Shown here: positions 1 through 64,000 of the stretch, piece after piece
How positions within the stretch are numbered: the stretch's first letter is position 1
Layout of the letters: every line of letters begins with the position of its first letter
NCBI RefSeq assembly: GCF_001192835.1
Contig: NZ_DF968183.1
Location: forward strand, 248,001 to 312,000
Length of the DNA stretch: 64,000 nt
Source of the DNA: Lentimicrobium saccharophilum
GTDB taxonomy: Bacteria; Bacteroidota; Bacteroidia; Bacteroidales; Lentimicrobiaceae
Reading direction: 5' to 3'
Made by a program: the position numbers and the translations under genes
Notes under the pieces: model-generated
Databases searched by the model: none
What the model saw: only the letters and a program-made list of their open reading frames with translations
What the model was told of the DNA's origin: nothing

Positions 1-1
1 G

Positions 2-607
2 GACCGTCTTTCTGAACATGAAGCGGGAGAGGATCCTTTGGCCTTATTTGGTAAATGGCTCGATGATGCTGTTAAATCGGGCGTGTGCGAACCTACTGCA
101 ATGGTGCTTTCAACCATTTCACATGAAGGTTATCCGTCGTCGCGGGTAGTGCTGCTGAAAGGGCTTGATAATGGCAGATTGCTTTTTTATACGAATTATA
201 CAAGCAATAAAGGCAGGCATCTGAGTGAAAATCCGCGCGCTTCCCTGTTGTTTTTCTGGGGCGAATTGGAACGCCAGGTGCGGTTCGAGGGGAATGTGAC
301 ACAGCTGCCGGCTAAGGACTCAGATGAATATTTTTTGTCAAGACCTTATGAGAGCAGGATCGGGGCGCTGGTATCGCGGCAAAGCACCGTAATTGCAGGC
401 AGGGAAGAGCTTGACAGGGAATTTGCCAGACTTTTCAACAGGATGAAAGCAAATCAGGAAGAAATGAGACGACCTGAATACTGGGGCGGTTACGCATTGG
501 ACCCCGTGTCTGTTGAGTTCTGGCAGGGGAGGGCCAACCGGCTTCACGACAGGCTCAGATACAGTAAGGCAAATGTCAATTGGATCAGGGAACGCCTATC
601 TCCCTGA
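2..607 (+). CDS. pdxH: Pyridoxamine 5'-phosphate oxidase (5'-truncated by window edge)
   Basis: FMN-dependent oxidase that makes pyridoxal 5'-phosphate from PNP or PMP, the last step of PLP synthesis and salvage in the cytoplasm. The frame is open from base 2, and the residues before the first possible internal start still match the family (DPLALFGKWLDDA), so the true start lies upstream of the window; the TTG at 38 is only an internal codon. Visible family signatures are EPTAMVLST, SRVVLLKG (FMN contact), FYTNYTSNKG, the RQVRFEG strand, the SRPYESRIGA segment and the C-terminal block ending in FWQGRANRLHDR...RERLSP, where the family has the substrate- and FMN-binding RLHDR. About 201 codons are present against roughly 210-220 usual. 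The gene converges on the DUF1858 gene with a 7-base gap. Confidence 0.96.
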   Translation, partial: DRLSEHEAGEDPLALFGKWLDDAVKSGVCEPTAMVLSTISHEGYPSSRVVLLKGLDNGRLLFYTNYTSNKGRHLSENPRASLLFFWGELERQVRFEGNVTQLPAKDSDEYFLSRPYESRIGALVSRQSTVIAGREELDREFARLFNRMKANQEEMRRPEYWGGYALDPVSVEFWQGRANRLHDRLRYSKANVNWIRERLSP

Positions 608-614
608 AAAGGGA

Positions 615-830
615 TCAGGAAACTGCTGCAGCCTGGTTCAGTGCTGAAATCAACTCACTGATTTGTTGTTCAGTGTAATTTTTGTCAAGGGCCAGTTCTT
701 CAAGCGTTCCCCACACCGGCTCTCCGCAGATAATGCATTGCAGGCCCCGATCTGACAGGAATCTGCCTGCAAACGGATAATCTCTGATCAGATCTTCAAC
801 AAGTATCTGGCGGTTGATTTCCGGCTTCAT
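615..830 (-). CDS. DUF1858 domain protein with CxxC
   Basis: A 71-residue cytoplasmic protein that is essentially one DUF1858 domain, the fold also found as a redox-disulfide module beside hybrid-cluster proteins. The N-terminal half reads ILVEDLIRDYPFAGRFL, and the CIIC pair sits at about residues 32-35, followed by GEPVWGTLEELA, the typical order (helix, then CxxC, then a TLEE helix). The role of these small proteins is not established; the CxxC suggests redox or metal chemistry. It begins 3 bases after the stop of the upstream DUF4301 gene, so the two are very probably co-transcribed. Confidence 0.85.
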   Translation of the reverse strand: MKPEINRQILVEDLIRDYPFAGRFLSDRGLQCIICGEPVWGTLEELALDKNYTEQQISELISALNQAAAVS

Positions 831-833
831 GAT

Positions 834-2387
834 TCAGGCTGGCTGGTGCTCTTTTCTTAAAAGATCGTTCACCGTTTTTACCGGATTAAAGGTAATCGGC
901 GGAACCTCAACAAATACGGTGATCCAGTCGGCCATAGCGCCATTCCATAATCCGGGAAGTTCCTGCGCTTTTAGTTCCCTGCCGTCCTTTGATTTTATGG
1001 AAATAAAGCCTGTTTCAGGATCTACATACTCACGCAGGTCAAACTGTTCGCCCTTGTAATTGCGCAGGTAGCAAACCAGGTCTACGGGATTGAAATGAGT
1101 GGATTTGCCGAAAATTTCCTTTTGACTGGCATCTGATAGGTCTATTTGTGATGATTCCACTATCTGAAGAGAAACTTCACCTTCGGAATTTTTTACCCAG
1201 AAAGGTCCGCCACCGGGTTCCCCCTCATTTTTCACCATCCCGCATATCCGGATTGGGCGGTTGAGTTTCGTGAACAGAAAATCTACTTTTTCTATTTTAC
1301 TCATCTCTCCGAAATCCGGGCCGGGGCTGATGCATAGTTTTTCAGCAGCAAACGCTATGACTTTCTTCAACTCATTGTCACTGATATTCCCGTCTTCGAG
1401 TTTTTCAAGATAACTGAAAATTGTATCCCGGAGTTCAAAGAGATACCCGCCTATCACGCGTTTAAACCTGTAAGTCTGCTCTTTAAGCCGGTCAGGGACG
1501 ATGTTGTCAATGTTTTTAATGAAAATAACTTCGCCCTCCCGGTCATTCAGGTTTTCGATAAGTGCGCCGTGCCCACCGGGCCTGAATACAATACTTTCAT
1601 CGTCGTTTCTGAAGGGTTTGTTCTTCGAATCAACGGCAATGGTGTCCGTGGAAGACTTTTGTATGGAAAAAGTAAGTTCATAGATTACTTCGAAGAGTTC
1701 TTCATATTTTTCCTTTACTTTATTGATCTCTTCGATCACCCGATCGGCATGCTCTGGAGAAACTGTAAAGTGAATCGCCACCCGTCCCTCCTTGTTTTGC
1801 CCGTAATCAGCTCCTTCAACCAGGTGTTCTTCCAGGGCCAGCCTTGATCCGTTATCGTAACGGTGAAACTTCAGCAGGGCTTTGGGAAGTGAGGCATAGC
1901 CCAGCCCTTTATCCTCAAGCAGGAAGTCTATAATGGTTACATAATCTTTCTGATCCAGGCACTCCTTGATATTTAACCCATTCTCTGCCATTACCTTTTT
2001 CAGGTCGTCGAAGAATGCGAATTTTTTAATGTTTGCAAAAAACTGCCCGGCAGTGTTTGAACCTTTGTCAACAGGTGTTAACAATTCACTGCCCTTTGAT
2101 TTAAGGCATTCTTCCCGAAACTCAAACAGTGATTTGAACATCCGGCTGGCAGCACCCGAAGCAGGGACAAATTTCAGGATCTCATAATCCCCGGCATTTT
2201 TATTATAAAAGACCAATAGCTTGTCGGCTTCAGTTTCAGAGAAACATACAATTCCATCGCCCGGAACGGCTGGCCTGACCAGCTTTACAAACGGAAAACC
2301 GGATTTGAAGTTTTCTATCTGTTGTTCTATGGTTTTGATGTCAATTCCTTTGGCCTGGAATTGTTTCAGATCGTTTTGTGTAAACAT
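834..2387 (-). CDS. DUF4301 family protein
   Basis: A conserved Bacteroidota protein of about 517 residues. I place the start at the ATG giving MFTQNDLKQFQAKGID, which matches the usual family N-terminus; a TTG-started extension of 12 residues (MSIRITIIKISF) has no family look. The segment FVPASGAASRMFKSL near residue 80 resembles the glycine-rich nucleotide-binding loop of nucleotidyltransferases, so a sugar-nucleotide or NTP-transferase-like activity is possible but unproven. Other recognisable blocks are VFRPGGHGALIENLND, which has the look of a ligand loop, and RICGMVKNEGEPGGGPFWV. There is no signal peptide or membrane segment. It leads a two-gene unit with the DUF1858 gene. Confidence 0.85.
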   Translation of the reverse strand: MFTQNDLKQFQAKGIDIKTIEQQIENFKSGFPFVKLVRPAVPGDGIVCFSETEADKLLVFYNKNAGDYEILKFVPASGAASRMFKSLFEFREECLKSKGSELLTPVDKGSNTAGQFFANIKKFAFFDDLKKVMAENGLNIKECLDQKDYVTIIDFLLEDKGLGYASLPKALLKFHRYDNGSRLALEEHLVEGADYGQNKEGRVAIHFTVSPEHADRVIEEINKVKEKYEELFEVIYELTFSIQKSSTDTIAVDSKNKPFRNDDESIVFRPGGHGALIENLNDREGEVIFIKNIDNIVPDRLKEQTYRFKRVIGGYLFELRDTIFSYLEKLEDGNISDNELKKVIAFAAEKLCISPGPDFGEMSKIEKVDFLFTKLNRPIRICGMVKNEGEPGGGPFWVKNSEGEVSLQIVESSQIDLSDASQKEIFGKSTHFNPVDLVCYLRNYKGEQFDLREYVDPETGFISIKSKDGRELKAQELPGLWNGAMADWITVFVEVPPITFNPVKTVNDLLRKEHQPA

Positions 2388-2528
2388 AAAAGAAATCTTG
2401 ATTATTGTAATTCTGATGGACAATCAATTCATGAGTGAATGACCAACAGCAACAAAGATAATGAAAAACACGCCCAAATCAATGGTCTGACGTCAGCCTG
2501 ATAATTTTCAGTGCTGTTTTATTCCTTT

Positions 2529-3509
2529 TTATCTGAATGGAAATGATTTGTCTGTATCCAGAATCAGAACCAATGTGTATGCGACAAATGCAAGAAAGAA
2601 GATCGCTCCTTCGAGTCTGTTTATTTTTTTCTCTTTACCGAGAAAAACAAAAATAAGCAGCAACATGCTCATGATAATCAGAAAAATCATATCGAAATTC
2701 GAGGAATTATCCGTAGCAAGAGGTATAGGCCTGATGGATGCGCTTATCCCGAGGACAAAGAAAATATTGAAAATGTTGGAGCCCACAACATTCCCGATCG
2801 CAATGTCGCTTTTCTTTTTTATAGCAGCTACAACTGATGTTGCAAGTTCAGGCATGGATGTGCCGGCAGCAACAACGGTAAGCCCGATCACAGCTTCGCT
2901 GATTCCAAGGAATCTGGCTATACTCACGGCACCCTCAACCAGGAATTTGCCGCCAAAAAACAACCCCGCCAATCCTGTAATAATAAATATTATAGCTTTT
3001 AAAAGACTCATTTCAACAGTAGTTACTTCTTTTAACGGTCCCGATGATTTTGCCAGGGCAAAGGTATAAGCCATAAAAATAGAGAAGAAGCACAGCAGAA
3101 TAAAACCATCAATTCTGGAAATTATATCTTTAAATTTCCCGTCTATCAACATGTCATTTGCCATAAAAGCCATTACTAAAACAGCCAGTATGCTGAACGG
3201 GATTTCCTTCCACACGGTGGTGCTTTTTACTGCAATGGGGGCTACAATGGCAGTAAGTCCAAGTATGGCCAGTGTATTGAAAATGTTACTTCCGACAACA
3301 TTTCCGATGGCGATGTCGGTATTGCCGTTGAACGAAGCGAAAAGGTTAACGATCAGTTCGGGAGATGAGGTGCCGAATGCAACAATGGTAAGGCCGATTA
3401 CAAGGTCAGAAATGTTAAACCGCCGGGCAAGACTTGAGGCACCATCAACAAGCCAGTTAGAGCCTACAATCAATAATACCATTCCGGCAATAAACAGAAG
3501 TAAACTCAT
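2529..3509 (-). CDS. Calcium/sodium antiporter, CaCA family (YrbG-like)
   Basis: A 326-residue inner-membrane exchanger of about 10-11 hydrophobic segments. The two inverted alpha repeats are clear: GLTIVAFGTSSPELIVN with GNVVGSNIFNTLAILG near residues 40-85, and GLTVVAAGTSMPELATS with GNVVGSNIFNIFFVLG near residues 205-255. The conserved Glu of each GTSxPE motif and the N of each GSNxFN motif form the ion site in this family. The length is normal for bacterial YrbG-type members. Calcium/sodium exchange is inferred from the family; the ion has not been shown. It is transcribed alone, with 141 bases to DUF4301 downstream. Confidence 0.93.
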   Translation of the reverse strand: MSLLLFIAGMVLLIVGSNWLVDGASSLARRFNISDLVIGLTIVAFGTSSPELIVNLFASFNGNTDIAIGNVVGSNIFNTLAILGLTAIVAPIAVKSTTVWKEIPFSILAVLVMAFMANDMLIDGKFKDIISRIDGFILLCFFSIFMAYTFALAKSSGPLKEVTTVEMSLLKAIIFIITGLAGLFFGGKFLVEGAVSIARFLGISEAVIGLTVVAAGTSMPELATSVVAAIKKKSDIAIGNVVGSNIFNIFFVLGISASIRPIPLATDNSSNFDMIFLIIMSMLLLIFVFLGKEKKINRLEGAIFFLAFVAYTLVLILDTDKSFPFR

Positions 3510-3612
3510 ATAAACAATCTTTCTGATTCAGGGTGACAAAGTTACTAAATCCTGCCATTATATCGGATTCGTATAATCAGCCGTTTGGTTTATTTCCTTA
3601 AATGATAAATAT

Positions 3613-4161
3613 TTATTCGGGCAAATTCAGCTGCCCGAGGATTTTATCCATGTTAAAATCTTCTTCTCCGTTAATAATTACAGGCTTTTGAATTGTTGAA
3701 GGAAGCCTACCATAGGAAAGATAACTTTCCCAGATGTGTTCAATATACCAGTCCGGCTCTGCTCCCCATCTCAGATCTGCTCTTTTCCGCTGCAAGAAAA
3801 CATCTTTTGAAAGTGATATAAAGATGTTCCTGTCGTACAGCTGATTTAAGGTTTCATTACGGAAAACCAGCAAGCCTTCAATGATCACATACCTGAAATT
3901 TTTCCCGGCAACCTGTATAGCATTTTTAAATGCCTGCCAGTCGATGGCTTCCGGTCTTTCCCAGTCCAGATGATCTTTGATCACAGGAATGTCCTTTTTG
4001 TCAGGAATATAGATGTCCTGGTGAATAATTACAGAATCAGGCAATATGCTTCCAAGCATCTCTGAAAGAAAGGTCTTGCCTGAACGACTGACCCCGCCGA
4101 TGGCAATATAAACGGATTTATGAGGTGAGAGATTTCGTAATTTTTCCGCCAAATCATTCAT
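3613..4161 (-). CDS. Uridine kinase-like P-loop kinase
   Basis: A 182-residue cytoplasmic protein with a P-loop, GGVSRSGKTFLSEML, at residues 18-32, then HQDIYIPDK, DHLDWERPEAIDW and YVIIEGLLVFRN. This is the order found in uridine/cytidine kinases (P-loop, substrate loop, DWD.P, Walker B xxEG). The second P-loop Gly is replaced by Arg (SRSGKT), as in some nicotinamide-riboside-kinase relatives, so the substrate is uncertain. I chose the ATG giving MNDLAEKLRNL: a longer reading frame upstream runs through two tRNA genes and cannot be protein. It diverges from the tRNA-Leu promoter. Confidence 0.8.
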   Translation of the reverse strand: MNDLAEKLRNLSPHKSVYIAIGGVSRSGKTFLSEMLGSILPDSVIIHQDIYIPDKKDIPVIKDHLDWERPEAIDWQAFKNAIQVAGKNFRYVIIEGLLVFRNETLNQLYDRNIFISLSKDVFLQRKRADLRWGAEPDWYIEHIWESYLSYGRLPSTIQKPVIINGEEDFNMDKILGQLNLPE

Positions 4162-4238
4162 TGCCAGATAGCTTGCTAAAACAGTCTGCAAATATAACCG
4201 GATTACGTTCAGAAGTAGAAAAAAAGAATTGTCAGATG

Positions 4239-4268
4239 TTGTGAAAATAAAAAATTGTTTTACCTTTG
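4239..4268 (+). promoter_or_regulatory. Promoter of the tRNA-Leu pair
   Basis: TTG at 4239-4241, 19 bases, then TACCTTTG at 4261-4268. This is an exact fit to the Bacteroidota housekeeping promoter (TTG, N19-20, TAnnTTTG). The -7 element ends 11 bases before the first tRNA nucleotide, giving a very short leader. Confidence 0.85.
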
Positions 4269-4279
4269 CGCACTCAATT

Positions 4280-4363
4280 GCCCAGGTGGTGAAATTGGTA
4301 GACACGCCAGCTTGAGGGGCTGGTGTCCTTAAGGATGTGCAAGTTCGAGTCTTGTCCTGGGCA
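4280..4363 (+). tRNA. tRNA-Leu (anticodon GAG)
   Basis: An 84-nt class II tRNA. The acceptor arms gcccagg (4280-4286) and cctgggc (4356-4362) pair completely, with discriminator A at 4363. The anticodon arm is ccagc / ttgaggg / gctgg, giving anticodon GAG (reads CUC/CUU). A long variable arm (gtcc-tta-aggat) and the T-arm ttcgagt follow. CCA is not encoded. Confidence 0.95.
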
Positions 4364-4422
4364 CAAAAATCCGAGTAAGTTCGGTGGCAGTCGGCAGACT
4401 GCATTTTTTTGAGAATTATTAC

Positions 4423-4506
4423 GCCCGGATGGCGGAATTGGTAGACGCGCTAGTTTCAGGGACTAGTGTACGTACGTACGTGCAGGTTCGAGTCCTGTTC
4501 CGGGCA
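4423..4506 (+). tRNA. tRNA-Leu (anticodon CAG)
   Basis: An 84-nt class II tRNA 59 bases after the first tRNA-Leu and probably co-transcribed with it. The acceptor arms gcccgga (4423-4429) and tccgggc (4499-4505) pair, with discriminator A at 4506. The anticodon loop ttcaggg between ctagt and actag gives CAG (reads CUG). The variable arm is a run of tacg repeats and is self-complementary. CCA is not encoded. Confidence 0.95.
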
Positions 4507-4511
4507 CAGAT

Positions 4512-4557
4512 AAACTTCGATAATCATTTGTAATAGAATGTTTTATCGAAGTTTTTT
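4512..4557 (+). terminator. Intrinsic terminator after the tRNA-Leu pair
   Basis: A perfect 12-bp stem (4512-4523 with 4543-4554, core aacttcgata/tatcgaagtt), a 19-base loop and a T run through 4556. It lies 5 bases after the second tRNA, so it should end the tRNA transcript. Confidence 0.8.
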
Positions 4558-4790
4558 ATTTTGTTACTGTAACATTACTGAAACTTATTTATTTAGTAGC
4601 ACTATAAGCTATGCTATCAATCTATATCCCATCCCTGGAATTATTTCAGTGAATATATGCAAACCTGTTCATTTGTTGAAGAGGCAATACACCTGTGTGA
4701 TGCATCAGAAATTATTATATTTCGGGAGTTCAGGTTTAGTTTGGATGATTTTAATGCGAATTACTTTGATGTAAAGGTTAGATAGGTTTT

Positions 4791-4885
4791 TTGGGCGATT
4801 CCCGCCTAAGAAAGCGGGACCGGGCTTTCCACTGTATCTTTTGCCGAAGGAGCAAAAGGATGCCGCTTCAATCCCTATCGCGATT
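4791..4885. repeat. Bacteroidota-type intergenic hairpin repeat
   Basis: About 95 bases made of two hairpins in tandem: tcccgc/gcggga (4800-4805 with 4814-4819) and cttttgc/gcaaaag (4838-4844 with 4852-4858), joined by cgggctttccactgtat and followed by gccgcttcaatccctatcgc. From memory, this order (gggcgttccc, cgggctttcc, a ctttTGC..GCAAAAG hairpin, cgctgcaatccctaacgcg) resembles a repeat dispersed between genes in many Bacteroidota genomes. Only one copy lies in this window, so the repeat status rests on that recollection. Apart from this element, and a promoter-like box near 5017, the 4558-5117 gap holds nothing I recognise. Confidence 0.5.
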
Positions 4886-5016
4886 TGCATTGATTTTGAA
4901 TAAGTCATACATTTGGACCTGAGTTACGTGTATTTATCGTACAATCCGGTCTTAATCAGTAAAAAACGAGTAAAAATATAATAGTTGATCGCGGTTAGTG
5001 TTGATTGATAATAGAT

Positions 5017-5024
5017 TAAATTTG
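5017..5024 (+). promoter_or_regulatory. Candidate -7 box of the receptor-L-like gene
   Basis: TAAATTTG matches TAnnTTTG, 94 bases before the start codon. The position 19 bases upstream is TTA (4995-4997) rather than TTG, so only the -7 half fits well. Confidence 0.45.
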
Positions 5025-5117
5025 AGAGGAATTGCTAAACTAAAGCAAATAGTTGGGTGAGTATAGCCACTCCTTATGCACTATGCAGAAGAAAATCACA
5101 AATTAAAATGAAATATT

Positions 5118-6851
5118 ATGAAAAAACTTACTTCTTTATTCGCATTGTTGTTACTTTTCTCTACTTCTGGATTCTCGCAGGGATGCCTGCCTGAGGGCAT
5201 AGGTTTTTTTTCTCAGGATTCTATTGACAATTTTCAGACAAATTATCCCGGATGTACTGAAATTGAAGGCAATGTTATTATTTCTGGTGGAAATATCAAA
5301 AATTTATCAGGATTGAATTTACTTGAGGCAATTGGTGGCGAATTATTTATTGCTTATTGCGATTCACTTATCAGCTTGAACGGACTTAACAACCTCACTT
5401 CCATTGGTGGAAATGTTGACCTTTCAGCCAATCCCAGGCTGAAAGATTTGATAGGCTTAGATAACTTAACATCCATTAATGGATACCTTTGGATTGAATA
5501 TAATGATTCTCTTCAGTCTTTGGATGGGCTTGAGGGTTTAACTGCTATAAATGGCAAAATTCAGATTGCCGGAAATACAAGGCTGACCAATATCGAAGGA
5601 TTATCCAATATAGATCCAAATTCAATAACGAATCTTCTGATACTGGAAAACAGTTCATTGGCAGACTGCAATGCGCAAAGCATTTGTGATTATATAACCA
5701 ATCCCACCGGAACTATTGACATTATGAATAATTTACCGGGATGCAACTGCCCTGGTGAAATAGCAATCAACTGCGGTGTCGTTATTCCCTGCCTGCCTTA
5801 TGGCAATTACCATTTGAACCATCAATATCAGATTGATAGTTTTAGCACCTACTACCCTGACTGCATTACACTAAACGGCCAGGTGAAAATTACAGGTAGT
5901 GATATAACAAACCTGAATGGGTTAAACCTGATTACCTCAATAAACGGAAGTCTGGTGGTTTCAGAAACAAGCATATCAAGCCTTGAAGGTTTAGGGGCCC
6001 TTGATTCAATTTCAGGATACTTCGACATCGCGTTGAATAATAATCTGATAAGTGTTGAAGGGTTGGACAATCTGAAATTCGTCGGGCAGGATCTGGATAT
6101 AATACAGAATCACCAGCTGGAGAATTTTGAAGGATTCAACTCTCTTACCAGGGTTGGCAGTTTTCTGAGGTTCTGGTATAACAGTAATCTTAAAAGTATA
6201 AGAGGGTTCAGCTATTTATCTTCTGTTGATGGTAATCTGTGGATTGAATCGAATTCTGATCTGACAGATCTTTCTGGTTTTGCAAATGTAGATTCAGTAG
6301 GTGAGCAGTTGTATTTTCGAGGAAATGCCTCTTTAAAGGACTTTTCGGGACTGGGTTCAATATCTGTTGTCGGAACAAACGTAATCCTAATTAACAATGA
6401 CTCCTTATTATCCCTGGATGGATTGAATAATCTTTATTCTGTGGGTCAGGATCTGGTAATAATTGATAATCAATTACTAAGCACATGCGATGTTGAAAGT
6501 GTGTGTGCATATCTTTCCAGCCCAAACGGTTATGTAAGTGTTCATGATAACGCCCCGGGATGCAACAGCCAGGCAGAAATTGAAGCAGCATGCCTGGTCG
6601 GTGTATCGGAATTGAGTGATAAACCGCTTGTAAGCATTTACCCTAATCCTGCATCAGATTTTATAAGCATTAACGAAATTGGCTTAAACAATGAAATCAG
6701 CGTTATCTTTTATAACCAGTTAGGACTAATTACCAGCACAATAGAATTAACTTCAGACAGAGTTGATATTTCACATCTTGAAAAAGGTATATACATAGTA
6801 GAAATTAAATCAAACAGTGGGGTGAGCAGACAAAAATTTATTAAAAATTAA
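5118..6851 (+). CDS. Secreted receptor-L-domain-like repeat protein with T9SS sorting domain
   Basis: A 577-residue protein with a signal peptide (MKKLTSLFALLLLFSTSGFS). It carries leucine-rich beta-solenoid repeats of the form SLxGLxxLTSIxGxLxIxxN, like receptor L domains, and a T9SS sorting domain from about residue 500 (SIYPNPASDFISI ... LEKGIYIVEIKSNSG ... KFIKN). The solenoid consists of two homologous halves, each starting with C-L-P-x-G, x-IDxFxxxYPxC and ending in a cysteine-rich cap (C184, C190, C209, C211 and C219 in the first; the equivalents near 445-490 in the second). It should be exported across the outer membrane and anchored on the surface or released; the binding partner is unknown. 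Base composition is AT-rich compared with the genes around it. The next gene is a paralogue with one such unit. Confidence 0.85.
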   Translation: MKKLTSLFALLLLFSTSGFSQGCLPEGIGFFSQDSIDNFQTNYPGCTEIEGNVIISGGNIKNLSGLNLLEAIGGELFIAYCDSLISLNGLNNLTSIGGNVDLSANPRLKDLIGLDNLTSINGYLWIEYNDSLQSLDGLEGLTAINGKIQIAGNTRLTNIEGLSNIDPNSITNLLILENSSLADCNAQSICDYITNPTGTIDIMNNLPGCNCPGEIAINCGVVIPCLPYGNYHLNHQYQIDSFSTYYPDCITLNGQVKITGSDITNLNGLNLITSINGSLVVSETSISSLEGLGALDSISGYFDIALNNNLISVEGLDNLKFVGQDLDIIQNHQLENFEGFNSLTRVGSFLRFWYNSNLKSIRGFSYLSSVDGNLWIESNSDLTDLSGFANVDSVGEQLYFRGNASLKDFSGLGSISVVGTNVILINNDSLLSLDGLNNLYSVGQDLVIIDNQLLSTCDVESVCAYLSSPNGYVSVHDNAPGCNSQAEIEAACLVGVSELSDKPLVSIYPNPASDFISINEIGLNNEISVIFYNQLGLITSTIELTSDRVDISHLEKGIYIVEIKSNSGVSRQKFIKN

Positions 6852-6957
6852 ACAAAACAGAGTGCATAACCAGCTTAAAAGAACCAGAATAATGGCAAGC
6901 TTAAACATAAACTTAGTTAATCCCGGCAAAACTCATTTCCTTTTAACCCTTTCTTTT

Positions 6958-8316
6958 ATGAAAAAAATTCTATCTTTTCTATTTGCCCTATCCGCATTAA
7001 ATTCGGTTACTGCGCAAGGCTGTTTTCCTGAAGGAATCACATTTACCAATCAAACCCAGATCGATAATTTCCAATCGGACTATCCCGGCTGCAGCCTTAT
7101 TCTGGGAGATGTTAACATCATTGAAGACGGAAGCGAAATCATCACAAATCTGGATGGATTGACGGCCATGCAAAGAATCAACGGGAACCTTCTGATAAAG
7201 GAGAATTATGATCTGGTCAGCATCACCGGACTACAGAACCTCACGTTCGTAGGAGGTAATCTTTCGCTGCAATTCAATTATACACTGCCGTCATTAACAG
7301 GACTCGAAAACCTGGACTCCATTGGGGGTGATTTCGTTACTGGCTGCACCAATCTTATCACGGATCTGGAAGCATTGGGAAATTTAACTTACATAGGTGG
7401 CGACATTGACATTAACTGGCATCCTAACCTCGTCAGTCTGCATGGCCTGGAAAACCTGAACCATCTTGGAGGTGGTATCACCCTCAGTAACAACGTAATC
7501 CTGACAGACCTGTCACCACTCGAAAGCATAACTACTTTAAATGGAAGTCTATTTATCTCGTGTGTTCATTCGCTGGTTAATCTAGAAGGGTTGAATAACC
7601 TGATGTCGATTGAAGGCGATCTTGATATAAATTGGTGTGATGACCTTTCTAATTTTACCGGACTCGAAAAATTAACGTCAATAGCAGGCAATTTCATTAT
7701 TGACGGCAATGGATATTTGGATGACCTATCGGGCCTGAATTCACTCAAATCGGTTGGCGGAACATTATCAATCATTTACAACGATGATTTATACAGCCTT
7801 ACCGGCCTTGACAGTCTTTCATCAATTGGAGGTAATCTGACCATCGGTGGTAATGGCTCGCTGACCAGCCTGGCCGGATTGGACAATATTGCTGCCGCTA
7901 CAATTACAGGGTTGATAATTGAAGATAATTCTTGGTTATCAACCTGTAATGTGAAGAGTGTCTGTGAGTACCTGGCAAGTCCGGGAGCAGTAGTCAATAT
8001 TTCAGGAAATTATACAGGATGCGACAACCCTCAGGAGGTGGAAAATAGCTGTATCACCGGTAACGCAGAAGAATTGGCAGATAGCAATTTTTCATTATTC
8101 CCCAACCCATCCGGCAGGGAAATCACTATTAAATTCCCGTCAAATCAGATAAAAAATGAGGTTTGCATAATTAACTCCGGTGGTCAGCAATTGATTAACC
8201 TTGAAATAATAGGCAACTCAACAAAAATTGACATTAGTTACCTGCCTATAGGGGTATATTTTGTGAAATTGACCGGAAACAATGGATTTAAAATGATAAA
8301 ATTTATCAAAGAGTAA
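6958..8316 (+). CDS. Secreted receptor-L-domain-like repeat protein with T9SS sorting domain (paralogue)
   Basis: A 452-residue paralogue of the preceding gene. I place the start at the ATG giving MKKILSFLFALSALNSVTAQ, a good signal peptide; an in-frame start 96 bases earlier would put 32 polar residues ahead of it. The mature N-terminus GCFPEGITFTNQTQIDNFQ aligns with that of the neighbour, followed by about ten SLxGLxxLxxIGGxLxI repeats and one cysteine-rich cap (STCNVKSVCEYLASPGAV...GCDNPQEVENSC). It ends in a T9SS domain (SLFPNPSGREITI ... LPIGVYFVKLTGNNG...KFIKE). The 106-base gap to the neighbour suggests tandem duplication and perhaps co-transcription. Surface binding or adhesion is inferred from the fold only. 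Confidence 0.85.
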   Translation: MKKILSFLFALSALNSVTAQGCFPEGITFTNQTQIDNFQSDYPGCSLILGDVNIIEDGSEIITNLDGLTAMQRINGNLLIKENYDLVSITGLQNLTFVGGNLSLQFNYTLPSLTGLENLDSIGGDFVTGCTNLITDLEALGNLTYIGGDIDINWHPNLVSLHGLENLNHLGGGITLSNNVILTDLSPLESITTLNGSLFISCVHSLVNLEGLNNLMSIEGDLDINWCDDLSNFTGLEKLTSIAGNFIIDGNGYLDDLSGLNSLKSVGGTLSIIYNDDLYSLTGLDSLSSIGGNLTIGGNGSLTSLAGLDNIAAATITGLIIEDNSWLSTCNVKSVCEYLASPGAVVNISGNYTGCDNPQEVENSCITGNAEELADSNFSLFPNPSGREITIKFPSNQIKNEVCIINSGGQQLINLEIIGNSTKIDISYLPIGVYFVKLTGNNGFKMIKFIKE

Positions 8317-8319
8317 TAC

Positions 8320-8500
8320 TGTAAGTACCCCCAAAATTCAGACAGTTTTAATTAGACTTTTGGAAAGAAAGAATAATTAAATTTAAGCTGTCAGATGAAA
8401 AAAGCAAGATTCACAGAAACACAGATTGTCGGAGTACTAAAGGAGTACGAAATTTGAAAAAAGTCTAATTTTGTGTTGTTTGAAAATTGGGATACCTAAA
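8320..8500 (+). mobile_element. IS3-family relic, about 180 bp, with both terminal inverted repeats
   Basis: The left end (8320-8361, starting tgtaagtacccccaaaattc) and the right end (8459-8500) are imperfect inverted repeats of about 41 bases; aaagtctaat at the right matches attagacttt at the left exactly. Between them remain only the first 20 codons of an IS3-type OrfA. The element therefore looks like an insertion sequence that lost nearly all of its interior yet kept both ends, as in a MITE. It lies 3 bases after the stop of the second receptor-L-like gene. No clear target duplication was seen. Confidence 0.7.
8395..8457 (+). pseudogene. IS3-family transposase OrfA fragment
   Basis: A 20-residue reading frame, MKKARFTETQIVGVLKEYEI, matching the N-terminus of IS3-group OrfA helix-turn-helix proteins (MKKxRFTExQIVxxL). 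It stops straight after the first helix, so no functional OrfA or OrfB remains. It lies inside the inverted repeats described for the relic. Confidence 0.75.
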
Positions 8501-8537
8501 CCATAGCCTTTCATCGCCGTTTTTTTTATCATTAACC

Positions 8538-9647
8538 ATGCCCGTTGATTACTTGCCTGAAGGATGCGTTAAGGAATGCAGGGGATGCGGTCACCGACTG
8601 ATGACTATGCAGGAAAGCCTAATCCAGAAAAAAACTTTTCTGCAGAAAAAACTTTCAGCATGGAGCGACCTTATAGAAGATGTGAGGTCGGCGCCAGCCA
8701 CGGGCAGGCTTGGATATCGTGATAAAGTGAATCTGGTCATGAGATGGAACGGGACCAACTGGGAGACCGGTACCCTCAATCGGGATGTACTGATTCCCAT
8801 TCCCCGCTGTCCGGTACATAAAATCTACGTTAATGAAGCTATCCGGCTTTTTCACTCCGTACTGCCCCGGTATACCGAAATAGAGGCGGTAAGGTATGTT
8901 CAGACTGCAAAACAGATAGCCATTGTAGTCAAAAGCCGTGATTTGCCCGGCACCGGATGGCTGACAAATGCGTTTGCCGAAAGGCTTGCATCCATCGGCA
9001 TCGAAGGGGTTTGGCTGCATTTGTTTCCATCAAGCGGAAAAAAGGTTTTTGGCAAAGGCTGCTGGCATTTGATTTGGGGGAAGGAGGCATCACAGGATGA
9101 ATCCGGGCTATGGTACGGGCCGGCAGCATTTCAGCAACTGCTCCCGGTGCTGGCCGGCGAAGCCCTTGATACTGCTTTGGCATTTTTGAAACCGGATGCA
9201 AATTCCGCCGTTATTGATATGTACTGCGGCACCGGTTCAGGTCTTAAAAAATGGACTCAAGCAGGTGCAAAGACGCTGGGTACAGAGATTTCGGCAGAAG
9301 CGCTGCGCATGGCAGCCATGAATGCGCCACTGGCAGAAACACTCACCGGAACCTGCAGGCAAAGACTCCCGCAGATGGAAAAATGGCTCAATGCTATTGA
9401 AGATGGATTTACCCGGCTTTTATACGTAAATCCGCCGCGCACCGGGCTGGAAGATGGCATTGCGGAATGGATTGCCGGTTTTATGAAGCCAATCAGAATG
9501 GCATATCTGTCATGCAGTGCCGGGACTTTGGGCCGGGACCTTTCAATTCTTTGTAAATCGGGTTATTCTGTTGATAGAATAATTCCGTTTGATTTTTTCC
9601 CGCAAACCATACATGTTGAATGCCTGGTATTGCTGAAGCGCAATTAG
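8538..9647 (+). CDS. TrmA/RumA-family RNA (uracil-C5) methyltransferase-like protein
   Basis: A 369-residue SAM-dependent enzyme predicted to methylate C5 of a uridine in rRNA or tRNA. Visible are a likely [4Fe-4S] set C10-x3-C14-x2-C17 plus C91, a SAM loop DMYCGTGSGL (227-236), the NPPRTGL motif (298-304), the nucleophile region LSCSAGTLGRDL with Cys326, and the C-terminal FFPQTIHVE, where the family has the catalytic Glu. The substrate-base motif is normally DPPR; here it is NPPR, with Asn298. No N-terminal TRAM domain is present, so it is shorter than RumA/RlmD (about 430-470). I chose the ATG at 8538 over a TTG inside the IS relic. It converges with and overlaps the lipase gene by 4 bases. 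Confidence 0.83.
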   Translation: MPVDYLPEGCVKECRGCGHRLMTMQESLIQKKTFLQKKLSAWSDLIEDVRSAPATGRLGYRDKVNLVMRWNGTNWETGTLNRDVLIPIPRCPVHKIYVNEAIRLFHSVLPRYTEIEAVRYVQTAKQIAIVVKSRDLPGTGWLTNAFAERLASIGIEGVWLHLFPSSGKKVFGKGCWHLIWGKEASQDESGLWYGPAAFQQLLPVLAGEALDTALAFLKPDANSAVIDMYCGTGSGLKKWTQAGAKTLGTEISAEALRMAAMNAPLAETLTGTCRQRLPQMEKWLNAIEDGFTRLLYVNPPRTGLEDGIAEWIAGFMKPIRMAYLSCSAGTLGRDLSILCKSGYSVDRIIPFDFFPQTIHVECLVLLKRN

Positions 9648-10759
9648 TCACGGAGTTTTTCAAGCAGGTAAATGTAAGCGGCAGTGGTGTGATGTTTGAA
9701 AATATTGTCACCCGAATCGGGGAAAACCTGATAATAGTTTTCATCAGCATAAAGCACAACGGTATTGCCAGTTCTGACATAATTGCTGGTATTGGAGAAT
9801 TCAGGCAACTTCAGTTCCGGATAGACATTTCCTGCCATTTTGCCTGCCAAATTTCCAAGATATTTCCTGTAGTTTTTTACCGCCTTTGCGGGATGCTTTT
9901 TAAGCTTTCTGTAAGCGTGTTTCATGGCTGTCCTTGCCGGAAACTTTTGCTTGTTGATTGTCTTTAATGCATCTCTGAATGGATTGAGTGTATTGAAGTC
10001 GTCGGTGGTTTGAACGGCGAGTGGCGTTTCAGGTACCCAGTCGGCTGAATTTACAACATTGAATGCATATCCATCCCGGGTAAGGTTTTCATAATCATAG
10101 GCGTAGTAAAGATTTCCGGGTTTGGGAGCCGCACTTGCATATGTTTTGAACCGTATATCAAGCGGAAGTTCTCCTTTATGCTGAAGATGCCTGACCCAGG
10201 AAGTTATAAGAAATGAAATCGCACCGCCCTGACTGTGACCGGTAATTATAAAATCACGGACACCGGTTTTATAGCATGAATCAATTTTTGGAAGTATGGT
10301 TTGCATCAGAAAAGCTGAAGCCATAGTCCAGCCTGCATGAACGGCAGCCCGCGGGTTATCGGAAAGTACATATTTAACAGGGGTATTGTTGTCGAGGTAA
10401 ATAGTTCCCGTGGCCGGAATCATGGCTGCATAGAAATTCTCCAGCCAGCTGGTCTGATTGGGCGTAGTTCCCCTTATACTGATGGCGGCAACTTTATCTT
10501 TACTTAACCACAAATCCCAACGGTTGTCAAGCCCGGTTACCGGAGAGCGGTAAGCAAGCTTAAAATCTTCAGGAACCATTCTTTTATTCACAAAAGGAGT
10601 GTCAGAAACAGCATGCGCCATCTTCAGCGCTTCAATGTATTCCGGTTTCAGGAAACCTGGCTGCAGCGTTTGTGCGAATGCGCCGGGAGAAATGAGCACT
10701 GCTGTAACTACAGCCTTTATCAGATAAACAAAAAACCTGGCAGGGTTGTAACTATTCAT
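9644..10759 (-). CDS. Secreted class 3-type lipase
   Basis: A 371-residue alpha/beta hydrolase with an N-terminal signal peptide (VYLIKAVVTAVLISPGAFAQ, cleaved near residue 30). The nucleophile elbow GHSQGGA places Ser at 176, preceded by HAGWTMAS and the RGT strand (AAISIRGTTPNQ) that marks class 3 lipases, where it lies by the oxyanion hole. SAAPKPGN, near residue 215, matches the segment after the catalytic Asp region. No T9SS domain is visible, so a periplasmic or outer-membrane location is likely. The substrate is unknown. The stop codon overlaps that of the convergent methyltransferase gene. Confidence 0.82.
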   Translation of the reverse strand: MNSYNPARFFVYLIKAVVTAVLISPGAFAQTLQPGFLKPEYIEALKMAHAVSDTPFVNKRMVPEDFKLAYRSPVTGLDNRWDLWLSKDKVAAISIRGTTPNQTSWLENFYAAMIPATGTIYLDNNTPVKYVLSDNPRAAVHAGWTMASAFLMQTILPKIDSCYKTGVRDFIITGHSQGGAISFLITSWVRHLQHKGELPLDIRFKTYASAAPKPGNLYYAYDYENLTRDGYAFNVVNSADWVPETPLAVQTTDDFNTLNPFRDALKTINKQKFPARTAMKHAYRKLKKHPAKAVKNYRKYLGNLAGKMAGNVYPELKLPEFSNTSNYVRTGNTVVLYADENYYQVFPDSGDNIFKHHTTAAYIYLLEKLRD

Positions 10760-10844
10760 TTCTGTCCTTATTTGAATTAACTTCCATAGGGAAATTTTTA
10801 AAGTTAAAATTTTATTTTCAATGCCTTGAGTAACATATTTCAGA

Positions 10845-10852
10845 TAATTTTG
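10845..10852 (+). promoter_or_regulatory. Candidate -7 box of the secreted esterase gene
   Basis: TAATTTTG fits TAnnTTTG 25 bases before the start codon. The nearest upstream TTG (10826-10828) is only 16 bases away, shorter than the usual 19-20, so this is a partial match. Confidence 0.45.
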
Positions 10853-10877
10853 TTAAGCCGATACAAGATTTATTATT

Positions 10878-12002
10878 ATGAAAAAAGAAATGCTTACCCT
10901 CTTTATATCATTAATCTTTTCCGTTTCATACGGACAAGTGGTAAGCGGCAGTTTTATTTTTGAAGGAGATACGCGCACCTATAGTGTCTATTTTCCTTCC
11001 GGCTATCAGCAAGGCCAATCCATGCCTTTGCTCCTTGCATTGCACGGATATACACAGACAGGGCAAACGATGATGACTTTCAGCGGATTCAATCAGATAG
11101 CCGATACTGCAGGGTTTGTTGTAGTGTATCCTGATGGGGTCGGGAATGCCTGGAATGTCGGTTTTTCAGGTGGTTCAACCGCCAATGATGTAGGATTTCT
11201 GATGGCGCTCACTGATTCTCTGCATAACAGTTATAACATTGATTATTCAAGGGTTTATGCAACCGGATTCTCAAATGGTGGATTTATGAGCTACCGGCTG
11301 GCCTGTGAAGTTCCGGAAAAGATAGCTGCAATTGCACCCGTTGCCGGCACCATGACCAATGGATCTGCCTCTTCCTGTGCTCCGGGGCTGAGTGTTCCGG
11401 TAATGCATATACACGGAACTTCAGATTTTGTGGTTTCCTACAATGGAGGATTCGGCAATCTTTCAGCAGAACAGGTTGTGGATATGTGGAATGGTTTCAA
11501 TGACTGCCCTGCCCAGCCAACCATAGAAAACCTGCCCGATATTGTCGCCGAAGGTTCAACGGTTCAGCGATACACCTGGGCACCCTGCAACGATGACTCA
11601 AAGGTCGTTTTATTGAAAATAATCAACGGCGGTCATACCTGGCCGGGTTCTGTGGGCGTCACAGGAATTGGTATTACCAACAGGGATATTAATGCCGGTT
11701 CGGAAATCTGGAATTTTGTGAAACACTATTCCCGGCCATTGTTAACTTCGACTTATACCGCAGCCGGGAACTACACACTGGTTTATCCTAACCCATTGCA
11801 AGGCAATGTACTGCGTATCGAATCCGGGGAAAATTGGGAAATTGCCGAATTGGTTGACCCGCTCGGGAGAAAGGTTTTCAGCCGTTTAATTTCAGATACT
11901 GACACCTGGATTCAGATTCCGCAACTTTCCCCAGGGGTGTTTTTTCTGATACTCAAAAACGAAAAAAAGCGGGAAACCATAAAACTGATTTTCTGCCAAT
12001 AA
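10878..12002 (+). CDS. Secreted PHB-depolymerase/feruloyl-esterase-like hydrolase with T9SS domain
   Basis: A 374-residue esterase of the LpqC/PHB depolymerase family. It has a signal peptide (MKKEMLTLFISLIFSVSYGQ), LLLALHGYTQTG (oxyanion region), the nucleophile elbow GFSNGGF with Ser132, HIHGTSDFVV with a candidate catalytic Asp183, and NGGHTWPG with His253. The order Ser, Asp, His and the GGHTWPG ending are typical of the family, which acts on polyesters or on acetyl/feruloyl esters of plant polysaccharides. The tail LVYPNPLQGNVLRI ... LSPGVFFLILKNEKKRE...FCQ is a T9SS sorting domain, so the enzyme is probably exported. The exact ester is not predictable from sequence. Confidence 0.87.
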   Translation: MKKEMLTLFISLIFSVSYGQVVSGSFIFEGDTRTYSVYFPSGYQQGQSMPLLLALHGYTQTGQTMMTFSGFNQIADTAGFVVVYPDGVGNAWNVGFSGGSTANDVGFLMALTDSLHNSYNIDYSRVYATGFSNGGFMSYRLACEVPEKIAAIAPVAGTMTNGSASSCAPGLSVPVMHIHGTSDFVVSYNGGFGNLSAEQVVDMWNGFNDCPAQPTIENLPDIVAEGSTVQRYTWAPCNDDSKVVLLKIINGGHTWPGSVGVTGIGITNRDINAGSEIWNFVKHYSRPLLTSTYTAAGNYTLVYPNPLQGNVLRIESGENWEIAELVDPLGRKVFSRLISDTDTWIQIPQLSPGVFFLILKNEKKRETIKLIFCQ

Positions 12003-12021
12003 GACAGCCCTTATTGATATT

Positions 12022-14367
12022 TCACAACCCGGAGTTAACCATTACCTCATCAACAAAAAGCCATGCTTTATTGCCTTCCCCCCAATGTCCTTTCGGGCAG
12101 ATTCCGATATTTTTGGCTTTAAAATGAATGTACCTGGCTTTTTTCCGGATATTTATCACAGAATAAAGAATTCCGAGCGGTTCGTATGGGGTGATGATGT
12201 CGGGTTTATTACCTCCGGCATCGGTATAATTGACTCCATCTTCCGAAATTTTTATTTCAACGGCAGCCGGCATAAAAATCCAGTTATCCGGATTGTGCAG
12301 GAGCCCGATACTCACATTTTGAATATCTTTTACACTTCCAAGGTCAATAACCAGGTCTGCATCCTCCCCAAGGAATCCAAGCCAGTCGTTGATCAGGGAA
12401 TTGGCATCCCCTCTTAGTCCGTCGGTGAGGCTGATATTTCCATTTGCCTGATAGCGATGGTCGTATAAAGTATTCAGCAGTGGTTTGATGCCAAAAGCAT
12501 CGTTATGCCATACTTTACGTTCGGAAATTTTCAATGGCAATCCTCTTCTGTCGCTGAGCCATGCTTTGATGATTGAAACAGCGTTGATTTCAAAAGGAGC
12601 CTTGTAGCTCCGCTCGCTGCTGGTGCCGTTTTTATCCGTGATTGTATATAAAATCTCAGCACCAGGTAAGTCTGATTTCAATACGGCTTTCAATTTCTCT
12701 GAATTTTCATCGTATTGCATTCCCACATCCACCCCAAACGCACTTTTGCTATAATTTACATTCTTCAGATCGAGGCGTTTCATATTTACCACCAGCCGTT
12801 CTATAAAGTTTTCCCAGTTTTTCGATTCACGAGGCGACCAGTTGACTTCGGCCAATGCAATGGCCCTTGGATAGGCCATATATTCAACGTGCTCTGAAGT
12901 TTTTATGTATTCAGTCCATACATTCCCCTGTGCTCCCAGGATGTGCCTGCTTTCTTTTTCATTCAACGCATCAGGTACGGGTTCAAAACTGTATGTTTTT
13001 TTTAACGTGGTAAATCCTCCGATTGCAAAAGGTTCGCCGGCCGGATTGGCCTGATAATGATCCAGATAGCAATGACTCCCGGGGGTCATTATAACATCAT
13101 GTCCCATTTTGGCTGCTGCAATCCCGCCTTCGGTACCTCTCCACGACATAACTGTGGCTCCCGGGGCAAGCCCTCCTTCCAGAATTTCATCCCAGCCGAT
13201 AATCTGTCGGCCATGTTTATTCAGAAACTTTTCGATCCGGGTAATGAAATAACTCTGAAGTTCATGAGAATCTTTAAGTTTCTCATTTTTTATCCGTTGC
13301 TGGCACTTTTCACAAACATCCCATCTGGTTTTGGGGGCTTCGTCACCCCCTATGTGGATATATTTTGATGGAAAAATATCCATGACTTCCGTAAGGACAT
13401 CTTCCAGAAATTGAAAAACCTCTTCATTTCCTGCACAAAAAATGTCATCGTGAACGCCCCACATTGTCCAGACCTCATAGGGTCCGCCTGTACAACCCAG
13501 ATGCGGATATGAGGCAAGCGCTGCAAGCGCATGTCCGGGCATCTCTATTTCGGGAATAACATTTACATATTTTCCGGCGGCATATTCAACGATCTCTCTG
13601 GCTTCTTCCTGAGTGTAAAATCCACCATAAAAGATATTGTCATCTCCGGCATTTCTTCCGATGGGAGAACTTCTCCGGAAAGCCCCGGTTTCTGTAAGCA
13701 GGGGGTATTTCCTGATTTCAAGCCGCCACCCCTGGTCCTCGGTGAGGTGCCAGTGAAAATTGTTGATCTTGTACATTGACATCAGATCAATGTATTTTTT
13801 AATAAATTCCACCGGAAACATATGCCTTCCGACATCAAGGTGCATACCTCTGTATGGGAAGCGGGGGTAATCAACAATCTTACATGCAGGAATTTTTACC
13901 GGAGATGGTCCGCGCTTGCTGTTACCTTGTAATGGCATGAGCTGAAAAAGACTTTGTAAGCCATAGAAAATTCCTTTACCGGTGGTTGCTTTCAGCGTGA
14001 TGCTTTTTTTCGATACTTCAAGGATGTATCCCTCCTTGTTACTGATTTCATTGTAGTTGTCAATACTAAGCAGAATACTGTTGGCCGGTAGTCTGTCCTG
14101 CTGCATTGTTGTGACGGGAAGTTGGGAAATTCCATAATGGTTCAGCGCTTCGTTAAGAGTAGCAGCCAGTTTCGAAAGCTCTTTTGAAGATGAGTTGATT
14201 ATAATAACGGTTCCTGGTTTAATACTGAATGTGCCCTTTCTGCCCTGAAAACTTACAGGGGTGGGAATGATACTGTGGGGGGGTGTGCCTTTTTTTGTTT
14301 CTGCATGACCACATAAAACAGTCAAAATCAGAAAGATTAAGGTGAGGGTTTTGAAATGCTTTTTCAT
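12022..14367 (-). CDS. Family 20 beta-N-acetylhexosaminidase
   Basis: A 781-residue secreted glycoside hydrolase that removes terminal beta-GlcNAc or GalNAc. After a signal peptide (to about residue 23) comes a GH20b-type N-domain (PTPVSFQGRKGTFSI...), then the GH20 barrel starting at RFPYRGMHLDVGRHM. HIGGDEAPKTRW, near residues 338-349, holds the Asp-Glu catalytic pair for substrate-assisted hydrolysis. The C-terminal 150 residues (ANGNISLTDGLRGDANSLINDW ... AVEIKISEDGVNYTDAG) resemble an F5/8 discoidin-type carbohydrate-binding domain. It is the last gene of a minus-strand run that includes a NahK-like kinase and a ROK regulator, and so supplies free N-acetylhexosamine. The 11-base gap to the kinase gene supports co-transcription. 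Confidence 0.94.
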   Translation of the reverse strand: MKKHFKTLTLIFLILTVLCGHAETKKGTPPHSIIPTPVSFQGRKGTFSIKPGTVIIINSSSKELSKLAATLNEALNHYGISQLPVTTMQQDRLPANSILLSIDNYNEISNKEGYILEVSKKSITLKATTGKGIFYGLQSLFQLMPLQGNSKRGPSPVKIPACKIVDYPRFPYRGMHLDVGRHMFPVEFIKKYIDLMSMYKINNFHWHLTEDQGWRLEIRKYPLLTETGAFRRSSPIGRNAGDDNIFYGGFYTQEEAREIVEYAAGKYVNVIPEIEMPGHALAALASYPHLGCTGGPYEVWTMWGVHDDIFCAGNEEVFQFLEDVLTEVMDIFPSKYIHIGGDEAPKTRWDVCEKCQQRIKNEKLKDSHELQSYFITRIEKFLNKHGRQIIGWDEILEGGLAPGATVMSWRGTEGGIAAAKMGHDVIMTPGSHCYLDHYQANPAGEPFAIGGFTTLKKTYSFEPVPDALNEKESRHILGAQGNVWTEYIKTSEHVEYMAYPRAIALAEVNWSPRESKNWENFIERLVVNMKRLDLKNVNYSKSAFGVDVGMQYDENSEKLKAVLKSDLPGAEILYTITDKNGTSSERSYKAPFEINAVSIIKAWLSDRRGLPLKISERKVWHNDAFGIKPLLNTLYDHRYQANGNISLTDGLRGDANSLINDWLGFLGEDADLVIDLGSVKDIQNVSIGLLHNPDNWIFMPAAVEIKISEDGVNYTDAGGNKPDIITPYEPLGILYSVINIRKKARYIHFKAKNIGICPKGHWGEGNKAWLFVDEVMVNSGL

Positions 14368-14378
14368 ATGAGGATAAT

Positions 14379-15482
14379 TTACGATTTAACTGCATTCAGG
14401 CGGGCGGTTACCCTTGCAATGATCTTGTTCATGGCCTGCATCTGCTCGTTCATTCTGCTGAACAGGGTAAACTGAGCCCTGCAGCGGGTAAGATTATGGC
14501 CTGGATATCTGGTAGGGTAGTATAGGTCTCCGTTAATGAAGTCGGTGAGAAAACGGATGCCCATAATGAAAGTCATATATTGGGCCGCAACAGGAAAAAG
14601 TCTGATCTCTTCCCTGGTTAGCAAAGTCTCGGCGCATTCGATATACCCTGCAGCAAAAGATTCAAACACAGATATATCAAAGCTGATTTTATGGATATCC
14701 GATTCATCTTCGCGACCTCTGTTTGCAGCAGTTCTTATAGCATCGCCAAAGTCGAACAATGAAGTACCCGGCATAACCGTATCAAGGTCTGTTACAGCGA
14801 TTGCTCTGCCATCGGATGAAAAAATCAGGTTGTTGAACTTTGTGTCGTTGTGAACAATCCTTAAGGGCAATTCGCCCGAACTGATCATTTCCGGAATGAG
14901 CATCATCCTGTCAATCGTATCTTTTGCAAAAGCAATCTCTGCGAAAGCTTCAGACTTTCTGTTGCCCGGATTTAATTCAAGCGCATGCTCAAATGTCTTA
15001 TATCTTGCTTCAAGTGAATGAAAATCAGGAATTACAGTTGTCAATTGATCGGGAGTCAGTTTGGAAACCCCTTCAAGAAACATCCCGTAAGCCTTGCCGC
15101 CTTCATAAGCATGGCTGTATTTACGGACAGACTCTATGGTTTTTGCCCCGTTGATATAGGTAAACATCCGCCAGTAACCGCCGTCATTGTCCCTGTGAAC
15201 CCAGTTTCCATCAAGGGTTGGTACCAGGCGCTGAACCTGAAGCTGTCCCGGTTTCTGTGCAACATATGCCGAAAGCGTTGACAATACCAGCCTGGTGTTT
15301 TGCATCAGGGCGTCAATATCACTGAACACTTTATGGTTTATCTGTTGAAGTATAAAGGCCGGACATCCATCAACCAGAATTTTGTAGGTCTTGTTGATAT
15401 GTCCGATACTCAGCTGCAGTGCATCCGTTTCTGCATCCGGTTCAAGAAAGGAACCAAGAATGTTTTTTACATCCGTTTTCAT
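14379..15482 (-). CDS. NahK-like N-acetylhexosamine kinase (APH-type phosphotransferase)
   Basis: A 367-residue cytoplasmic kinase of the aminoglycoside-phosphotransferase fold. The N-terminal GHINKTYKI matches the glycine-rich loop of anomeric N-acetylhexosamine 1-kinases (GHINDTY-type). The catalytic loop is HNDTKFNNLIF near residues 207-217, and the metal site is AVTDLDTVMPG about 20 residues on. NahK enzymes phosphorylate GlcNAc or GalNAc at C1, giving the 1-phosphate directly. Position fits this: an exo-hexosaminidase gene follows and a sugar nucleotidyltransferase gene precedes. Choline- or homoserine-kinase-like activity is the alternative. The substrate is inferred from motif and context. 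Confidence 0.8.
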   Translation of the reverse strand: MKTDVKNILGSFLEPDAETDALQLSIGHINKTYKILVDGCPAFILQQINHKVFSDIDALMQNTRLVLSTLSAYVAQKPGQLQVQRLVPTLDGNWVHRDNDGGYWRMFTYINGAKTIESVRKYSHAYEGGKAYGMFLEGVSKLTPDQLTTVIPDFHSLEARYKTFEHALELNPGNRKSEAFAEIAFAKDTIDRMMLIPEMISSGELPLRIVHNDTKFNNLIFSSDGRAIAVTDLDTVMPGTSLFDFGDAIRTAANRGREDESDIHKISFDISVFESFAAGYIECAETLLTREEIRLFPVAAQYMTFIMGIRFLTDFINGDLYYPTRYPGHNLTRCRAQFTLFSRMNEQMQAMNKIIARVTARLNAVKS

Positions 15483-15570
15483 TCAAATGTTGCTGATTAA
15501 ATATGAACCCGATATCCAGGAGGAGAGGATGATTGTTTGCGGCAAAGTTTGATCAGGTGATTCCGTAGTT

Positions 15571-16479
15571 TTATTCCCAGAGTTTTTCAGGGTAGTGGCC
15601 GTTTCTTACCAGATTTCTGACTTTTTCTACAACCAGGGGTTTGTCTTCCTGATAGGTGATGCCAAACCATTGCCCGGGGTTTCTGAGTACTTTAACCTTC
15701 TCCTGTCCCGATTTTATAAGGGTGTCAACCACCGAAGGGATATAAAATTCAGATTTAAGATGGTCTTTGTCAGAGTCAAGAAACAGGGTAAACTCTTTTT
15801 TCAGATGATCGAACAAGGATGGGGTAAAACCCCAGAAATTCATCGAAACCGGATCATTTTCCCGGAGCAATGTTGTTTCTCCACCGGGCTGAATATCAGC
15901 AATGCCACCTGTTGTTTTTGCTATTCTGGTAAGTTCTGTTACACTATTAAGCCATCCCTGGTTGTCGGTGACACAAATTCCCCTGGACACGGTCCCGAAG
16001 TCGGAGAGGGTATTGTTTAATTCATAGGCTACCATTGCATAATCTTTCTTCTTTTGTATTTCCTGTTCATTAAAGAAGGTGGCAATGGTTTCAAACGCCT
16101 GCCTGCCGTAGAAATCATCGGCATTGATTACGGCGAATGGCTCTTTTACGGCATCGGCTACCATAATCAATGCGTGTCCTGTTCCCCAGGGTTTAATCCT
16201 TCCCTGCGGAACACTATAACCCGCAGGCAGTTTGTCAAGTTCCTGGAAAACCCATTCAATTTTAATGTGTTTGCTCAACCGGCTGACAAATACCTCTTTA
16301 AAATCATGTTCAATATCTTTCCGGATAATGAAAACAACTTTTCCGAAACCTGCCCTGATTGCATCAAATACCGAATAATCAAGTATGGTTTCACCCGAAG
16401 GGCCTATGGGATCAATTTGTTTCAGACCACCGTAACGGCTTCCTATTCCGGCGGCAAGTATGACGAGTGTTGGTTTCAT
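15571..16479 (-). CDS. Sugar-1-phosphate nucleotidyltransferase
   Basis: A 302-residue NTP-transferase. The N-terminal LVILAAGIGSRYGGLKQIDP is the signature loop (LAAGxGxR...K) that binds the nucleotide, FAVINADDFYG at about residue 110 carries the metal-binding Asp, and a C-terminal segment GQWFGITYQEDKP closes the domain. The family makes NDP-sugars from sugar-1-phosphate and NTP. Downstream of it lies a NahK-like kinase gene, so it probably takes the resulting HexNAc-1-phosphate (or glucose-1-phosphate) to a UDP-sugar. There is no left-handed beta-helix domain, so it is not a bifunctional GlmU. Confidence 0.85.
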   Translation of the reverse strand: MKPTLVILAAGIGSRYGGLKQIDPIGPSGETILDYSVFDAIRAGFGKVVFIIRKDIEHDFKEVFVSRLSKHIKIEWVFQELDKLPAGYSVPQGRIKPWGTGHALIMVADAVKEPFAVINADDFYGRQAFETIATFFNEQEIQKKKDYAMVAYELNNTLSDFGTVSRGICVTDNQGWLNSVTELTRIAKTTGGIADIQPGGETTLLRENDPVSMNFWGFTPSLFDHLKKEFTLFLDSDKDHLKSEFYIPSVVDTLIKSGQEKVKVLRNPGQWFGITYQEDKPLVVEKVRNLVRNGHYPEKLWE

Positions 16480-16494
16480 GGTTTTATCATTAAA

Positions 16495-18336
16495 TCATCT
16501 TGTTTTAAGTTTTTTCCATGTTCTGGAGAGCAGGTAGGATGCAATTACCCCTGAAGACAGGAAAGCAATCGCCGGAAACGTTTTTCCGTAAAGGAAGAAT
16601 CCGGTGGAGAATAAAATGCTGTACACGGCAACGCAGCCGAGCAACATGCAGAGAATTCCCGTTGGTACATCCCATCTGAGGTCATCTTCTTTTTGCAGAT
16701 CAACTCCCTGACTGAGGGCTTTAATTCTGACTGCTTTCCATCCGGGTCCGCCGGGCCTGATTTTAGTATAGAATTTCTGTAAGGTTTCATCAGAGGAAGG
16801 TGGCGTAAGATAGGTAACAATAATCCAAACCAGAGAGGTGGCCGCCACAACGCCAATAAATTTTACAATATTCCAGACGGTGAAAGAGAGGGTGATTCCC
16901 CAGAGTTCAACCATTCCATCACCGGTGTGGATCAGGAACAGATTTTCAGTAAGTATGAAGGCAAGCGAAAAGACACCGGCGGCTATCATAGCGGAAAGTT
17001 CCGTGAAAGCATTGATTCTCCACCAGAACCACCGGAGAATGTAAATCAATCCCGTACCGGCCCCGATCATCAGCATATACTGGAAAGCCTGCAGGGCATT
17101 CTCCAGCACCAGTGCCAGCAGAACGGAAAAAAACATCAGGGTAACAGTTGAAATCCTGCCTACGAGGACTTTTTGCTTTTCTGTGGCTGATTTGTTCAGA
17201 AAGCGTGCATAAAAATCATTGACCAGGTAAGAGGAGCCCCAGTTTACCTGAGATGCCACTGTCGACATAAATGCTGCAATCAATGAAGCTACAACCAGGC
17301 CCAGGAAGCCGACCGGAAGGTAGCGAGAAAGCATGGCCGGATAGGCAAAATCATGTTGGATGAACTGGGCAGGGACGTTTGGAAAAGCTGTCCTCAGGGA
17401 TGCAATATCGGGAAATATGATAAGAGAGGCGAGTCCGACGATGATCCATGGCCATGGCCTGAGTGCATAATGGAAAAAGTTAAAAAGTAAGGTTGCACCC
17501 ATGGCATGTTTTTCTGATTTAGCCGAAAGCATCCGCTGTGCCACATATCCTCCTCCGCCGGGCTCTGCACCGGGATACCAGGCGGCCCACCACTGCACAG
17601 CCAATGGAACGATCAGAATACTCAGAAATACATCTGTTTGATTTATATCTGGAATGAGCCTGAGTTTTCCACTGACATCCGGGTGACTTAACAGGGCTTG
17701 TAAACCGCCGATATCCGGAGAAGTGGTAACATACCAGGCGGCGCCGAATGCTCCTATCATTGCAATGGAAAACTGGAAAAGGTCGGTGTAAAGGATTGAT
17801 TTCAAACCACCCAGGCCACTGTAGAATACGACCACAATTGCTGCGATGATCAGGGCGATTGCAGGGGATAAACCAAGCATCACCGCTGCAATTTTGATAA
17901 ATGCCAGCGAAACACTGGCGATGACCATCACATTAAAAAAGAAACCCAGGTAAATAGCCCGGAATCCACGCAAAAAAGCTGCCGTTTTTCCACTGTACCT
18001 GATTTCATAGAATTCGAGATCTGTCAGAACTTTTGACCTGTTCCACAATTTAGCATAAATAAATACGGTTAGCATTCCGGTAAGCAGAAATGCCCACCAC
18101 ATCCAATTGGCTGCGACCCCGTTTTGTCTGACCATGTCGGTAACAAGGTTAGGGGTATCGCATGAAAATGTTGTAGCTACCATGGAAACACCCAGCAACC
18201 ACCAGGGCATGCTTCTGCCGGAAACAAAAAAATCGGCGGCGCTGCGGCTTGCATTTTTTGAGGCCAGGTATCCGATTGTCAGTAGAATAATGAAAAATAC
18301 TGCAATAATTATCCAGTCAACAGATTGCAGAAGCAT
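16495..18336 (-). CDS. Sodium:solute symporter (SSS family)
   Basis: A 613-residue integral inner-membrane transporter with about 13-14 hydrophobic segments. The N-terminus SVDWIIIAVFFIILLTIGYLA and the second block SASRSAADFFVSGRSMPWW are typical of the SSS family, as is GGLKSILYTDLFQFSIAM. Na+ coupling is a family property; the substrate is not given by sequence. Lying between a ROK regulator gene and kinase, nucleotidyltransferase and hexosaminidase genes, it most likely imports N-acetylhexosamine or a short amino-sugar oligomer. It begins 63 bases after the ROK gene and ends 15 bases before the nucleotidyltransferase gene. Confidence 0.92.
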   Translation of the reverse strand: MLLQSVDWIIIAVFFIILLTIGYLASKNASRSAADFFVSGRSMPWWLLGVSMVATTFSCDTPNLVTDMVRQNGVAANWMWWAFLLTGMLTVFIYAKLWNRSKVLTDLEFYEIRYSGKTAAFLRGFRAIYLGFFFNVMVIASVSLAFIKIAAVMLGLSPAIALIIAAIVVVFYSGLGGLKSILYTDLFQFSIAMIGAFGAAWYVTTSPDIGGLQALLSHPDVSGKLRLIPDINQTDVFLSILIVPLAVQWWAAWYPGAEPGGGGYVAQRMLSAKSEKHAMGATLLFNFFHYALRPWPWIIVGLASLIIFPDIASLRTAFPNVPAQFIQHDFAYPAMLSRYLPVGFLGLVVASLIAAFMSTVASQVNWGSSYLVNDFYARFLNKSATEKQKVLVGRISTVTLMFFSVLLALVLENALQAFQYMLMIGAGTGLIYILRWFWWRINAFTELSAMIAAGVFSLAFILTENLFLIHTGDGMVELWGITLSFTVWNIVKFIGVVAATSLVWIIVTYLTPPSSDETLQKFYTKIRPGGPGWKAVRIKALSQGVDLQKEDDLRWDVPTGILCMLLGCVAVYSILFSTGFFLYGKTFPAIAFLSSGVIASYLLSRTWKKLKTR

Positions 18337-18399
18337 AAGTAGAGTTATTTGGGTTAATATTAGTCGGAGGCTTTAAAATGAAAAGGTAATATTAAATTT

Positions 18400-19629
18400 T
18401 CAGGCGAATATTTTATTCATAACCAATGCCACAGTGCCCATCAGTCTTGCGTTGTCGCTCAGCTCCGAAGCCACTATAACTGCATCGCGGCGTATCCTGG
18501 CAATTGAATAGATATTCAGGTTACTTTCAATAGGTGCGATAAGATAATCGGCAGCTTTTGATATTTCACCACCGATAATGATCAATTCCGGATTAAACAG
18601 ATGTATCAGCGTGGCCAATCCTTTGCCCAGGGCTTCTCCGATCTTTGCAAGAAGGTCAATGGCATACTGATCCCCTTCACGGGCAGCATTCAGGATAGTC
18701 CGGATGTTAAGTTTTGACAGGTCGCCTCCGATCATGCTGCTGATCTGGGTGATGGCGCCTTCTGCAATGTCTTTCTTGGCCTTGGCAAGCATCACTTTTC
18801 CGGAAGCAACGGTTTCGATGCAGCCTATTTTTCCGCAATGACAGAGCTGCCCGTTTGGTTCGATCTGAATATGGCCAAATTCGCCTGAATAGCCTGAATG
18901 ACCCATGTAAATTTTGCCGTCAAGGATCATGCTTAACCCGATCCCCGAACCGATGTTTAGGCAAAGAACATTCTTCAGGTCACGCGCCAGGCCGAATGAT
19001 TGCTCGCCCCATGCCATGGCCCTGGTATCCTGCTCTATAAAAACCGGCAGGGATGTTCGTTCACTAAGGATTTTGGCAACAGGTTTCCCTGTATTCAGAT
19101 ACGTGTATGAAAGCCCGGTACGCATATCAATCAGGCCGGGTAATGAAATCCCGATGCCCAGGATATTGTTTTCATCAATCCCGTATGCTTCAATTAATTC
19201 TGAAATCTTCTCAGTTATAAACCCGATGATGTCGGATTGGGTTTCAAGCCCTGTGTTGAGTTCGTGAATCTCGGAAACCGGCTGATTGGCAAAATTGAAG
19301 AGCCCGATCCGGATAAAATATCGTTCAATGTCAATTCCGATTACAAAACGTGACAAAGGATTCAGGCCATATATGCTCGGGCGTCTTCCTCCTGTGGATT
19401 CGCCAATGCCTATCTCGGTAACCAGCCCTTCTGAAATCAGTTCTTCAAGCGCCCGTGTAATGGTTGGGGTGCTCATCTTTATGGTGCGTGAAAGATTGTG
19501 TATGGAAAGGTTTGCATGCTGATATAATTCTCTGACAATAAACTGCTTCAGATTTAGCTTACGCAATTGATTGTTCTTAAGAGGTTCTTCGTTAAAGGAA
19601 CTTTTAAAAAGATACTTTATCCCTGCCAT
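18400..19629 (-). CDS. ROK-family transcriptional regulator (NagC/XylR type)
   Basis: A 409-residue regulator. Residues 20-75 form a winged helix-turn-helix (REL YQHANLSIHNLSRTIK..TPTITRALEELISEGLV), followed by a ROK sugar-kinase-like domain: GIGISLPGLIDMRTG, LNIGSGIGLSMILDG, GHSGYSGEFGHIQIE and the zinc motif CHCGKIGCIE near residues 265-273. ROK repressors such as NagC bind an amino sugar or its phosphate and then release DNA. Leading the minus-strand run of hexosamine genes, it is the likely local regulator. A 16-base perfect inverted repeat just upstream is a candidate operator. Confidence 0.9.
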   Translation of the reverse strand: MAGIKYLFKSSFNEEPLKNNQLRKLNLKQFIVRELYQHANLSIHNLSRTIKMSTPTITRALEELISEGLVTEIGIGESTGGRRPSIYGLNPLSRFVIGIDIERYFIRIGLFNFANQPVSEIHELNTGLETQSDIIGFITEKISELIEAYGIDENNILGIGISLPGLIDMRTGLSYTYLNTGKPVAKILSERTSLPVFIEQDTRAMAWGEQSFGLARDLKNVLCLNIGSGIGLSMILDGKIYMGHSGYSGEFGHIQIEPNGQLCHCGKIGCIETVASGKVMLAKAKKDIAEGAITQISSMIGGDLSKLNIRTILNAAREGDQYAIDLLAKIGEALGKGLATLIHLFNPELIIIGGEISKAADYLIAPIESNLNIYSIARIRRDAVIVASELSDNARLMGTVALVMNKIFA

Positions 19630-19647
19630 ATCATAGGAATTTTATGG

Positions 19648-19663
19648 TTTACAACTTTGTAAA
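19648..19663. promoter_or_regulatory. Candidate operator of the ROK/hexosamine operon
   Basis: TTTACAA-CT-TTGTAAA is a perfect 7-2-7 inverted repeat 18 bases upstream of the ROK start codon. A -7-like box, TAATTTTG on the minus strand at 19687-19694, lies just upstream, so a protein bound here would block the start of transcription. This is inference from symmetry and place only. Confidence 0.4.
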
Positions 19664-19749
19664 ATTATTGATTTTCGTTTAAGCAACAAAATTATTAAAA
19701 AAAATTACTAAGATTTATCTGATAATAAGCTAATGTGATCCCATTTATT

Positions 19750-19769
19750 TATATTATTGTATATCAGCT
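19750..19769 (-). repeat. 20-bp sequence shared with the region upstream of the thiolase operon
   Basis: Read on the minus strand, this is agctgatatacaataatata, identical to plus-strand 57583-57602. It lies about 120 bases upstream of the ROK gene, inside an AT-rich stretch that also holds ATATCA-8-TGATAT (19761-19780). Otherwise I see nothing in the gap 19695-20116 beyond AT-rich DNA and a GC-richer part near 19890. Confidence 0.45.
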
Positions 19770-20116
19770 ATATATGATATTATCATTGCCGAATTCATTT
19801 TAAAATGCTTCGCTTTTTAAATGTAATAATAGATCGTAATAAATTTTAAAATATTGACTGTCAGAGATGTTTCTCCTTTCTTCCTTTGCCCGGGGATACA
19901 CTTTCCGGAACATTGATTCCATCCCCGGAATACCATTAATCTTAAAATGGTGATATACCGGATTGGCTATTTTGTAAATGGTTGTCCTTCTTTCTGATGG
20001 AATCTATGCGGTCCGGAGGTGATCCGTAACACTCAGGGTCCATATAATATCATGAACAGAATGATCAGTTAATCAATCTGATACACTCTTCGGAACGGCC
20101 CCGGACATTTATTTTC

Positions 20117-21709
20117 TTAATTTCGTATGACTACTTTGGTAACCCGGGAATCCGGCAATGAGAGCGTGAGAATAAATATACCTCTTTCATTGCCTGTTGT
20201 GCTGTTTATGTTGCAGTTCCATCTGTATGACTGTGCGCCCGGATAAATCACCGCTTCATGAACGAGGATGCCCCTTCCGTCAAAGATGCTTAAGGATACC
20301 GGAACAGGGTAAGTTCTGCCGAGGTCTATGCATAAAAGATCACTGAACGGATTGGGCCTGACATTAATGTCTGCAGAAACAATGTGAAGATCCGAACCGA
20401 GATCAATCTGGTACTCGTAGGCTCCCATGTCCGGCAGTATCCCGCTTATTCTCGGGTTTTCCGACAAGTCTTTATCAGGATAGTTTATCCATCCGGGATC
20501 AAACATCCCCTTGTTAATGCAGGGAGAGTTGCTTTGCAGTGAGTAGGGGTGAGGACCGTTATTCAGAAAGCCGGGTAATGAGTCGATGTTATTAATATAT
20601 GCGGAGTGGTAACCGATACCGCCGGTCCCTCCGAAGGCCTCTTTACCGCCTTGAACATTACAATGATAGAATTCGGGCGCCGAGAGAATATCCCAGATGT
20701 ATAACTGTGCACCTTCACCGGCATGGTTGCCGCAGATTATTGTGTTTATAATCACCGGTGCAGCGCTGTCGTTACAATACACCGCTCCGCCGTATGAAGA
20801 AGATTGGTTGTCAGTGATGGTGTTATGCAGCACCAGCGGGGATGCTTTGATAAAGGCAATGGCGCCGCCGAAAAACAGACAGGAGTTGTTCACAAACAGG
20901 TTTCCTTCCACCATCCTGTCAGGCGCTGACCTCAGGTAGCCCATTGCTCCGCCAAGTCCACTGAAATTTTCAAAGAATCTGTTCTTAGTAACCATTGCGT
21001 CAGTGTATTCGAGAGAGATAGCTCCGCCTATCCCGGTTGAAATATTGCCTGTAAATTCGCAATAGCTGATGTCCGGCCGGGAATGTCTGAAACAAACGGC
21101 GCCTCCGTATCCGTAGGGCGGAGCAGCCTGCCCGCAGACATTGCCCTGAAAAATGCTGTGGCTGATACTGATATCTCCAGATTCGGCAAAAATGGCGCCG
21201 CCCCAGTGATATGCATAATTATTTGTAAATGTGCAATTGGAAACAGAGATTTTTCCGAAATCTCTGATATTGAAAATGCCGCCCATTTTTTCAAGTGAAT
21301 CTCCGGTTGCCTTCCCATACTCAAACCGGCAGAAAAGAAAAACTGATGAATCCGCCAGAGGGTCGTTTCCGTTAAAATGAAAACCATCCCAACCTCCCCT
21401 TCCGTTTTCATGATTTGAGAAGCCTGCCGTATCAGCCACCGAGAAAATAACCGGACTTCCGGGCTCGCCAATGGCTGATATGCTGCCATTAACATCCAGT
21501 CTGAAATGCCCTGTTGCCAGAACCATTGTCCCGGCTTTAAATTTCAACTGTTCGCCGGTTGGTACTGTTACATTTCCAGCTATCAGCACGGTGTCAGCTT
21601 CCAATAACCCCGATTGTGTGCCCTGTATCAGTATAGTTTGTGAATGTCCCGGAAAATTGAAGTTTAAAAGTAAAATAAGCAACAGAAATACAATTAAAGG
21701 CTTTTTCAT
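20117..21709 (-). CDS. Secreted right-handed beta-helix protein with T9SS domain
   Basis: A 530-residue exported protein. After a signal peptide (MKKPLIVFLLLILLLNFNFPGHS) comes VTVPTGEQLKFKAGTMVLATGHFRLDVNGSI, a common entry strand of polymorphic beta-helix surface proteins. Repeated coils of the form F.NNSCLFFGGAIAFI, NNYAYHWGGAIFAES and NQSSSYGGAVYCND follow at about residues 150-315, with GGA at the turns. From about residue 445, NVRPNPFSDLLCIDLG ... GIFILTLSLPDSRVTKVVIRN is the T9SS sorting domain. Such helices bind or cleave polysaccharides or act as adhesins; no catalytic residues were recognised. Confidence 0.85.
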   Translation of the reverse strand: MKKPLIVFLLLILLLNFNFPGHSQTILIQGTQSGLLEADTVLIAGNVTVPTGEQLKFKAGTMVLATGHFRLDVNGSISAIGEPGSPVIFSVADTAGFSNHENGRGGWDGFHFNGNDPLADSSVFLFCRFEYGKATGDSLEKMGGIFNIRDFGKISVSNCTFTNNYAYHWGGAIFAESGDISISHSIFQGNVCGQAAPPYGYGGAVCFRHSRPDISYCEFTGNISTGIGGAISLEYTDAMVTKNRFFENFSGLGGAMGYLRSAPDRMVEGNLFVNNSCLFFGGAIAFIKASPLVLHNTITDNQSSSYGGAVYCNDSAAPVIINTIICGNHAGEGAQLYIWDILSAPEFYHCNVQGGKEAFGGTGGIGYHSAYINNIDSLPGFLNNGPHPYSLQSNSPCINKGMFDPGWINYPDKDLSENPRISGILPDMGAYEYQIDLGSDLHIVSADINVRPNPFSDLLCIDLGRTYPVPVSLSIFDGRGILVHEAVIYPGAQSYRWNCNINSTTGNERGIFILTLSLPDSRVTKVVIRN

Positions 21710-22082
21710 TGTCAGCTGTTTTTGGAATCAATCCTGCTCAAAACATTTAGTTTGGTTCTTTAAGACCAGGGCCGGTTGGCCGGATCCGGGCAAAGGTCTG
21801 AAAAAAAATGCCTGCATTAAACGTCAATTTTTAATCCACTGTTGTAAGCCATCGTGCATTATTGGATAAAGAAGAGAACAGGTTGCCAATCTTTAATAGA
21901 TTGATCTGTATTCTTAGTGTCAGATTTGCGACCCTGACATATTCCCGGCACCCCGGTTGGTCTGGTTCTATTACCCTATTAAAAATCTGGTTTTCAATAT
22001 GAATATGAATCCTTGGGTATATCAGGTTAAGCAGGTTGGTCCGGATAAGGATTATAAAAGTGAAAAAAGTGTACGATTTTGC
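21710..22082. other. Gene-free stretch upstream of the small RNA promoter
   Basis: I see no gene, repeat or convincing structure here. It holds the start region of the minus-strand beta-helix gene and leads into the promoter at 22083. Confidence 0.5.
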
Positions 22083-22112
22083 TTGATTTATGTGAAAAAT
22101 ATGCTATTTTTG
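22083..22112 (+). promoter_or_regulatory. Promoter of the candidate small RNA
   Basis: TTG at 22083-22085, 19 bases, then TATTTTTG at 22105-22112, a full match to TTG-N19-TAnnTTTG. The nearest protein start is almost 400 bases downstream, but an intrinsic terminator follows after only 110 bases. Confidence 0.75.
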
Positions 22113-22117
22113 TCTGT

Positions 22118-22246
22118 AATTCAGGTGGTTACGTAAATTCTTGCACAGTTTTTAACTGTAAAATAATTTTACATCAAACACCGGATCCTATGCTACCCCA
22201 AACCCCTAAAAGATAGCATTTAACGGATCTGTATCCGTCATTTTTG
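22118..22246 (+). ncRNA. Candidate structured small RNA
   Basis: About 125 nt between a consensus promoter and a terminator, with no reading frame. Three hairpins are visible in order: acagtt/aactgt (22145-22150 with 22154-22159), atgcta/tagcat enclosing a CCCCAAACCCC-rich loop (22190-22195 with 22214-22219), and the terminator stem acggat/atccgt (22223-22238). The cggat at 22182-22186 could instead pair with atccg of the terminator, so two folds are possible. A 6S-like or phylum-specific regulator is possible, or a leader of the radical SAM gene; I cannot assign a family. Confidence 0.6.
22223..22246 (+). terminator. Terminator of the candidate small RNA
   Basis: A stem acggat-ctgt-atccgt (22223-22238) followed by ca and five T (22241-22245). 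It lies about 130 bases after the promoter and far before the next start codon. The rest of the gap to 22510 holds nothing I recognise. Confidence 0.7.
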
Positions 22247-22510
22247 CTCATTGGTTATTGCCGGATGAATAAAAATTTCTTTTTGCGGGAATTTTTTTTA
22301 CTAATGCAATGATTTTTTAAATATTTGAATGTAAGGCATTTGGGGAAAACATGTTTTTATTAAGACAACAGGAATTACTACATAAACAGGCTTTTTGTAT
22401 CGAAAAGCGCTGCTATGTAAGTTACTTTTGATTCAAATATCAATAAATAATCGTGATCAGGCAGGGGTTAACCGGACAACCGGCTTGTCGAAATGAAAAG
22501 GTCATAATGC

Positions 22511-23464
22511 ATGAAACTAACTGACGCCTATTTTCCTTACAGCTTTCCTGCAGAATTGGCAGATTGTGTCTGTTGTCCCCGCGAATGTCATGCTGACCGA
22601 ACGGCAGGGCCCGGCGGATACTGTAAATCGGATGCTTTTCCCGGAGTCAGTTCAATATGCCTTCACAGAGGTGAAGAGCCGGTGATCGGAGGCGAACAGG
22701 GTATTTGTAATGTTTTCTTTGGAAGATGCAACCTTCAGTGTATTTATTGCCAGAACTGGCAGATCAGTAGCCGTAATGAAGCGATACAGATTGAATATCA
22801 GCGTATTGACAGCATCGTTCATGCTATATCAAAGTTGCTGGATGAAGGTTGCAGAGCAGTAGGATTTGTTTCTCCTTCCCATATGGTTCCACAGATGCTT
22901 GCCATCATCAACGCATTGAATGATTCAGGCAGAAAACCGGTAATTGTATACAACAGCAATGGATATGACAGGGTTGAAACTCTCAAAATGCTTGAAGGAA
23001 TTGTTGATGTGTATCTGCCTGATCTGAAATATATGGATTCACGCCTGGCACATGAATATTCAGATACCGGAAATTATGTTTCGGTTGCCCGGAAGGCGCT
23101 GAAGGAGATGTTCAGGCAAAAGGGAACAGCGCTGATTACCGATGATGCGGGTCAGGCTTTAAGCGGGTTGATTATCAGGCATCTGGTGCTTCCCGGTAAT
23201 ATTGAGAACAGCATGAATGTGCTCCGGTTTATCGCTGAAGAACTTTCTCCCGGAATTCATATATCATTAATGTCACAGTATTTTCCAATGCCTGCAGTTG
23301 CCGGCCATCCTTTACTTGGCAGAGCCCTTACCGAACTGGAATATAAGCTGGTTGCCGAAGAGATGGAAGCACTCGGGTTATTTAAGGGATGGATTCAGGA
23401 AGCAGGTAGTTCAGGTAGTTATCTCCCTGACTTTTGTTTTGATCATCCGTTTGAGAAATATTAA
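22511..23464 (+). CDS. Radical SAM protein, PflX/PFL-activase-like
   Basis: A 317-residue cytoplasmic Fe-S protein. FFGRCNLQCIYCQNWQIS holds the CxxxCxxC cluster at C73, C77 and C80, which binds the SAM-cleaving [4Fe-4S]. An N-terminal cysteine-rich part (C19, C21, C22, C26, C38) resembles the extra metal site of the COG1313 PflX group, and IVDVYLPDLKYMDSRLA with GLIIRHLVLPGNIENS belongs to the same group. Members activate glycyl-radical enzymes or modify unknown proteins; no glycyl-radical enzyme gene is nearby, so the target is unknown. It is followed after 17 bases by a sensor kinase gene. Confidence 0.85.
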   Translation: MKLTDAYFPYSFPAELADCVCCPRECHADRTAGPGGYCKSDAFPGVSSICLHRGEEPVIGGEQGICNVFFGRCNLQCIYCQNWQISSRNEAIQIEYQRIDSIVHAISKLLDEGCRAVGFVSPSHMVPQMLAIINALNDSGRKPVIVYNSNGYDRVETLKMLEGIVDVYLPDLKYMDSRLAHEYSDTGNYVSVARKALKEMFRQKGTALITDDAGQALSGLIIRHLVLPGNIENSMNVLRFIAEELSPGIHISLMSQYFPMPAVAGHPLLGRALTELEYKLVAEEMEALGLFKGWIQEAGSSGSYLPDFCFDHPFEKY

Positions 23465-23481
23465 CATATAATAACAGCGCC

Positions 23482-25431
23482 TTGCGACCTGACATAAATA
23501 CCGGAATAAAAAAGATGATGGGGTTACTCCTGCTGGCAGGATTGCTGACCTCATTTTCTCTGACCGGATTCGCAATGGCGGGGCAGGAATCTGACAGCCT
23601 GCGTATTGTGCTTGAAAAGGCGGAAGGTCCTGTTCAGCAGGCGGCAATCATAAAGCAACTTTCAAGGCTCGCCTTATCGGAAGGGGATTACCCGGTGGCC
23701 ATTGAATACCTGAACCGGGAGCTGGAATTAAGGGTAGTTACGGGTGATTCGGTTTCGTGGGCGAATGCGCATTATAACCTCGGTATGATATTCAGTATGA
23801 TCCGGAGCTTCGACAAGGCAATCCATCATAGTCTTATCGCACTGGAATACTTTGACAGGAGCCGGCTTTACAACGAAGTGGCCAATACCTGCATAAACCT
23901 GGGGTTTGTTTATAATGAAACCAGAAATCCTGATCTGGCATATTCTTATTACGAAAGGGCCTTGCACATATTTAATGAACTTTCCAGTAAGCAGGGGCTT
24001 GAAGCTTCTTATCTGAATCTTGGAATTCTCAGCGATAAAAGCATTGATCAGGGAAAGGAAAGGCAAAAGTTTGACGAAGCCCAGGGTGGCGTGAGAAAAG
24101 CCAACAATGCATCTCTGATTGTAATTTACACCAGCCTTGGCAAATTAAACCTGAATAAGAATGATTTGATTCAGGCGGAGAATTATCTCAAGCAGGCCCT
24201 CGACCTGGCAATTCAGATGGGCGATCAGCAATATGAAGCGGTTATTAAGGTGTCTCTGGCGTCGGTTTATTTTACTTCGGGAAGAAGGCCGGACGCATAC
24301 AGACTTGCCGAATCAGGGTTGGAACTGGCAAAGAGCCTTAAAATCAGGAATGTAATACTTGAGGCCTATGCCGAACTGGCAAAGATATCCATGGGATTGA
24401 ATCAGCCGGTGCTTGCCTATAGTTTTCTCGATCAGTACTCAAAACTTAAAGACAGTATTTATGATGAACAGCAATCCTATTTGCTGAGCCAGGCGCAGGC
24501 TAGATTTGAGGTAGGGCGCAAGGAGCTTGACAGTGAAAGACTGCTTCGCGAAAACTTAGAGCAGGCATTGAAACTGGAGCGGAACAAAAAGTCGAAGGTT
24601 GCCCTGATAGGTGTTGTAATATTTATTGTGATATTGCTGGCTTTCTTTTTTAAACGGTATTATTTTAAAACAAAAGCCGTTGATAATCTGGAAGATAAAA
24701 ACAGGCTGATTGAAACCCAGAAAGCGGAACTTGAACAATTGATTCAAACGAAAGACAGATTTTTATCTATTATTGCCCACGACCTCAAAAACCCTTTTAC
24801 TTCGCTGCTTGGGTTTGCGGATCTTGCTTACAATGAGTTTGATGATATTACTGATGCCGAAAAACGTTCCTATCTGGGTATTATCAGGCAGTCAAGCCAG
24901 CATATTTATTCATTGCTCGATAACCTGCTGACCTGGTCGAGGGCGCAATCCGGACGCATTGACTTTAAACCTGAGCCAGTTGATCTTTCCGAGATTGTGG
25001 AAACCTCTATTGATGTTGTCCGCAGCATGGCTGATAACAAGCAGATTTCGCTCTACACTGATTTTACTAAAGATGTGATTGTTAAGGCTGATAAAAACAT
25101 GCTTTTTACGGTGCTGAGAAATTTGCTGAGCAATGCCATTAAATTTACGCAGAACGGAGGATCTGTTACCGTGAGCTGTAATTGCAGCGGGGGGAAAGCC
25201 GTCGTGAGCGTAACAGATACGGGAATCGGAATGAATGAAGATGAGCTGTCACGGTTATTCAGGATAGATGGGAATCTGAAAACCTCAGGCACCAATAACG
25301 AAACCGGTACCGGCCTTGGGCTGATTCTCTGCCAGGAGTTTATGAATATTCATAAATCAAAGATTCAGGCCCGGAGCACGCCCGGGAAAGGCAGTACCTT
25401 CAGTTTTACCCTCGAGATAATTCCAAAATAA
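23482..25431 (+). CDS. TPR-containing sensor histidine kinase
   Basis: A 649-residue membrane histidine kinase. An N-terminal signal or anchor (GLLLLAGLLTSFSLTGFAMA) is followed by about six tetratricopeptide repeats (residues 40-330) outside the cytoplasm, one membrane segment (VALIGVVIFIVILLAFFF, about 371-389), a short coiled coil, HisKA with the H box SIIAHDLKNPFTSL (His433), and HATPase with N box LRNLLSNAIKFT, G1 VTDTGIGM and G2 GTGLGLILCQEF. Autophosphorylation and transfer to a regulator are expected, but no regulator gene is adjacent. The start is uncertain: TTG at 23482 gives a basic n-region, while ATG at 23515 removes 11 residues. It is probably co-transcribed with the radical SAM gene. 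Confidence 0.9.
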   Translation: MRPDINTGIKKMMGLLLLAGLLTSFSLTGFAMAGQESDSLRIVLEKAEGPVQQAAIIKQLSRLALSEGDYPVAIEYLNRELELRVVTGDSVSWANAHYNLGMIFSMIRSFDKAIHHSLIALEYFDRSRLYNEVANTCINLGFVYNETRNPDLAYSYYERALHIFNELSSKQGLEASYLNLGILSDKSIDQGKERQKFDEAQGGVRKANNASLIVIYTSLGKLNLNKNDLIQAENYLKQALDLAIQMGDQQYEAVIKVSLASVYFTSGRRPDAYRLAESGLELAKSLKIRNVILEAYAELAKISMGLNQPVLAYSFLDQYSKLKDSIYDEQQSYLLSQAQARFEVGRKELDSERLLRENLEQALKLERNKKSKVALIGVVIFIVILLAFFFKRYYFKTKAVDNLEDKNRLIETQKAELEQLIQTKDRFLSIIAHDLKNPFTSLLGFADLAYNEFDDITDAEKRSYLGIIRQSSQHIYSLLDNLLTWSRAQSGRIDFKPEPVDLSEIVETSIDVVRSMADNKQISLYTDFTKDVIVKADKNMLFTVLRNLLSNAIKFTQNGGSVTVSCNCSGGKAVVSVTDTGIGMNEDELSRLFRIDGNLKTSGTNNETGTGLGLILCQEFMNIHKSKIQARSTPGKGSTFSFTLEIIPK

Positions 25432-25546
25432 AAAAGCATCTGTTTACTTTACCGGTATCCGTTCATCTTTACGGAAGGGTATGTCAATTTTTCATGCTTT
25501 GATCTCTGTCCGGGATCCGGCAGGCCGCCGGGATAATAAAAAGAAT

Positions 25547-25577
25547 AACCCGTCAGGCTGGTAAGACCTGACAGGTT
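25547..25577. repeat. Inverted repeat between convergent genes, probable terminator
   Basis: aacccgtcagg (25547-25557) and cctgacaggtt (25567-25577) form an 11-bp stem with one C-A mismatch; on the minus strand that position becomes a G-U pair. In that direction it is followed by a T-rich run (attcttttta). The AACCTGTCAGG...CCTGACAGGTT type of repeat is, from memory, frequent between genes in Bacteroidota. It separates the kinase gene from the convergent DUF3127 gene. Confidence 0.5.
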
Positions 25578-25604
25578 TATATCCAAAATCGATCCTGGTC
25601 CTTA

Positions 25605-25985
25605 TCAGAAGGGCAGATCATTCGTAAGTTCGTCAGCGGCAGTTGAGGCTATGCCTGTATCCGGCAATGAGGAGGCAGCCTGTTGTTCAGGGGCGGCGCC
25701 TGCACCTTCTATCTTCCAGGCTTCCAAATTGGTGAAGTAGTTGACATTGCCGTCTTTTTCCCATTTTCGCCCCCTTAAGTTGAACCACAACCGGATATCC
25801 TGTCCGATATTGTAGGCGTCAATCAGGCTGCAGCGATCCTGCGTCAGCTGGAATTTCAGCATTTCTGAGAATGAAGAGCTAGGATTATCCCTGTACTCGA
25901 TTACAAATTCCCTTTTTTTAAATTTATCAGAAACGTTCTGTGTTTCAAATTTTTCAATCAGTTTTCCTGTAATTTCAAAAGCCAT
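25605..25985 (-). CDS. DUF3127 family protein (OB-fold-like)
   Basis: A 126-residue protein of the DUF3127 family, common in Bacteroidota and similar in length and layout to small single-stranded DNA-binding proteins. The core reads EITGKLIEKFETQNVSDKFKKREFVI, FQLTQDRCSLIDAYNIGQDI and FNLRGRKWEKDGNVNYFTNLEAWKIEG, the beta-strand pattern of an OB fold. The tail is Ala/Pro/Asp-rich and ends in DELTNDLPF, an acidic tip with terminal Phe like that by which SSB proteins bind partners. Nucleic-acid binding is inferred. It lies 21 bases after the deaminase gene. Confidence 0.85.
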   Translation of the reverse strand: MAFEITGKLIEKFETQNVSDKFKKREFVIEYRDNPSSSFSEMLKFQLTQDRCSLIDAYNIGQDIRLWFNLRGRKWEKDGNVNYFTNLEAWKIEGAGAAPEQQAASSLPDTGIASTAADELTNDLPF

Positions 25986-26006
25986 TGTAAATAAATATAA
26001 AGTGAA

Positions 26007-26483
26007 TTAATAAGGAATTTTTCTGTCGGATTCTTTCCATTGTCTGAACACATGCAAAGCCTCTTCCCGCAATAATTGTCCAGCAGGAATGGAGCGCTGT
26101 CCGGGGTTAAGGCTGATCTCCCTGTAGATAAAGTCATCGTCAAAGCCTGCATCAGCGGCGTCCTGCCGGCTAGCGGCGAAATAAATTCTTTCGGGGCGTG
26201 CCCAATAAATGGCGCCGAGGCACATCGGGCATGGTTCGCAGGAACAGTAAATTTCGCAGCCTTTCAGCTGAAAATCGCCCAATACAGTACAAGCTTCCCT
26301 GATTGCAACCACCTCGGCATGGGCTGTCGGATCATTGTTTGAAGTAACATGGTTGCTTCCGCGGGCAATGATTTTTCCGTCCTTTACCACAACAGCGCCA
26401 AAAGGCCCTCCGTTGCCCGAAGAAATATTTTCTTCTGCAAGGCGCAGGGCTTCAGCCATAAATTCTTTTCTTGCATCATTCAT
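26007..26483 (-). CDS. Nucleoside/guanine deaminase (CDA fold)
   Basis: A 158-residue zinc deaminase. The zinc and proton-transfer motifs are HAE (His55, Glu57) and PCPMC (Cys85, Cys88). GGPFGAVVVKDGKIIARGSN and the ending EALHVFRQWKESDRKIPY match the guanine-deaminase (GuaD)-like branch rather than the tRNA adenosine deaminase TadA, which lacks that tail. I use the ATG at 26483; a TTG two codons earlier would abut the aat stop. It most likely turns guanine into xanthine in purine salvage. It follows aat by 6 bases, so the two are probably co-transcribed. Confidence 0.85.
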   Translation of the reverse strand: MNDARKEFMAEALRLAEENISSGNGGPFGAVVVKDGKIIARGSNHVTSNNDPTAHAEVVAIREACTVLGDFQLKGCEIYCSCEPCPMCLGAIYWARPERIYFAASRQDAADAGFDDDFIYREISLNPGQRSIPAGQLLREEALHVFRQWKESDRKIPY

Positions 26484-26489
26484 GTTCAA

Positions 26490-27191
26490 TCAGAATTGGT
26501 TCCACGATCCCCTGCTGGTATCAGCCTCCAGCGCTATCATTAACAACCTGATGTAATCATTGCGGGAAACCGTATAAGCCCCCAGACTCAGCAGGTGAGG
26601 AGTCGGCAGCTGGGCATCAATAAAAAGAAAACCTTTCTCCGCCAGTTTTGTGCAAAGATAATAAAGGGCAGCTTTGGAAGCATCATTCACCAGGTGAAAC
26701 ATTGATTCACCAAAAAATGCCTTGCCCAGCGAAACCCCATACAATCCGCCGGCAAGGCGGTTTTCATGCCAAACTTCAACCGAATGGGCCAGCCCAAGCG
26801 TATGCAGTCCGGTGTATGCAGCAATCATTGCAGGCGTAATCCATGTTCCGCTCTCCTGTTTTCTCCTTACTTCAGCACAAAACTGAATCACCCTGGTGAA
26901 ATCTTTATCAAATGAAAAGGTGAAATGTCCGTTTTTTAGTTTTTGTTTCAGGCTTGAGGAGGTTCTGAACGAACCGGGCTTAAGCAGGCACCTGGTCTCC
27001 GGGGAGTACCACAGAATTGGTGTCGAAGCATCATACCACGGGAAAATACCGCTGCTATATGCTTTTACAAGCCTCCCGGGACTCAGATCGCCCCCTGCGG
27101 CCAATAAGCCGTCTGCCCTGCAATCACTCAGGGGTGGAAAGTCGTCGGATGTGCGCAGATATTTTATCCTGTGATCAGTTTTCATGACCAT
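26490..27191 (-). CDS. aat: Leucyl/phenylalanyl-tRNA--protein transferase
   Basis: A 233-residue enzyme that adds Leu or Phe from aminoacyl-tRNA to proteins with N-terminal Arg or Lys, marking them for ClpAP (N-degron pathway). Family blocks are FPPLSDCRADGLLAAGGDLSP, SGIFPWYDASTPILWYSPETR, HSVEVWHENRLAGGLYGVSLG, AFFGESMF and FIDAQLPTPHLLSLGA, with YGVSLGKAFFGESMFH around the active site. Length is usual. Two ATG codons two apart (MVMK) make the exact start uncertain by 2 residues. The deaminase and DUF3127 genes follow on the same strand. Confidence 0.95.
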   Translation of the reverse strand: MVMKTDHRIKYLRTSDDFPPLSDCRADGLLAAGGDLSPGRLVKAYSSGIFPWYDASTPILWYSPETRCLLKPGSFRTSSSLKQKLKNGHFTFSFDKDFTRVIQFCAEVRRKQESGTWITPAMIAAYTGLHTLGLAHSVEVWHENRLAGGLYGVSLGKAFFGESMFHLVNDASKAALYYLCTKLAEKGFLFIDAQLPTPHLLSLGAYTVSRNDYIRLLMIALEADTSRGSWNQF

Positions 27192-27247
27192 TCAATGATT
27201 TTCACTGGCTAATTTAGGCATTTTAACCTCCCGGTTATAGTCATATT

Positions 27248-27268
27248 ATGAGTAAATATTTTACTCAT
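27248..27268. repeat. Perfect inverted repeat upstream of aat
   Basis: atgagtaaa-tat-tttactcat is a 9-3-9 perfect inverted repeat 56 bases upstream of the aat start and 19 bases from the serC terminator. It has no T run of its own. It could be an operator for aat or part of the double terminator region. Confidence 0.4.
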
Positions 27269-27280
27269 TTAGGATTCCGG

Positions 27281-27311
27281 CAAAAAAAAACCGGTCACAT
27301 GAACCGGTTTT
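27281..27311 (-). terminator. Terminator of serC
   Basis: aaaaccggt (27287-27295) pairs with accggtttt (27303-27311) around a 7-base loop. Read on the minus strand the stem is followed by an uninterrupted T run (complement of 27282-27290). It sits about 20 bases after the serC stop. Confidence 0.85.
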
Positions 27312-27331
27312 AAATTAATTAATGCCAGTGA

Positions 27332-28402
27332 TCAGGCATTTTCTTTTTCGAAGTCATGCATACAGGCTACCAATGCTTCTACGCTTTCCTTCGGCAGGGC
27401 GTTGTAGGTTGAAGCCCTGAATCCGCCAACTGAACGGTGGCCTTTAATGCCAACCATACCGCGGCTTTTGGCAAATTCCATAAAGGCATCTTCTCTGTCC
27501 TTGTACTGTTCTTTCATCACGAAGCAGATGTTCATCAGTGACCTTGAGTCTTTCTCTGCGGTTCCTACGAACATTTTGCTGTTGTCTATGGCATTGTAAA
27601 GGATGTTTGCTTTCTCTATGTTCATTTTTTCGATGGCAGCCACTCCGCCAATGGATTTGATCCATTTCAGCGTTTCTTTCACTGTAAAGATGGGCAGACA
27701 CGGAGGGGTGTTGAACATGGAACCTTCCTTGATATGGGTACGGTAGTCCAGCATGGTCGGAATGGCTCTTTCAACTTTGCCGAGGATATCTTCGCGTACA
27801 ATCACAAAAGTAACACCTGCAGGTCCAAGGTTTTTCTGGGCACCTCCATAGATCATGGCATACTTCGAAACATTAACCGGACGGCTGAGAATGTCCGATG
27901 ACATATCGGCAATCAGGGGAACGTTGCAGTCTAAATCAGTGCGGATTTCAGTTCCGTATATAGTGTTGTTGGTGGTAATGTGGAAATAGTCGGCATCGGC
28001 AGGAACGGTGTAGCCTTTCGGAATGTAGGTAAAGTTCTTGTCAGCTGATGAAGCAACAACATTCACTTCGCCAAAAAGCTTTGCTTCCTTGATTGCTTTC
28101 TTAGCCCAGACTCCGGTTTCGAGGTAGGCTGCCTTTTTCGACATCAGGTTGAAGGGAACCATACAGAACTGCAGGCTGGCCCCTCCGCCAAGGAAGAGAA
28201 CCTGATAACCTTCAGGGATGTTGAGCAACTCTTTAAAAAGGGCTGTTGCTTCGTCAATCACTGCCTGAAAATCCTTGCTCCGGTGAGAGATTTCAAGGAT
28301 TGACATACCAATGCCATTCAGGTCCAGCACAGCCTTGGCCGTGTTTTCGATAGCTACCTGGGGCAGTATGGAAGGACCGGCGTTAAAATTGTGTTTTTTC
28401 AT
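27332..28402 (-). CDS. serC: Phosphoserine aminotransferase
   Basis: A 356-residue PLP enzyme converting 3-phosphohydroxypyruvate and glutamate to phosphoserine; it also serves PLP synthesis through 4-phosphohydroxythreonine. The start [21 protein letters not shown] (phosphate contact), [21 protein letters not shown] and the PLP lysine in [12 protein letters not shown] (Lys190) are classic, as is the ending [18 protein letters not shown], which carries the substrate-binding HRSVGG...R. Full length. It is transcribed alone from a consensus promoter and closed by a strong terminator. No serA lies in the window. Confidence 0.97.
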
Positions 28403-28471
28403 GATGTTGTTAGTTAAGTTGGTAAACTTATTTTATGTCTGAAGCACTTAAATACCGGCTGAAAAGTGAAG

Positions 28472-28501
28472 CAAAGGTATAAAGTTTTATACAGTTGCCA
28501 A
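28472..28501 (-). promoter_or_regulatory. Promoter of serC
   Basis: On the minus strand, TTG (28499-28501), 19 bases, then TACCTTTG (28472-28479), an exact fit to the phylum consensus. The leader to the ATG at 28402 is about 60 bases. The rest of the gap to 28745 (the end of the next minus-strand gene) holds no feature I recognise. Confidence 0.8.
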
Positions 28502-28745
28502 GCTTATGCAAATTCTTTTATAAAATTGGTTAATCAGCTGTGAAATAGTAAATTGCCGGTATAAATTTAAATAAATTATGTGAACTTTGCAAATTGTAAA
28601 TGAATGTTTTATGTATATAATGCCGGGCCGGACGAAATAAATGAGTGCCAGCCCGGGTAATTCCGGGAATGAGTTTAGAATTCAGGTCAATTAACCTGTT
28701 ATTATCTATTTGTTAAGAACAAGGAAGGGATAACTTTAATAAGCT

Positions 28746-29675
28746 TCACTGAGGCGGAAACAGATCATAGCTGACCGGTTTGCGTGATTTTTTTTCCTTG
28801 CCGGATGGCGCCGGGTTGCGTGGAGCAATATCTTCCACAAAGCTCCAGAGCTTATTGAAAACTATATAGCCGTCATAAACATTTCCGGCCGGTACATAGG
28901 CCCATCGCTGTCCTGTAAGTGATTCATCCATTGGCACCAGACGGTCGAGGACAATTATTTCATCGGTTACCTTTCTCTGTGATTTCCTCACATTGGAGAG
29001 GGTGACTTTCTGGCGGTCATAGCTTTGTGTGAATGATGCCTGTGAAGCGTATTCCGAAACCACCCTGTTTTTTAATCCGTCTTTTGTCCTGAATATGGAT
29101 GCCCCGAAAACAGGAAATCCATCCTGATCAAAACTAAGTGCATCAATTGTCTTTCTGCTGGTGGTCCGGTTGAAACCATCCCAGCCAAGCAGGGTGTAAA
29201 AGGAACCGGTTAGGTCGGTCCTGTATATGATGCGGTAATACAGTCCGCCCGGCCAGTTTCCGTCCCGGAAAATGGTTTCTTCCGATATTTCCTGCAAAGC
29301 AGGCAAGGGCTTCATGGGTATAACCTGGTTTGTAATGTTGTTTTTGATTATCAGGAAGTAAATGTTAATTCCGTTGTTTTGCTGCAGGTTCCAGTTGAAA
29401 AAAGTGATTTTTGCATCCGGTGAAGTGATTATACCGGTATTCAGCGAATCGAATATCTTGTCCGAAGCAGGCTTTTCTTTAAGCGCGGCAGTCAGCTCAG
29501 CAAAGAAAACATTATTGATTTCCAGTCGCAGTGAGTCTGATTTTTCTTTGCGGGCACTGTCGATCAGCGCCCTCAGCCTGTTGCCGGAAGTTTCCTGCAG
29601 CGGTTGAAGGGCTTTGAGGCTTAATCCGTTGAAAGTAAACAGTAAAATCAGGCTAAGGGACAAAATGGGTTTCAT
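28746..29675 (-). CDS. Hypothetical secreted protein
   Basis: A 309-residue protein I do not recognise. The ATG at 29675 gives a signal peptide (MKPILSLSLILLFTFNGLSLKA); a longer in-frame start adds 26 residues of unlikely sequence. The first 100 mature residues include charged helices (ALIDSARKEKSDSLRLEINNVFFAEL). The middle has strands such as GLYYRIIYRTDLTGSFYTLLGWDGFNRTTS, and the end is Lys-rich (GKEKKSRKPVSYDLFPPQ). No catalytic motif or T9SS domain was seen, so a periplasmic or outer-membrane-associated place is likely. It diverges from the LuxC-like gene. Confidence 0.7.
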   Translation of the reverse strand: MKPILSLSLILLFTFNGLSLKALQPLQETSGNRLRALIDSARKEKSDSLRLEINNVFFAELTAALKEKPASDKIFDSLNTGIITSPDAKITFFNWNLQQNNGINIYFLIIKNNITNQVIPMKPLPALQEISEETIFRDGNWPGGLYYRIIYRTDLTGSFYTLLGWDGFNRTTSRKTIDALSFDQDGFPVFGASIFRTKDGLKNRVVSEYASQASFTQSYDRQKVTLSNVRKSQRKVTDEIIVLDRLVPMDESLTGQRWAYVPAGNVYDGYIVFNKLWSFVEDIAPRNPAPSGKEKKSRKPVSYDLFPPQ

Positions 29676-29751
29676 TGAATGCAATTGGATTGTAAGGCAT
29701 TTCAGCTGAGAAATCTTAATTTTGCTGCAAATATACACTTCAATAACGTTC

Positions 29752-30765
29752 ATGGATCAAAAACCGATACAGGCAGGACTGTATAAATTTGCAGAAGAGT
29801 TGTTTTTCCTGTCGGGGGAAAACATCCGGCCTTTCCATGCAGCCCAGGGGACGGCCCGGCATGATGATTTTCGTGAGCAATTTCTGTCAGGCATTCGTGC
29901 TGACCGGTGGTTTGTTGATGAGCATATCAGGTATGCCCTGAGGTGGCTGGCGGAAAGTATGCTTGTGACGGGTCAGGTGCTGCCGGCGATGAAGCCTGTG
30001 AACAAATCTTTGCCGGTTGCTTTCTGGATAAAGCCACTGTCCCCGCTTGAGGGAGTGGGAGAAATTATACTGGCTGCCTTTCACGGATACAGATGCTTAT
30101 TAAAGACCAGTTTCAGCGACAGAAAAATGTATGAAGCTGTTTTCGGTTTGCTGGGCAATTATATTGCCGGTTTTACCGAAAGAATAATTTATGTTGAGGA
30201 CTCATTTCCTGGTTTCAGCGGGATGATTGTTATTGGCGAAAAGAATGGGCCGGTTTCAGAATCATACCTCGTGCGGTATCCGTTGCTCAGGTTCAATTAT
30301 AATCAAACGGCGATTATCACAGGAAATGAGTCAGATGAGGAGTTGTGCATTCTTGCCGAAGATATTTGCATTTATTTCGGACGCTCTGCGCGCAATGTCA
30401 AGATGTTGAAGGTGCCACAGGATTATGATTTCCGGTCATTGACAGAAGCAATCTCAGCATACAACTGGCAGATCAATTATTCGGTTTACCTGAATCATTA
30501 TGAATATCATAAGGCTTCGATGTTGTTGGGCAGGGTGCCGCACCTTGACAGCGGACATCTGCTCCTAACTGCAAACCGGGAATATTCAGGCAGAATCGGT
30601 GTTTTGGTTTATGAATACAGTCATCAGGGGCCGGAAACCGATAATCCGGTTGCCGGAACGGCAGGTGGAGTCCTGAAATCAACTCAGACGGGAAGGTGCC
30701 GGAGTTTTTTCTGCAATACGGACGAGATGGGAATATTTCTTGAAAAACTGAAAGATTGTATGTAG
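29752..30765 (+). CDS. LuxC-like acyl-CoA reductase relative lacking the catalytic Cys
   Basis: A 337-residue protein that aligns by eye with the acyl-CoA reductase (LuxC-like) family of Bacteroidota: an N-terminal block WFVDEHIRYALRWLAESM, GNESDEELCILAEDICIYFG, RNVKMLKVPQDYDF and NHYEYHKASMLL. In members I recall, the middle reads YFGLGCRNV, with the thioester-forming Cys; here it reads YFGRSARNV (Ala213). The usual nucleotide-binding block NIPxxGFHD is also altered (KPLSPLEGVGEIILAAFHGY). It may be an inactive paralogue or have another role. I take the ATG at 29752; a -7-like box (TAATTTTG, 29717-29724) lies just upstream. Confidence 0.75.
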   Translation: MDQKPIQAGLYKFAEELFFLSGENIRPFHAAQGTARHDDFREQFLSGIRADRWFVDEHIRYALRWLAESMLVTGQVLPAMKPVNKSLPVAFWIKPLSPLEGVGEIILAAFHGYRCLLKTSFSDRKMYEAVFGLLGNYIAGFTERIIYVEDSFPGFSGMIVIGEKNGPVSESYLVRYPLLRFNYNQTAIITGNESDEELCILAEDICIYFGRSARNVKMLKVPQDYDFRSLTEAISAYNWQINYSVYLNHYEYHKASMLLGRVPHLDSGHLLLTANREYSGRIGVLVYEYSHQGPETDNPVAGTAGGVLKSTQTGRCRSFFCNTDEMGIFLEKLKDCM

Positions 30766-30794
30766 ATAAAAGTTAAAATAAGTTTCAGATTTTT

Positions 30795-30825
30795 TTGGCT
30801 ATTAGTAAAATAGTTTTTACTTTTG
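30795..30825 (+). promoter_or_regulatory. Promoter of rpmE2
   Basis: TTG at 30795-30797, 20 bases, then TACTTTTG at 30818-30825. The distance to the ATG is about 100 bases, leaving a leader that contains a hairpin. Confidence 0.75.
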
Positions 30826-30851
30826 CAGTCCCAAAAATTAAAGGGTTAAGC

Positions 30852-30870
30852 ATTGCAGCAATGCTGCAAT
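30852..30870 (+). promoter_or_regulatory. Hairpin in the rpmE2 leader
   Basis: attgcagc-aat-gctgcaat, an 8-bp perfect stem with a 3-base loop, between the promoter and the start codon. As DNA it is a near-palindrome of 19 bases. It could be a regulator-binding site or an RNA element that controls L31 amount. Confidence 0.45.
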
Positions 30871-30925
30871 CGTTTAAAAGTAAAAACATTGATTGAACCG
30901 GGATTTTTTAACAATAACTGAACTC

Positions 30926-31195
30926 ATGAAAAAAGACATTCATCCCAAGGATTACAGGTTGGTGGTTTTCAAAGATATGTCGAACGACTATACATTTGTC
31001 ACTAAATCAACAGTAGCTACCAAAGATACCATTGTTTGGGAAGATGGTAAAGAGTACCCGCTGGTAAAGCTTGAGATTTCGAATACATCTCATCCTTTTT
31101 ATACCGGTAAGATTAAGCTTATCGACACCGCCGGACGTGTTGACAAGTTCAAAACGAAATACCAGAAACATTTCGACAACAGGAACAAGGCCTGA
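30926..31195 (+). CDS. rpmE2: 50S ribosomal protein L31, type B
   Basis: An 89-residue ribosomal protein of the cysteine-free (type B) L31 group. The start [20 protein letters not shown] and the middle [38 protein letters not shown] are family-typical, with no CxxC zinc pairs. An upstream in-frame TTG would add 11 residues that do not fit, so the ATG at 30926 is used. It has its own promoter and a strong terminator. In bacteria with both types, type B replaces the zinc form under zinc shortage; whether a second L31 exists here cannot be seen. Confidence 0.96.
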
Positions 31196-31235
31196 AGCAA
31201 GTTTTCAGCATCCGGTTGTTAATAAGATTTCCACG

Positions 31236-31261
31236 GCCCTTTTCTTTAAAAGGGCTTTTTT
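31236..31261 (+). terminator. Terminator of rpmE2
   Basis: gcccttt(t) at 31236-31243 pairs with aaaagggc at 31248-31255 around a 4-base loop, followed by six T. It lies 40 bases after the rpmE2 stop. A -7-like box TACTTTTG (31265-31272) follows directly and may serve the GlmU-like gene. Confidence 0.85.
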
Positions 31262-31312
31262 CGTTACTTTTGTTGATATTATAAGTTTAAGCACCTTTAA
31301 TTTCTTTCTTTT

Positions 31313-32488
31313 ATGAACTATGTCCTTTTTGACGAGTCGAGGCGCGACAACCTGCTCCCGCTGACCTTTATGAGGCCTGTTGCCGATATCAGGTTTGGTA
31401 TACTTACAATACGTGAAAAGTGGGAATACTTTTTGAAATGTAAGACTTCGACCCTTACCGAAAACTATCTCTCTGCCAAGTTTCCTCTCGTGAAGGAGAA
31501 AGAAAATATCATCATCAATGGTGCTGTTTGTCCGAATGATATGCTTGTTGAAGAAATTGGTCAGTTGCAGGCCGGACAGGCGCTGGTGAAGGGGGATACT
31601 GTTATTGCCATGTACCTGAATGAGTCGGATTTTGAAAAACCAAGCGGTGCTGTCGAAGAGATTGAAACAGAAGCTGAATTTCTGGAAATCAACAATACCT
31701 GGGATATATTTGCGAAAAATGGATTGGCATTGGCTTTTGATTTTGAGTTGATTACCAAAGGCAGAAAATCACAGAAAATTCCTGCCCACTGTCTGGCTAT
31801 AAATCCTGAAAATATTTTCATTGAGCCGGGGGCTGAAATACTTGCTTCCACCCTAAATGCTTCTGCGGGCCCTATTTATATAGGTAAAGATGCCATTGTC
31901 ATGGAAGGGTCCAACCTGCGCGGCCCGCTGGCATTGTGCGAACATGCCCAGGTTAAAATGGGTGCCAAGATATACGGGGCAACAACCATAGGCCCCTGGT
32001 CGAAAGTGGGTGGTGAAGTCAATAACAGCGTGATTTTCGGCTATTCCAACAAAGCCCATGATGGTTTCCTCGGGCATTCTGTAATCGCCGAATGGTGTAA
32101 CCTGGGTGCAGATACCAATACCTCCAATCTGAAAAATACTTATGACCAGGTGAAATTATGGAATTACCCTGACGAGTCATTTATTGAAACCGGTCAGCAG
32201 TTTTGCGGACTGATTATGGGCGATCATTCAAAATGCGGAATCAACACTATGTTCAATACCGGAACTGTGGTGGGGGTCAGCTCAAACATTTTCGGATCCG
32301 GTTTTCAAAGAAACTTTATCTCGTCCTTTAAGTGGGGAGGGGTGGCCGGATTTTCAGTTTTCCTGCCAAAAAAGGCCATTGAAGTGGCAAAAGGAATGTA
32401 TGGCAGGCGTGAACTTGAGTTTACCGATATAGATGCAAAACTTATCGAGGATGTTTACAATCTGACACATAACTACCGGAGAATGTAA
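31313..32488 (+). CDS. Alternative GlmU-like sugar nucleotidyltransferase
   Basis: A 391-residue protein of the GlmU family variant specific to Bacteroidota. The start MNYVLFDESRRDNLLPLTFMRPVADIRFG is diagnostic, followed by NGAVCPND. The second half is a left-handed beta helix of hexapeptides (IYIGKDAIVMEGSNLRGPL ... HAQVKMGAKIYGATTIGP ... HSVIAEWCNLGADTNTSNL), like the acetyltransferase domain of GlmU. It probably makes UDP-GlcNAc or a related sugar nucleotide for the cell envelope. The classical N-terminal LxxGxGxRM loop is missing, in keeping with this branch. The next gene, lon, is 224 bases downstream. Confidence 0.85.
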   Translation: MNYVLFDESRRDNLLPLTFMRPVADIRFGILTIREKWEYFLKCKTSTLTENYLSAKFPLVKEKENIIINGAVCPNDMLVEEIGQLQAGQALVKGDTVIAMYLNESDFEKPSGAVEEIETEAEFLEINNTWDIFAKNGLALAFDFELITKGRKSQKIPAHCLAINPENIFIEPGAEILASTLNASAGPIYIGKDAIVMEGSNLRGPLALCEHAQVKMGAKIYGATTIGPWSKVGGEVNNSVIFGYSNKAHDGFLGHSVIAEWCNLGADTNTSNLKNTYDQVKLWNYPDESFIETGQQFCGLIMGDHSKCGINTMFNTGTVVGVSSNIFGSGFQRNFISSFKWGGVAGFSVFLPKKAIEVAKGMYGRRELEFTDIDAKLIEDVYNLTHNYRRM

Positions 32489-32712
32489 ACTTTTTAAGTA
32501 TACCCTTGTTTATCCGGTAATCTGAAAAGGCTGCCGGATTTTTTTTGCTGATGAAAAATTGAATGCAGTATCGCTGACTCAAAAGAAATGCACCTGAAAT
32601 TTCAGTAGTTTCAAAAAACATTTGCCGGCATGATATTTGACTCCGGTCAAAACACTTTTCCTGGCCTGTTGAGCCTGACAAATTGAACATACTATAACTT
32701 ATCTTTACTGAT

Positions 32713-35157
32713 ATGACGAATGATGGTTTCGGTTTGACCGAACTGATTGAAAATGAAACTGAATTTATTCCGCTCCTCTCTACCGAAGATGAAGAGCAGA
32801 TGAATGCGGAGGAGGTACCTGAAACGCTGCCGATTCTTCCCTTGCGCAATACGGTATTGTTTCCCGGAGTTGTAATCCCTATCACGGTTGGCCGTGATAA
32901 ATCTATCCGTTTGATCAAGGATTATTATAAAGGAAACCGGATCATCGGGGCTGTTGCACAGAAAGATGTTGATATTGAGGATCCATCGTTTAAAGACCTC
33001 AATGAAATAGGAACCATTGCCTACATCATCAAGTTGCTGCAAATGCCTGACGGGAGCACAACTGCCATTATTCAGGGGAAAAAGCGTTTCCGCATTCTTG
33101 AGATGCTTCAGGATGATCCCTATTTTATTGCCAGGGTCAATCAGTTTGACAAGGTGAAACCACTGGTGCGTGATAAGAAATTCAACGCTTTGATTTCGTC
33201 TGTAAAAGACCTTGCAATTCAGATCATTAATTTATCCCCGAGCCTGCCTTCTGATTCGGTTTTTGCGATCCGAAACATTGAAAGTCCTGTTTTTCTTGTA
33301 AATTTTATATCATCCAACCTTAATATTTCGCTTGAAGAAAAGCAGAAACTGCTTGCCATCGATGACCTTATTGAACGGGCAAATATGGTTCTTGGGCTTC
33401 TGACCCGGGAACTTCAGATTATAGAACTTAAAAATCAGATTCAAAGTAAAGTCAAGATCGATCTTGACAAGCAGCAGCGCGATTACTTGCTTAACCAGCA
33501 ACTCAAAACCATACAGGAAGAACTGGGCGATAATCCGCATACGCAGGAAATTTCTGACTTAAGGGAAAAAGCTGCAAAAAAGCGTTGGCCTGAAAATGTG
33601 GCAGAGGTCTTTGAGAAGGAATTGACAAAATTGCAGCGCATGAATCCGGCGGCCATGGAATATTCCATGCAGTTGAATTATCTTGAGGTATTGACTGACC
33701 TTCCGTGGAACGATTTCACGGTGGACAATTTTGACCTTAAACATGCACAAAAGGTATTGGATAAGGATCATTACGGACTTGAAACCGTGAAGGAGCGCAT
33801 TATTGAATATCTGGCTGTACTGAAGCTGAAAGGAGATATGAAATCGCCCATCCTTTGTCTGTTTGGCCCTCCGGGGGTTGGAAAAACTTCTCTCGGAAAG
33901 TCAGTGGCAAGGGCGGTGAACAGGAATTACATCCGGATGTCGTTGGGTGGCCTGCGCGATGAAGCTGAAATCAGGGGACACAGGAAAACATACATTGGTG
34001 CGATGCCTGGCAGAATATTGCAGAGCATTAAGAAGGCCAAAGCGTCAAATCCGGTTTTTGTGCTGGATGAAATTGATAAGGTAATCGGAGCAAATATCAA
34101 TGGCGATCCTTCGGCTGCCCTGCTCGAAGTGCTTGATCCGGAGCAGAACAATACTTTCTACGATAATTTCTTGGAACTTGAATATGACTTATCAAAGGTG
34201 ATGTTTATTGCAACCGCAAACAACCTCAGTACTATACACCCGGCCCTGCGCGACAGAATGGAAGTAATTGAGATTACAGGTTATCTGCTGGAGGAAAAAA
34301 TTGAAATCGCACGCCGGCACCTGGTACCCAAGCAACTGCATGAACATGGCGTTAAATCCGGTCAGCTTGCGTTCGATAAAAAGATTATCGAACTCATTAT
34401 CGACGCATACACCCGCGAATCAGGCGTCAGGGAACTGGAGAAGAAGATCGCCAAAATCATCAGGCATCAGGCGAGATTTATCGTTAGCGGAGATCCATAT
34501 AATCCCTCTGTAACGGTTGAAGATGTTCATAAAATTCTTGGTCCGGCGAAGTTCAATAAAGAAAAAGATGAAACTCCTCATGCTGCAGGTGTGGTTACCG
34601 GATTGGCATGGACCCCGGTAGGCGGCGAGATTTTGTACGTGGAAACCAGCCTGAGCCGAGGGAAAGGGAACATGGGATTAACAGGGAATCTCGGAGATGT
34701 AATGAAGGAATCAGCAACCCTGGCCTTTGAATACCTTAAGTCGCATAGCGATCAACTCGGCCTTGAACCTTCGGTTTTTGAAAAATGGAATGTTCATCTT
34801 CACGTTCCGGAAGGGGCTACCCCCAAAGACGGTCCTTCGGCCGGAATCACCATGTTCACAGCGCTGGCTTCGGCATTTACCCAGCGATTAATCAAGCCCC
34901 GGCTTGCGATGACCGGTGAAATTACCCTGCGTGGTAAAGTGCTTCCGGTTGGCGGGATAAAGGAAAAAATTCTGGCCGCCCGCAGAGCCGGCATAAAAGA
35001 GATTATTCTGCCTGCAGATAACAAAAAGGACATTGAGGAAATCAAGCCGGTGTATCTGAAAGGGCTGAAAATCCACTATGTTGAACAGATGATTGATGTG
35101 CTTGATCTGGCCCTTATGGGGAAGCTTGCATCAAACCCATTGAAAATCAATTATTAA
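32713..35157 (+). CDS. lon: ATP-dependent protease Lon
   Basis: An 814-residue cytoplasmic AAA+ serine protease. The N-domain runs from [19 protein letters not shown]; Walker [14 protein letters not shown] begins near residue 386 and Walker B is [11 protein letters not shown]. The protease domain shows [16 protein letters not shown] with the catalytic Ser near residue 708 and the Lys in the following [18 protein letters not shown] part. Length is standard. It degrades misfolded and short-lived regulatory proteins. The upstream 224 bases hold no clear heat-shock promoter. A quinone reductase gene follows after 34 bases. Confidence 0.97.
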
Positions 35158-35191
35158 TTTTTGCTGATCTGGCATAAGGTTAAAAGGCTCA

Positions 35192-35770
35192 ATGAAAAAA
35201 ATACTGATTATTCTGGGGCATCCGGTTAAAGATACGTTTTCAAATTCGTTGTTCGAGCATTATCGCAAAGGGGCAATATCTTCGGGCGCTGAAATACGGG
35301 AGATCGTCCTCAGGGACCTTGACTTCGAACTGAATTTCAGGGAAGGCTACAGAGGAAATCAGGAACTGGAGCCTGATCTTCAAAAAGCGCAGGAAGCCAT
35401 CAAATGGGCAGAACATATCGTTATTATTTATCCGAACTGGTGGTCAACCTTTCCGGCATTGATGAAAGGATTTATAGACCGGACTTTTCTGCCGGGATTT
35501 GCATTCAGGTACCGGAAAGGAAGTCTTCTGTGGGATAAGTATCTGACCGGTCGTTCTGCAAGGCTGATCATCACCATGGATACACCGCCCTGGTATTACT
35601 GGCTGGTTTATCGCAGGCCTGGACACAATGCGATGAAGCGCGGAATTCTCGGGTTTTGTGGTATCAGGCCTGTACGTATCACCACTATTGGTTCACTCAA
35701 GGTTTCATCTGAAGCCAGGCGTCAGCAATGGTTGCGCAAAGTGGAAAAACTTGGCCGGAAGCTGATATAG
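35192..35770 (+). CDS. NAD(P)H:quinone oxidoreductase-like flavoprotein
   Basis: A 192-residue flavodoxin-fold protein of the NQO1/MdaB/KefF group. The N-terminal KILIILGHPVKDTFSNSLF is the FMN/FAD phosphate loop (GHPxxxSF), IVIIYPNWWSTFPALMKGFIDRTFLPGFAF is the second flavin and substrate block, and LIITMDTPPWYYW follows. Members reduce quinones by two electrons or control K+ efflux. It follows lon by 34 bases, consistent with a stress role, but that is inference. Confidence 0.88.
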   Translation: MKKILIILGHPVKDTFSNSLFEHYRKGAISSGAEIREIVLRDLDFELNFREGYRGNQELEPDLQKAQEAIKWAEHIVIIYPNWWSTFPALMKGFIDRTFLPGFAFRYRKGSLLWDKYLTGRSARLIITMDTPPWYYWLVYRRPGHNAMKRGILGFCGIRPVRITTIGSLKVSSEARRQQWLRKVEKLGRKLI

Positions 35771-35844
35771 CTTTTTTGATTGATTCCAGAATCCTGCTCC
35801 GGTTAATAGATTGTATCAGCCAAAAATTCGCTGATATCCGGATC

Positions 35845-37839
35845 CTAATTTCCTGAAACAATAAGTTTTTTCGTGAATATCTGGTTCCCGGATTGTACGG
35901 TAACCAGATATGCTCCTGCCGGATAATTCCGGATATCGATAGACAGTGAATGGAAGCCCGGCGGATAATTTCTTACATCCGTATCAATCAGATTTTTACC
36001 AGACAGATCAGTGAGTGATATCTTTACAGGCATTTTAGTTTCTATGTTAAAACTGACAATCGCCTGAGCGTATGCCGGATTCGGCGTAATGCGGATATCT
36101 TTTGTATTGGGTGTAATCACCGGATCGATCCCCACAACCGTTGTCGCCTGTTTCAGCAGAATATTGTTACCGGGATCGAAGGTCAGGGCGACGGGCTCCT
36201 GATCGAACTGAAAAATAAACACCTGATCGTTTTCATCATTGGTCACCCTGATCAGCGTATCTCCGCCATTTTTGAATGAAACCAGGATTTCTAAAGGCAT
36301 TTCAAAGAACGGGGCGTTTGTTTGTATTTGACTGGCTTTGAAGTAGACATTCCAGAGTCCGTTCTCAACTTCCAGGAAACTATAGGTATTGTTGTACACA
36401 GGATGATTGGGCTCAAACAACCACTGGTTGAAAAACCAATCCAGTTCCTGCCCGGTGGTTTCATTCATTTTTTCAATAAAATCAGGGATGGTTGCTGATT
36501 TATACCTGAAGTTCGCGGTATCATTGGCATACTCATAAATACTATGGAAAAAGAGGGAATCCCCCACTACGTAGCGGTACATATAAAGCACGCAGGAAGC
36601 TTTCATATATGTAATTGCGTAGTTGAAAAGCGTTGAATTGGCGGGAGGATTGGTAGCCCAGGCCGGATTTGAGATGGCCCAGCCCGGGTTTTGCGCCAGA
36701 TAATAGCTGGCATTGCTTTCCATTTCTTCCTTATAAGCCTGATGTCCGTTAACTTCTCCCGTCCACGTTGCTTCAAAGTAAGTGGCAAAGCCTTCGTTCA
36801 GCCACAGATCTGCCCATGTGGCACAGGTAATCATATCTCCGAACCACTGATGGGCAAATTCATGGGCGATAAGACTGGAATACCAGCATCCCTGGCAGAG
36901 GCTGGTCAGGGTCTGATTTTCCATCCCGCCCCACATAAACTGGGGGCTAAGAGTGGCAAATCCGTCTTTTTCAAAGGGATGGTCGCCAAACATCGAATAA
37001 TAGAAGTCGGCCAGGGGGATAATCATATTTTTCATCTGCGACGGATTCTCCCCGGGGTTATAATAGAATCTGATCGGCAAAGTGTCGTAAGGCGGTCCGG
37101 GTTTGGTCCAGTAAACGATATCCAGGTTGTAATTTACCCTTGAAGAGATAACCATCAGATAGGTAGGAACCGGATCTCGGCTCACCCAGGTATACCAGGT
37201 TGTATCGTTCACCGCTACCGAATCGGTGAGGCTTCCGTTAGAGCCGAGTTTAACGTTGGCCGGAACTTTGGCCCTTAGTGTCAGGGTCGCTTTATCATAG
37301 GGCTGGTCGTAGCATGGAAACCATTTGCGCGCACCCTGAGGCTCGCAGTCGGTAAAAACAAATCCATTGCCCACATAAAATGCCAGATCAGGTACATCCA
37401 GGTGCTCATAGTCAATACTGACCGATGCAACTTCTCCGGGTTGATACGTGCGGTTCAGCATGATTGTAAGGGTATCCTGGTCGTGGATAAATGAAGTTGC
37501 AGCCAATCCCACTGCATTGATCTGCAGTGATGTCTGATCTGCATTCAGCTTAATGGCTGACAGAAGGGTGTCGATCCGGAATGTTATAATGTTTGATGCC
37601 GTGAACGTTCTGGGATATGGAGATGCATAGCAATGATAAATATCCATATCAAGTTCATAATTAAGCACATCAAAGGTGTGTCTTGGTGAGTTAGGTGAGC
37701 GCTGACCTGAGTTTTCCTGACGGGGGCGCATCAGCTTTCCATGAGCGCAGAATTCGCTTCCCCTGGTGGTTTCGGTAATCTGTGCATCGGCAAAAATAAC
37801 GGTCAGCAGCAAGGCTGAAATAAACAGCGGCAGTTTCAT
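35845..37839 (-). CDS. Secreted M1-family aminopeptidase with T9SS domain
   Basis: A 664-residue zinc aminopeptidase. The ATG at 37839 gives the signal peptide MKLPLFISALLLTVIFADAQ. The exopeptidase motif GGMENQ precedes HEFAHQW (near residue 325, HExxH), with the second zinc Glu in LWLNEGFATYFE 18 residues later and a typical N-domain of strands ahead. The C-terminal 85 residues (RITPNPAYAQAIVSF ... YPAGAYLVTVQSGNQ...KKLIVSGN) form a T9SS sorting domain. It is expected to trim peptides at the cell surface. On the minus strand, TATCTTTG (37861-37868) is a -7-like box just upstream. It diverges from an oligopeptide-binding lipoprotein gene. Confidence 0.92.
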   Translation of the reverse strand: MKLPLFISALLLTVIFADAQITETTRGSEFCAHGKLMRPRQENSGQRSPNSPRHTFDVLNYELDMDIYHCYASPYPRTFTASNIITFRIDTLLSAIKLNADQTSLQINAVGLAATSFIHDQDTLTIMLNRTYQPGEVASVSIDYEHLDVPDLAFYVGNGFVFTDCEPQGARKWFPCYDQPYDKATLTLRAKVPANVKLGSNGSLTDSVAVNDTTWYTWVSRDPVPTYLMVISSRVNYNLDIVYWTKPGPPYDTLPIRFYYNPGENPSQMKNMIIPLADFYYSMFGDHPFEKDGFATLSPQFMWGGMENQTLTSLCQGCWYSSLIAHEFAHQWFGDMITCATWADLWLNEGFATYFEATWTGEVNGHQAYKEEMESNASYYLAQNPGWAISNPAWATNPPANSTLFNYAITYMKASCVLYMYRYVVGDSLFFHSIYEYANDTANFRYKSATIPDFIEKMNETTGQELDWFFNQWLFEPNHPVYNNTYSFLEVENGLWNVYFKASQIQTNAPFFEMPLEILVSFKNGGDTLIRVTNDENDQVFIFQFDQEPVALTFDPGNNILLKQATTVVGIDPVITPNTKDIRITPNPAYAQAIVSFNIETKMPVKISLTDLSGKNLIDTDVRNYPPGFHSLSIDIRNYPAGAYLVTVQSGNQIFTKKLIVSGN

Positions 37840-37968
37840 AATCAGATGTTTTAAGAAGTTCAAAGATATCATTTATGTTAAAAACTTTTACATAAATTGC
37901 AGAGAAGCGGATGCCCGGCAAATTTTTCCGCAGCCTGCCGCAATTATCCTAAATTTGTGATATGATTC

Positions 37969-39618
37969 ATGAATATGTGTCTTAAGGTTAATTCTCTGAT
38001 TTTAATTACATCAATACTTTTCGTTTCCTGCACAGGGACCCCCGATCAGCAGGCAGGTCAGACTGTTTTCCGGTATAACGAATCGTCAGGAATTACCTCA
38101 CTGGATCCTGCATTTGCCCGTGACCAGGCCAATATCTGGTCGGTCAACCATTTGTATAATAGTCTGGTGCAGCTTGACAGCAACCTGAATGTTCAGCCAT
38201 GTCTTGCCCGCAGATGGACTGTGTCAGAAGACGGGAGAGTATATGAATTTTTCATCCGCAGTGATGTATATTTTCATGACAGCGAGGTATTCAGCGGAGG
38301 ATCAGGCAAAAAGTTAACGGCACAGGATGCTGAATACAGTTTAAAACGGCTCCTGGACCCCGGTCTGGCGTCGCCGGGAGCCTGGGTACTGGCACCTGTA
38401 AAGATCCATGCCGGAACTCCTGCTATCAGGGCTGTGGATGACACTACGCTTGTGATTGAGTTGGCTGAACCATTCCCTCCTTTCCCTGGAATGTTAAGTA
38501 TGCAGTATTGTTCTGTTATTCCGCGCGAAGCTGTTGATTTCTACGGTGAGGACTTCAGGGCTAATCCTGTCGGAACGGGGCCTTTCCGTTTTGGGATGTG
38601 GAAAGAAGGAGTAAAACTTGTTCTTCTGAAAAATAAGAACTACTTTGAATCGCAGGGAAATAGGAAGCTTCCTTTTCTGGATGCTGTTGCCATAACTTTT
38701 ATAGTTGACAAGCAGACGGCATTCCTTGAGTTTGTAAAGGGAAATCTCGATTTCATGTCAGGCCTGGATGCGGCCTATAAGGATGAGATGCTGACCCCTT
38801 CCGGGAAACTGAACCCAAAGTACAGGGGAAAAATTAATCTGTTGAGCCAGCCCTACCTGAATACAGAATATCTGGGAATACTGATGGACCGCGAAAATCC
38901 ATTACTCAAGGATAATCCCTTGTCGGATAAACGGATCCGGCAGGCCATCAGCATGGGCTTCGATCGCGACAGACTGATAAGATACCTCAGGAACAGCACC
39001 GGCACACCAGGTACGCATGGTTTCATTCCAAAGGGGCTGCCTGGTTTTGCGGATTCAGGGCAGTTCGGGTATGACTATAATCCTGAAAAAGCAAAGCAAC
39101 TTATTGCTGAAGCCGGTTATCCGGCTGGAAAAGGCCTGCCGCCCATTACCTTGTCGACCAATGCTTCATACCTTGATATTTGTCAGTTTATTCAGAACCA
39201 GCTTTCTATGATTGGCATAGTTATGAAGATTGATGTTAGTCCGCCGGCTACACTCAAGGAGAATATAGCTCGTTCGAGGGTGGCATTTTTCAGGGGCTCC
39301 TGGATTGCTGATTATCCGGATGCCGAAAACTACCTGTCATTGTTTTATTCGCGTAATTTCACCCCGGCCGGTCCGAATTATACCCGGTTCGGCAATGATG
39401 AGTTTGACCGGCTTTACCAGCTTGCATCCGTAGAGAATAACGACAGGAAGAGGACGCAATACTACCGTCAGATGGATAGTCTGGTTATGGAAGAGGCTCC
39501 GGTGATTGTATTATTTTATGATCAGGTTTTGCGTTTTGTAAGGAGTGACATTTCCGGACTTGGGTCAAATCCTTTGAATTTGTTGAATCTGAAAACAGTA
39601 CGAAAAAATGGAGACTAA
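37969..39618 (+). CDS. Oligopeptide-binding lipoprotein (SBP family 5)
   Basis: A 549-residue solute-binding protein of the ABC dipeptide/oligopeptide type. The signal ends in ILFVSCTG, a lipobox with Cys21. SGITSLDPAFARDQANIWSVNHLYNSLV, TAQDAEYSLKRLLDP, EDFRANPVGTGPFRF and RQAISMGFDRDRLI are successive SBP_bac_5 blocks, and it ends with PVIVLFYDQVLRFVRSDISGL. No permease or ATPase genes are adjacent, so the transporter must be elsewhere or the protein has another role. TAAATTTG (37950-37957) is a -7-like box. The last 11 bases overlap the flavin reductase gene. Confidence 0.92.
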   Translation: MNMCLKVNSLILITSILFVSCTGTPDQQAGQTVFRYNESSGITSLDPAFARDQANIWSVNHLYNSLVQLDSNLNVQPCLARRWTVSEDGRVYEFFIRSDVYFHDSEVFSGGSGKKLTAQDAEYSLKRLLDPGLASPGAWVLAPVKIHAGTPAIRAVDDTTLVIELAEPFPPFPGMLSMQYCSVIPREAVDFYGEDFRANPVGTGPFRFGMWKEGVKLVLLKNKNYFESQGNRKLPFLDAVAITFIVDKQTAFLEFVKGNLDFMSGLDAAYKDEMLTPSGKLNPKYRGKINLLSQPYLNTEYLGILMDRENPLLKDNPLSDKRIRQAISMGFDRDRLIRYLRNSTGTPGTHGFIPKGLPGFADSGQFGYDYNPEKAKQLIAEAGYPAGKGLPPITLSTNASYLDICQFIQNQLSMIGIVMKIDVSPPATLKENIARSRVAFFRGSWIADYPDAENYLSLFYSRNFTPAGPNYTRFGNDEFDRLYQLASVENNDRKRTQYYRQMDSLVMEEAPVIVLFYDQVLRFVRSDISGLGSNPLNLLNLKTVRKNGD

Positions 39619-40123
39619 TGGTGCCTTTAAAATAATTAAACCAGTAGGTCTGGAGCGTAGCGCAATCAGGCTGATAGGGGAGGAATGGATGCTGATAACG
39701 GCAGGAAGCGTGGATAAATATAATACTATGACTGCCAGCTGGGGAGGGTTGGGGATGCTCTGGAATAAACCGGTGGCTTTCATATTTATCAGGCCCCAGC
39801 GGTTTACCTTTCATTTTGTTCAGGAAAACGAACTGTTCACCTGCAGCTTCTTTGAACCTGAATTCAGGCCTGCACTTCAGTTCTGTGGTGCTCATTCGGG
39901 ACGCGATGTGGATAAAGCCTCTTCTACTGGTTTGACGGCCTGTCTGACTCCCTCCGGCAGTGTTACCTTCCGGCAGGCAAAAATTTATCTGGAGTGCCGG
40001 AAACTCTATTATGATGACCTCAGGCCGGAGAACTTCCTTGATAATTCAATCGGACGGAATTATCCGGACAGGGATTATCACCGGATGTTTATTGGCGAAA
40101 TCATAAACTGCGGAATAAAATAA
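39608..40123 (+). CDS. Flavin reductase-like FMN-binding protein
   Basis: A 171-residue protein of the flavin-reductase-like (split barrel) fold. EEWMLITAGSVDKYNTMTASWGGLGMLWNKPVAFIFIRP is the typical flavin-binding stretch, followed by RFTFHFVQENELFTCSFF. It likely binds FMN and reduces a flavin or ferric substrate. The ATG at 39608 overlaps the end of the binding-protein gene in another frame, which implies translational coupling and co-transcription. Confidence 0.8.
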   Translation: METNGAFKIIKPVGLERSAIRLIGEEWMLITAGSVDKYNTMTASWGGLGMLWNKPVAFIFIRPQRFTFHFVQENELFTCSFFEPEFRPALQFCGAHSGRDVDKASSTGLTACLTPSGSVTFRQAKIYLECRKLYYDDLRPENFLDNSIGRNYPDRDYHRMFIGEIINCGIK

Positions 40124-40262
40124 GTATTTCAGAAAAAATCACTGTAGTCTGCCTTAACAGACCAATTGTTTTATATTTTTATGCTTTATTATCAGGTTTA
40201 ATATTTCAGATTGATCTATCCGTTGATCAGTCTGTTAATCGTAACGACATAAAACTTCAGGA

Positions 40263-40820
40263 TTGAGTCTGATTAAAAATTTGAGGATTGCATTCGGCAA
40301 GCGGGCTTTGCGCAAGGAAGCTGCCAGAAACAGCCGGATACGGCGGGCAGTAAATCTTGCTGAAGCCCGTGATATCGGTATACTTTTTAATATGACTTCC
40401 GAGGCTGAGTATGACCGGGTTAGCCGGTTTGCACGCAGCCTGCAGGAACAGGGGAAAAAGGTTCAGGTAATAGGATTCTACAAATACAGGAAATTGCCGC
40501 CATATTATGCGCAAAAGCTTGCATACGATATCATGCAGCCGCAGAATCTTGATCCTTTTTACCGCCCGAGGGCGGGATTTGTCACGCATTTTATCAATCA
40601 TCCGTTTGATATACTGATTGATCTTGGGACAGCCAATGAGTTCCCGTTGTATTATATTGCGATATTATCGAGGGCAGGATTCAAACTTGGCCGCAAGGGT
40701 GGTGATAAAGCAGGCATGCTTCCTTATGATCTGATGATTGAAACAAACCAGGAAACAGACAGTGAAGAGTTGATCAGGCATCTTGTTTATTACACCAGCT
40801 CATTCAGGTTTAACGGATAA
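40263..40820 (+). CDS. DUF6913-like conserved Bacteroidota protein
   Basis: A 185-residue cytoplasmic protein that starts at a TTG and opens with a basic helix (LIKNLRIAFGKRALRKEAARNSRIR). It then shows an alpha/beta pattern: DIGILFNMTSEAEYDRVSRFARSLQEQGKKVQVIGFY, FDILIDLGTANEFPLYYIAILSRAGFKLGRKG. I recognise it only as a family of unknown function often found before dapA in this phylum; the number DUF6913 is from memory. It is 36 bases ahead of dapA and probably co-transcribed with it. Confidence 0.75.
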   Translation: MSLIKNLRIAFGKRALRKEAARNSRIRRAVNLAEARDIGILFNMTSEAEYDRVSRFARSLQEQGKKVQVIGFYKYRKLPPYYAQKLAYDIMQPQNLDPFYRPRAGFVTHFINHPFDILIDLGTANEFPLYYIAILSRAGFKLGRKGGDKAGMLPYDLMIETNQETDSEELIRHLVYYTSSFRFNG

Positions 40821-40856
40821 GAGCTTATTCTCCGTAAAAATTTATAAATTTAAGGT

Positions 40857-41756
40857 ATGAAGAAAAATCTAAAAGGAACAGGGGTAGCCCTTGTTACCCC
40901 TTTTCACAAACAGGGAACCATCGATTTCGGATCGCTCGGGATACTGATCGAACACACCATTTCAAACGGGGTAAATTACCTTGTGGTGCTGGGGACAACC
41001 GGTGAAGCGGCCACATTGTCAAAAGACGAGAAGAATGCTTTAATTCAGTATGTAAAGGATCAGGTTGCGCAACGCTGCCCTTTGGTTTTGGGCATGGGAG
41101 GTTATAATACGCAGGAGGTGATCAACAATCTCCAGGTCTTTGATCCAGATGGCTTTGATGCTATTTTGTCGGTGACACCTTATTACAATAAACCTTCGCA
41201 AAGAGGCCTTTATCTGCACTACAAACATATTGCCAGTGCAAGTCCGTTGCCGGTTATACTTTATAATGTTCCTGGCCGCACGAGTGTAAATATGAAAGCT
41301 GAAACCACGCTTGAGCTTGCCGCGGAGTTTGAGAATATTATTGGTGTTAAGGAAGCCTCGGGCAACATGAGCCAGATAATGGAAATTATCCGCAATAAAC
41401 CCAAAGATTTTCTGGTGATATCGGGGGATGATGGCATTACCATGCCTTTGATTGCCGCCGGCGCCAGTGGGGTTATTTCGGTGGTAGCCAATGCATATCC
41501 TGCAGCCTTTTCTTCTATGGTGAATGCAGCCCTGCAGGGAAAGATGGACGAAGCCCGCCGCCTGCATTACCTGCTGATTCCTTTGATAGATGCCCTGTTT
41601 TCCGATGGAAGTCCCGGGGGGATCAAAGCAGCACTGGATTGCATGAAGATTGTTCCCAATAACCTCAGGTTGCCAGTGGTGAAAGTGAACAAAGCTACGC
41701 AGAATCTGATCAACAGCCTGATCGCAGAGCTTAAGGATAAGGGAATTGAGTGCTGA
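40857..41756 (+). CDS. dapA: 4-hydroxy-tetrahydrodipicolinate synthase
   Basis: A 299-residue TIM-barrel lyase that condenses pyruvate with aspartate semialdehyde on the way to lysine and diaminopimelate for the cell wall. Signatures are GTTGEAATL (residues 47-55), ILYNVPGRTSVN with Tyr136 and Arg141, and the Schiff-base lysine in IGVKEASGN (Lys165). The length fits the family. It follows the DUF6913-like gene by 36 bases and is 18 bases ahead of the M14 peptidase gene. Confidence 0.96.
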   Translation: MKKNLKGTGVALVTPFHKQGTIDFGSLGILIEHTISNGVNYLVVLGTTGEAATLSKDEKNALIQYVKDQVAQRCPLVLGMGGYNTQEVINNLQVFDPDGFDAILSVTPYYNKPSQRGLYLHYKHIASASPLPVILYNVPGRTSVNMKAETTLELAAEFENIIGVKEASGNMSQIMEIIRNKPKDFLVISGDDGITMPLIAAGASGVISVVANAYPAAFSSMVNAALQGKMDEARRLHYLLIPLIDALFSDGSPGGIKAALDCMKIVPNNLRLPVVKVNKATQNLINSLIAELKDKGIEC

Positions 41757-41774
41757 TCTGTTAATGAAAAACTT

Positions 41775-44090
41775 TTGAAAATGAAAAAGCTTACCGTTGT
41801 TTTACTCTTGCTTGCTGCCGTATCTGCCTTTGCTCAGCGAAATATCATGGATTTTAGTCCGGACGAACTTTTTTTGACAACCGGAGAAATATATTTCGCG
41901 CTGCCTGATGCCGCCCCGGAAGCAAACAGATTGACCAAAATCGTCAGTATTGATAAAATTGATGGAAATACAATTTATGCTTACGCCAGCCGCAAGGAAT
42001 TTGAAATCCTGATGAATTCAGGGATTTCTGCCTTTGAACTGTTGCCCCATCCCGGTGATCTGGCTGATATTGAGATGTCCTCAGATCCGCGGCAGGTAAT
42101 GGAATGGAATTATTATCCAACTTACACCGCCTATGAAGAGATTATGGCGCAGTTTGCTGCCGATTATCCTGATATCTGTAGTCTTCATACCATAGCGACC
42201 CTTCCCAGCGGTCGCAAGTTGCTGGCCGTGAGGATATCCGACAATGTGGATGTGGAGGAAAATGAACCGGAGTTTCTTTATACCGCAACCATCCATGGTG
42301 ATGAAACCACCGGATATATTCTGACATTGCACCTGATTGACTATCTGCTTGCCAATTACAATCAGGACCCCAGGGTTACCAATATGGTAAACAGTACCGA
42401 TATCTGGATCAATCCGCTGGCAAATCCTGATGGTACCTATTACGGAGGCAACCAGTCGGTAAATGGCGCCAGGCGTTACAATGCCAACAATGTGGATCTG
42501 AACAGGAATTATCCTGACCCGGCAGATGGGCCGCATCCCGACGGCAACCCGTGGCAACCGGAAACCGTTGCCTTTATGAATTTTGCAGAGGAACGCGATT
42601 TTGTGATGGGCGCCAATTTTCATGGCGGTGCAGAAGTTGTAAATTATCCATGGGATACCTGGAGCCGGATAACAGCCGATAATAACTGGTGGGTAATGGT
42701 ATCGCGCGAATATGCGGATACCGCCCAGGCGCACAGCCCCAGCGGATATATGGACGATCTTGATAACGGAATTACCCATGGCTACGCATGGTATCGTATT
42801 ACCGGCGGCCGTCAGGATTACATGAACTATTTCCAGCAATGCCGTGAGGTTACGCTCGAGATTTCAAATACAAAACTCCTGCCGGCCAGCCAGTTGCTGA
42901 ATTTTTGGGAATACAACTATCGCTCCATGCTGAATTATCTTGAACAGGTTCAGTTTGGTGTGCACGGGGTGGTTACTGATACCGTTACGGGGGAGCCTGT
43001 CGCAGCCCAGGTGCTGATCAGCGGACATGATATGGACAGTTCCATGGTCTTTTCATCGTTGCCGGTGGGGAACTATCACCGGCTGCTTAAGGCGGGCACC
43101 TATAACCTGACTTTTATCGCTGAGGGATACCTGCCGAAAACAGTCAAAAATGTGGTTGTGAACGATAAATCAACCACAGTACGAAATGTAAAGTTGTGGG
43201 ACGGATCAGCTATTCCTGCTTTTACCTCCTCAACAACAACAACATACCCCGGTGGAAGCGTGCAGTTCTTCGATAATTCAGGAGGAAATCCGACCAGTCG
43301 TCTCTGGACATTCGAAGGTGCTGATATCCAGACTTCAACAGAGCCATCGCCGGTTGTTACATATAGCCAGCCGGGAAGTTATGATGTAACCCTTTATGTG
43401 GAGAATATGATTGGCGGCAACCAGCTGACGATTGAGAACTACATCACCATTGAGCCTGATTTCTATATCGGCAATCCGGGAAGCACCACCTGTAATGCCA
43501 GGTTTTTCGACAGCAACGGGCCTGATGGTTCATACAGCAACAATGAAAACCTGACCACCACCTTTTATGCTGATGATCCCGACAGGGTTTTCAGAATTCA
43601 TTTTATGAGTTTTGATGTTGAAAGCACCCCTGATTGTACGGGAGATGCCCTGCTGGTTTACGACGGGCCAGATGCGACAGCTCCATTGATAGCCAGGCTT
43701 TGTGGAAACACCCTCCCTGATGACATCCTGACGTCGGTGGGAGGGGGTGCCGTTACCTTTGTTTTTATTTCTGACGCGCTGAATACCGGAAGCGGTTGGG
43801 AAGCAATAATTACCTGCGACAGCGGTGTGGGTATTCACCAGCTTGATAAGCCTGATCCTGTTCAGGTATATCCGAATCCTTCAGGAAAATCCGGGTTTAT
43901 GATCTGCTCGGATAATGATCCGATTATGGAAGTCCGGATTTTTGATGTCTCGGGTAGAATGGTTTATTCAGCCTTCGCAGATCGGGATTTTGTCAGAGTG
44001 CCGGAAATGCTGGCAGGAGATGGATTATATCTGCTTACTGTCAGAACTTCCAAAGGGAATTACACCCGGAAACTGATCATCCGGAATTAA
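41775..44090 (+). CDS. Secreted M14-type carboxypeptidase with PKD and T9SS domains
   Basis: A 771-residue zinc peptidase. A signal peptide (KKLTVVLLLLAAVSAFA) leads to the M14 domain: HGDE gives zinc ligands His174 and Glu177, NFHGGAEVVNYPWD gives His283, and EVTLEISN gives the catalytic Glu362. Then come a carboxypeptidase-regulatory beta sandwich (about 395-470), a PKD-like domain (SSTTTTYPGGSVQFFDNSGG, about 480-565), a CUB-like segment (ENLTTTFYADDPDRVFRIHFMSFDVE) and a T9SS domain (VQVYPNPSGKSGFM ... GDGLYLLTVRTSKGNYTRKLIIRN). It likely removes C-terminal residues of proteins at the surface. The end overlaps the convergent membrane protein gene by 4 bases. Confidence 0.9.
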   Translation: MKMKKLTVVLLLLAAVSAFAQRNIMDFSPDELFLTTGEIYFALPDAAPEANRLTKIVSIDKIDGNTIYAYASRKEFEILMNSGISAFELLPHPGDLADIEMSSDPRQVMEWNYYPTYTAYEEIMAQFAADYPDICSLHTIATLPSGRKLLAVRISDNVDVEENEPEFLYTATIHGDETTGYILTLHLIDYLLANYNQDPRVTNMVNSTDIWINPLANPDGTYYGGNQSVNGARRYNANNVDLNRNYPDPADGPHPDGNPWQPETVAFMNFAEERDFVMGANFHGGAEVVNYPWDTWSRITADNNWWVMVSREYADTAQAHSPSGYMDDLDNGITHGYAWYRITGGRQDYMNYFQQCREVTLEISNTKLLPASQLLNFWEYNYRSMLNYLEQVQFGVHGVVTDTVTGEPVAAQVLISGHDMDSSMVFSSLPVGNYHRLLKAGTYNLTFIAEGYLPKTVKNVVVNDKSTTVRNVKLWDGSAIPAFTSSTTTTYPGGSVQFFDNSGGNPTSRLWTFEGADIQTSTEPSPVVTYSQPGSYDVTLYVENMIGGNQLTIENYITIEPDFYIGNPGSTTCNARFFDSNGPDGSYSNNENLTTTFYADDPDRVFRIHFMSFDVESTPDCTGDALLVYDGPDATAPLIARLCGNTLPDDILTSVGGGAVTFVFISDALNTGSGWEAIITCDSGVGIHQLDKPDPVQVYPNPSGKSGFMICSDNDPIMEVRIFDVSGRMVYSAFADRDFVRVPEMLAGDGLYLLTVRTSKGNYTRKLIIRN

Positions 44091-44890
44091 AACTGAACCG
44101 GATAATTCAGCACAATGCGGTATGCTCCGAGGATTACAAGAGCGGCAATTATCAGGTTGCCGCTTATTTTTGTTTCCCTGGGTATTTCATCATAATAAAG
44201 ATCCGTTGACCCCAGGCTGTTGAGCCAAACCGGAAAAACTACCATTACAGGGGTGACAATCCTCAGTAATTCATAAAAGCTGACAGGAAGCCGGAGCAAA
44301 ATAATAATCATGGTTCCTGCGATGAAAGGGATGATTAGCTGGTAGTTCAGAAAAGATTTAATGTCATCTGTTTTCAGGTTGTTGTAATAACTGTTTCCGC
44401 TCAGCAGAAACAACCTTGTAATGGCAAAACCGGCAGCGGCAAGCAGAAAAAGTGAGATAAGGGTGATAATAAGCTTTCCGGTATCGGGCAGGAACATCCA
44501 GATCAGCACGTGACCGAAGCCCTCCCCGAGTAAAGATCCTGCATAGGCCGATCCCAGCAGCATACTCAGGCTGTGAACAAAACCCCATAGAAAGAAAAGT
44601 TTCAGTTTTCCTGAATATTCCCTGTAGCGGAAGGCTACAACGATCATAAATACAGCTAGCAACAGACACGCCAGGGGCCCTGCACTGTATATAATCTTAA
44701 CTGAGTCAAAATACCATTCGTAGCGCGAAACCAAAAACCGGATGTCAGTGTAATCAAGTTCAAGGTTAAAACCAAACATCCTGGCAGATATAATGGTAAA
44801 AGCCTGATGCAGGATAAAAACTATAAAATATGACAGCAGATAATAAGCCAGTGAATTGGCTGCTATCATAAGTTTTTGCGAAATTTTCAT
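44087..44890 (-). CDS. Hypothetical integral membrane protein
   Basis: A 267-residue protein with about seven or eight hydrophobic segments (for example LAYYLLSYFIVFILHQAFTI, IIYSAGPLACLLLAVFMIVV, LIITLISLFLLAAAGFAITR). HQAF and the loop between segments 1 and 2 carry charged and aromatic residues, and the GSAYAGSLLGEGFGHVLIWM part might be functional. No metal-binding HExxH or other known catalytic motif was seen, so I name no function. It converges with the M14 gene. Confidence 0.72.
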   Translation of the reverse strand: MKISQKLMIAANSLAYYLLSYFIVFILHQAFTIISARMFGFNLELDYTDIRFLVSRYEWYFDSVKIIYSAGPLACLLLAVFMIVVAFRYREYSGKLKLFFLWGFVHSLSMLLGSAYAGSLLGEGFGHVLIWMFLPDTGKLIITLISLFLLAAAGFAITRLFLLSGNSYYNNLKTDDIKSFLNYQLIIPFIAGTMIIILLRLPVSFYELLRIVTPVMVVFPVWLNSLGSTDLYYDEIPRETKISGNLIIAALVILGAYRIVLNYPVQF

Positions 44891-45151
44891 GATGGTAAAA
44901 ATACGAAGTCATGATCTTATATAAAGTCCTGATTCCAAATTTTCAAGAAATCATTCATACAGCATGCTTTGGATGGACAGCATGTATAAATATTTGTAAA
45001 TGATTGTATTCGTGCTCATTGTAATTATAATTCAGGAATTTACCTGTACTTGTCCGGTTAACATAAACTTAATATTCATTTAAACGTAGCTTAAAATACT
45101 TCCGGATTTGAATGGGTTACTTTGCAGCCATAAATCAACCCATAAAAAGCC

Positions 45152-46585
45152 ATGAAAAAGATTTTGATGTTTGCCCTTGTTGCATCGGTAGCCCTTTTTA
45201 CTGCCTGCAAGGATGATGAAGAGACCTTCAACGCTCCGTCAGTAGCTACCCCGGACCCCGTGTCCGCAGAATTTAATGCAGAAGTTGAGCTTACTTTTAA
45301 TTATACCACTGATGCAGGATATAAATCGGCCAGTGTTTCAGCAACCAACGGAACCGCAACCATTAAAACCGGTGGAACAGTTGGTTCGGCATCAGGAACC
45401 GTCGTTGTTACTTTTATCGCTGGCGATCAGGCTGGTGCGGGGAGTGTGGAACTTTCAATTACAGACAATGCTGATCAGACCTCAAAAGCAACCGCGGTAA
45501 TCAGCGTGCTTGAGGAGCAGGTTATCTTTAATGTTGATGGCAATATCACCGCCAATACCACCTGGGAAACCGGAAAGGTGTACGTTTTAAAAAGCCGTAT
45601 TTCTGTAGTTTCCGGAGTTACCCTGACGATTGAGCCTGGCGTTGTAGTAAAAGGCGAAGCCGGAACAGGCGCCAACGCCACCGCCCTGATCATTGCCCGG
45701 GGAGCACAGATTAAGGCTGAAGGTACTGCTGAAAAGCCGATTATCTTTACTTCGATTGCCGATGAAATCATGCCCGGCCAGGTAGCCAGTCCCAACCTTG
45801 ACCCGACCCTGAACGGTTTGTGGGGAGGTTTGCTGGTGCTGGGGAACGCCCCCATTTCAGCAAGTGCGGCATCGGTGCAGATTGAAGGAATTCCCCCCTC
45901 AGATCAGAACGGTTTGTATGGTGGTTCTGATGCGAATGACAACTCTGGTGTTATCAAATTCATCTCTATCCGCCACGGTGGCGCCAATATCGGCGAAGGA
46001 AATGAAATCAACGGCCTTACCCTGGGTGGGGTAGGAGCAGGTACGATCATTGAAAATGTGGAAATTGTAAGCAATCAGGACGATGGTATAGAATGGTTTG
46101 GCGGTACCGTTAATGTTAAAAACGCGGTTATCTGGAATACCGGTGACGATGCTGTGGATACCGATCAGTCGTGGGGAGGAACACTTGATAATTTTATAGT
46201 GATCAATCCCGGGGATGAATGTTTTGAGCTTGATGGTCCTGAAGGAGCAATGGCGGCCAAACATACCATTAAAAACGGAACCGTTTATGCAATGGACGCC
46301 GATGGTTTGGTTGATAATGACGCCAACTCTTATGTTGACATGATGAACGTTTACTTCCGCGATCTTAAAACAGGGCAGGATTTTGATCAGCTCCCGGTTG
46401 ATTACGCCTGCACATTCAGTAGCCTTGAGGCTACAATACCTGATGGAGCAGCTGTCGCTGATTTCTTCAAAGATGGATCAGAAGCTTTTGTAACCGCTGT
46501 TGCAGCCGGTGCCAGCACAGTTGGAGCTGACCTCTCGAAATTCGAAGGATGGTCCTGGGCCCATGCTTCAGGTTCATTAAAATAA
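45152..46585 (+). CDS. Surface lipoprotein with beta-helix domain, TonB-receptor partner
   Basis: A 477-residue lipoprotein. The signal ends with VALFTACKDD (lipobox Cys19) and an acidic KDDEE tail follows, like the lipoprotein export signal used for surface exposure in this phylum. An Ig-like segment (about 30-120) leads to a beta-helix: RISVVSGVTLTIEPGVVVKGEA, SPNLDPTLNGLWGGLLVLG, ISIRHGGANIGEGNEINGL, GVGAGTIIENVEIVSNQDDGIEWFGG and DNFIVINPGDECFELDGP. This layout recurs beside TonB-dependent receptor genes. It is probably a ligand-binding partner of the next gene; the ligand is unknown. Confidence 0.85.
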   Translation: MKKILMFALVASVALFTACKDDEETFNAPSVATPDPVSAEFNAEVELTFNYTTDAGYKSASVSATNGTATIKTGGTVGSASGTVVVTFIAGDQAGAGSVELSITDNADQTSKATAVISVLEEQVIFNVDGNITANTTWETGKVYVLKSRISVVSGVTLTIEPGVVVKGEAGTGANATALIIARGAQIKAEGTAEKPIIFTSIADEIMPGQVASPNLDPTLNGLWGGLLVLGNAPISASAASVQIEGIPPSDQNGLYGGSDANDNSGVIKFISIRHGGANIGEGNEINGLTLGGVGAGTIIENVEIVSNQDDGIEWFGGTVNVKNAVIWNTGDDAVDTDQSWGGTLDNFIVINPGDECFELDGPEGAMAAKHTIKNGTVYAMDADGLVDNDANSYVDMMNVYFRDLKTGQDFDQLPVDYACTFSSLEATIPDGAAVADFFKDGSEAFVTAVAAGASTVGADLSKFEGWSWAHASGSLK

Positions 46586-46605
46586 TCAGATTTATTAAAT
46601 AATTC

Positions 46606-46635
46606 AAAGCCCGCGGGTTATACCCGGCGGGCTTT
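46606..46635 (+). terminator. Terminator-like hairpin between lipoprotein and TonB receptor genes
   Basis: aaagcccgc (46606-46614) pairs with gcgggcttt (46627-46635), extended by gggt/accc inside, but only three T follow. It may partly end transcription so that the lipoprotein is made in excess over the receptor. Confidence 0.6.
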
Positions 46636-46670
46636 ATCAACGCCTGGTGACTAATAACAAACCAAAAATT

Positions 46671-49571
46671 ATGCGTTCTATTAAATTGTTTCTTGCTTTG
46701 CTGTTGACAACATCGATGGTTGCTGTTCTTCACGCTCAGAATGGGTTTATCCGCGGCAGCGTATTTGATGATGCGACCGGCGAAACATTGCCGGGAGTAA
46801 CAATATTTGCGGAGGGAACGACAAATGGCACCCTCACGGATTTTGATGGTAAATTTAACCTTAGCATTGCTCCCGGTACTTACAATCTCAGGATTTCCTT
46901 CATATCATATGAAACCATTAATTTAAAAAATATTAAGGTTGAAGCGGGAAAGGTTAGTCTTTTTGAGAACCTCAGGCTGAAGGAAGCCAAAATTGAACTG
47001 ACAGAAGTCACCATTACTGCTGAGGCCGTGCGGAATTCGGAAGTTGCGCTTCTGACTATGAAGCAAAAATCGGCAAATCTTATTGACGGAATTTCAGCAG
47101 CCAATTTCAGAAAAATAGGAGACTCCGATGCTGCCTCATCCATGAAAAGGGTAGCCGGTGTTTCAGTTGAAGGCGGTAAATATGTATATGTACGTGGGTT
47201 GGGCGACAGGTATTCCAAAACAATTCTTAACGGGATGGATATTCCGGGAATCGATCCTGACCGGAATACGGTGCAGATGGATTTATTTCCGACCAATATT
47301 GTCGATAATATTATTGTCCACAAATCCTTCAGTGCCTATCTTCCGGCTGATTTTACCGGTGGTGTGGTTGATATTGAAACCAAAGATTTCCCCGAGTTAA
47401 AAACCGGCAATGTGTCTTTAAATCTGGGTTATAATCCGGAGTTTCATTTCAATAAAGATTATCTTACCTATGAGGGTGGAAAAAATGATTTTCTCGGGTT
47501 CGATGACGGAACCCGCGCCATACCCGCAACTGATAACATTCCGCAATTCTCGGAGGTAGCAGGAAATCCTGATGGGGAAAAAGGTTTGCGGTATAAAGAG
47601 ATTCTTAAAGGGTTTAACACCGTGATGGGTGCCACCCCCGAAACCAGTCTGATGGATTTCAGCCTGGGGGTTTCTGTTGGCAACCAGATACCGAAAAACA
47701 AAGTTACCTGGGGCTACAACGCATCTCTTTCTTACAAAAACGCTACAGAGTATTACAAAAACGCGGAATATGGCCGGTATGGGGTTGATCCGGCAAAACC
47801 GGATTTTTATGAAATGGAATACCGTGAGTTTCAGAAAGGCGACTATGGAGTCAACAGTGTTATGCTCAGCGCAATGGCTGGTATTGCAATGAAAACCAAA
47901 TACTCCAAGTTCAGACTTAATATACTTCACCTTCAGAACGGAGAGAAAAGAGCCGGCATTTTTAATTACAGCAATTCGGATCTTGGAGCAGTTTTTGAAG
48001 GTGTTCAGCATAACCTGGAATATACCCAGCGGTCCATGACAAATGTTTTATTGAATGGTAAACATATGTTTTCTGATAATAACTGGCAAATTGAATGGAA
48101 GCTATCTCCTTCACTTTCAAAACTGGATGACCCTGACATTCGTTTTACCAGATATGAAATAAAAGAGGAAAAATATATCATCGGAACGGAAGCTGGTTTT
48201 CCTGAGCGTATCTGGCGGGAACTTGATGAAATCAGTTTAACCGGAAATTTTGACATAAGCAGGAATCTGCTTGTTTTTGGAAGCAAGTCTCAGTTGAGAT
48301 TCGGTGGTCTTTTAACACGCAAGGACCGGAGTTTTATAATACGTAACTTTCAGTTGAATGTCAGGAATATACCTTTGACCGGCGATCCGGATGAATTGTT
48401 CTTCCCTGAAAATTTATGGCCATACAATGGGAATGCTTCACGGGGGACTACTTTTGAAACACCCTTTATTCCGGTTAACCCAAATCAGTTTGATGCAAAC
48501 AATCTGAATACGGCAGGCTATCTTTCATGGGAAGTGTCGCCATTGAAATACCTTAAACTGATTGTGGGAGTAAGAACTGAAATGTATCAGCAGCGGTATT
48601 CCGGACAGAATCAATTGGGTGATATTGTGCTTGACAATGAAAAAGTGCTGGACGATCTGGATGTATTTCCGGCTGCCAATGTTATCTTTAGCCTTAACCA
48701 AAGCCAGAACCTGAGGTTTTCTTACTCTAAAACCATTGCACGCCCTTCTATGAAAGAACTCTCGTTTGCTGAAATTTTTGATGCAATTACCGGCAGGACT
48801 TTTATCGGAGGTTTATTTACTGACGCCAACGATCAGCTTGGTATTACCTATTGGGACGGTAATCTGACAAGCACCCGGATTGATAACCTTGATGTAAGAT
48901 GGGAAATGTTCGGGAAGGGCGGTCAGACAATTTCATTCGGAGCTTTTTACAAATATTTTAAAGATCCCATCGAAATTGTACAGTATTTTACGCAGGCAGG
49001 TGCTTTCCAGCCGCGTAACGTCGGTGATGGCCAATTGCTTGGCCTGGAAGCTGAATTCAGGAAAAATCTAGATTTCCTGTTTCCTTCACTTTCCGGAATC
49101 AGTCTGAGCTCTAATTTTACTTATAGTTTTTCCCGGATCAGGCTCAGTTCCACCGAGTATGAATCGAGGCTTGCCAACGCAAGAACTGGCGAAACAATAG
49201 ATGAATACCGCAGCATGGCTGGACAAGCGCCCTTTATTATCAATGCCGGATTAGCTTACGATGGCTCCGGCAAAGGGATCTTCAACGGGCTTGAGGCTGG
49301 TTTATATTACAATGTCCAGGGCCCCACCCTCGAAGTGGTGGGGATTGCCGACCGGCCGGATGTATATTCCCGGTCGTTCAACAGCCTGAACCTGAACATC
49401 AACAAAACCTTCGGCGAAAGCAAAAAACTGCAGCTGGGGCTCAAAATTGAAAATATCCTGGGTGATGTTAAGGAATCTGTATTTCAGTCGTTTGAGGCTG
49501 CAGACCAGTTCTATACCTACCTCAATCAGGGACGCACGTTCCAGCTCAGGCTTGGATACAGGTTCTTTTAA
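46671..49571 (+). CDS. TonB-dependent outer membrane receptor
   Basis: A 966-residue outer-membrane protein. The ATG at 46671 gives the signal peptide RSIKLFLALLLTTSMVAVLHA. A carboxypeptidase-like regulatory domain (FIRGSVFDDATGETLPGVTI, to about residue 90) is followed by a plug (ISAANFRKIGDSDAASSMKRVAGVSVEGG, YVRGLGDRYSKTILNG) and a 22-stranded-type barrel ending in GRTFQLRLGYRFF with terminal Phe. The wording of the plug differs from SusC; this is the general TonB-receptor branch. It imports a ligand at the cost of proton motive force and pairs with the upstream lipoprotein gene. Confidence 0.93.
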   Translation: MRSIKLFLALLLTTSMVAVLHAQNGFIRGSVFDDATGETLPGVTIFAEGTTNGTLTDFDGKFNLSIAPGTYNLRISFISYETINLKNIKVEAGKVSLFENLRLKEAKIELTEVTITAEAVRNSEVALLTMKQKSANLIDGISAANFRKIGDSDAASSMKRVAGVSVEGGKYVYVRGLGDRYSKTILNGMDIPGIDPDRNTVQMDLFPTNIVDNIIVHKSFSAYLPADFTGGVVDIETKDFPELKTGNVSLNLGYNPEFHFNKDYLTYEGGKNDFLGFDDGTRAIPATDNIPQFSEVAGNPDGEKGLRYKEILKGFNTVMGATPETSLMDFSLGVSVGNQIPKNKVTWGYNASLSYKNATEYYKNAEYGRYGVDPAKPDFYEMEYREFQKGDYGVNSVMLSAMAGIAMKTKYSKFRLNILHLQNGEKRAGIFNYSNSDLGAVFEGVQHNLEYTQRSMTNVLLNGKHMFSDNNWQIEWKLSPSLSKLDDPDIRFTRYEIKEEKYIIGTEAGFPERIWRELDEISLTGNFDISRNLLVFGSKSQLRFGGLLTRKDRSFIIRNFQLNVRNIPLTGDPDELFFPENLWPYNGNASRGTTFETPFIPVNPNQFDANNLNTAGYLSWEVSPLKYLKLIVGVRTEMYQQRYSGQNQLGDIVLDNEKVLDDLDVFPAANVIFSLNQSQNLRFSYSKTIARPSMKELSFAEIFDAITGRTFIGGLFTDANDQLGITYWDGNLTSTRIDNLDVRWEMFGKGGQTISFGAFYKYFKDPIEIVQYFTQAGAFQPRNVGDGQLLGLEAEFRKNLDFLFPSLSGISLSSNFTYSFSRIRLSSTEYESRLANARTGETIDEYRSMAGQAPFIINAGLAYDGSGKGIFNGLEAGLYYNVQGPTLEVVGIADRPDVYSRSFNSLNLNINKTFGESKKLQLGLKIENILGDVKESVFQSFEAADQFYTYLNQGRTFQLRLGYRFF

Positions 49572-49663
49572 TTCAACAAAATTAAAAAACTGAACCGCCA
49601 GGCCGGAAATCCTGAAAGTTCAGTATATTTATTCACCGGTAATTTTCAATACGACCATAAACG

Positions 49664-50125
49664 ATGAAACAATCAATCATAACCGCCATGTTGCTGCTGA
49701 TCGCCGGATTTGCATTGGCGCAGGGGCTTGAATACAAGGATGGCTTGTATTACAAAAAGGGGATGCTCTATACGGGGACGCATACCGAGCATTTCGAAAA
49801 CGGCAATGTCTCCGTTGAACTTTCGGTTAAAAACGGTCTCGAAGACGGAACCGTGAATTACTACTTTGAGAATGGCCTGATACGGGAGCAACGTGAATAC
49901 CTCGAAGGAAAGAAGAACGGTACCTGGCAAACCTGGAACGAAAACGGAGTTAAAGTTGCCGAAGCTTCCTACAAGTCAGATGTTAAGCACGGACCATGGA
50001 ATATCTGGAGCGCGGACGGTATAAAACTTTATGAAATGCATTATACCGAAGGTGCAAAAACCGGAATCTGGAAGCAATGGGATGAAGAGGGTAAGCTGAT
50101 TATGGAGCGCGATTTCGGCAATTAG
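49664..50125 (+). CDS. Secreted MORN-variant repeat protein (YwqK-like)
   Basis: A 153-residue protein with a signal peptide (KQSIITAMLLLIAGFALA) and four or five repeats of about 23 residues of the type YFENGLIREQREYLEGKKNGTWQTWNENG, the MORN_2 variant seen in YwqK-family proteins. The repeats stack into a beta sheet; they are found in periplasmic and outer-membrane proteins of this phylum. The label antitoxin, used in some databases for YwqK, is not supported here since no toxin gene is adjacent. It follows the TonB receptor by 92 bases and is closed by a terminator. Confidence 0.85.
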   Translation: MKQSIITAMLLLIAGFALAQGLEYKDGLYYKKGMLYTGTHTEHFENGNVSVELSVKNGLEDGTVNYYFENGLIREQREYLEGKKNGTWQTWNENGVKVAEASYKSDVKHGPWNIWSADGIKLYEMHYTEGAKTGIWKQWDEEGKLIMERDFGN

Positions 50126-50146
50126 GCTTATTATAACATTCAAGAG

Positions 50147-50177
50147 AAGGACAGAGCGGGCGTTTCTGTCCTTTTTT
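50147..50177 (+). terminator. Terminator after the MORN-like gene
   Basis: aaggacaga (50147-50155) pairs with tctgtcctt (50165-50173), 9-base loop, then a T run to 50177. It lies 22 bases after the stop and would end the lipoprotein/receptor/MORN transcript. Confidence 0.85.
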
Positions 50178-50209
50178 GGTTTCCGTCGATCGCGGATTAA
50201 GCATTTGAA

Positions 50210-50337
50210 AATGCCTAAATGATCAGTTGCCTGTAATCAGCGCAATGCTGGTTGGGCTGATTACAGACACCAAACCGGGGTTACCCGCATAAAATCAATA
50301 GCCCGGTCCAAAAGGGATTCCTATTGATTAATCCGGG
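50210..50337 (+). repeat. Direct repeat copy A flanking the deiminase gene
   Basis: 128 bases sharing with copy B (52588-52713) the ordered blocks aatgcctaaa, ctgtaatcagcgcaat (50231-50246), a 29-base identical block at 50274-50302 and taatccggg at the end. Within copy A, ctgtaatcagc (50231-50241) and gctgattacag (50256-50266) form a perfect 11-bp inverted repeat. No reading frame crosses it. The rest of the gap to 50763 holds no gene I can support. Confidence 0.75.
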
Positions 50338-50763
50338 TTTAACCGGCTTGCAGTTGACAGTTGCGGGACTCTCTTGCTTCTTTTCACAACTAAGTAGTTA
50401 TTGACCTCTTTCGGACGAGGAGGTACGCGCCAACAGGGTGCGGTGCAGACGCTCTTCGAAAATCAGATATACAAGACAGTCCCCGGAACACGTGGAGTGC
50501 TTCCAGTGCAAAGCTCTGCGGAATTCATTAAACGAACGTTGAATATCCCGGCATCCGGAAGTAATGGAACGACGATGGCACGCTTGTGATAACGGGTGAT
50601 TTTTAAAGATGGCTTTATCGTAAAATTATATTATCCCTTACAGAGAACTTCTGCCTTTATTTTATAATTTTATTAACTGCACCTGCCAGGCGCGGCCCAT
50701 CTAAAGAGGGTTGTCTTGCTTTATTCTGTCTGAATGATTTATCTTATTTAAATTCATGAGTTT

Positions 50764-52425
50764 ATGATCAAAACCCTGCGAACTATTTCAATATTGATTC
50801 TGTTGGTTTTAATCAGTTCTGAAGGTTTCCCGCAGCGCCGTATGGTGGCCGAGTGGGAACCGGCTTTTGGCACCCTTATTCGCTGGCCGCTTGGTATACC
50901 GGGCGATCTTGTTGTTGAACTTGCCCGCCATGATACGGTTTATGTGCTGGTTGAAAATTCAGCTCAGCAGTCGCAGGCTTCCTATACTTTCTCTTCTTAC
51001 GGTGTGAATCTGAATCATTGCCGTTTCATTATTGCCAATACCTGGTCGCACTGGACGCGTGACTGGGGGCCGCATTATGTATTTAACGAAAACGGGCAGG
51101 CCGGAATAGCCGATCCCATGTTCGAGGGTTATCCCTGGGTGCCGGGGTGCAATGCAAAAACAGCTTCGTATTCAATTCGTGAACCGCGGGGTTATGAAGA
51201 AGATGATGCTGTTAATATTACGCTGGCTGAAGAATTAGGATTGCCACTAATCAGTTTCACGGCATATCTCACAGGGGGAAACATCATGACCGATGGTCAG
51301 GGGAGGGCCTTTTCCACCCGGCAGATGCTGGATGAAAGTGCACAGTTTTGCAACGAAGTATGTTTCATGAACATAGCGGAAGAGTTATTGGGGATACAAC
51401 AGTATTTTATTACTGAAAATCCTGAAGTATATGGAATACAGCATATTGATTGTTATGCCAAGTTCCTGGATGAGGAACGTATTCTTGTGAAAGACCTTCC
51501 CCAGGGCCATCCTGAATATGAGTGCGTCAGGCAACTGGCTGAATATCTTTCAGGCCAGAACAGTTGCTACGGAAGACCCTATGAAATTCACCGCATTTAT
51601 TGCCCGGTCATAACCGGAGATGAAGTTCCTGCATACACCAATTCATTTATACTAAACAAAAAAGTGCTTGTTCCTTTATTCGGCATACCGCAGGATGAGC
51701 AGGCATTGCAAACCTATCGTGACCTGATGCCGGGATATGAAGTCATTGGTTTTACCGGCAGCTGGTATTATTACGATGCCCTGCACTGCCGTACTATGGG
51801 TATATTTGACCCGCAAATGCTTGTAATGCGGCACAAGCAGCCCCAAATGACCGCTGCAGGTTTTCCGGCAAATATGATACTAAAAGTTGACGACCGCAGC
51901 GAAACCGGATTGGTTCCTGAAAGTCTGAATATTTACTGGAGGGAGCAGGGAAACATTCAATGGAATGTTTTGCCGCTTCAGCCCATGACAGGACCCGATA
52001 GTCTGTATGCCCAATTGCCGGCTTTTGCTGACGGCAAAGTAATTCAGTATTACTTTACCGCTGCTGATTTATCGGGCAGAGCGGAAAAGTTGCCGCGTAC
52101 CGCTCCCGGAGGCTATTATTCCGTTGAGTATTCTGATCTGTTTGTCCCTGTCTCAAATAAGGAAAATGTCACCCGATTGTCGGTTTTCCCGATGCCATTC
52201 AATAAGTGTATAACAGTTCGGTTTACCCCCCTTGTAAATGGAGAAGTGAATGCCAGGTTGTATGATGTTACAGGCCGGCTTGTTAGTGAAATAAGAAAGC
52301 AGGGAATCGCTTCAGAGGTAACTGAATTTAATTTTTTTACAGGTAATCTGGACAGCGGTTTTTATCTGTTGGGCGTTTACTCCGGCGATGCTGCGGTCTC
52401 AGTAAAGATCTTAAAAGATGAATAA
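50764..52425 (+). CDS. Secreted peptidylarginine/agmatine deiminase-type enzyme with T9SS domain
   Basis: A 553-residue guanidine-modifying enzyme of the PAD_porph family (agmatine deiminase and Porphyromonas peptidylarginine deiminase). After a signal peptide, the catalytic set is Asp100 in HWTRDWGPH, His227 in GIQHIDCYAKFL, Asn293 in YTNSFIL and Cys342 in ALHCRTMG, with TGGNIMTDG between. The ALHCRT nucleophile, the secreted form and the following Ig-like segment (RSETGLVPESLNIYWREQG ... YYFTAADLSGR) resemble the Porphyromonas enzyme rather than cytoplasmic agmatine deiminase. It ends in a T9SS domain (LSVFPMPFNKCITVRF ... LDSGFYLLGVYSGD). Citrullination of peptides is the likely activity; free agmatine is the alternative. 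It lies between two copies of a direct repeat. Confidence 0.87.
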   Translation: MIKTLRTISILILLVLISSEGFPQRRMVAEWEPAFGTLIRWPLGIPGDLVVELARHDTVYVLVENSAQQSQASYTFSSYGVNLNHCRFIIANTWSHWTRDWGPHYVFNENGQAGIADPMFEGYPWVPGCNAKTASYSIREPRGYEEDDAVNITLAEELGLPLISFTAYLTGGNIMTDGQGRAFSTRQMLDESAQFCNEVCFMNIAEELLGIQQYFITENPEVYGIQHIDCYAKFLDEERILVKDLPQGHPEYECVRQLAEYLSGQNSCYGRPYEIHRIYCPVITGDEVPAYTNSFILNKKVLVPLFGIPQDEQALQTYRDLMPGYEVIGFTGSWYYYDALHCRTMGIFDPQMLVMRHKQPQMTAAGFPANMILKVDDRSETGLVPESLNIYWREQGNIQWNVLPLQPMTGPDSLYAQLPAFADGKVIQYYFTAADLSGRAEKLPRTAPGGYYSVEYSDLFVPVSNKENVTRLSVFPMPFNKCITVRFTPLVNGEVNARLYDVTGRLVSEIRKQGIASEVTEFNFFTGNLDSGFYLLGVYSGDAAVSVKILKDE

Positions 52426-52587
52426 ATTGCTGATCTTATGAATTTAATATTCTTAGTTTGAATTCAGGAATATTGTCACAGACGCGGACTTCCACGCCAA
52501 CAGGAGATGCCCGTACTCAGCGGATTAATTTCAATAACATGACAAAAGTAAAACCGGCTTATGATATACCCCGGTTGATCGTTTGAC

Positions 52588-52713
52588 AATGCCTAAACAA
52601 TTGAGCATCTGTAATCAGCGCAATCAACATTGTGCTGAACAAAAACCAGACCGGGGTTACCCGCATAAAATCAATAGCTCAGTCCTGTTGGATTTTCTAT
52701 AGACTAATCCGGG
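52588..52713 (+). repeat. Direct repeat copy B flanking the deiminase gene
   Basis: 126 bases in the same orientation as copy A, with the same block order: aatgcctaaa, ctgtaatcagcgcaat (52609-52624), the 29-base identical block (52650-52678) and taatccggg. Here the inner inverted repeat is decayed (gctgaac instead of gctgatt). The gap between the deiminase stop and this copy holds no gene I recognise. Confidence 0.75.
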
Positions 52714-52719
52714 ATAAAA

Positions 52720-52748
52720 AACAGCCCGGCGGAATCCACCGGGCTGTT
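52720..52748 (-). terminator. Terminator of the small regulatory-domain protein
   Basis: aacagcccgg (52720-52729) pairs with ccgggctgtt (52739-52748). Read on the minus strand, the stem is followed by a T run (complement of the A run at 52715-52720). It is 20 bases past the stop of the minus-strand gene. Confidence 0.8.
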
Positions 52749-52768
52749 CAGAAGATATATGGGAAAAA

Positions 52769-53122
52769 TCAGCGGTTATTGTCAAGTTTGATGTCGATTT
52801 CTTCCTGCTCATTGGCTTGCAGTTCAAGGTTCTCAACCAGGCTGCTTTTGTATGAGATCATCGACAGCACCAGGTTATATTTTCCGGGCTCCAGCCCTTC
52901 GATGTTGAAATTTCCGTCAAAATCGGTGTATACCTTAGTATCGGTTCCTTCAACAAGGATCGCGACCCCTGCAAGTGTTTCACCTGACTGCAGGTCGACC
53001 ACTTTTCCGCTGATGGAAGCCGTGGCGGCCGGAAGTTTTGTCGGGTGCAGGCCTGCATATGCGGAAACAGACACCAGGGTGAGGGCGATGATTACTGTGA
53101 GTATGCTGATGGATTTTTTCAT
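52769..53122 (-). CDS. Small secreted carboxypeptidase-regulatory-like domain protein
   Basis: A 117-residue protein made of a signal peptide (KKSISILTVIIALTLVSVSAYA) and one carboxypeptidase-D regulatory-like beta sandwich: ASISGKVVDLQSGETLAGVAILVEGTDTKVYTDFDGNFNIEGLEPGKYNLVLSMISY. This is the module that normally sits at the front of TonB receptors and peptidases, here free-standing, with a short acidic tail (ANEQEEIDIKLDNNR). The role is unknown; a periplasmic binding or scaffold part is a guess. A strong terminator follows. Confidence 0.82.
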   Translation of the reverse strand: MKKSISILTVIIALTLVSVSAYAGLHPTKLPAATASISGKVVDLQSGETLAGVAILVEGTDTKVYTDFDGNFNIEGLEPGKYNLVLSMISYKSSLVENLELQANEQEEIDIKLDNNR

Positions 53123-53215
53123 GGCTTTGGTTTTTTAATGATGCAAAAATAACCCGGCACCATTAAGCCAGTTTAAAGCCAATATTAAATGAATGTTAAG
53201 TTTTAACCGCCTTGC

Positions 53216-54307
53216 TTATTTCAGGCGTGCAGCAACGGGATGAAGCGGATTCAGCAGCGGCTGAAGCTGCCGGTAGGGCAGAAAGATATTGATTGCTCCG
53301 GTTTCAGGGCCTGCTATCTCATAAATATTATAATGGCAGAGGATGCCGTACGCGGTTAAGGCGAAATGCTGCGGCACAGGGATTTCATTGCTGAAGTAAC
53401 CGTAACCGGTAAGGTCGGCGGTGGGATCGATGCCTGTTTTGCTGCATACTGCGTTACGCAGAAGTGCGGCAAGGGATGCGGAGGCATCCGGCATGAAAAG
53501 ATCCGTGAATGACACCTTTTTGCCTTCCAGGGCGTCAAAAACAAGGAAGCGTCCCATCTCCAGCCCGCTGTCACCACCGGTGTAGGCATAATCACGCAGA
53601 TAAAGGCTGATAACGTTATTCCTGTTGTAAACGACCGTCAGCAGCCGTGATTTCTCCCAGTTCAGAAAACGGTAATTTTCTTCAATGTCAATTCCGGTAT
53701 TGCTGGTCTGGTATTGACTGAAGAACGCGGATTCATTGTTCTTCAGCATGGCAACCGGCTCACCGGCCGGTTCACTTCTGAAGAGTTCCCTGAAAACCAG
53801 TCCGGTTAATTGGTTGCGGAGGATGCCGTATTTGTTGCCGGGAAGACTTAAAAATGTCGATTCATAAGAGGCCAGGGGTGAACCTGGCTGAGCGGTCAGC
53901 GGCTGTATGGATGCCACGGCAATGACATCAAAAGGCCCGGACCCTTCCGGCAACTGAGGCGACATTTCGAAGGGTCTTTCCTCATCATCATGATGCCATT
54001 TTCCAAAGAGAACTTCGCTTTCGCTGAGGCTTCCGCTGATAACAATTTTATCGGAAGTTTTATCGCGCAACTCAAGCAGGCCTTCCGGCGAAATCACCCC
54101 ATGCAGAAATACAGGCGCTCCGGCAGAAAAATGATTTTGAACAGTTCCGGTAATCTTTGAACCGAAAATGACAAAATCGGCGGTAACCGCTTCCTCGTTG
54201 TCGATGTTCCCTTTCAGATGAAGGTAACGGTCCTGGGCCTTTGCGGTAATAAAGCAGGCCATCAGCAGAATGGCCGTCAGGAAATATTTCGGAAATGTGC
54301 TTTTCAT
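53216..54307 (-). CDS. Secreted protein with DUF3298/RsiV-like C-terminal domain
   Basis: A 363-residue exported protein with a signal peptide (FPKYFLTAILLMACFITAKA). The first half is a beta-rich domain (LHLKGNIDNEEAVTADFVIFGSKITGTVQN). The second half carries the PdaC/RsiV-type domain seen in DUF3298 proteins: SLYLRDYAYTGG, KVSFTDLFMPDAS, YGYFSNEIPVPQHFALTAYGILCHYNIYEIAGPETGAINIFLPYRQLQPLL. In RsiV this domain binds lysozyme; for this protein a wall-related binding role is only a guess. It lies 15 bases downstream of the YggS-type gene and is probably co-transcribed. Confidence 0.78.
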   Translation of the reverse strand: MKSTFPKYFLTAILLMACFITAKAQDRYLHLKGNIDNEEAVTADFVIFGSKITGTVQNHFSAGAPVFLHGVISPEGLLELRDKTSDKIVISGSLSESEVLFGKWHHDDEERPFEMSPQLPEGSGPFDVIAVASIQPLTAQPGSPLASYESTFLSLPGNKYGILRNQLTGLVFRELFRSEPAGEPVAMLKNNESAFFSQYQTSNTGIDIEENYRFLNWEKSRLLTVVYNRNNVISLYLRDYAYTGGDSGLEMGRFLVFDALEGKKVSFTDLFMPDASASLAALLRNAVCSKTGIDPTADLTGYGYFSNEIPVPQHFALTAYGILCHYNIYEIAGPETGAINIFLPYRQLQPLLNPLHPVAARLK

Positions 54308-54322
54308 GATGCAAGGTTGTAT

Positions 54323-54997
54323 TTAATGATAATCCCTTTCCCCGAAAAGGGCAGTGCCGATCCTGACCATATTGCTGCCTTCCTCAATGGCAATGTGGTA
54401 GTCGCCCGACATGCCCATTGACAGCGTGTCAAATTCTTCCCTTCCGGAGAAAAAAGTGCGGGAAAGGTGGTCAAAAAAGGTTTTCAGTGCGGCAAATTCA
54501 TTCCTGACCACATTGTCATCGTCTGTAAATGTCGCCATGCCCATCAGGCCCCTGATTCTGACGTTTTTCATCGCCGGGAACTCATCATTGTTCAGGATTG
54601 CCTTCACCTCCTCTTCGTCCAGTCCGAACTTGCTCTCTTCTTTAGCGATAAATACCTGAAGCAGGCAATCGATAACCCTGCCGGCCTTTTCGCCCTGGCG
54701 GTTGATTTCTGCCAGCAGTTTTAGCGAATCTACGCTGTGGATCAGGTGCACAAACGGCGCGATATATTTGACTTTGTTGGTTTGCAGGTGTCCGATCTGG
54801 TGCCAGCGGACATCGCCGGGCAGCAAAGGCTGTTTTTCGGTCATTTCCTGCACCCTGTTTTCGCCGAAATCGCGCAGACCCATCCTGTAGGCCTCTTCAA
54901 GAAGTTCAACAGGCCGGGTTTTGGTCACGGCAACCAGGGTTACGTGAGGCGGGAGCTCCTGAAGGATGTAATTGATATGCTCCGACAACATTTCCAT
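54323..54997 (-). CDS. YggS-family pyridoxal phosphate homeostasis protein
   Basis: A 224-residue PLP-binding protein. I use the ATG giving MEMLSEHINYILQELP; a longer frame adds 34 unlikely residues. The PLP lysine is Lys26 in LVAVTKTRPVE. GLRDFGENRVQEMTEKQ, WHQIGHLQTNKVKYI, IHSVDSLKLLAEI, KFGLDEEEVKAIL, RIRGLMGMAT and FDTLSMGMSGDYHIAIEEGSNMVRIGTALFG complete the signature. It has only the N-terminal barrel of alanine racemase and is thought to control free PLP. Confidence 0.95.
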   Translation of the reverse strand: MEMLSEHINYILQELPPHVTLVAVTKTRPVELLEEAYRMGLRDFGENRVQEMTEKQPLLPGDVRWHQIGHLQTNKVKYIAPFVHLIHSVDSLKLLAEINRQGEKAGRVIDCLLQVFIAKEESKFGLDEEEVKAILNNDEFPAMKNVRIRGLMGMATFTDDDNVVRNEFAALKTFFDHLSRTFFSGREEFDTLSMGMSGDYHIAIEEGSNMVRIGTALFGERDYH

Positions 54998-55171
54998 TAT
55001 ACCAGTGATTGTTTCTGCAAATGTAGACAAAAAAGCGGGTTGCATCCGGAAGGAGCCATGAAGGGCCGGGAAATATAGCCTGTGAAAAGTATTGTGCAAA
55101 AATTCAGGAACTTACTCAGCCGGCAGAAATGCAGATCGCTGTGTTTATTATCTTTGCTTAAAAATCGTACA

Positions 55172-56023
55172 ATGCGACAGTTTATCAGATATATCCCGTT
55201 TTTCTTCCTGCTGTTCATGGCTTTTGTCCTGCTGTCCTGTTCCGGCAAGGATAAAAATGATGAGCCGTTACCGGATAATTCAGGCCCTTCTTTTGAGGCA
55301 TTGGAAATTTTTCTGGCAAACCGTGCAGCCTACCTTGTTTTTTCGGAGCCGGTATATCAGGGCGGTACCATCCGCCAGCCATTGACCGCCGAAAGTTTCA
55401 GCATTGTGTTGCAGGGAGGTACTGCGGTGCTCGACAGCGTGAAAGTCACTTCTGCAACGGGTGATTCGGTGGTAATTATTAATCTTCATATCCACGGGCT
55501 GGTGAGCGGGGAAGAGACCCTTACCATCCGGCCGGCAGGCGCTGAAGCCATCGTCAATGCCCGCGCTGTGCCCATGGATTCAGCAGCCGTTATTGCTGCA
55601 ACCCTGCAAGATCCGGGAATCATTGGCAGCTGGATATCCACCGGCGAAAACCTCTCGGTACTTTTCGGGCAGTTCGGGTTTGATTCTGTTAAAATAGTCT
55701 ATGGCCATGACGGGAAATACACATATACATCGGTAACTACCGGCGGCATGAAAAATGTGCTTACCGGAACCTATGTACAGGAAAAAGTTCCGGGCAATGC
55801 CATCCGGAAAATCCGGATGAACCAGCTGAGTCCGGTTACCGCCACCATTGAGGGGATTTTTCAACTTGAAAACGGTGAACCCGTCAGGATGATCTACGAA
55901 ACCGCCCAGACCGAACCTGCCGTTGCCGGACTCACGCCCCCTACGCCAGAGGCGGGCTTTGGCAGCACCGGGCTGACAGGCAGTGACAATACGCAGGTGT
56001 ATGTCCGGGTGTTGCCGGAATAA
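55172..56023 (+). CDS. Hypothetical lipoprotein
   Basis: A 283-residue lipoprotein: MRQFIRYIPFFFLLFMAFVLLSCSGKDKND has a lipobox with Cys23 and a charged tail after it. The mature part has beta-strands such as EIFLANRAAYLVFSEPVYQG, LTAESFSIVLQGGTAVLDSVKVTSATGDSVVI (a Big/Ig-like strand set). The end VAGLTPPTPEAGFGSTGLTGSDNTQVYVRVLPE is Gly/Thr-rich. TATCTTTG (55149-55156) is a -7-like box with a short leader. Start by GTG at 55082 would place 30 basic residues before the signal and is rejected. No function is suggested by known motifs. Confidence 0.75.
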   Translation: MRQFIRYIPFFFLLFMAFVLLSCSGKDKNDEPLPDNSGPSFEALEIFLANRAAYLVFSEPVYQGGTIRQPLTAESFSIVLQGGTAVLDSVKVTSATGDSVVIINLHIHGLVSGEETLTIRPAGAEAIVNARAVPMDSAAVIAATLQDPGIIGSWISTGENLSVLFGQFGFDSVKIVYGHDGKYTYTSVTTGGMKNVLTGTYVQEKVPGNAIRKIRMNQLSPVTATIEGIFQLENGEPVRMIYETAQTEPAVAGLTPPTPEAGFGSTGLTGSDNTQVYVRVLPE

Positions 56024-56055
56024 AGGAAGTAACCTGTCTGACTGAGGAGAACGCT

Positions 56056-57486
56056 ATGTCGGTACGTCTGAAAGATTTTACACAATTTGCCAATGCGCTG
56101 CTGCCGCACGAAGTTGCGTACCTTAAATCGGTGAACCATTTCAAGGATCAGGAGAATATTGATATTCTGGACCTGATTTATCACAATACCCACAACCCCG
56201 AACATACCTTTCCCTACAAAACATCCATCGATAAACGCAAGTACTCAAACCTGAAGATCTGGATCAATTCCAGGCTGAAGGCCCTGGATGTGGATGCCTA
56301 CTACGAATGGCTGATGGAGATTGACCGTAAGATCATGACCGATACCATACTGCCACGCGAAGAGGATGTGCTGATCCGCCTGATCCGGGGTTTCAGAAAT
56401 CCGCCTTTTTACTTTGTCCGTTTTTACGAAATCATACGGAATTACCGGTTTTACCTGCTGATCCGGTTCCGTCACCATTATAACCGTATTGTTGACCGTT
56501 TCCTGGTTGATTATCAGGGCCTGTATGATGAATGCTTCGCGGTAAACAGGCAGTTGCACGAAGCTACCATTGACATTGTGAATCAGTATGCCCGCAACGA
56601 TACGGATTCACGGAAATGGGAAGCCTGGCTGACAGGGATTTTTTATAATGTCAACCTCGACGGATTGAACCGATACCTGGCCATTGTCAGGCTGACACTG
56701 ATCTATTTTAACTACCGGGAATACGACAAGCTTGACCGCATTTACGATGATCTGGATGGTATGCTGCGAAACGGGGAGTTTTATGCGCGCCGGATTCTGC
56801 AGAATTATTATGCCAACAGGGTTATGCTGCATTCAAGGCGAAACGAGCCTGAAAAAGCGATAGAATACGGATTTCTTTCCATCCGTCAGCATTCGGGCGA
56901 TTACCTGCACTACGTGAACAACCTTTGTGCAGTATTACTCCGGCAAAACCACAATTCCCGGGCGCTGAAGCTGATGCAGGATTCGTTTCCCGAATTGAAA
57001 AATACCAGAAGTCATCACAACCGTGTCGGATTCGCTTCATTCTATATACGGGCGCTGAATGAAAACAAACGTGCCCGTGAGGCCGAAAGCTATGCCGAAA
57101 CCTTTCTGAACGGTTACAAAGAGCAGATATTTGAATTCCGCTGGCACACGTTTTTCTCTGCTTACTTTCAATCGCTTATTATGCTTGAAAAATACGGCAG
57201 GCTGCTGCATATTGCCCGGCGTTACCGTCTGATGGACCATGAGTTGGAGTACCGGCAGCGGGCGGTATATATACCCACCATCAGCTGGTATCATTTCGTT
57301 GCCGCCTACAAGGAGTGCCAGATCAACGGGGAGGAGTTGCGCACCCGGATTCATGAGCCGGCTGTTCCATTGCTTCACGATGCCCATAAAACCCGGCTGA
57401 TGTTATTGCTGGGCCGTGAGTTGCACCACCATATCCCGGAATTATTCCAGCCCGACGGGAGTTTTAACAAAGCGGAGAGTTCCTGA
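56056..57486 (+). CDS. Unrecognised 476-residue helical protein
   Basis: I do not recognise this protein. It has no signal peptide or membrane segment. It is helix-rich and unusually full of Tyr, Arg, His and Asn (NYREYDKLDRIYDDLDGMLRN, YARRILQNYYANRVMLHSRRNEPEKAIEYGFLSIR). The second half has TPR-like helix pairs (EKAIEYGFLSIRQHSGDYLHYVNNLCAVLLRQNHNSRALKLM...). It follows the lipoprotein gene after 32 bases and may be co-transcribed. A role as a protein-binding scaffold is a guess. Confidence 0.72.
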   Translation: MSVRLKDFTQFANALLPHEVAYLKSVNHFKDQENIDILDLIYHNTHNPEHTFPYKTSIDKRKYSNLKIWINSRLKALDVDAYYEWLMEIDRKIMTDTILPREEDVLIRLIRGFRNPPFYFVRFYEIIRNYRFYLLIRFRHHYNRIVDRFLVDYQGLYDECFAVNRQLHEATIDIVNQYARNDTDSRKWEAWLTGIFYNVNLDGLNRYLAIVRLTLIYFNYREYDKLDRIYDDLDGMLRNGEFYARRILQNYYANRVMLHSRRNEPEKAIEYGFLSIRQHSGDYLHYVNNLCAVLLRQNHNSRALKLMQDSFPELKNTRSHHNRVGFASFYIRALNENKRAREAESYAETFLNGYKEQIFEFRWHTFFSAYFQSLIMLEKYGRLLHIARRYRLMDHELEYRQRAVYIPTISWYHFVAAYKECQINGEELRTRIHEPAVPLLHDAHKTRLMLLLGRELHHHIPELFQPDGSFNKAESS

Positions 57487-57582
57487 TACTGTCATTCAGG
57501 CAATAGATTCCATGGTTTCTTTACCGATTCCCTGCTTTATTTGTGTTATGGAAGTCAGGCTATAGGATTTATTTAATATAAC

Positions 57583-57602
57583 AGCTGATATACAATAATA
57601 TA
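57583..57602 (+). repeat. 20-bp sequence shared with the region upstream of the ROK gene
   Basis: agctgatatacaataatata, identical to the minus strand of 19750-19769, followed here by gctatatatt. It is 122 bases upstream of the thiolase start. At the other site the distance to the start codon is 120 bases on the other strand, so both copies have the same orientation relative to the gene. Confidence 0.5.
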
Positions 57603-57724
57603 GCTATATATTAACTGGTAAAAGTGCCAAAAGTCAGCCCCATCGAATTGAGGATCCGGTTTTGTTGCCGGAGATAATGGTGATTACTTCGCTGTAGAAA
57701 TAGAGAAACCAAAGCGCAGTTATT

Positions 57725-58903
57725 ATGAGAGAAGTTGTGATTGCCTCGGCTGCCCGCACCCCCATAGGGTCATTCGGCGGCACGCTTTCCGGTCTGAACG
57801 CCGTTGAACTGGGTACCATCGCCGCCAGGGAGGCCATCGTCAGGGCGGGAATTGATCCTGCATTGATTGACGATGTGATTGTTGGTAATATATTGTCTGC
57901 CGGGCTTGGGCAGAATGTGGCGCGCCAGATTTCCGTTTATGCCGGTGTCCCTGAAACGGTTACCGCGATGACCATCAACAAGCTGTGTGGTTCAGGCCTG
58001 AGGGCGGTAAGCATGGCGGCCCAGTTTATCATGCTTGGCGATGCAGACATCATACTTGCCGGCGGAACGGAAAGCATGAGCAATGCACCATACCTGCTTC
58101 CCAAGGGGCGTTTCGGCTACCGCATGGGCGATGGGAAAATCATTGACTCCATGATCCACGACGGGCTCACAGAGACCTTTAACAACTATCATATGGGCGT
58201 AACCGCCGAGAATATAGCCAAACGCTGGAATATCAGCAGGGAGGAGCAGGATGAGTTCGCGCTCGGAAGCCAGCTGAAAGCGGAAGCCGCACAGAAATCC
58301 GGAAAGTTTACGGATGAGATTGTAAAGGTATCGATACCCCAGCGCAAAGGCGAGCCTGTGGTTGTGGATACCGATGAATATCCCAGGCATGGCACAACCC
58401 TGGAGAAACTTGCCAAGCTGCCTCCTGCTTTTGATAAGGCCGGCACCGTGACCGCGGGAAATGCATCAGGCATCAACGACGGGGCGGCAATGCTGGTGGT
58501 GATGTCGAAGCAGAAAGCCGATGAACTGGGCGTTAAACCACTGGTTACCATCCGGTCGTATGCCTCGGTAGCCCTTGACCCCACCATTATGGGATACGGA
58601 CCTGTGCCCGCTTCAAGGAAGGCGCTTGAGAGGGCCGGCTTCACCGTTGATCAGCTTGATCTGGTGGAAGCCAATGAAGCATTCGCTTCCCAGTCGATTG
58701 CGGTAGTCCGCGACCTGGGCCTCAATCCCGAAAAAGTAAATGTAAATGGCGGCGCCATCGCGTTGGGTCATCCCATTGGCGCTTCCGGCGCAAGGATACT
58801 TACCACCCTGATTTACGAAATGAAGCGCCGGAACGCCCTTACGGGACTGGCAACCCTCTGTATCGGAGGCGGGATGGGAACTTCAATAATCGTACAGCAA
58901 TAA
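57725..58903 (+). CDS. Acetyl-CoA acetyltransferase (thiolase)
   Basis: A 392-residue thiolase. The nucleophile Cys88 is in [13 protein letters not shown], and near the end are [16 protein letters not shown] (His) and the second Cys in [10 protein letters not shown]. The start [21 protein letters not shown] is typical of biosynthetic thiolases that join two acetyl-CoA, or of degradative types that split 3-ketoacyl-CoA. Heading a run with a reductase, a KAS III-like gene, a symporter and an acyl-CoA ligase, it could work in either direction. The next gene is 36 bases away. Confidence 0.95.
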
Positions 58904-58939
58904 AAAAAGTCAGGATAAAAAAACCTATAGAACAAACCA

Positions 58940-59683
58940 ATGAAAAGACTCGAAAATAAAGTAGCCATCATTACCGGAGGCGCCGACGGAATAGGCAAAG
59001 CCACCGCCATCCGCTTTGCTGCGGAAGGGGCTGTGGCCGTTATATGGGACCTTAACGCTGAAAAAGGTATGCTGCTGGCGGAGGAAATCAGACAAACGGG
59101 CGGACAGGCTGAGTTTTTCAAAGTAAACACTTCCGATTACGGGCAGATTGAGAAAGCGGCAGCCGGCGTGGCCGGGAAATACGGTAAAATAGATATCCTC
59201 ATCAATAATGCCGGGATCACCCGCGATGCATCCATGAAAAAGATGAGCGTGGAACAATGGCAACAGGTAATAGATGTTAACCTCAGCGGCGTGTTCTATT
59301 GCACCAAAGCCGTTTCCCCTTACATGGTCGACAAAGGTTACGGACGTATTCTGACTACCTCCTCGGTAGTGGCGCTCTATGGCAATTTCGGCCAGACAAA
59401 TTATGTGGCCACCAAAGCCGGCGTCATAGGGATGACAAAAACATGGGCGCGGGAGTTCGGCCGTAAAGGCATCACCGCCAATGCCGTTGCGCCCGGGTTT
59501 ATCGCTACCGAAATGGTGGCGGCCATGCCCGAAAACGTGCTGGCTTCCATGCGCGAAAAGGTTCCTTCAGGTAGGCTGGGAAAGCCCGAAGAGATTGCAT
59601 CGGCTTTCCTGTTTCTCGCCTCCGATGAGGCTGCCTATATCAACGGGGCCGTATTGAGTGTCGACGGGGGAATAACCATTTAA
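58940..59683 (+). CDS. 3-oxoacyl-[ACP/CoA] reductase (SDR family)
   Basis: A 247-residue short-chain dehydrogenase. TGGADGIGK (12-20) is the cofactor loop, NNAG (89-92) is present, and the catalytic set is Ser141/142, Tyr155 and Lys159 in TTSSVVALYGNFGQTNYVATK. The ending AAYINGAVLSVDGGITI is typical of FabG/PhaB. It probably reduces 3-ketoacyl-CoA or ACP to the hydroxy form with NAD(P)H. Asp37 (WDLNAEK) at the end of the second strand suggests a preference for NADH. It is followed after 11 bases by the KAS III-like gene. Confidence 0.92.
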   Translation: MKRLENKVAIITGGADGIGKATAIRFAAEGAVAVIWDLNAEKGMLLAEEIRQTGGQAEFFKVNTSDYGQIEKAAAGVAGKYGKIDILINNAGITRDASMKKMSVEQWQQVIDVNLSGVFYCTKAVSPYMVDKGYGRILTTSSVVALYGNFGQTNYVATKAGVIGMTKTWAREFGRKGITANAVAPGFIATEMVAAMPENVLASMREKVPSGRLGKPEEIASAFLFLASDEAAYINGAVLSVDGGITI

Positions 59684-59694
59684 CACGACTTGCA

Positions 59695-60684
59695 ATGCGA
59701 AACGCAGTGATCCATTCCACCGGCGCTTACGTCCCCGAAAGGGTGGTGCCAAACAGCTATTTTGATGAGCTGCTGGGCGAAAATGTCAGCGACTGGCTGG
59801 TCGAGAATGTACATATTCACGAACGCCGCTGGGCTGCCGAAAATCAGTCAACCGCCGATTTGTGCATACCTGCCGCCCGGCAGGCCTTGGAAAGGGGAGG
59901 GGTGAAACCCGAAGAGATCGGCCTGCTGGTGATCTCTACCGATACGCCGGAGTTTATTTCGCCCTCTACGGCCTCTAAAGTCCAGTACGAACTGGGATTG
60001 GTGAATGCCGGTACCTTTGACATCAATACGGCTTGTGCCGGATTTGTGACCGCCCTTGATATCGGCGCCAAATACATCAGGGCCGATGAACAATACCGGT
60101 ATGTGATGGTCATTGGCGCCTATGCCATGAGCAAATATCTCAATCTTAAAGACAAAAAAACTGTCACCCTCTTTGCTGACGGTGCCGGGGTGGTGATCCT
60201 GAAAGCAGAAGAGGATGCAAAACGCGGTTTCCTGGCCAGCGAATTGCTTACCCAGGGCCAGTATTACGGATATATGGGCATTTATGCCGGCGGCACTTTT
60301 CAGCCGGTGAACAGCCAGGTAATTGAAAAAGAGGATCATCTGCTGAAGTTTGTTCAGAAATTTCCCAAAGAACTGAATCCGGAGATGTGGAGCAGGATGG
60401 CCACCGACCTTACCCGCAGGATAGGGGAAACCCCCGGTTCGGTGGATCATTATTTCCTCACGCAGATCAACATCAACAGCATCTGGGAAACCATGGACCG
60501 GCTCGGCGTGGAGCGTGAAAAAGCCCATACCATCATGCAGTATTACGGTTATACAGGATCTGCCTGCATCCCCCTTGCCTTTGACGATGCTGTAACCAAA
60601 GGGAAGGTGAAGCGGGGGGATTTGCTGGTATTTATCGGTTCGGGAGGCGGACTGGCTTTCGCTTCTGCAGCCTTCAGGTACTAA
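59695..60684 (+). CDS. KAS III (FabH)-like protein without the usual His and Asn
   Basis: A 329-residue thiolase-fold protein. Cys114 in DINTACAGFVTALDIG is the acyl-accepting residue, LFADGAGVVIL and LLVFIGSGGGLAFASAAFRY are family-typical. The KAS III triad is Cys-His-Asn; where the family has PHQAN, this protein reads LTQIN (Thr256 for His), and where it has GNT it reads GYT (Tyr286 for Asn). It may therefore be an acyltransferase or a C-C ligase of another kind, or need a partner. It lies between the reductase and the symporter genes. Confidence 0.88.
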   Translation: MRNAVIHSTGAYVPERVVPNSYFDELLGENVSDWLVENVHIHERRWAAENQSTADLCIPAARQALERGGVKPEEIGLLVISTDTPEFISPSTASKVQYELGLVNAGTFDINTACAGFVTALDIGAKYIRADEQYRYVMVIGAYAMSKYLNLKDKKTVTLFADGAGVVILKAEEDAKRGFLASELLTQGQYYGYMGIYAGGTFQPVNSQVIEKEDHLLKFVQKFPKELNPEMWSRMATDLTRRIGETPGSVDHYFLTQININSIWETMDRLGVEREKAHTIMQYYGYTGSACIPLAFDDAVTKGKVKRGDLLVFIGSGGGLAFASAAFRY

Positions 60685-60748
60685 ACAGACCTCATCAGAA
60701 ATCTCTATGTAATGAAATTGCAGCATTAACAACCAATACGGATATCAA

Positions 60749-62305
60749 TTGGCAACATCAGCACAGGTTACGGGCGCATGGATTCTGGTAATCCTCTATA
60801 TGGGGGTCATCCTCTTTTTCGTGATCCGCGGGGCGCTTAAGATCAAAAGCATATCTGATTACGCGGTAGGAAATATCATGTTTTCTCCTGCTGCCGTGGC
60901 CCTTTCGCTGGCTGCCAGCATGACAAGTGCCGCAACTTTTGTGATCAACCCCGGATTTATCGCCAACTTCGGAATCAGCGGGGTCATCTCCTACGGCATT
61001 CTCCTGCCCCTGGCTTCCATGCTGTCGCTGGCCGTGCTCACCAAAAGTTTCAGAAAGTACGGACAGTCGGTGAAAGCCCTTACCCTCGCCCAATGGATAG
61101 GCGACAGGTACAAAAGCAGAAATTATGCATTGTTTATGGGGTTTCTGGCCCTGCTGCTGCTTACTTTTATCGTCCTTATTGCCGTGGCAATCACCCAGGT
61201 GCTGTCGAAGGCCCTGAATGCCGACCCGGTAATCGTACTCGTTTGCATAACCGTATTTATCTTTGGGTATATGATGTTCGGCGGAGCCAACAGCATGGTT
61301 TACACCAACACCATACAGGCGGTCATCATGCTGGTAGTGGCTGTAATTCTGCTTACTTCGGGTTATGAACACTTCAGCCGGGGAATCGGTCAAATGATGC
61401 AGAAACTTGCGGCCATCGATCCGGTGCTTGTCAGTCCGGTAAATCCGGGAAGCCCTTTGTTCCGTGACTTCTTCGAGATTGTTTTTGCCCAGGTTGTGGT
61501 TGGTATCGCCATTGTGGTCCAGCCGCACATCATCACCAAATCGCTGCTGCTGAAACGCGAAAGCGATGTCAATAAATTCCTTGTGATTGCCATTGCGGCC
61601 GAACTGTTGTTCTTTTTTGTTGTCGTTACAGGACTTTATGCAAGGCTTTCATTTCCCGATCTCACCATCGGCGGGCTTCCCCTGAAAAACGACGGCATTA
61701 TCCCCGCTTATGTCATGCATGTATTTTCGAACGGGACGGTGGCGGTAGTGATAGGCCTGGTAGTTGTACTGGGGCTGCTGTCGGCCGGAATTTCCACCCT
61801 CGAAGGACTGATTCAATCCGTGTCAACCACCATCACTTCAGATATCATCAAACCACTGGCGGGAAGCCGTCTGAGATCGGACAAATCGCTGATCTCACTG
61901 AATAAAATTGTGATTGCACTCATGGCTGTTGTTACAATATGGTTGTCATACAGCCAGATTACCGCACCTAAACTGAGTGTGGGCATTTTTGCCCAGAACG
62001 GGGTATATGCCTATTTCGCTTCCGCTTTTGTTCCTGTGATTTTCGGCATTTACCACAAAAAGATGAAAGCCTCGGTCGCCTTTGCCGGCTCACTGATCGC
62101 CTTTGGCGTGCATTTTGCAGTCTATTACTTCATGCCATTTTTAGTGACATCCTATGGGATGACTTTCGGCTTTTTTACAAAATATCTCGAAGGGCCGGTC
62201 CGGAATCCGGCCATTGCCTGCGCGTCCGCTGTGGTAATTTCAACCCTGGCTGTACTGATTATGTTGTTGTCCGATAAAAAATCCGCAAACACCACGAAGG
62301 CATGA
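60749..62305 (+). CDS. Sodium:solute symporter (SSS family)
   Basis: A 518-residue inner-membrane transporter with about 13 hydrophobic segments. Start TTG; no in-frame ATG is present nearby upstream. IKSISDYAVGNIMFSPAAVALSLAASMTSAATFVINPGF and FGGANSMVYTNTIQAVIMLVVAVIL are SSS blocks. Its place ahead of an acyl-CoA ligase gene, with a 4-base overlap, points to a carboxylate as the substrate. It resembles the ActP/pantothenate side of the family more than sugar symporters, a by-eye impression only. Confidence 0.9.
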   Translation: MATSAQVTGAWILVILYMGVILFFVIRGALKIKSISDYAVGNIMFSPAAVALSLAASMTSAATFVINPGFIANFGISGVISYGILLPLASMLSLAVLTKSFRKYGQSVKALTLAQWIGDRYKSRNYALFMGFLALLLLTFIVLIAVAITQVLSKALNADPVIVLVCITVFIFGYMMFGGANSMVYTNTIQAVIMLVVAVILLTSGYEHFSRGIGQMMQKLAAIDPVLVSPVNPGSPLFRDFFEIVFAQVVVGIAIVVQPHIITKSLLLKRESDVNKFLVIAIAAELLFFFVVVTGLYARLSFPDLTIGGLPLKNDGIIPAYVMHVFSNGTVAVVIGLVVVLGLLSAGISTLEGLIQSVSTTITSDIIKPLAGSRLRSDKSLISLNKIVIALMAVVTIWLSYSQITAPKLSVGIFAQNGVYAYFASAFVPVIFGIYHKKMKASVAFAGSLIAFGVHFAVYYFMPFLVTSYGMTFGFFTKYLEGPVRNPAIACASAVVISTLAVLIMLLSDKKSANTTKA

Positions 62306-63825
62306 TTACAAACGACTGGGCCCGTCAATGGGCGAAATACAGCGCCGGCAAAGTGGCAGTAGAGGAATTCGAAACAGGTCGCAGCCTGACGTATTCAATG
62401 CTTAACCAGCTGTCTGTCAAATATGTAAATTACCTTACCGCTGAGTTTGCTTTAAAAAAGGGCGACCGCATTGCCATTCTTGCCGAGAACTGCCTGGAAT
62501 ATGTAATTCTGCTTTCCGTTGCCCAGAAAACCGGGATTATTCTGGTTCCCCTCAACTACCGGCTAACCCCGCGGGAGATAGATTTTTTGATTCACGACAG
62601 CGATCCCGACGTGTTGATCGTTGAATCGAAATTCAGGGATAAGATCAAAGATATTCCTTCCACCGCGCAGGTGAGTCATCTGCTCGATCTTGCCGTATTG
62701 CAGCAGAAGACCGGATTGTTCAGCAGTGAACCTTTCAGCGATCATCCTGAGCAATCTCAGGAAGGTACCACCCATGACGACCCGGTGCTGATCATATACA
62801 CCAGCGGCACCACTGCCTTCCCGAAAGGATCTGTTTACACCCACGGCATGATGTTCTGGAACAGCCTCAATACCCAGCTGCGCCTTGATATCACTTCGGC
62901 CGACCGCTCGGTTAATCTTGCACCTCCTTTCCATACCGGAAACTGGAATGTGCTATTGACCCCTTTTCTGCATCACGGGGCTTACACGCTTATTATGAAA
63001 AGTTTTGATGCAGATAAGGTGCTCGAAGCACTTGAAAAATACAATCTTACAATATTCTGGGCGGTGCCGACCATGCTGAAGATGATGTCAGATTCGCCCT
63101 TGTTCGACCGTGCAGACCTGAGCAGGATAAGGTATTTCGTAGTGGGCGGCGAAGCCATGCCTGTGCCCCTGATCGGGCAATGGCATGCCAAGGGTGTACC
63201 TATCCGGCAGGGATACGGGCTGACCGAAGTGGGACCCAACGTTACCTCCCTCAACCATCAGGATGCCATCCGCAAAGCCGGTTCCATCGGGAAGGAAAAT
63301 TTTTACTATCAGGCGAAACTTGTAAACGACTCGGGCGATGAAGTGGCCCCCGGAGAGCTGGGAGAACTGGTCCTCAGCGGGCCCACCGTTACGCCCGGTT
63401 ACTGGCGGAATCCTGTAGCTACGGCCGCAACCATCAGGGATGGCTGGTTTCATACCGGAGATATTATGCGCCGCGATGAAGAAGGATTTCTTTTTGTGGT
63501 GGACAGAATAAAGAACATGTATATCTCCGGTGCCGAAAATGTGTATCCCGCGGAAGTGGAATTCTTACTACGCAGTCATCCCGGTATTGATTCAGTGGCC
63601 ATCATCGGAGTGCCCGATGAAAAATGGGGGGAATCGGGTATGGCTTTCGTGGTGATCAGGGAAGGGTTCTCAGTGACAAAAGAGGATGTCCTTACATATT
63701 GCGAGGGCAAACTGGCAAAATATAAAATTCCGAAACACGTTCATTTTCTGGATGAATTACCCAGGAACGATGCCGGAAAAATTGACCGACAGCAACTGCG
63801 GATAATATCAACATTAAATCAATAA
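62302..63825 (+). CDS. Acyl-CoA synthetase (AMP-forming)
   Basis: A 507-residue adenylate-forming ligase. The P-loop IIYTSGTTAFPKGSVYTH begins near residue 163, RQGYGLTEVGPN near 305, DGWFHTGDIMR near 388, and the C-terminal lysine lies in NDAGKIDRQQL near 492. It forms an acyl-adenylate from a carboxylate and ATP and then the CoA thioester. The ATGA overlap with the symporter gene suggests coupled translation: import, then activation. Chain length cannot be told from sequence. Confidence 0.93.
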   Translation: MITNDWARQWAKYSAGKVAVEEFETGRSLTYSMLNQLSVKYVNYLTAEFALKKGDRIAILAENCLEYVILLSVAQKTGIILVPLNYRLTPREIDFLIHDSDPDVLIVESKFRDKIKDIPSTAQVSHLLDLAVLQQKTGLFSSEPFSDHPEQSQEGTTHDDPVLIIYTSGTTAFPKGSVYTHGMMFWNSLNTQLRLDITSADRSVNLAPPFHTGNWNVLLTPFLHHGAYTLIMKSFDADKVLEALEKYNLTIFWAVPTMLKMMSDSPLFDRADLSRIRYFVVGGEAMPVPLIGQWHAKGVPIRQGYGLTEVGPNVTSLNHQDAIRKAGSIGKENFYYQAKLVNDSGDEVAPGELGELVLSGPTVTPGYWRNPVATAATIRDGWFHTGDIMRRDEEGFLFVVDRIKNMYISGAENVYPAEVEFLLRSHPGIDSVAIIGVPDEKWGESGMAFVVIREGFSVTKEDVLTYCEGKLAKYKIPKHVHFLDELPRNDAGKIDRQQLRIISTLNQ

Positions 63826-63867
63826 TCAAATCCATTCATTGTTAAACCAACCTAAAATTCAAACAAA

Positions 63868-64000
63868 ATGAAAAACAAACAATTAAGCGTGCTTGCATTG
63901 ATGCTTGGCATGATCATGAGTGCCGTTTCCTTTACCGCCTGCGACAAAGAGGATGACAAAGGCGATCCGCCCACTATTGCGGCCTTCGCGGTATCCAACG
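63868..64000 (+). CDS. Lipoprotein, 3' end beyond the window
   Basis: The first 44 codons of a lipoprotein. MKNKQLSVLALMLGMIMSAV is a signal peptide; the lipobox is SFTAC with Cys25, followed by the acidic DKEDDKGD that fits surface export in this phylum. Only about 20 mature residues are visible (DPPTIAAFAVSN), so the function is unknown. It is 42 bases after the acyl-CoA ligase gene and may belong to the same transcript. Confidence 0.8.
   Translation, partial: MKNKQLSVLALMLGMIMSAVSFTACDKEDDKGDPPTIAAFAVSN

Follow-up and report, generated by a model that had tools for sequence, protein, structure and literature searches.

What is made from a promoter that is followed within little more than a hundred bases by a terminator, with no gene in between? 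In the window (the whole 64,000-nucleotide stretch of Lentimicrobium saccharophilum DNA analysed here; coordinates are those of the window and refer to the plus strand unless stated otherwise) such an arrangement is found at 22083–22246. On one side lies a divergent gene for a surface-type protein with Chlam_PMP/POMP repeats and a choice-of-anchor Q domain (20117–21709, minus strand), and downstream lie the genes for a radical SAM protein (22511–23464) and, directly after it, a TPR sensor histidine kinase (23482–25431), which resembles Porphyromonas FimS with 244.6 bits, under the 600-bit cut-off. The first-pass annotation took the segment for an isolated small RNA unit and left three roles side by side: a trans-acting small RNA, a 6S-type RNA or a terminator/antiterminator leader for the radical SAM and kinase genes.

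The promoter elements are confirmed, with TTG at 22083–22085, a 19-nt spacer and TATTTTTG at 22105–22112. The strict form TTG-N19-TATTTTTG has a single occurrence in the window, where chance would give 0.2; for one strand of the 801-bp intergenic gap the expectation is 0.0015. With spacing and box relaxed to TTG-N17-21-TAnnTTTG there is no enrichment (7 matches, 6.2 expected). The promoter had been called full-consensus, and its position, its N19 spacer and TATTTTTG bear this out, but the wording is slightly overstated, as the –33 box reads CTTG here and so has three of the four letters of the TTTG given for Bacteroides in the available text of PMC7366714. From the promoter geometry we infer that the transcript begins at about 22118, some 6 nt after the –7 box. 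Because one of the looser matches, at 4239, stands directly before the first tRNA-Leu gene, the TAnnTTTG-type promoter would seem to be the housekeeping type here. About 300 bases beyond the two tRNA-Leu genes of that region (4280–4364 and 4423–4507) there is also a Flavo-1 RNA (RF01705; 4814–4886, minus strand; 45.4 bits, cut-off 42).

At the other end of the unit an intrinsic-terminator-like hairpin with a T tract (22223–22245) reads ACGGAT-CTGT-ATCCGT followed by CATTTTTG and begins 110 nt after the –7 box; its stem is predicted at –5.3 kcal/mol with pair probabilities of 0.65–0.86. Both the sequence and the position agree with the clear terminator that had been described 110 bases on, but taken by itself it is at chance level, with 1 terminator-like site found and 0.8 expected. 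That no reading frame separates promoter and terminator holds up well: the plus-strand frames of at least 30 residues touching the unit are a 59-residue TTG frame ending at 22136 and a 45-residue TTG frame from 22079, in the promoter region, neither of them credible, and no minus-strand frame of at least 30 residues touches it. An eight-codon ATG frame noticed by eye in the C-loop hairpin (MLPQTPKR) was set aside, as its start codon is missing in the two more distant of the genomes with this loop. The unit has the anatomy of Bacteroidota intergenic small RNAs, namely a TAnnTTTG promoter, an intrinsic terminator and no ORF. Validated intergenic small RNAs of Bacteroides usually have a start site together with an intrinsic terminator, as did eight of the nine validated in PMC7366714.

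Folding of 22118–22246 predicts three hairpins, one with a C-rich loop, as the annotation had noted. However, the fold is unexceptional against shuffled sequences (z –1.5, with 20 of 200 shuffles equally good) and the C-loop hairpin (22190–22219, loop CCCCAAACCCC at 22196–22206) is weak, with six pairs, an 18-nt loop and –2.7 kcal/mol. A possible closing stem, P1 (22119–22186), pairs 22119–22122 and 22124–22127 with 22179–22186; its eight pairs are retained across three genomes, one of them varying one-sidedly (UG/UA), and it is non-significant in the window lineage alone. Within it are a small hairpin, P2 (22146–22158, CAG with CTG), whose loop differs among relatives, and hairpin P3 (22157–22173), formed by the dyad TGTAAAATAATTTTACA. 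The segment 22182–22186 had been proposed to compete for the terminator stem, and this survives for one arm: GGATCC at 22183–22188, identical in letters in three close genomes, may pair with GGATCT at 22225–22230 in the terminator 5′ arm, with a probability of about 0.14, which makes it a minority state. Pairing with the 3′ arm was rejected, as forcing CGGAT onto ATCCG shifts the energy from –21.7 to –14.2 kcal/mol, a cost of 7.5, and its probability is 0.00.

No known RNA family was recognised in the first pass, and none is found by Rfam at the site, either at gathering score across the window or at E 10 across 21700–22520; a search of four relatives’ loci at E 1 gives nothing as well. The 6S-type reading is not supported. 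RF00013, which is positive in 5 of 14 controls, gives no score at the site to E 10 and none in the genome, and the predicted fold of 22118–22246 has unpaired ends and a 3′ terminator hairpin, without the closing stem or central bubble of a 6S RNA. The 6S-Flavo model (RF01685) also has no match at the site or in the genome, a silence shared by all 14 of its controls; it is by RF00013 and by the predicted fold that the unit is not of the 6S type.

How far the unit is conserved and what it travels with can be judged from relatives. By DNA search all 168 bases are kept in two of the 18 other genomes of the genus, at 90% in G004 and 86% in G013; in a search of 60 genomes, the matches listed beyond these two and the window’s own genome are shorter than 50 bases, with E values of 7e-4 or worse. 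In 30-bp bins of the three-way alignment, 16–43% of columns are identical across 21821–22060 and 57–97% from 22061 to the start of the radical SAM gene, so that conservation begins sharply at about 22061, at the edge of a conserved promoter region (22061–22112) holding the –33 TTG and the –7 TATTTTTG. The lowest bin of the conserved part, 22151–22180, has stable hairpin arms and varying loops. Conservation runs on past the terminator through a further long conserved hairpin (22253–22314) and through a box, GTTACTTTT, at 22421–22429. Paired positions are conserved in relatives, which the annotation had named as a check, with all eight P1 pairs kept and the terminator stem identical in the three genomes. 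Double-sided changes number 0 in 37 pairs, the three close genomes being too few to inform, and the five inner P3 pairs are invariant, so covariation gives P3 no proof. A separate conserved patch at 21791–21820 (24 of 30 columns), upstream of the divergent gene, is probably the promoter region of that gene.

The radical SAM gene is present in 17 of 19 genus genomes, and in all 17 loci the kinase gene comes next (tblastn). A TAnnTTTG box, which alone is readily met by chance in AT-rich DNA, can be picked in all 17 upstream regions, at 367–438 nt before the aligned gene start in 14 and at 195–216 nt in three, and a –33 TTG lies 17–21 nt before it in only 10 of them. More telling is the dyad: ten of these regions carry GTAAA-N5-TTTAC at 40–44 nt beyond the –7 box, in a module whose box is 367–435 nt before the aligned gene start, and the other seven lack it. 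The ten copies collected at the radical SAM locus made up the covariance model R1, and a second model, R2, was built against circularity from the seven sequences outside the trio of the window genome, G004 and G013. In the window genome R2 ranks the site first of all places, with 46.5 bits at 22099–22173 (the –7 box, start region and dyad hairpin) and an E value of 7.9e-5, approximate because of a short calibration; it also ranks the sites first in G004 (44.0 bits) and G013 (42.3 bits), where, as in the window genome, the next score is at most 28.2 bits, the value of the window genome itself. Because the leave-out model finds all three sites first, the window element and those of the distant lineages are homologous.

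The same searches show the promoter–hairpin module to be strictly linked to the radical SAM locus in relatives. With up to 150 candidates scored in each of the 19 genus genomes, R1 finds nothing new better than E 0.026; that match falls on the reverse strand of the G005 locus, and the next is G011:C55 at 0.038. With the same depth in nine genus genomes, R2 adds nothing under E 0.02, G011:C55 again coming closest (E 0.0226), and its best score in six other genus genomes is 33.7 bits. In a sample of 149 genomes of the order, the window’s own and two of the genus included, with up to 32 candidates scored in each, the best R1 match is L205 at E 0.0029, which we take as chance, since the 3 kb around it give no radical SAM match in tblastn; 11 other order genomes have R1 matches at E 0.026–0.084. 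When 43 of 64 loci of radical SAM relatives were scanned upstream (the 21 left out being mostly of lower identity), the dyad was found in five, apparently genus genomes already counted.

The 3′ part of the unit is less widely shared. The terminator itself is kept only in the trio. G009 has a terminator-like hairpin of its own, unrelated to this one and with a T tract, 114–129 nt after the box (110–125 in the window), and G017 has, by eye, a smaller one with a 4-pair stem at about the same distance. In G005 a terminator-like site with a poor T tail lies 217 nt after the box, and a strict scan of 14 regions turns up no site within 330 nt in nine of them. Thus a short transcript is likely to be made in some lineages and is unproven in others. 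The C-rich loop is common to five genomes, the trio and G014 and G016 (with CCCAAACCCC in both), out of 14 upstream regions read, and its stem arms are wholly divergent between lineages.

Does the dyad act as RNA or as DNA? In several distant lineages its flanks pair into an enclosing stem, the sequences of which are unrelated in each. We compared these stems with shuffled sequences in seven of the ten dyad-bearing sequences (G004, G013 and G014 being dropped as near-duplicates) and in four of the seven without a dyad, the smallest attainable p value being 1/401. The combined Fisher p for the seven dyad lineages is 9e-7, approximate since the lineages are related, against 0.013 for the other strand (lowest in G012), 0.34 for 35 mock positions and 0.32 for the four lineages without a dyad; singly, five of the seven are below 0.05, the window (0.52) and G018 (0.27) being the others. 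Folding energies of the first ~105 nt go the same way, with a mean z of –2.09 for the ten dyad sequences compared with –1.19 for their reverse complements and –0.39 upstream of the promoter, and with –0.18 for four no-dyad sequences (–1.26 upstream). This excess of enclosing stems and these lower fold energies in the dyad lineages favour a structured RNA in the dyad region. What counts against it is that the window lineage itself adds no significant stem, that the inner P3 pairs are invariant and that the opposite strand of the dyad regions also folds somewhat better than shuffled sequences. Overall there is good support for a genuine non-coding RNA unit that has been conserved.

A reading at the DNA level would make the element a regulated promoter in which the dyad GTAAA-N5-TTTAC, lying about 45 bp into the transcribed region, is the operator of a repressor or activator, and the hairpins are side effects. 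The nearly invariant half sites suit it, as does the weak excess of enclosing stems on the other strand, and across the 19 genus genomes TGTAAA-N5-TTTACA outnumbers its reversed control by 78 to 10, which hints that this form may be a transcription-factor site in the genus. The stem excess is nevertheless larger on the transcribed strand, the kept C-loop hairpin and the terminator are left unexplained, and eight other strict dyads in the window’s own genome, four of them inside ORFs of at least 100 residues, have no –7 box at a matching distance. We regard an operator as rather improbable, and for the same lack of a matching promoter at those eight sites the dyad was dropped as the mark of a regulon, although its looser form is enriched in the genus. 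The exact sequence TGTAAAATNATTTTACR has one site in the own genome. Elsewhere, the exact dyad TGTAAAATTATTTTACA ends one base before an ATG at L072 (G011:C55) and L071 (G003:C141), where the gene looks by eye like that of a secreted protein; neither genome has the dyad at its radical SAM locus. Very much less probable again is an ordinary spacer, with a promoter, a long 5′ UTR and a terminator-like hairpin arisen by chance. The single-sequence fold and the chance-level terminator count are what such a spacer would give, but it accounts poorly for the leave-out R2 match, the sharp boundary of conservation and the enclosing-stem test.

A stronger competitor, which we still consider unlikely, is an independent gene for a trans-acting small RNA of ~125–130 nt, with the C-rich loop as its seed and the adjacency to the radical SAM gene a matter of inherited order. 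Promoter and terminator do frame a short unit, CCCAAACCCC is retained in five genomes, and the radical SAM gene has a conserved box of its own. Of the 17 genus upstream regions, 15 carry this box, GTTACTTTT, at –80 to –123 relative to the aligned start of the gene. It probably belongs to a separate promoter for the radical SAM gene, so that the operon may be able to do without the upstream one. It is steadier than a normal –7 element and does not retain the final G of TAnnTTTG; by eye, several lineages have TTTTG or TTTG at 25 nt ahead of the TA, a wider spacing than the 19 nt of the upstream promoter, and perhaps the box is recognised by another sigma factor. Targets are where the trans-acting reading suffers: the loop complement GGGGTTTGGG is found at nine places in the own genome, one of them the site itself, against nine for the control, and at 35 against 30 in the five genomes together, with no clear enrichment. 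When six of the eight other own places were compared with 19 places in four relatives, three had a homologue, and two of these three (L170 and L180) are inside long reading frames. One place, L165 (C1:684839 in the own genome), is perfectly complementary to the loop over 13 nt, with an ATG about 40 nt further on; it was set aside, as no homologous place was found among those compared in the four relatives. The complete divergence of the stem arms between lineages and the presence of the loop in just 5 of the 14 regions read also speak against this reading. The trans-acting RNA first proposed keeps its own promoter and terminator, but no enriched target was found for its C-rich loop.

The reading we prefer, with a confidence that stops somewhat short of even, is that the segment is a Lentimicrobium-specific regulatory RNA unit, a cis-tied leader of the radical SAM–kinase operon whose transcripts mostly end at the terminator. 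A cis role is suggested because the module is linked to one operon, at a constant distance, and keeps the shape of its stem without the sequence; a separate short RNA is supported by the second promoter-like box and the terminator. The leader proposed in the first pass is thereby favoured through genomic linkage and the minority pairing of the 5′ arm, but loses the 3′-arm alternative. In the mechanism that we propose, the housekeeping-type promoter would start transcription at about 22118, and the first ~100 nt would form a hairpin with the core GUAAA-N5-UUUAC, seated in several lineages atop an enclosing stem. In the species group of the window the C-rich-loop hairpin and then the intrinsic terminator would follow, so that most transcripts would end near 22246 as an RNA of ~125–130 nt. 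Read-through past the terminator, or its failure to occur, would tune the amount of operon mRNA coming from the upstream promoter, with GGATCC at 22183–22188 serving as a minor antiterminator, and this output would add to that of the operon’s own promoter near 22421. The promoter and terminator anatomy, the homology, the linkage and the statistical excess of enclosing stems are observed; transcription, termination, cis action and a sensed signal are what we propose from them.

A bolder version, to which we give little credence, sees here a new, fast-diverging class of structured RNA confined to Lentimicrobium. It would be a promoter-coupled leader in which the GUAAA-N5-UUUAC cap is fixed in sequence and in its distance from the start site, while each lineage has remade the stem out of unrelated sequence, and which would work as a protein- or ligand-bound switch of the radical SAM enzyme and the TPR histidine kinase, also releasing a short C-loop RNA. 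The locus adds a candidate RNA family, for which a homology model holds across the genus, and links it to a conserved radical SAM–kinase pair. If the stem is indeed rebuilt per lineage under a fixed cap, the family would be a tractable example of a regulatory RNA in which shape and position, rather than sequence, are conserved, a kind of conservation that is missed by an ordinary DNA search.

Among known systems, transcription-attenuation leaders combine a promoter, a structured leader and a terminator ahead of an operon. The window unit is like them in this layout and in the minority alternative pairing of the terminator 5′ arm, but the alternative pairing is weak (0.14), the operon has a promoter-like box of its own, and the gap from terminator to gene is ~265 nt. 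With 6S RNAs (RF00013, RF01685) it shares the nature of a small RNA unit with its own promoter, but neither an RF00013 score nor the predicted end-closing stem and central bubble. SnoA of Bacteroides thetaiotaomicron (PMC13370916, a preprint) is likewise a short, fast-diverging Bacteroidales RNA locus and lies beside the genes that it controls; it is tied to hcpR/hcp, and the main text of that preprint contains neither ‘radical SAM’ nor ‘Lentimicrobi’. Our searches of the open-licence literature gave no small-RNA study of Lentimicrobium. In anatomy the unit resembles Bacteroides intergenic small RNAs such as GibS (PMC7366714), with a TAnnTTTG-type promoter, a length of ~130–145 nt and hairpins followed by an intrinsic terminator; it differs in having no Rfam match and in that strong copies were found before one operon only. 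Put modestly, the unit would be one more gene-control element of a well-known type, set apart by an unusual mode of conservation.
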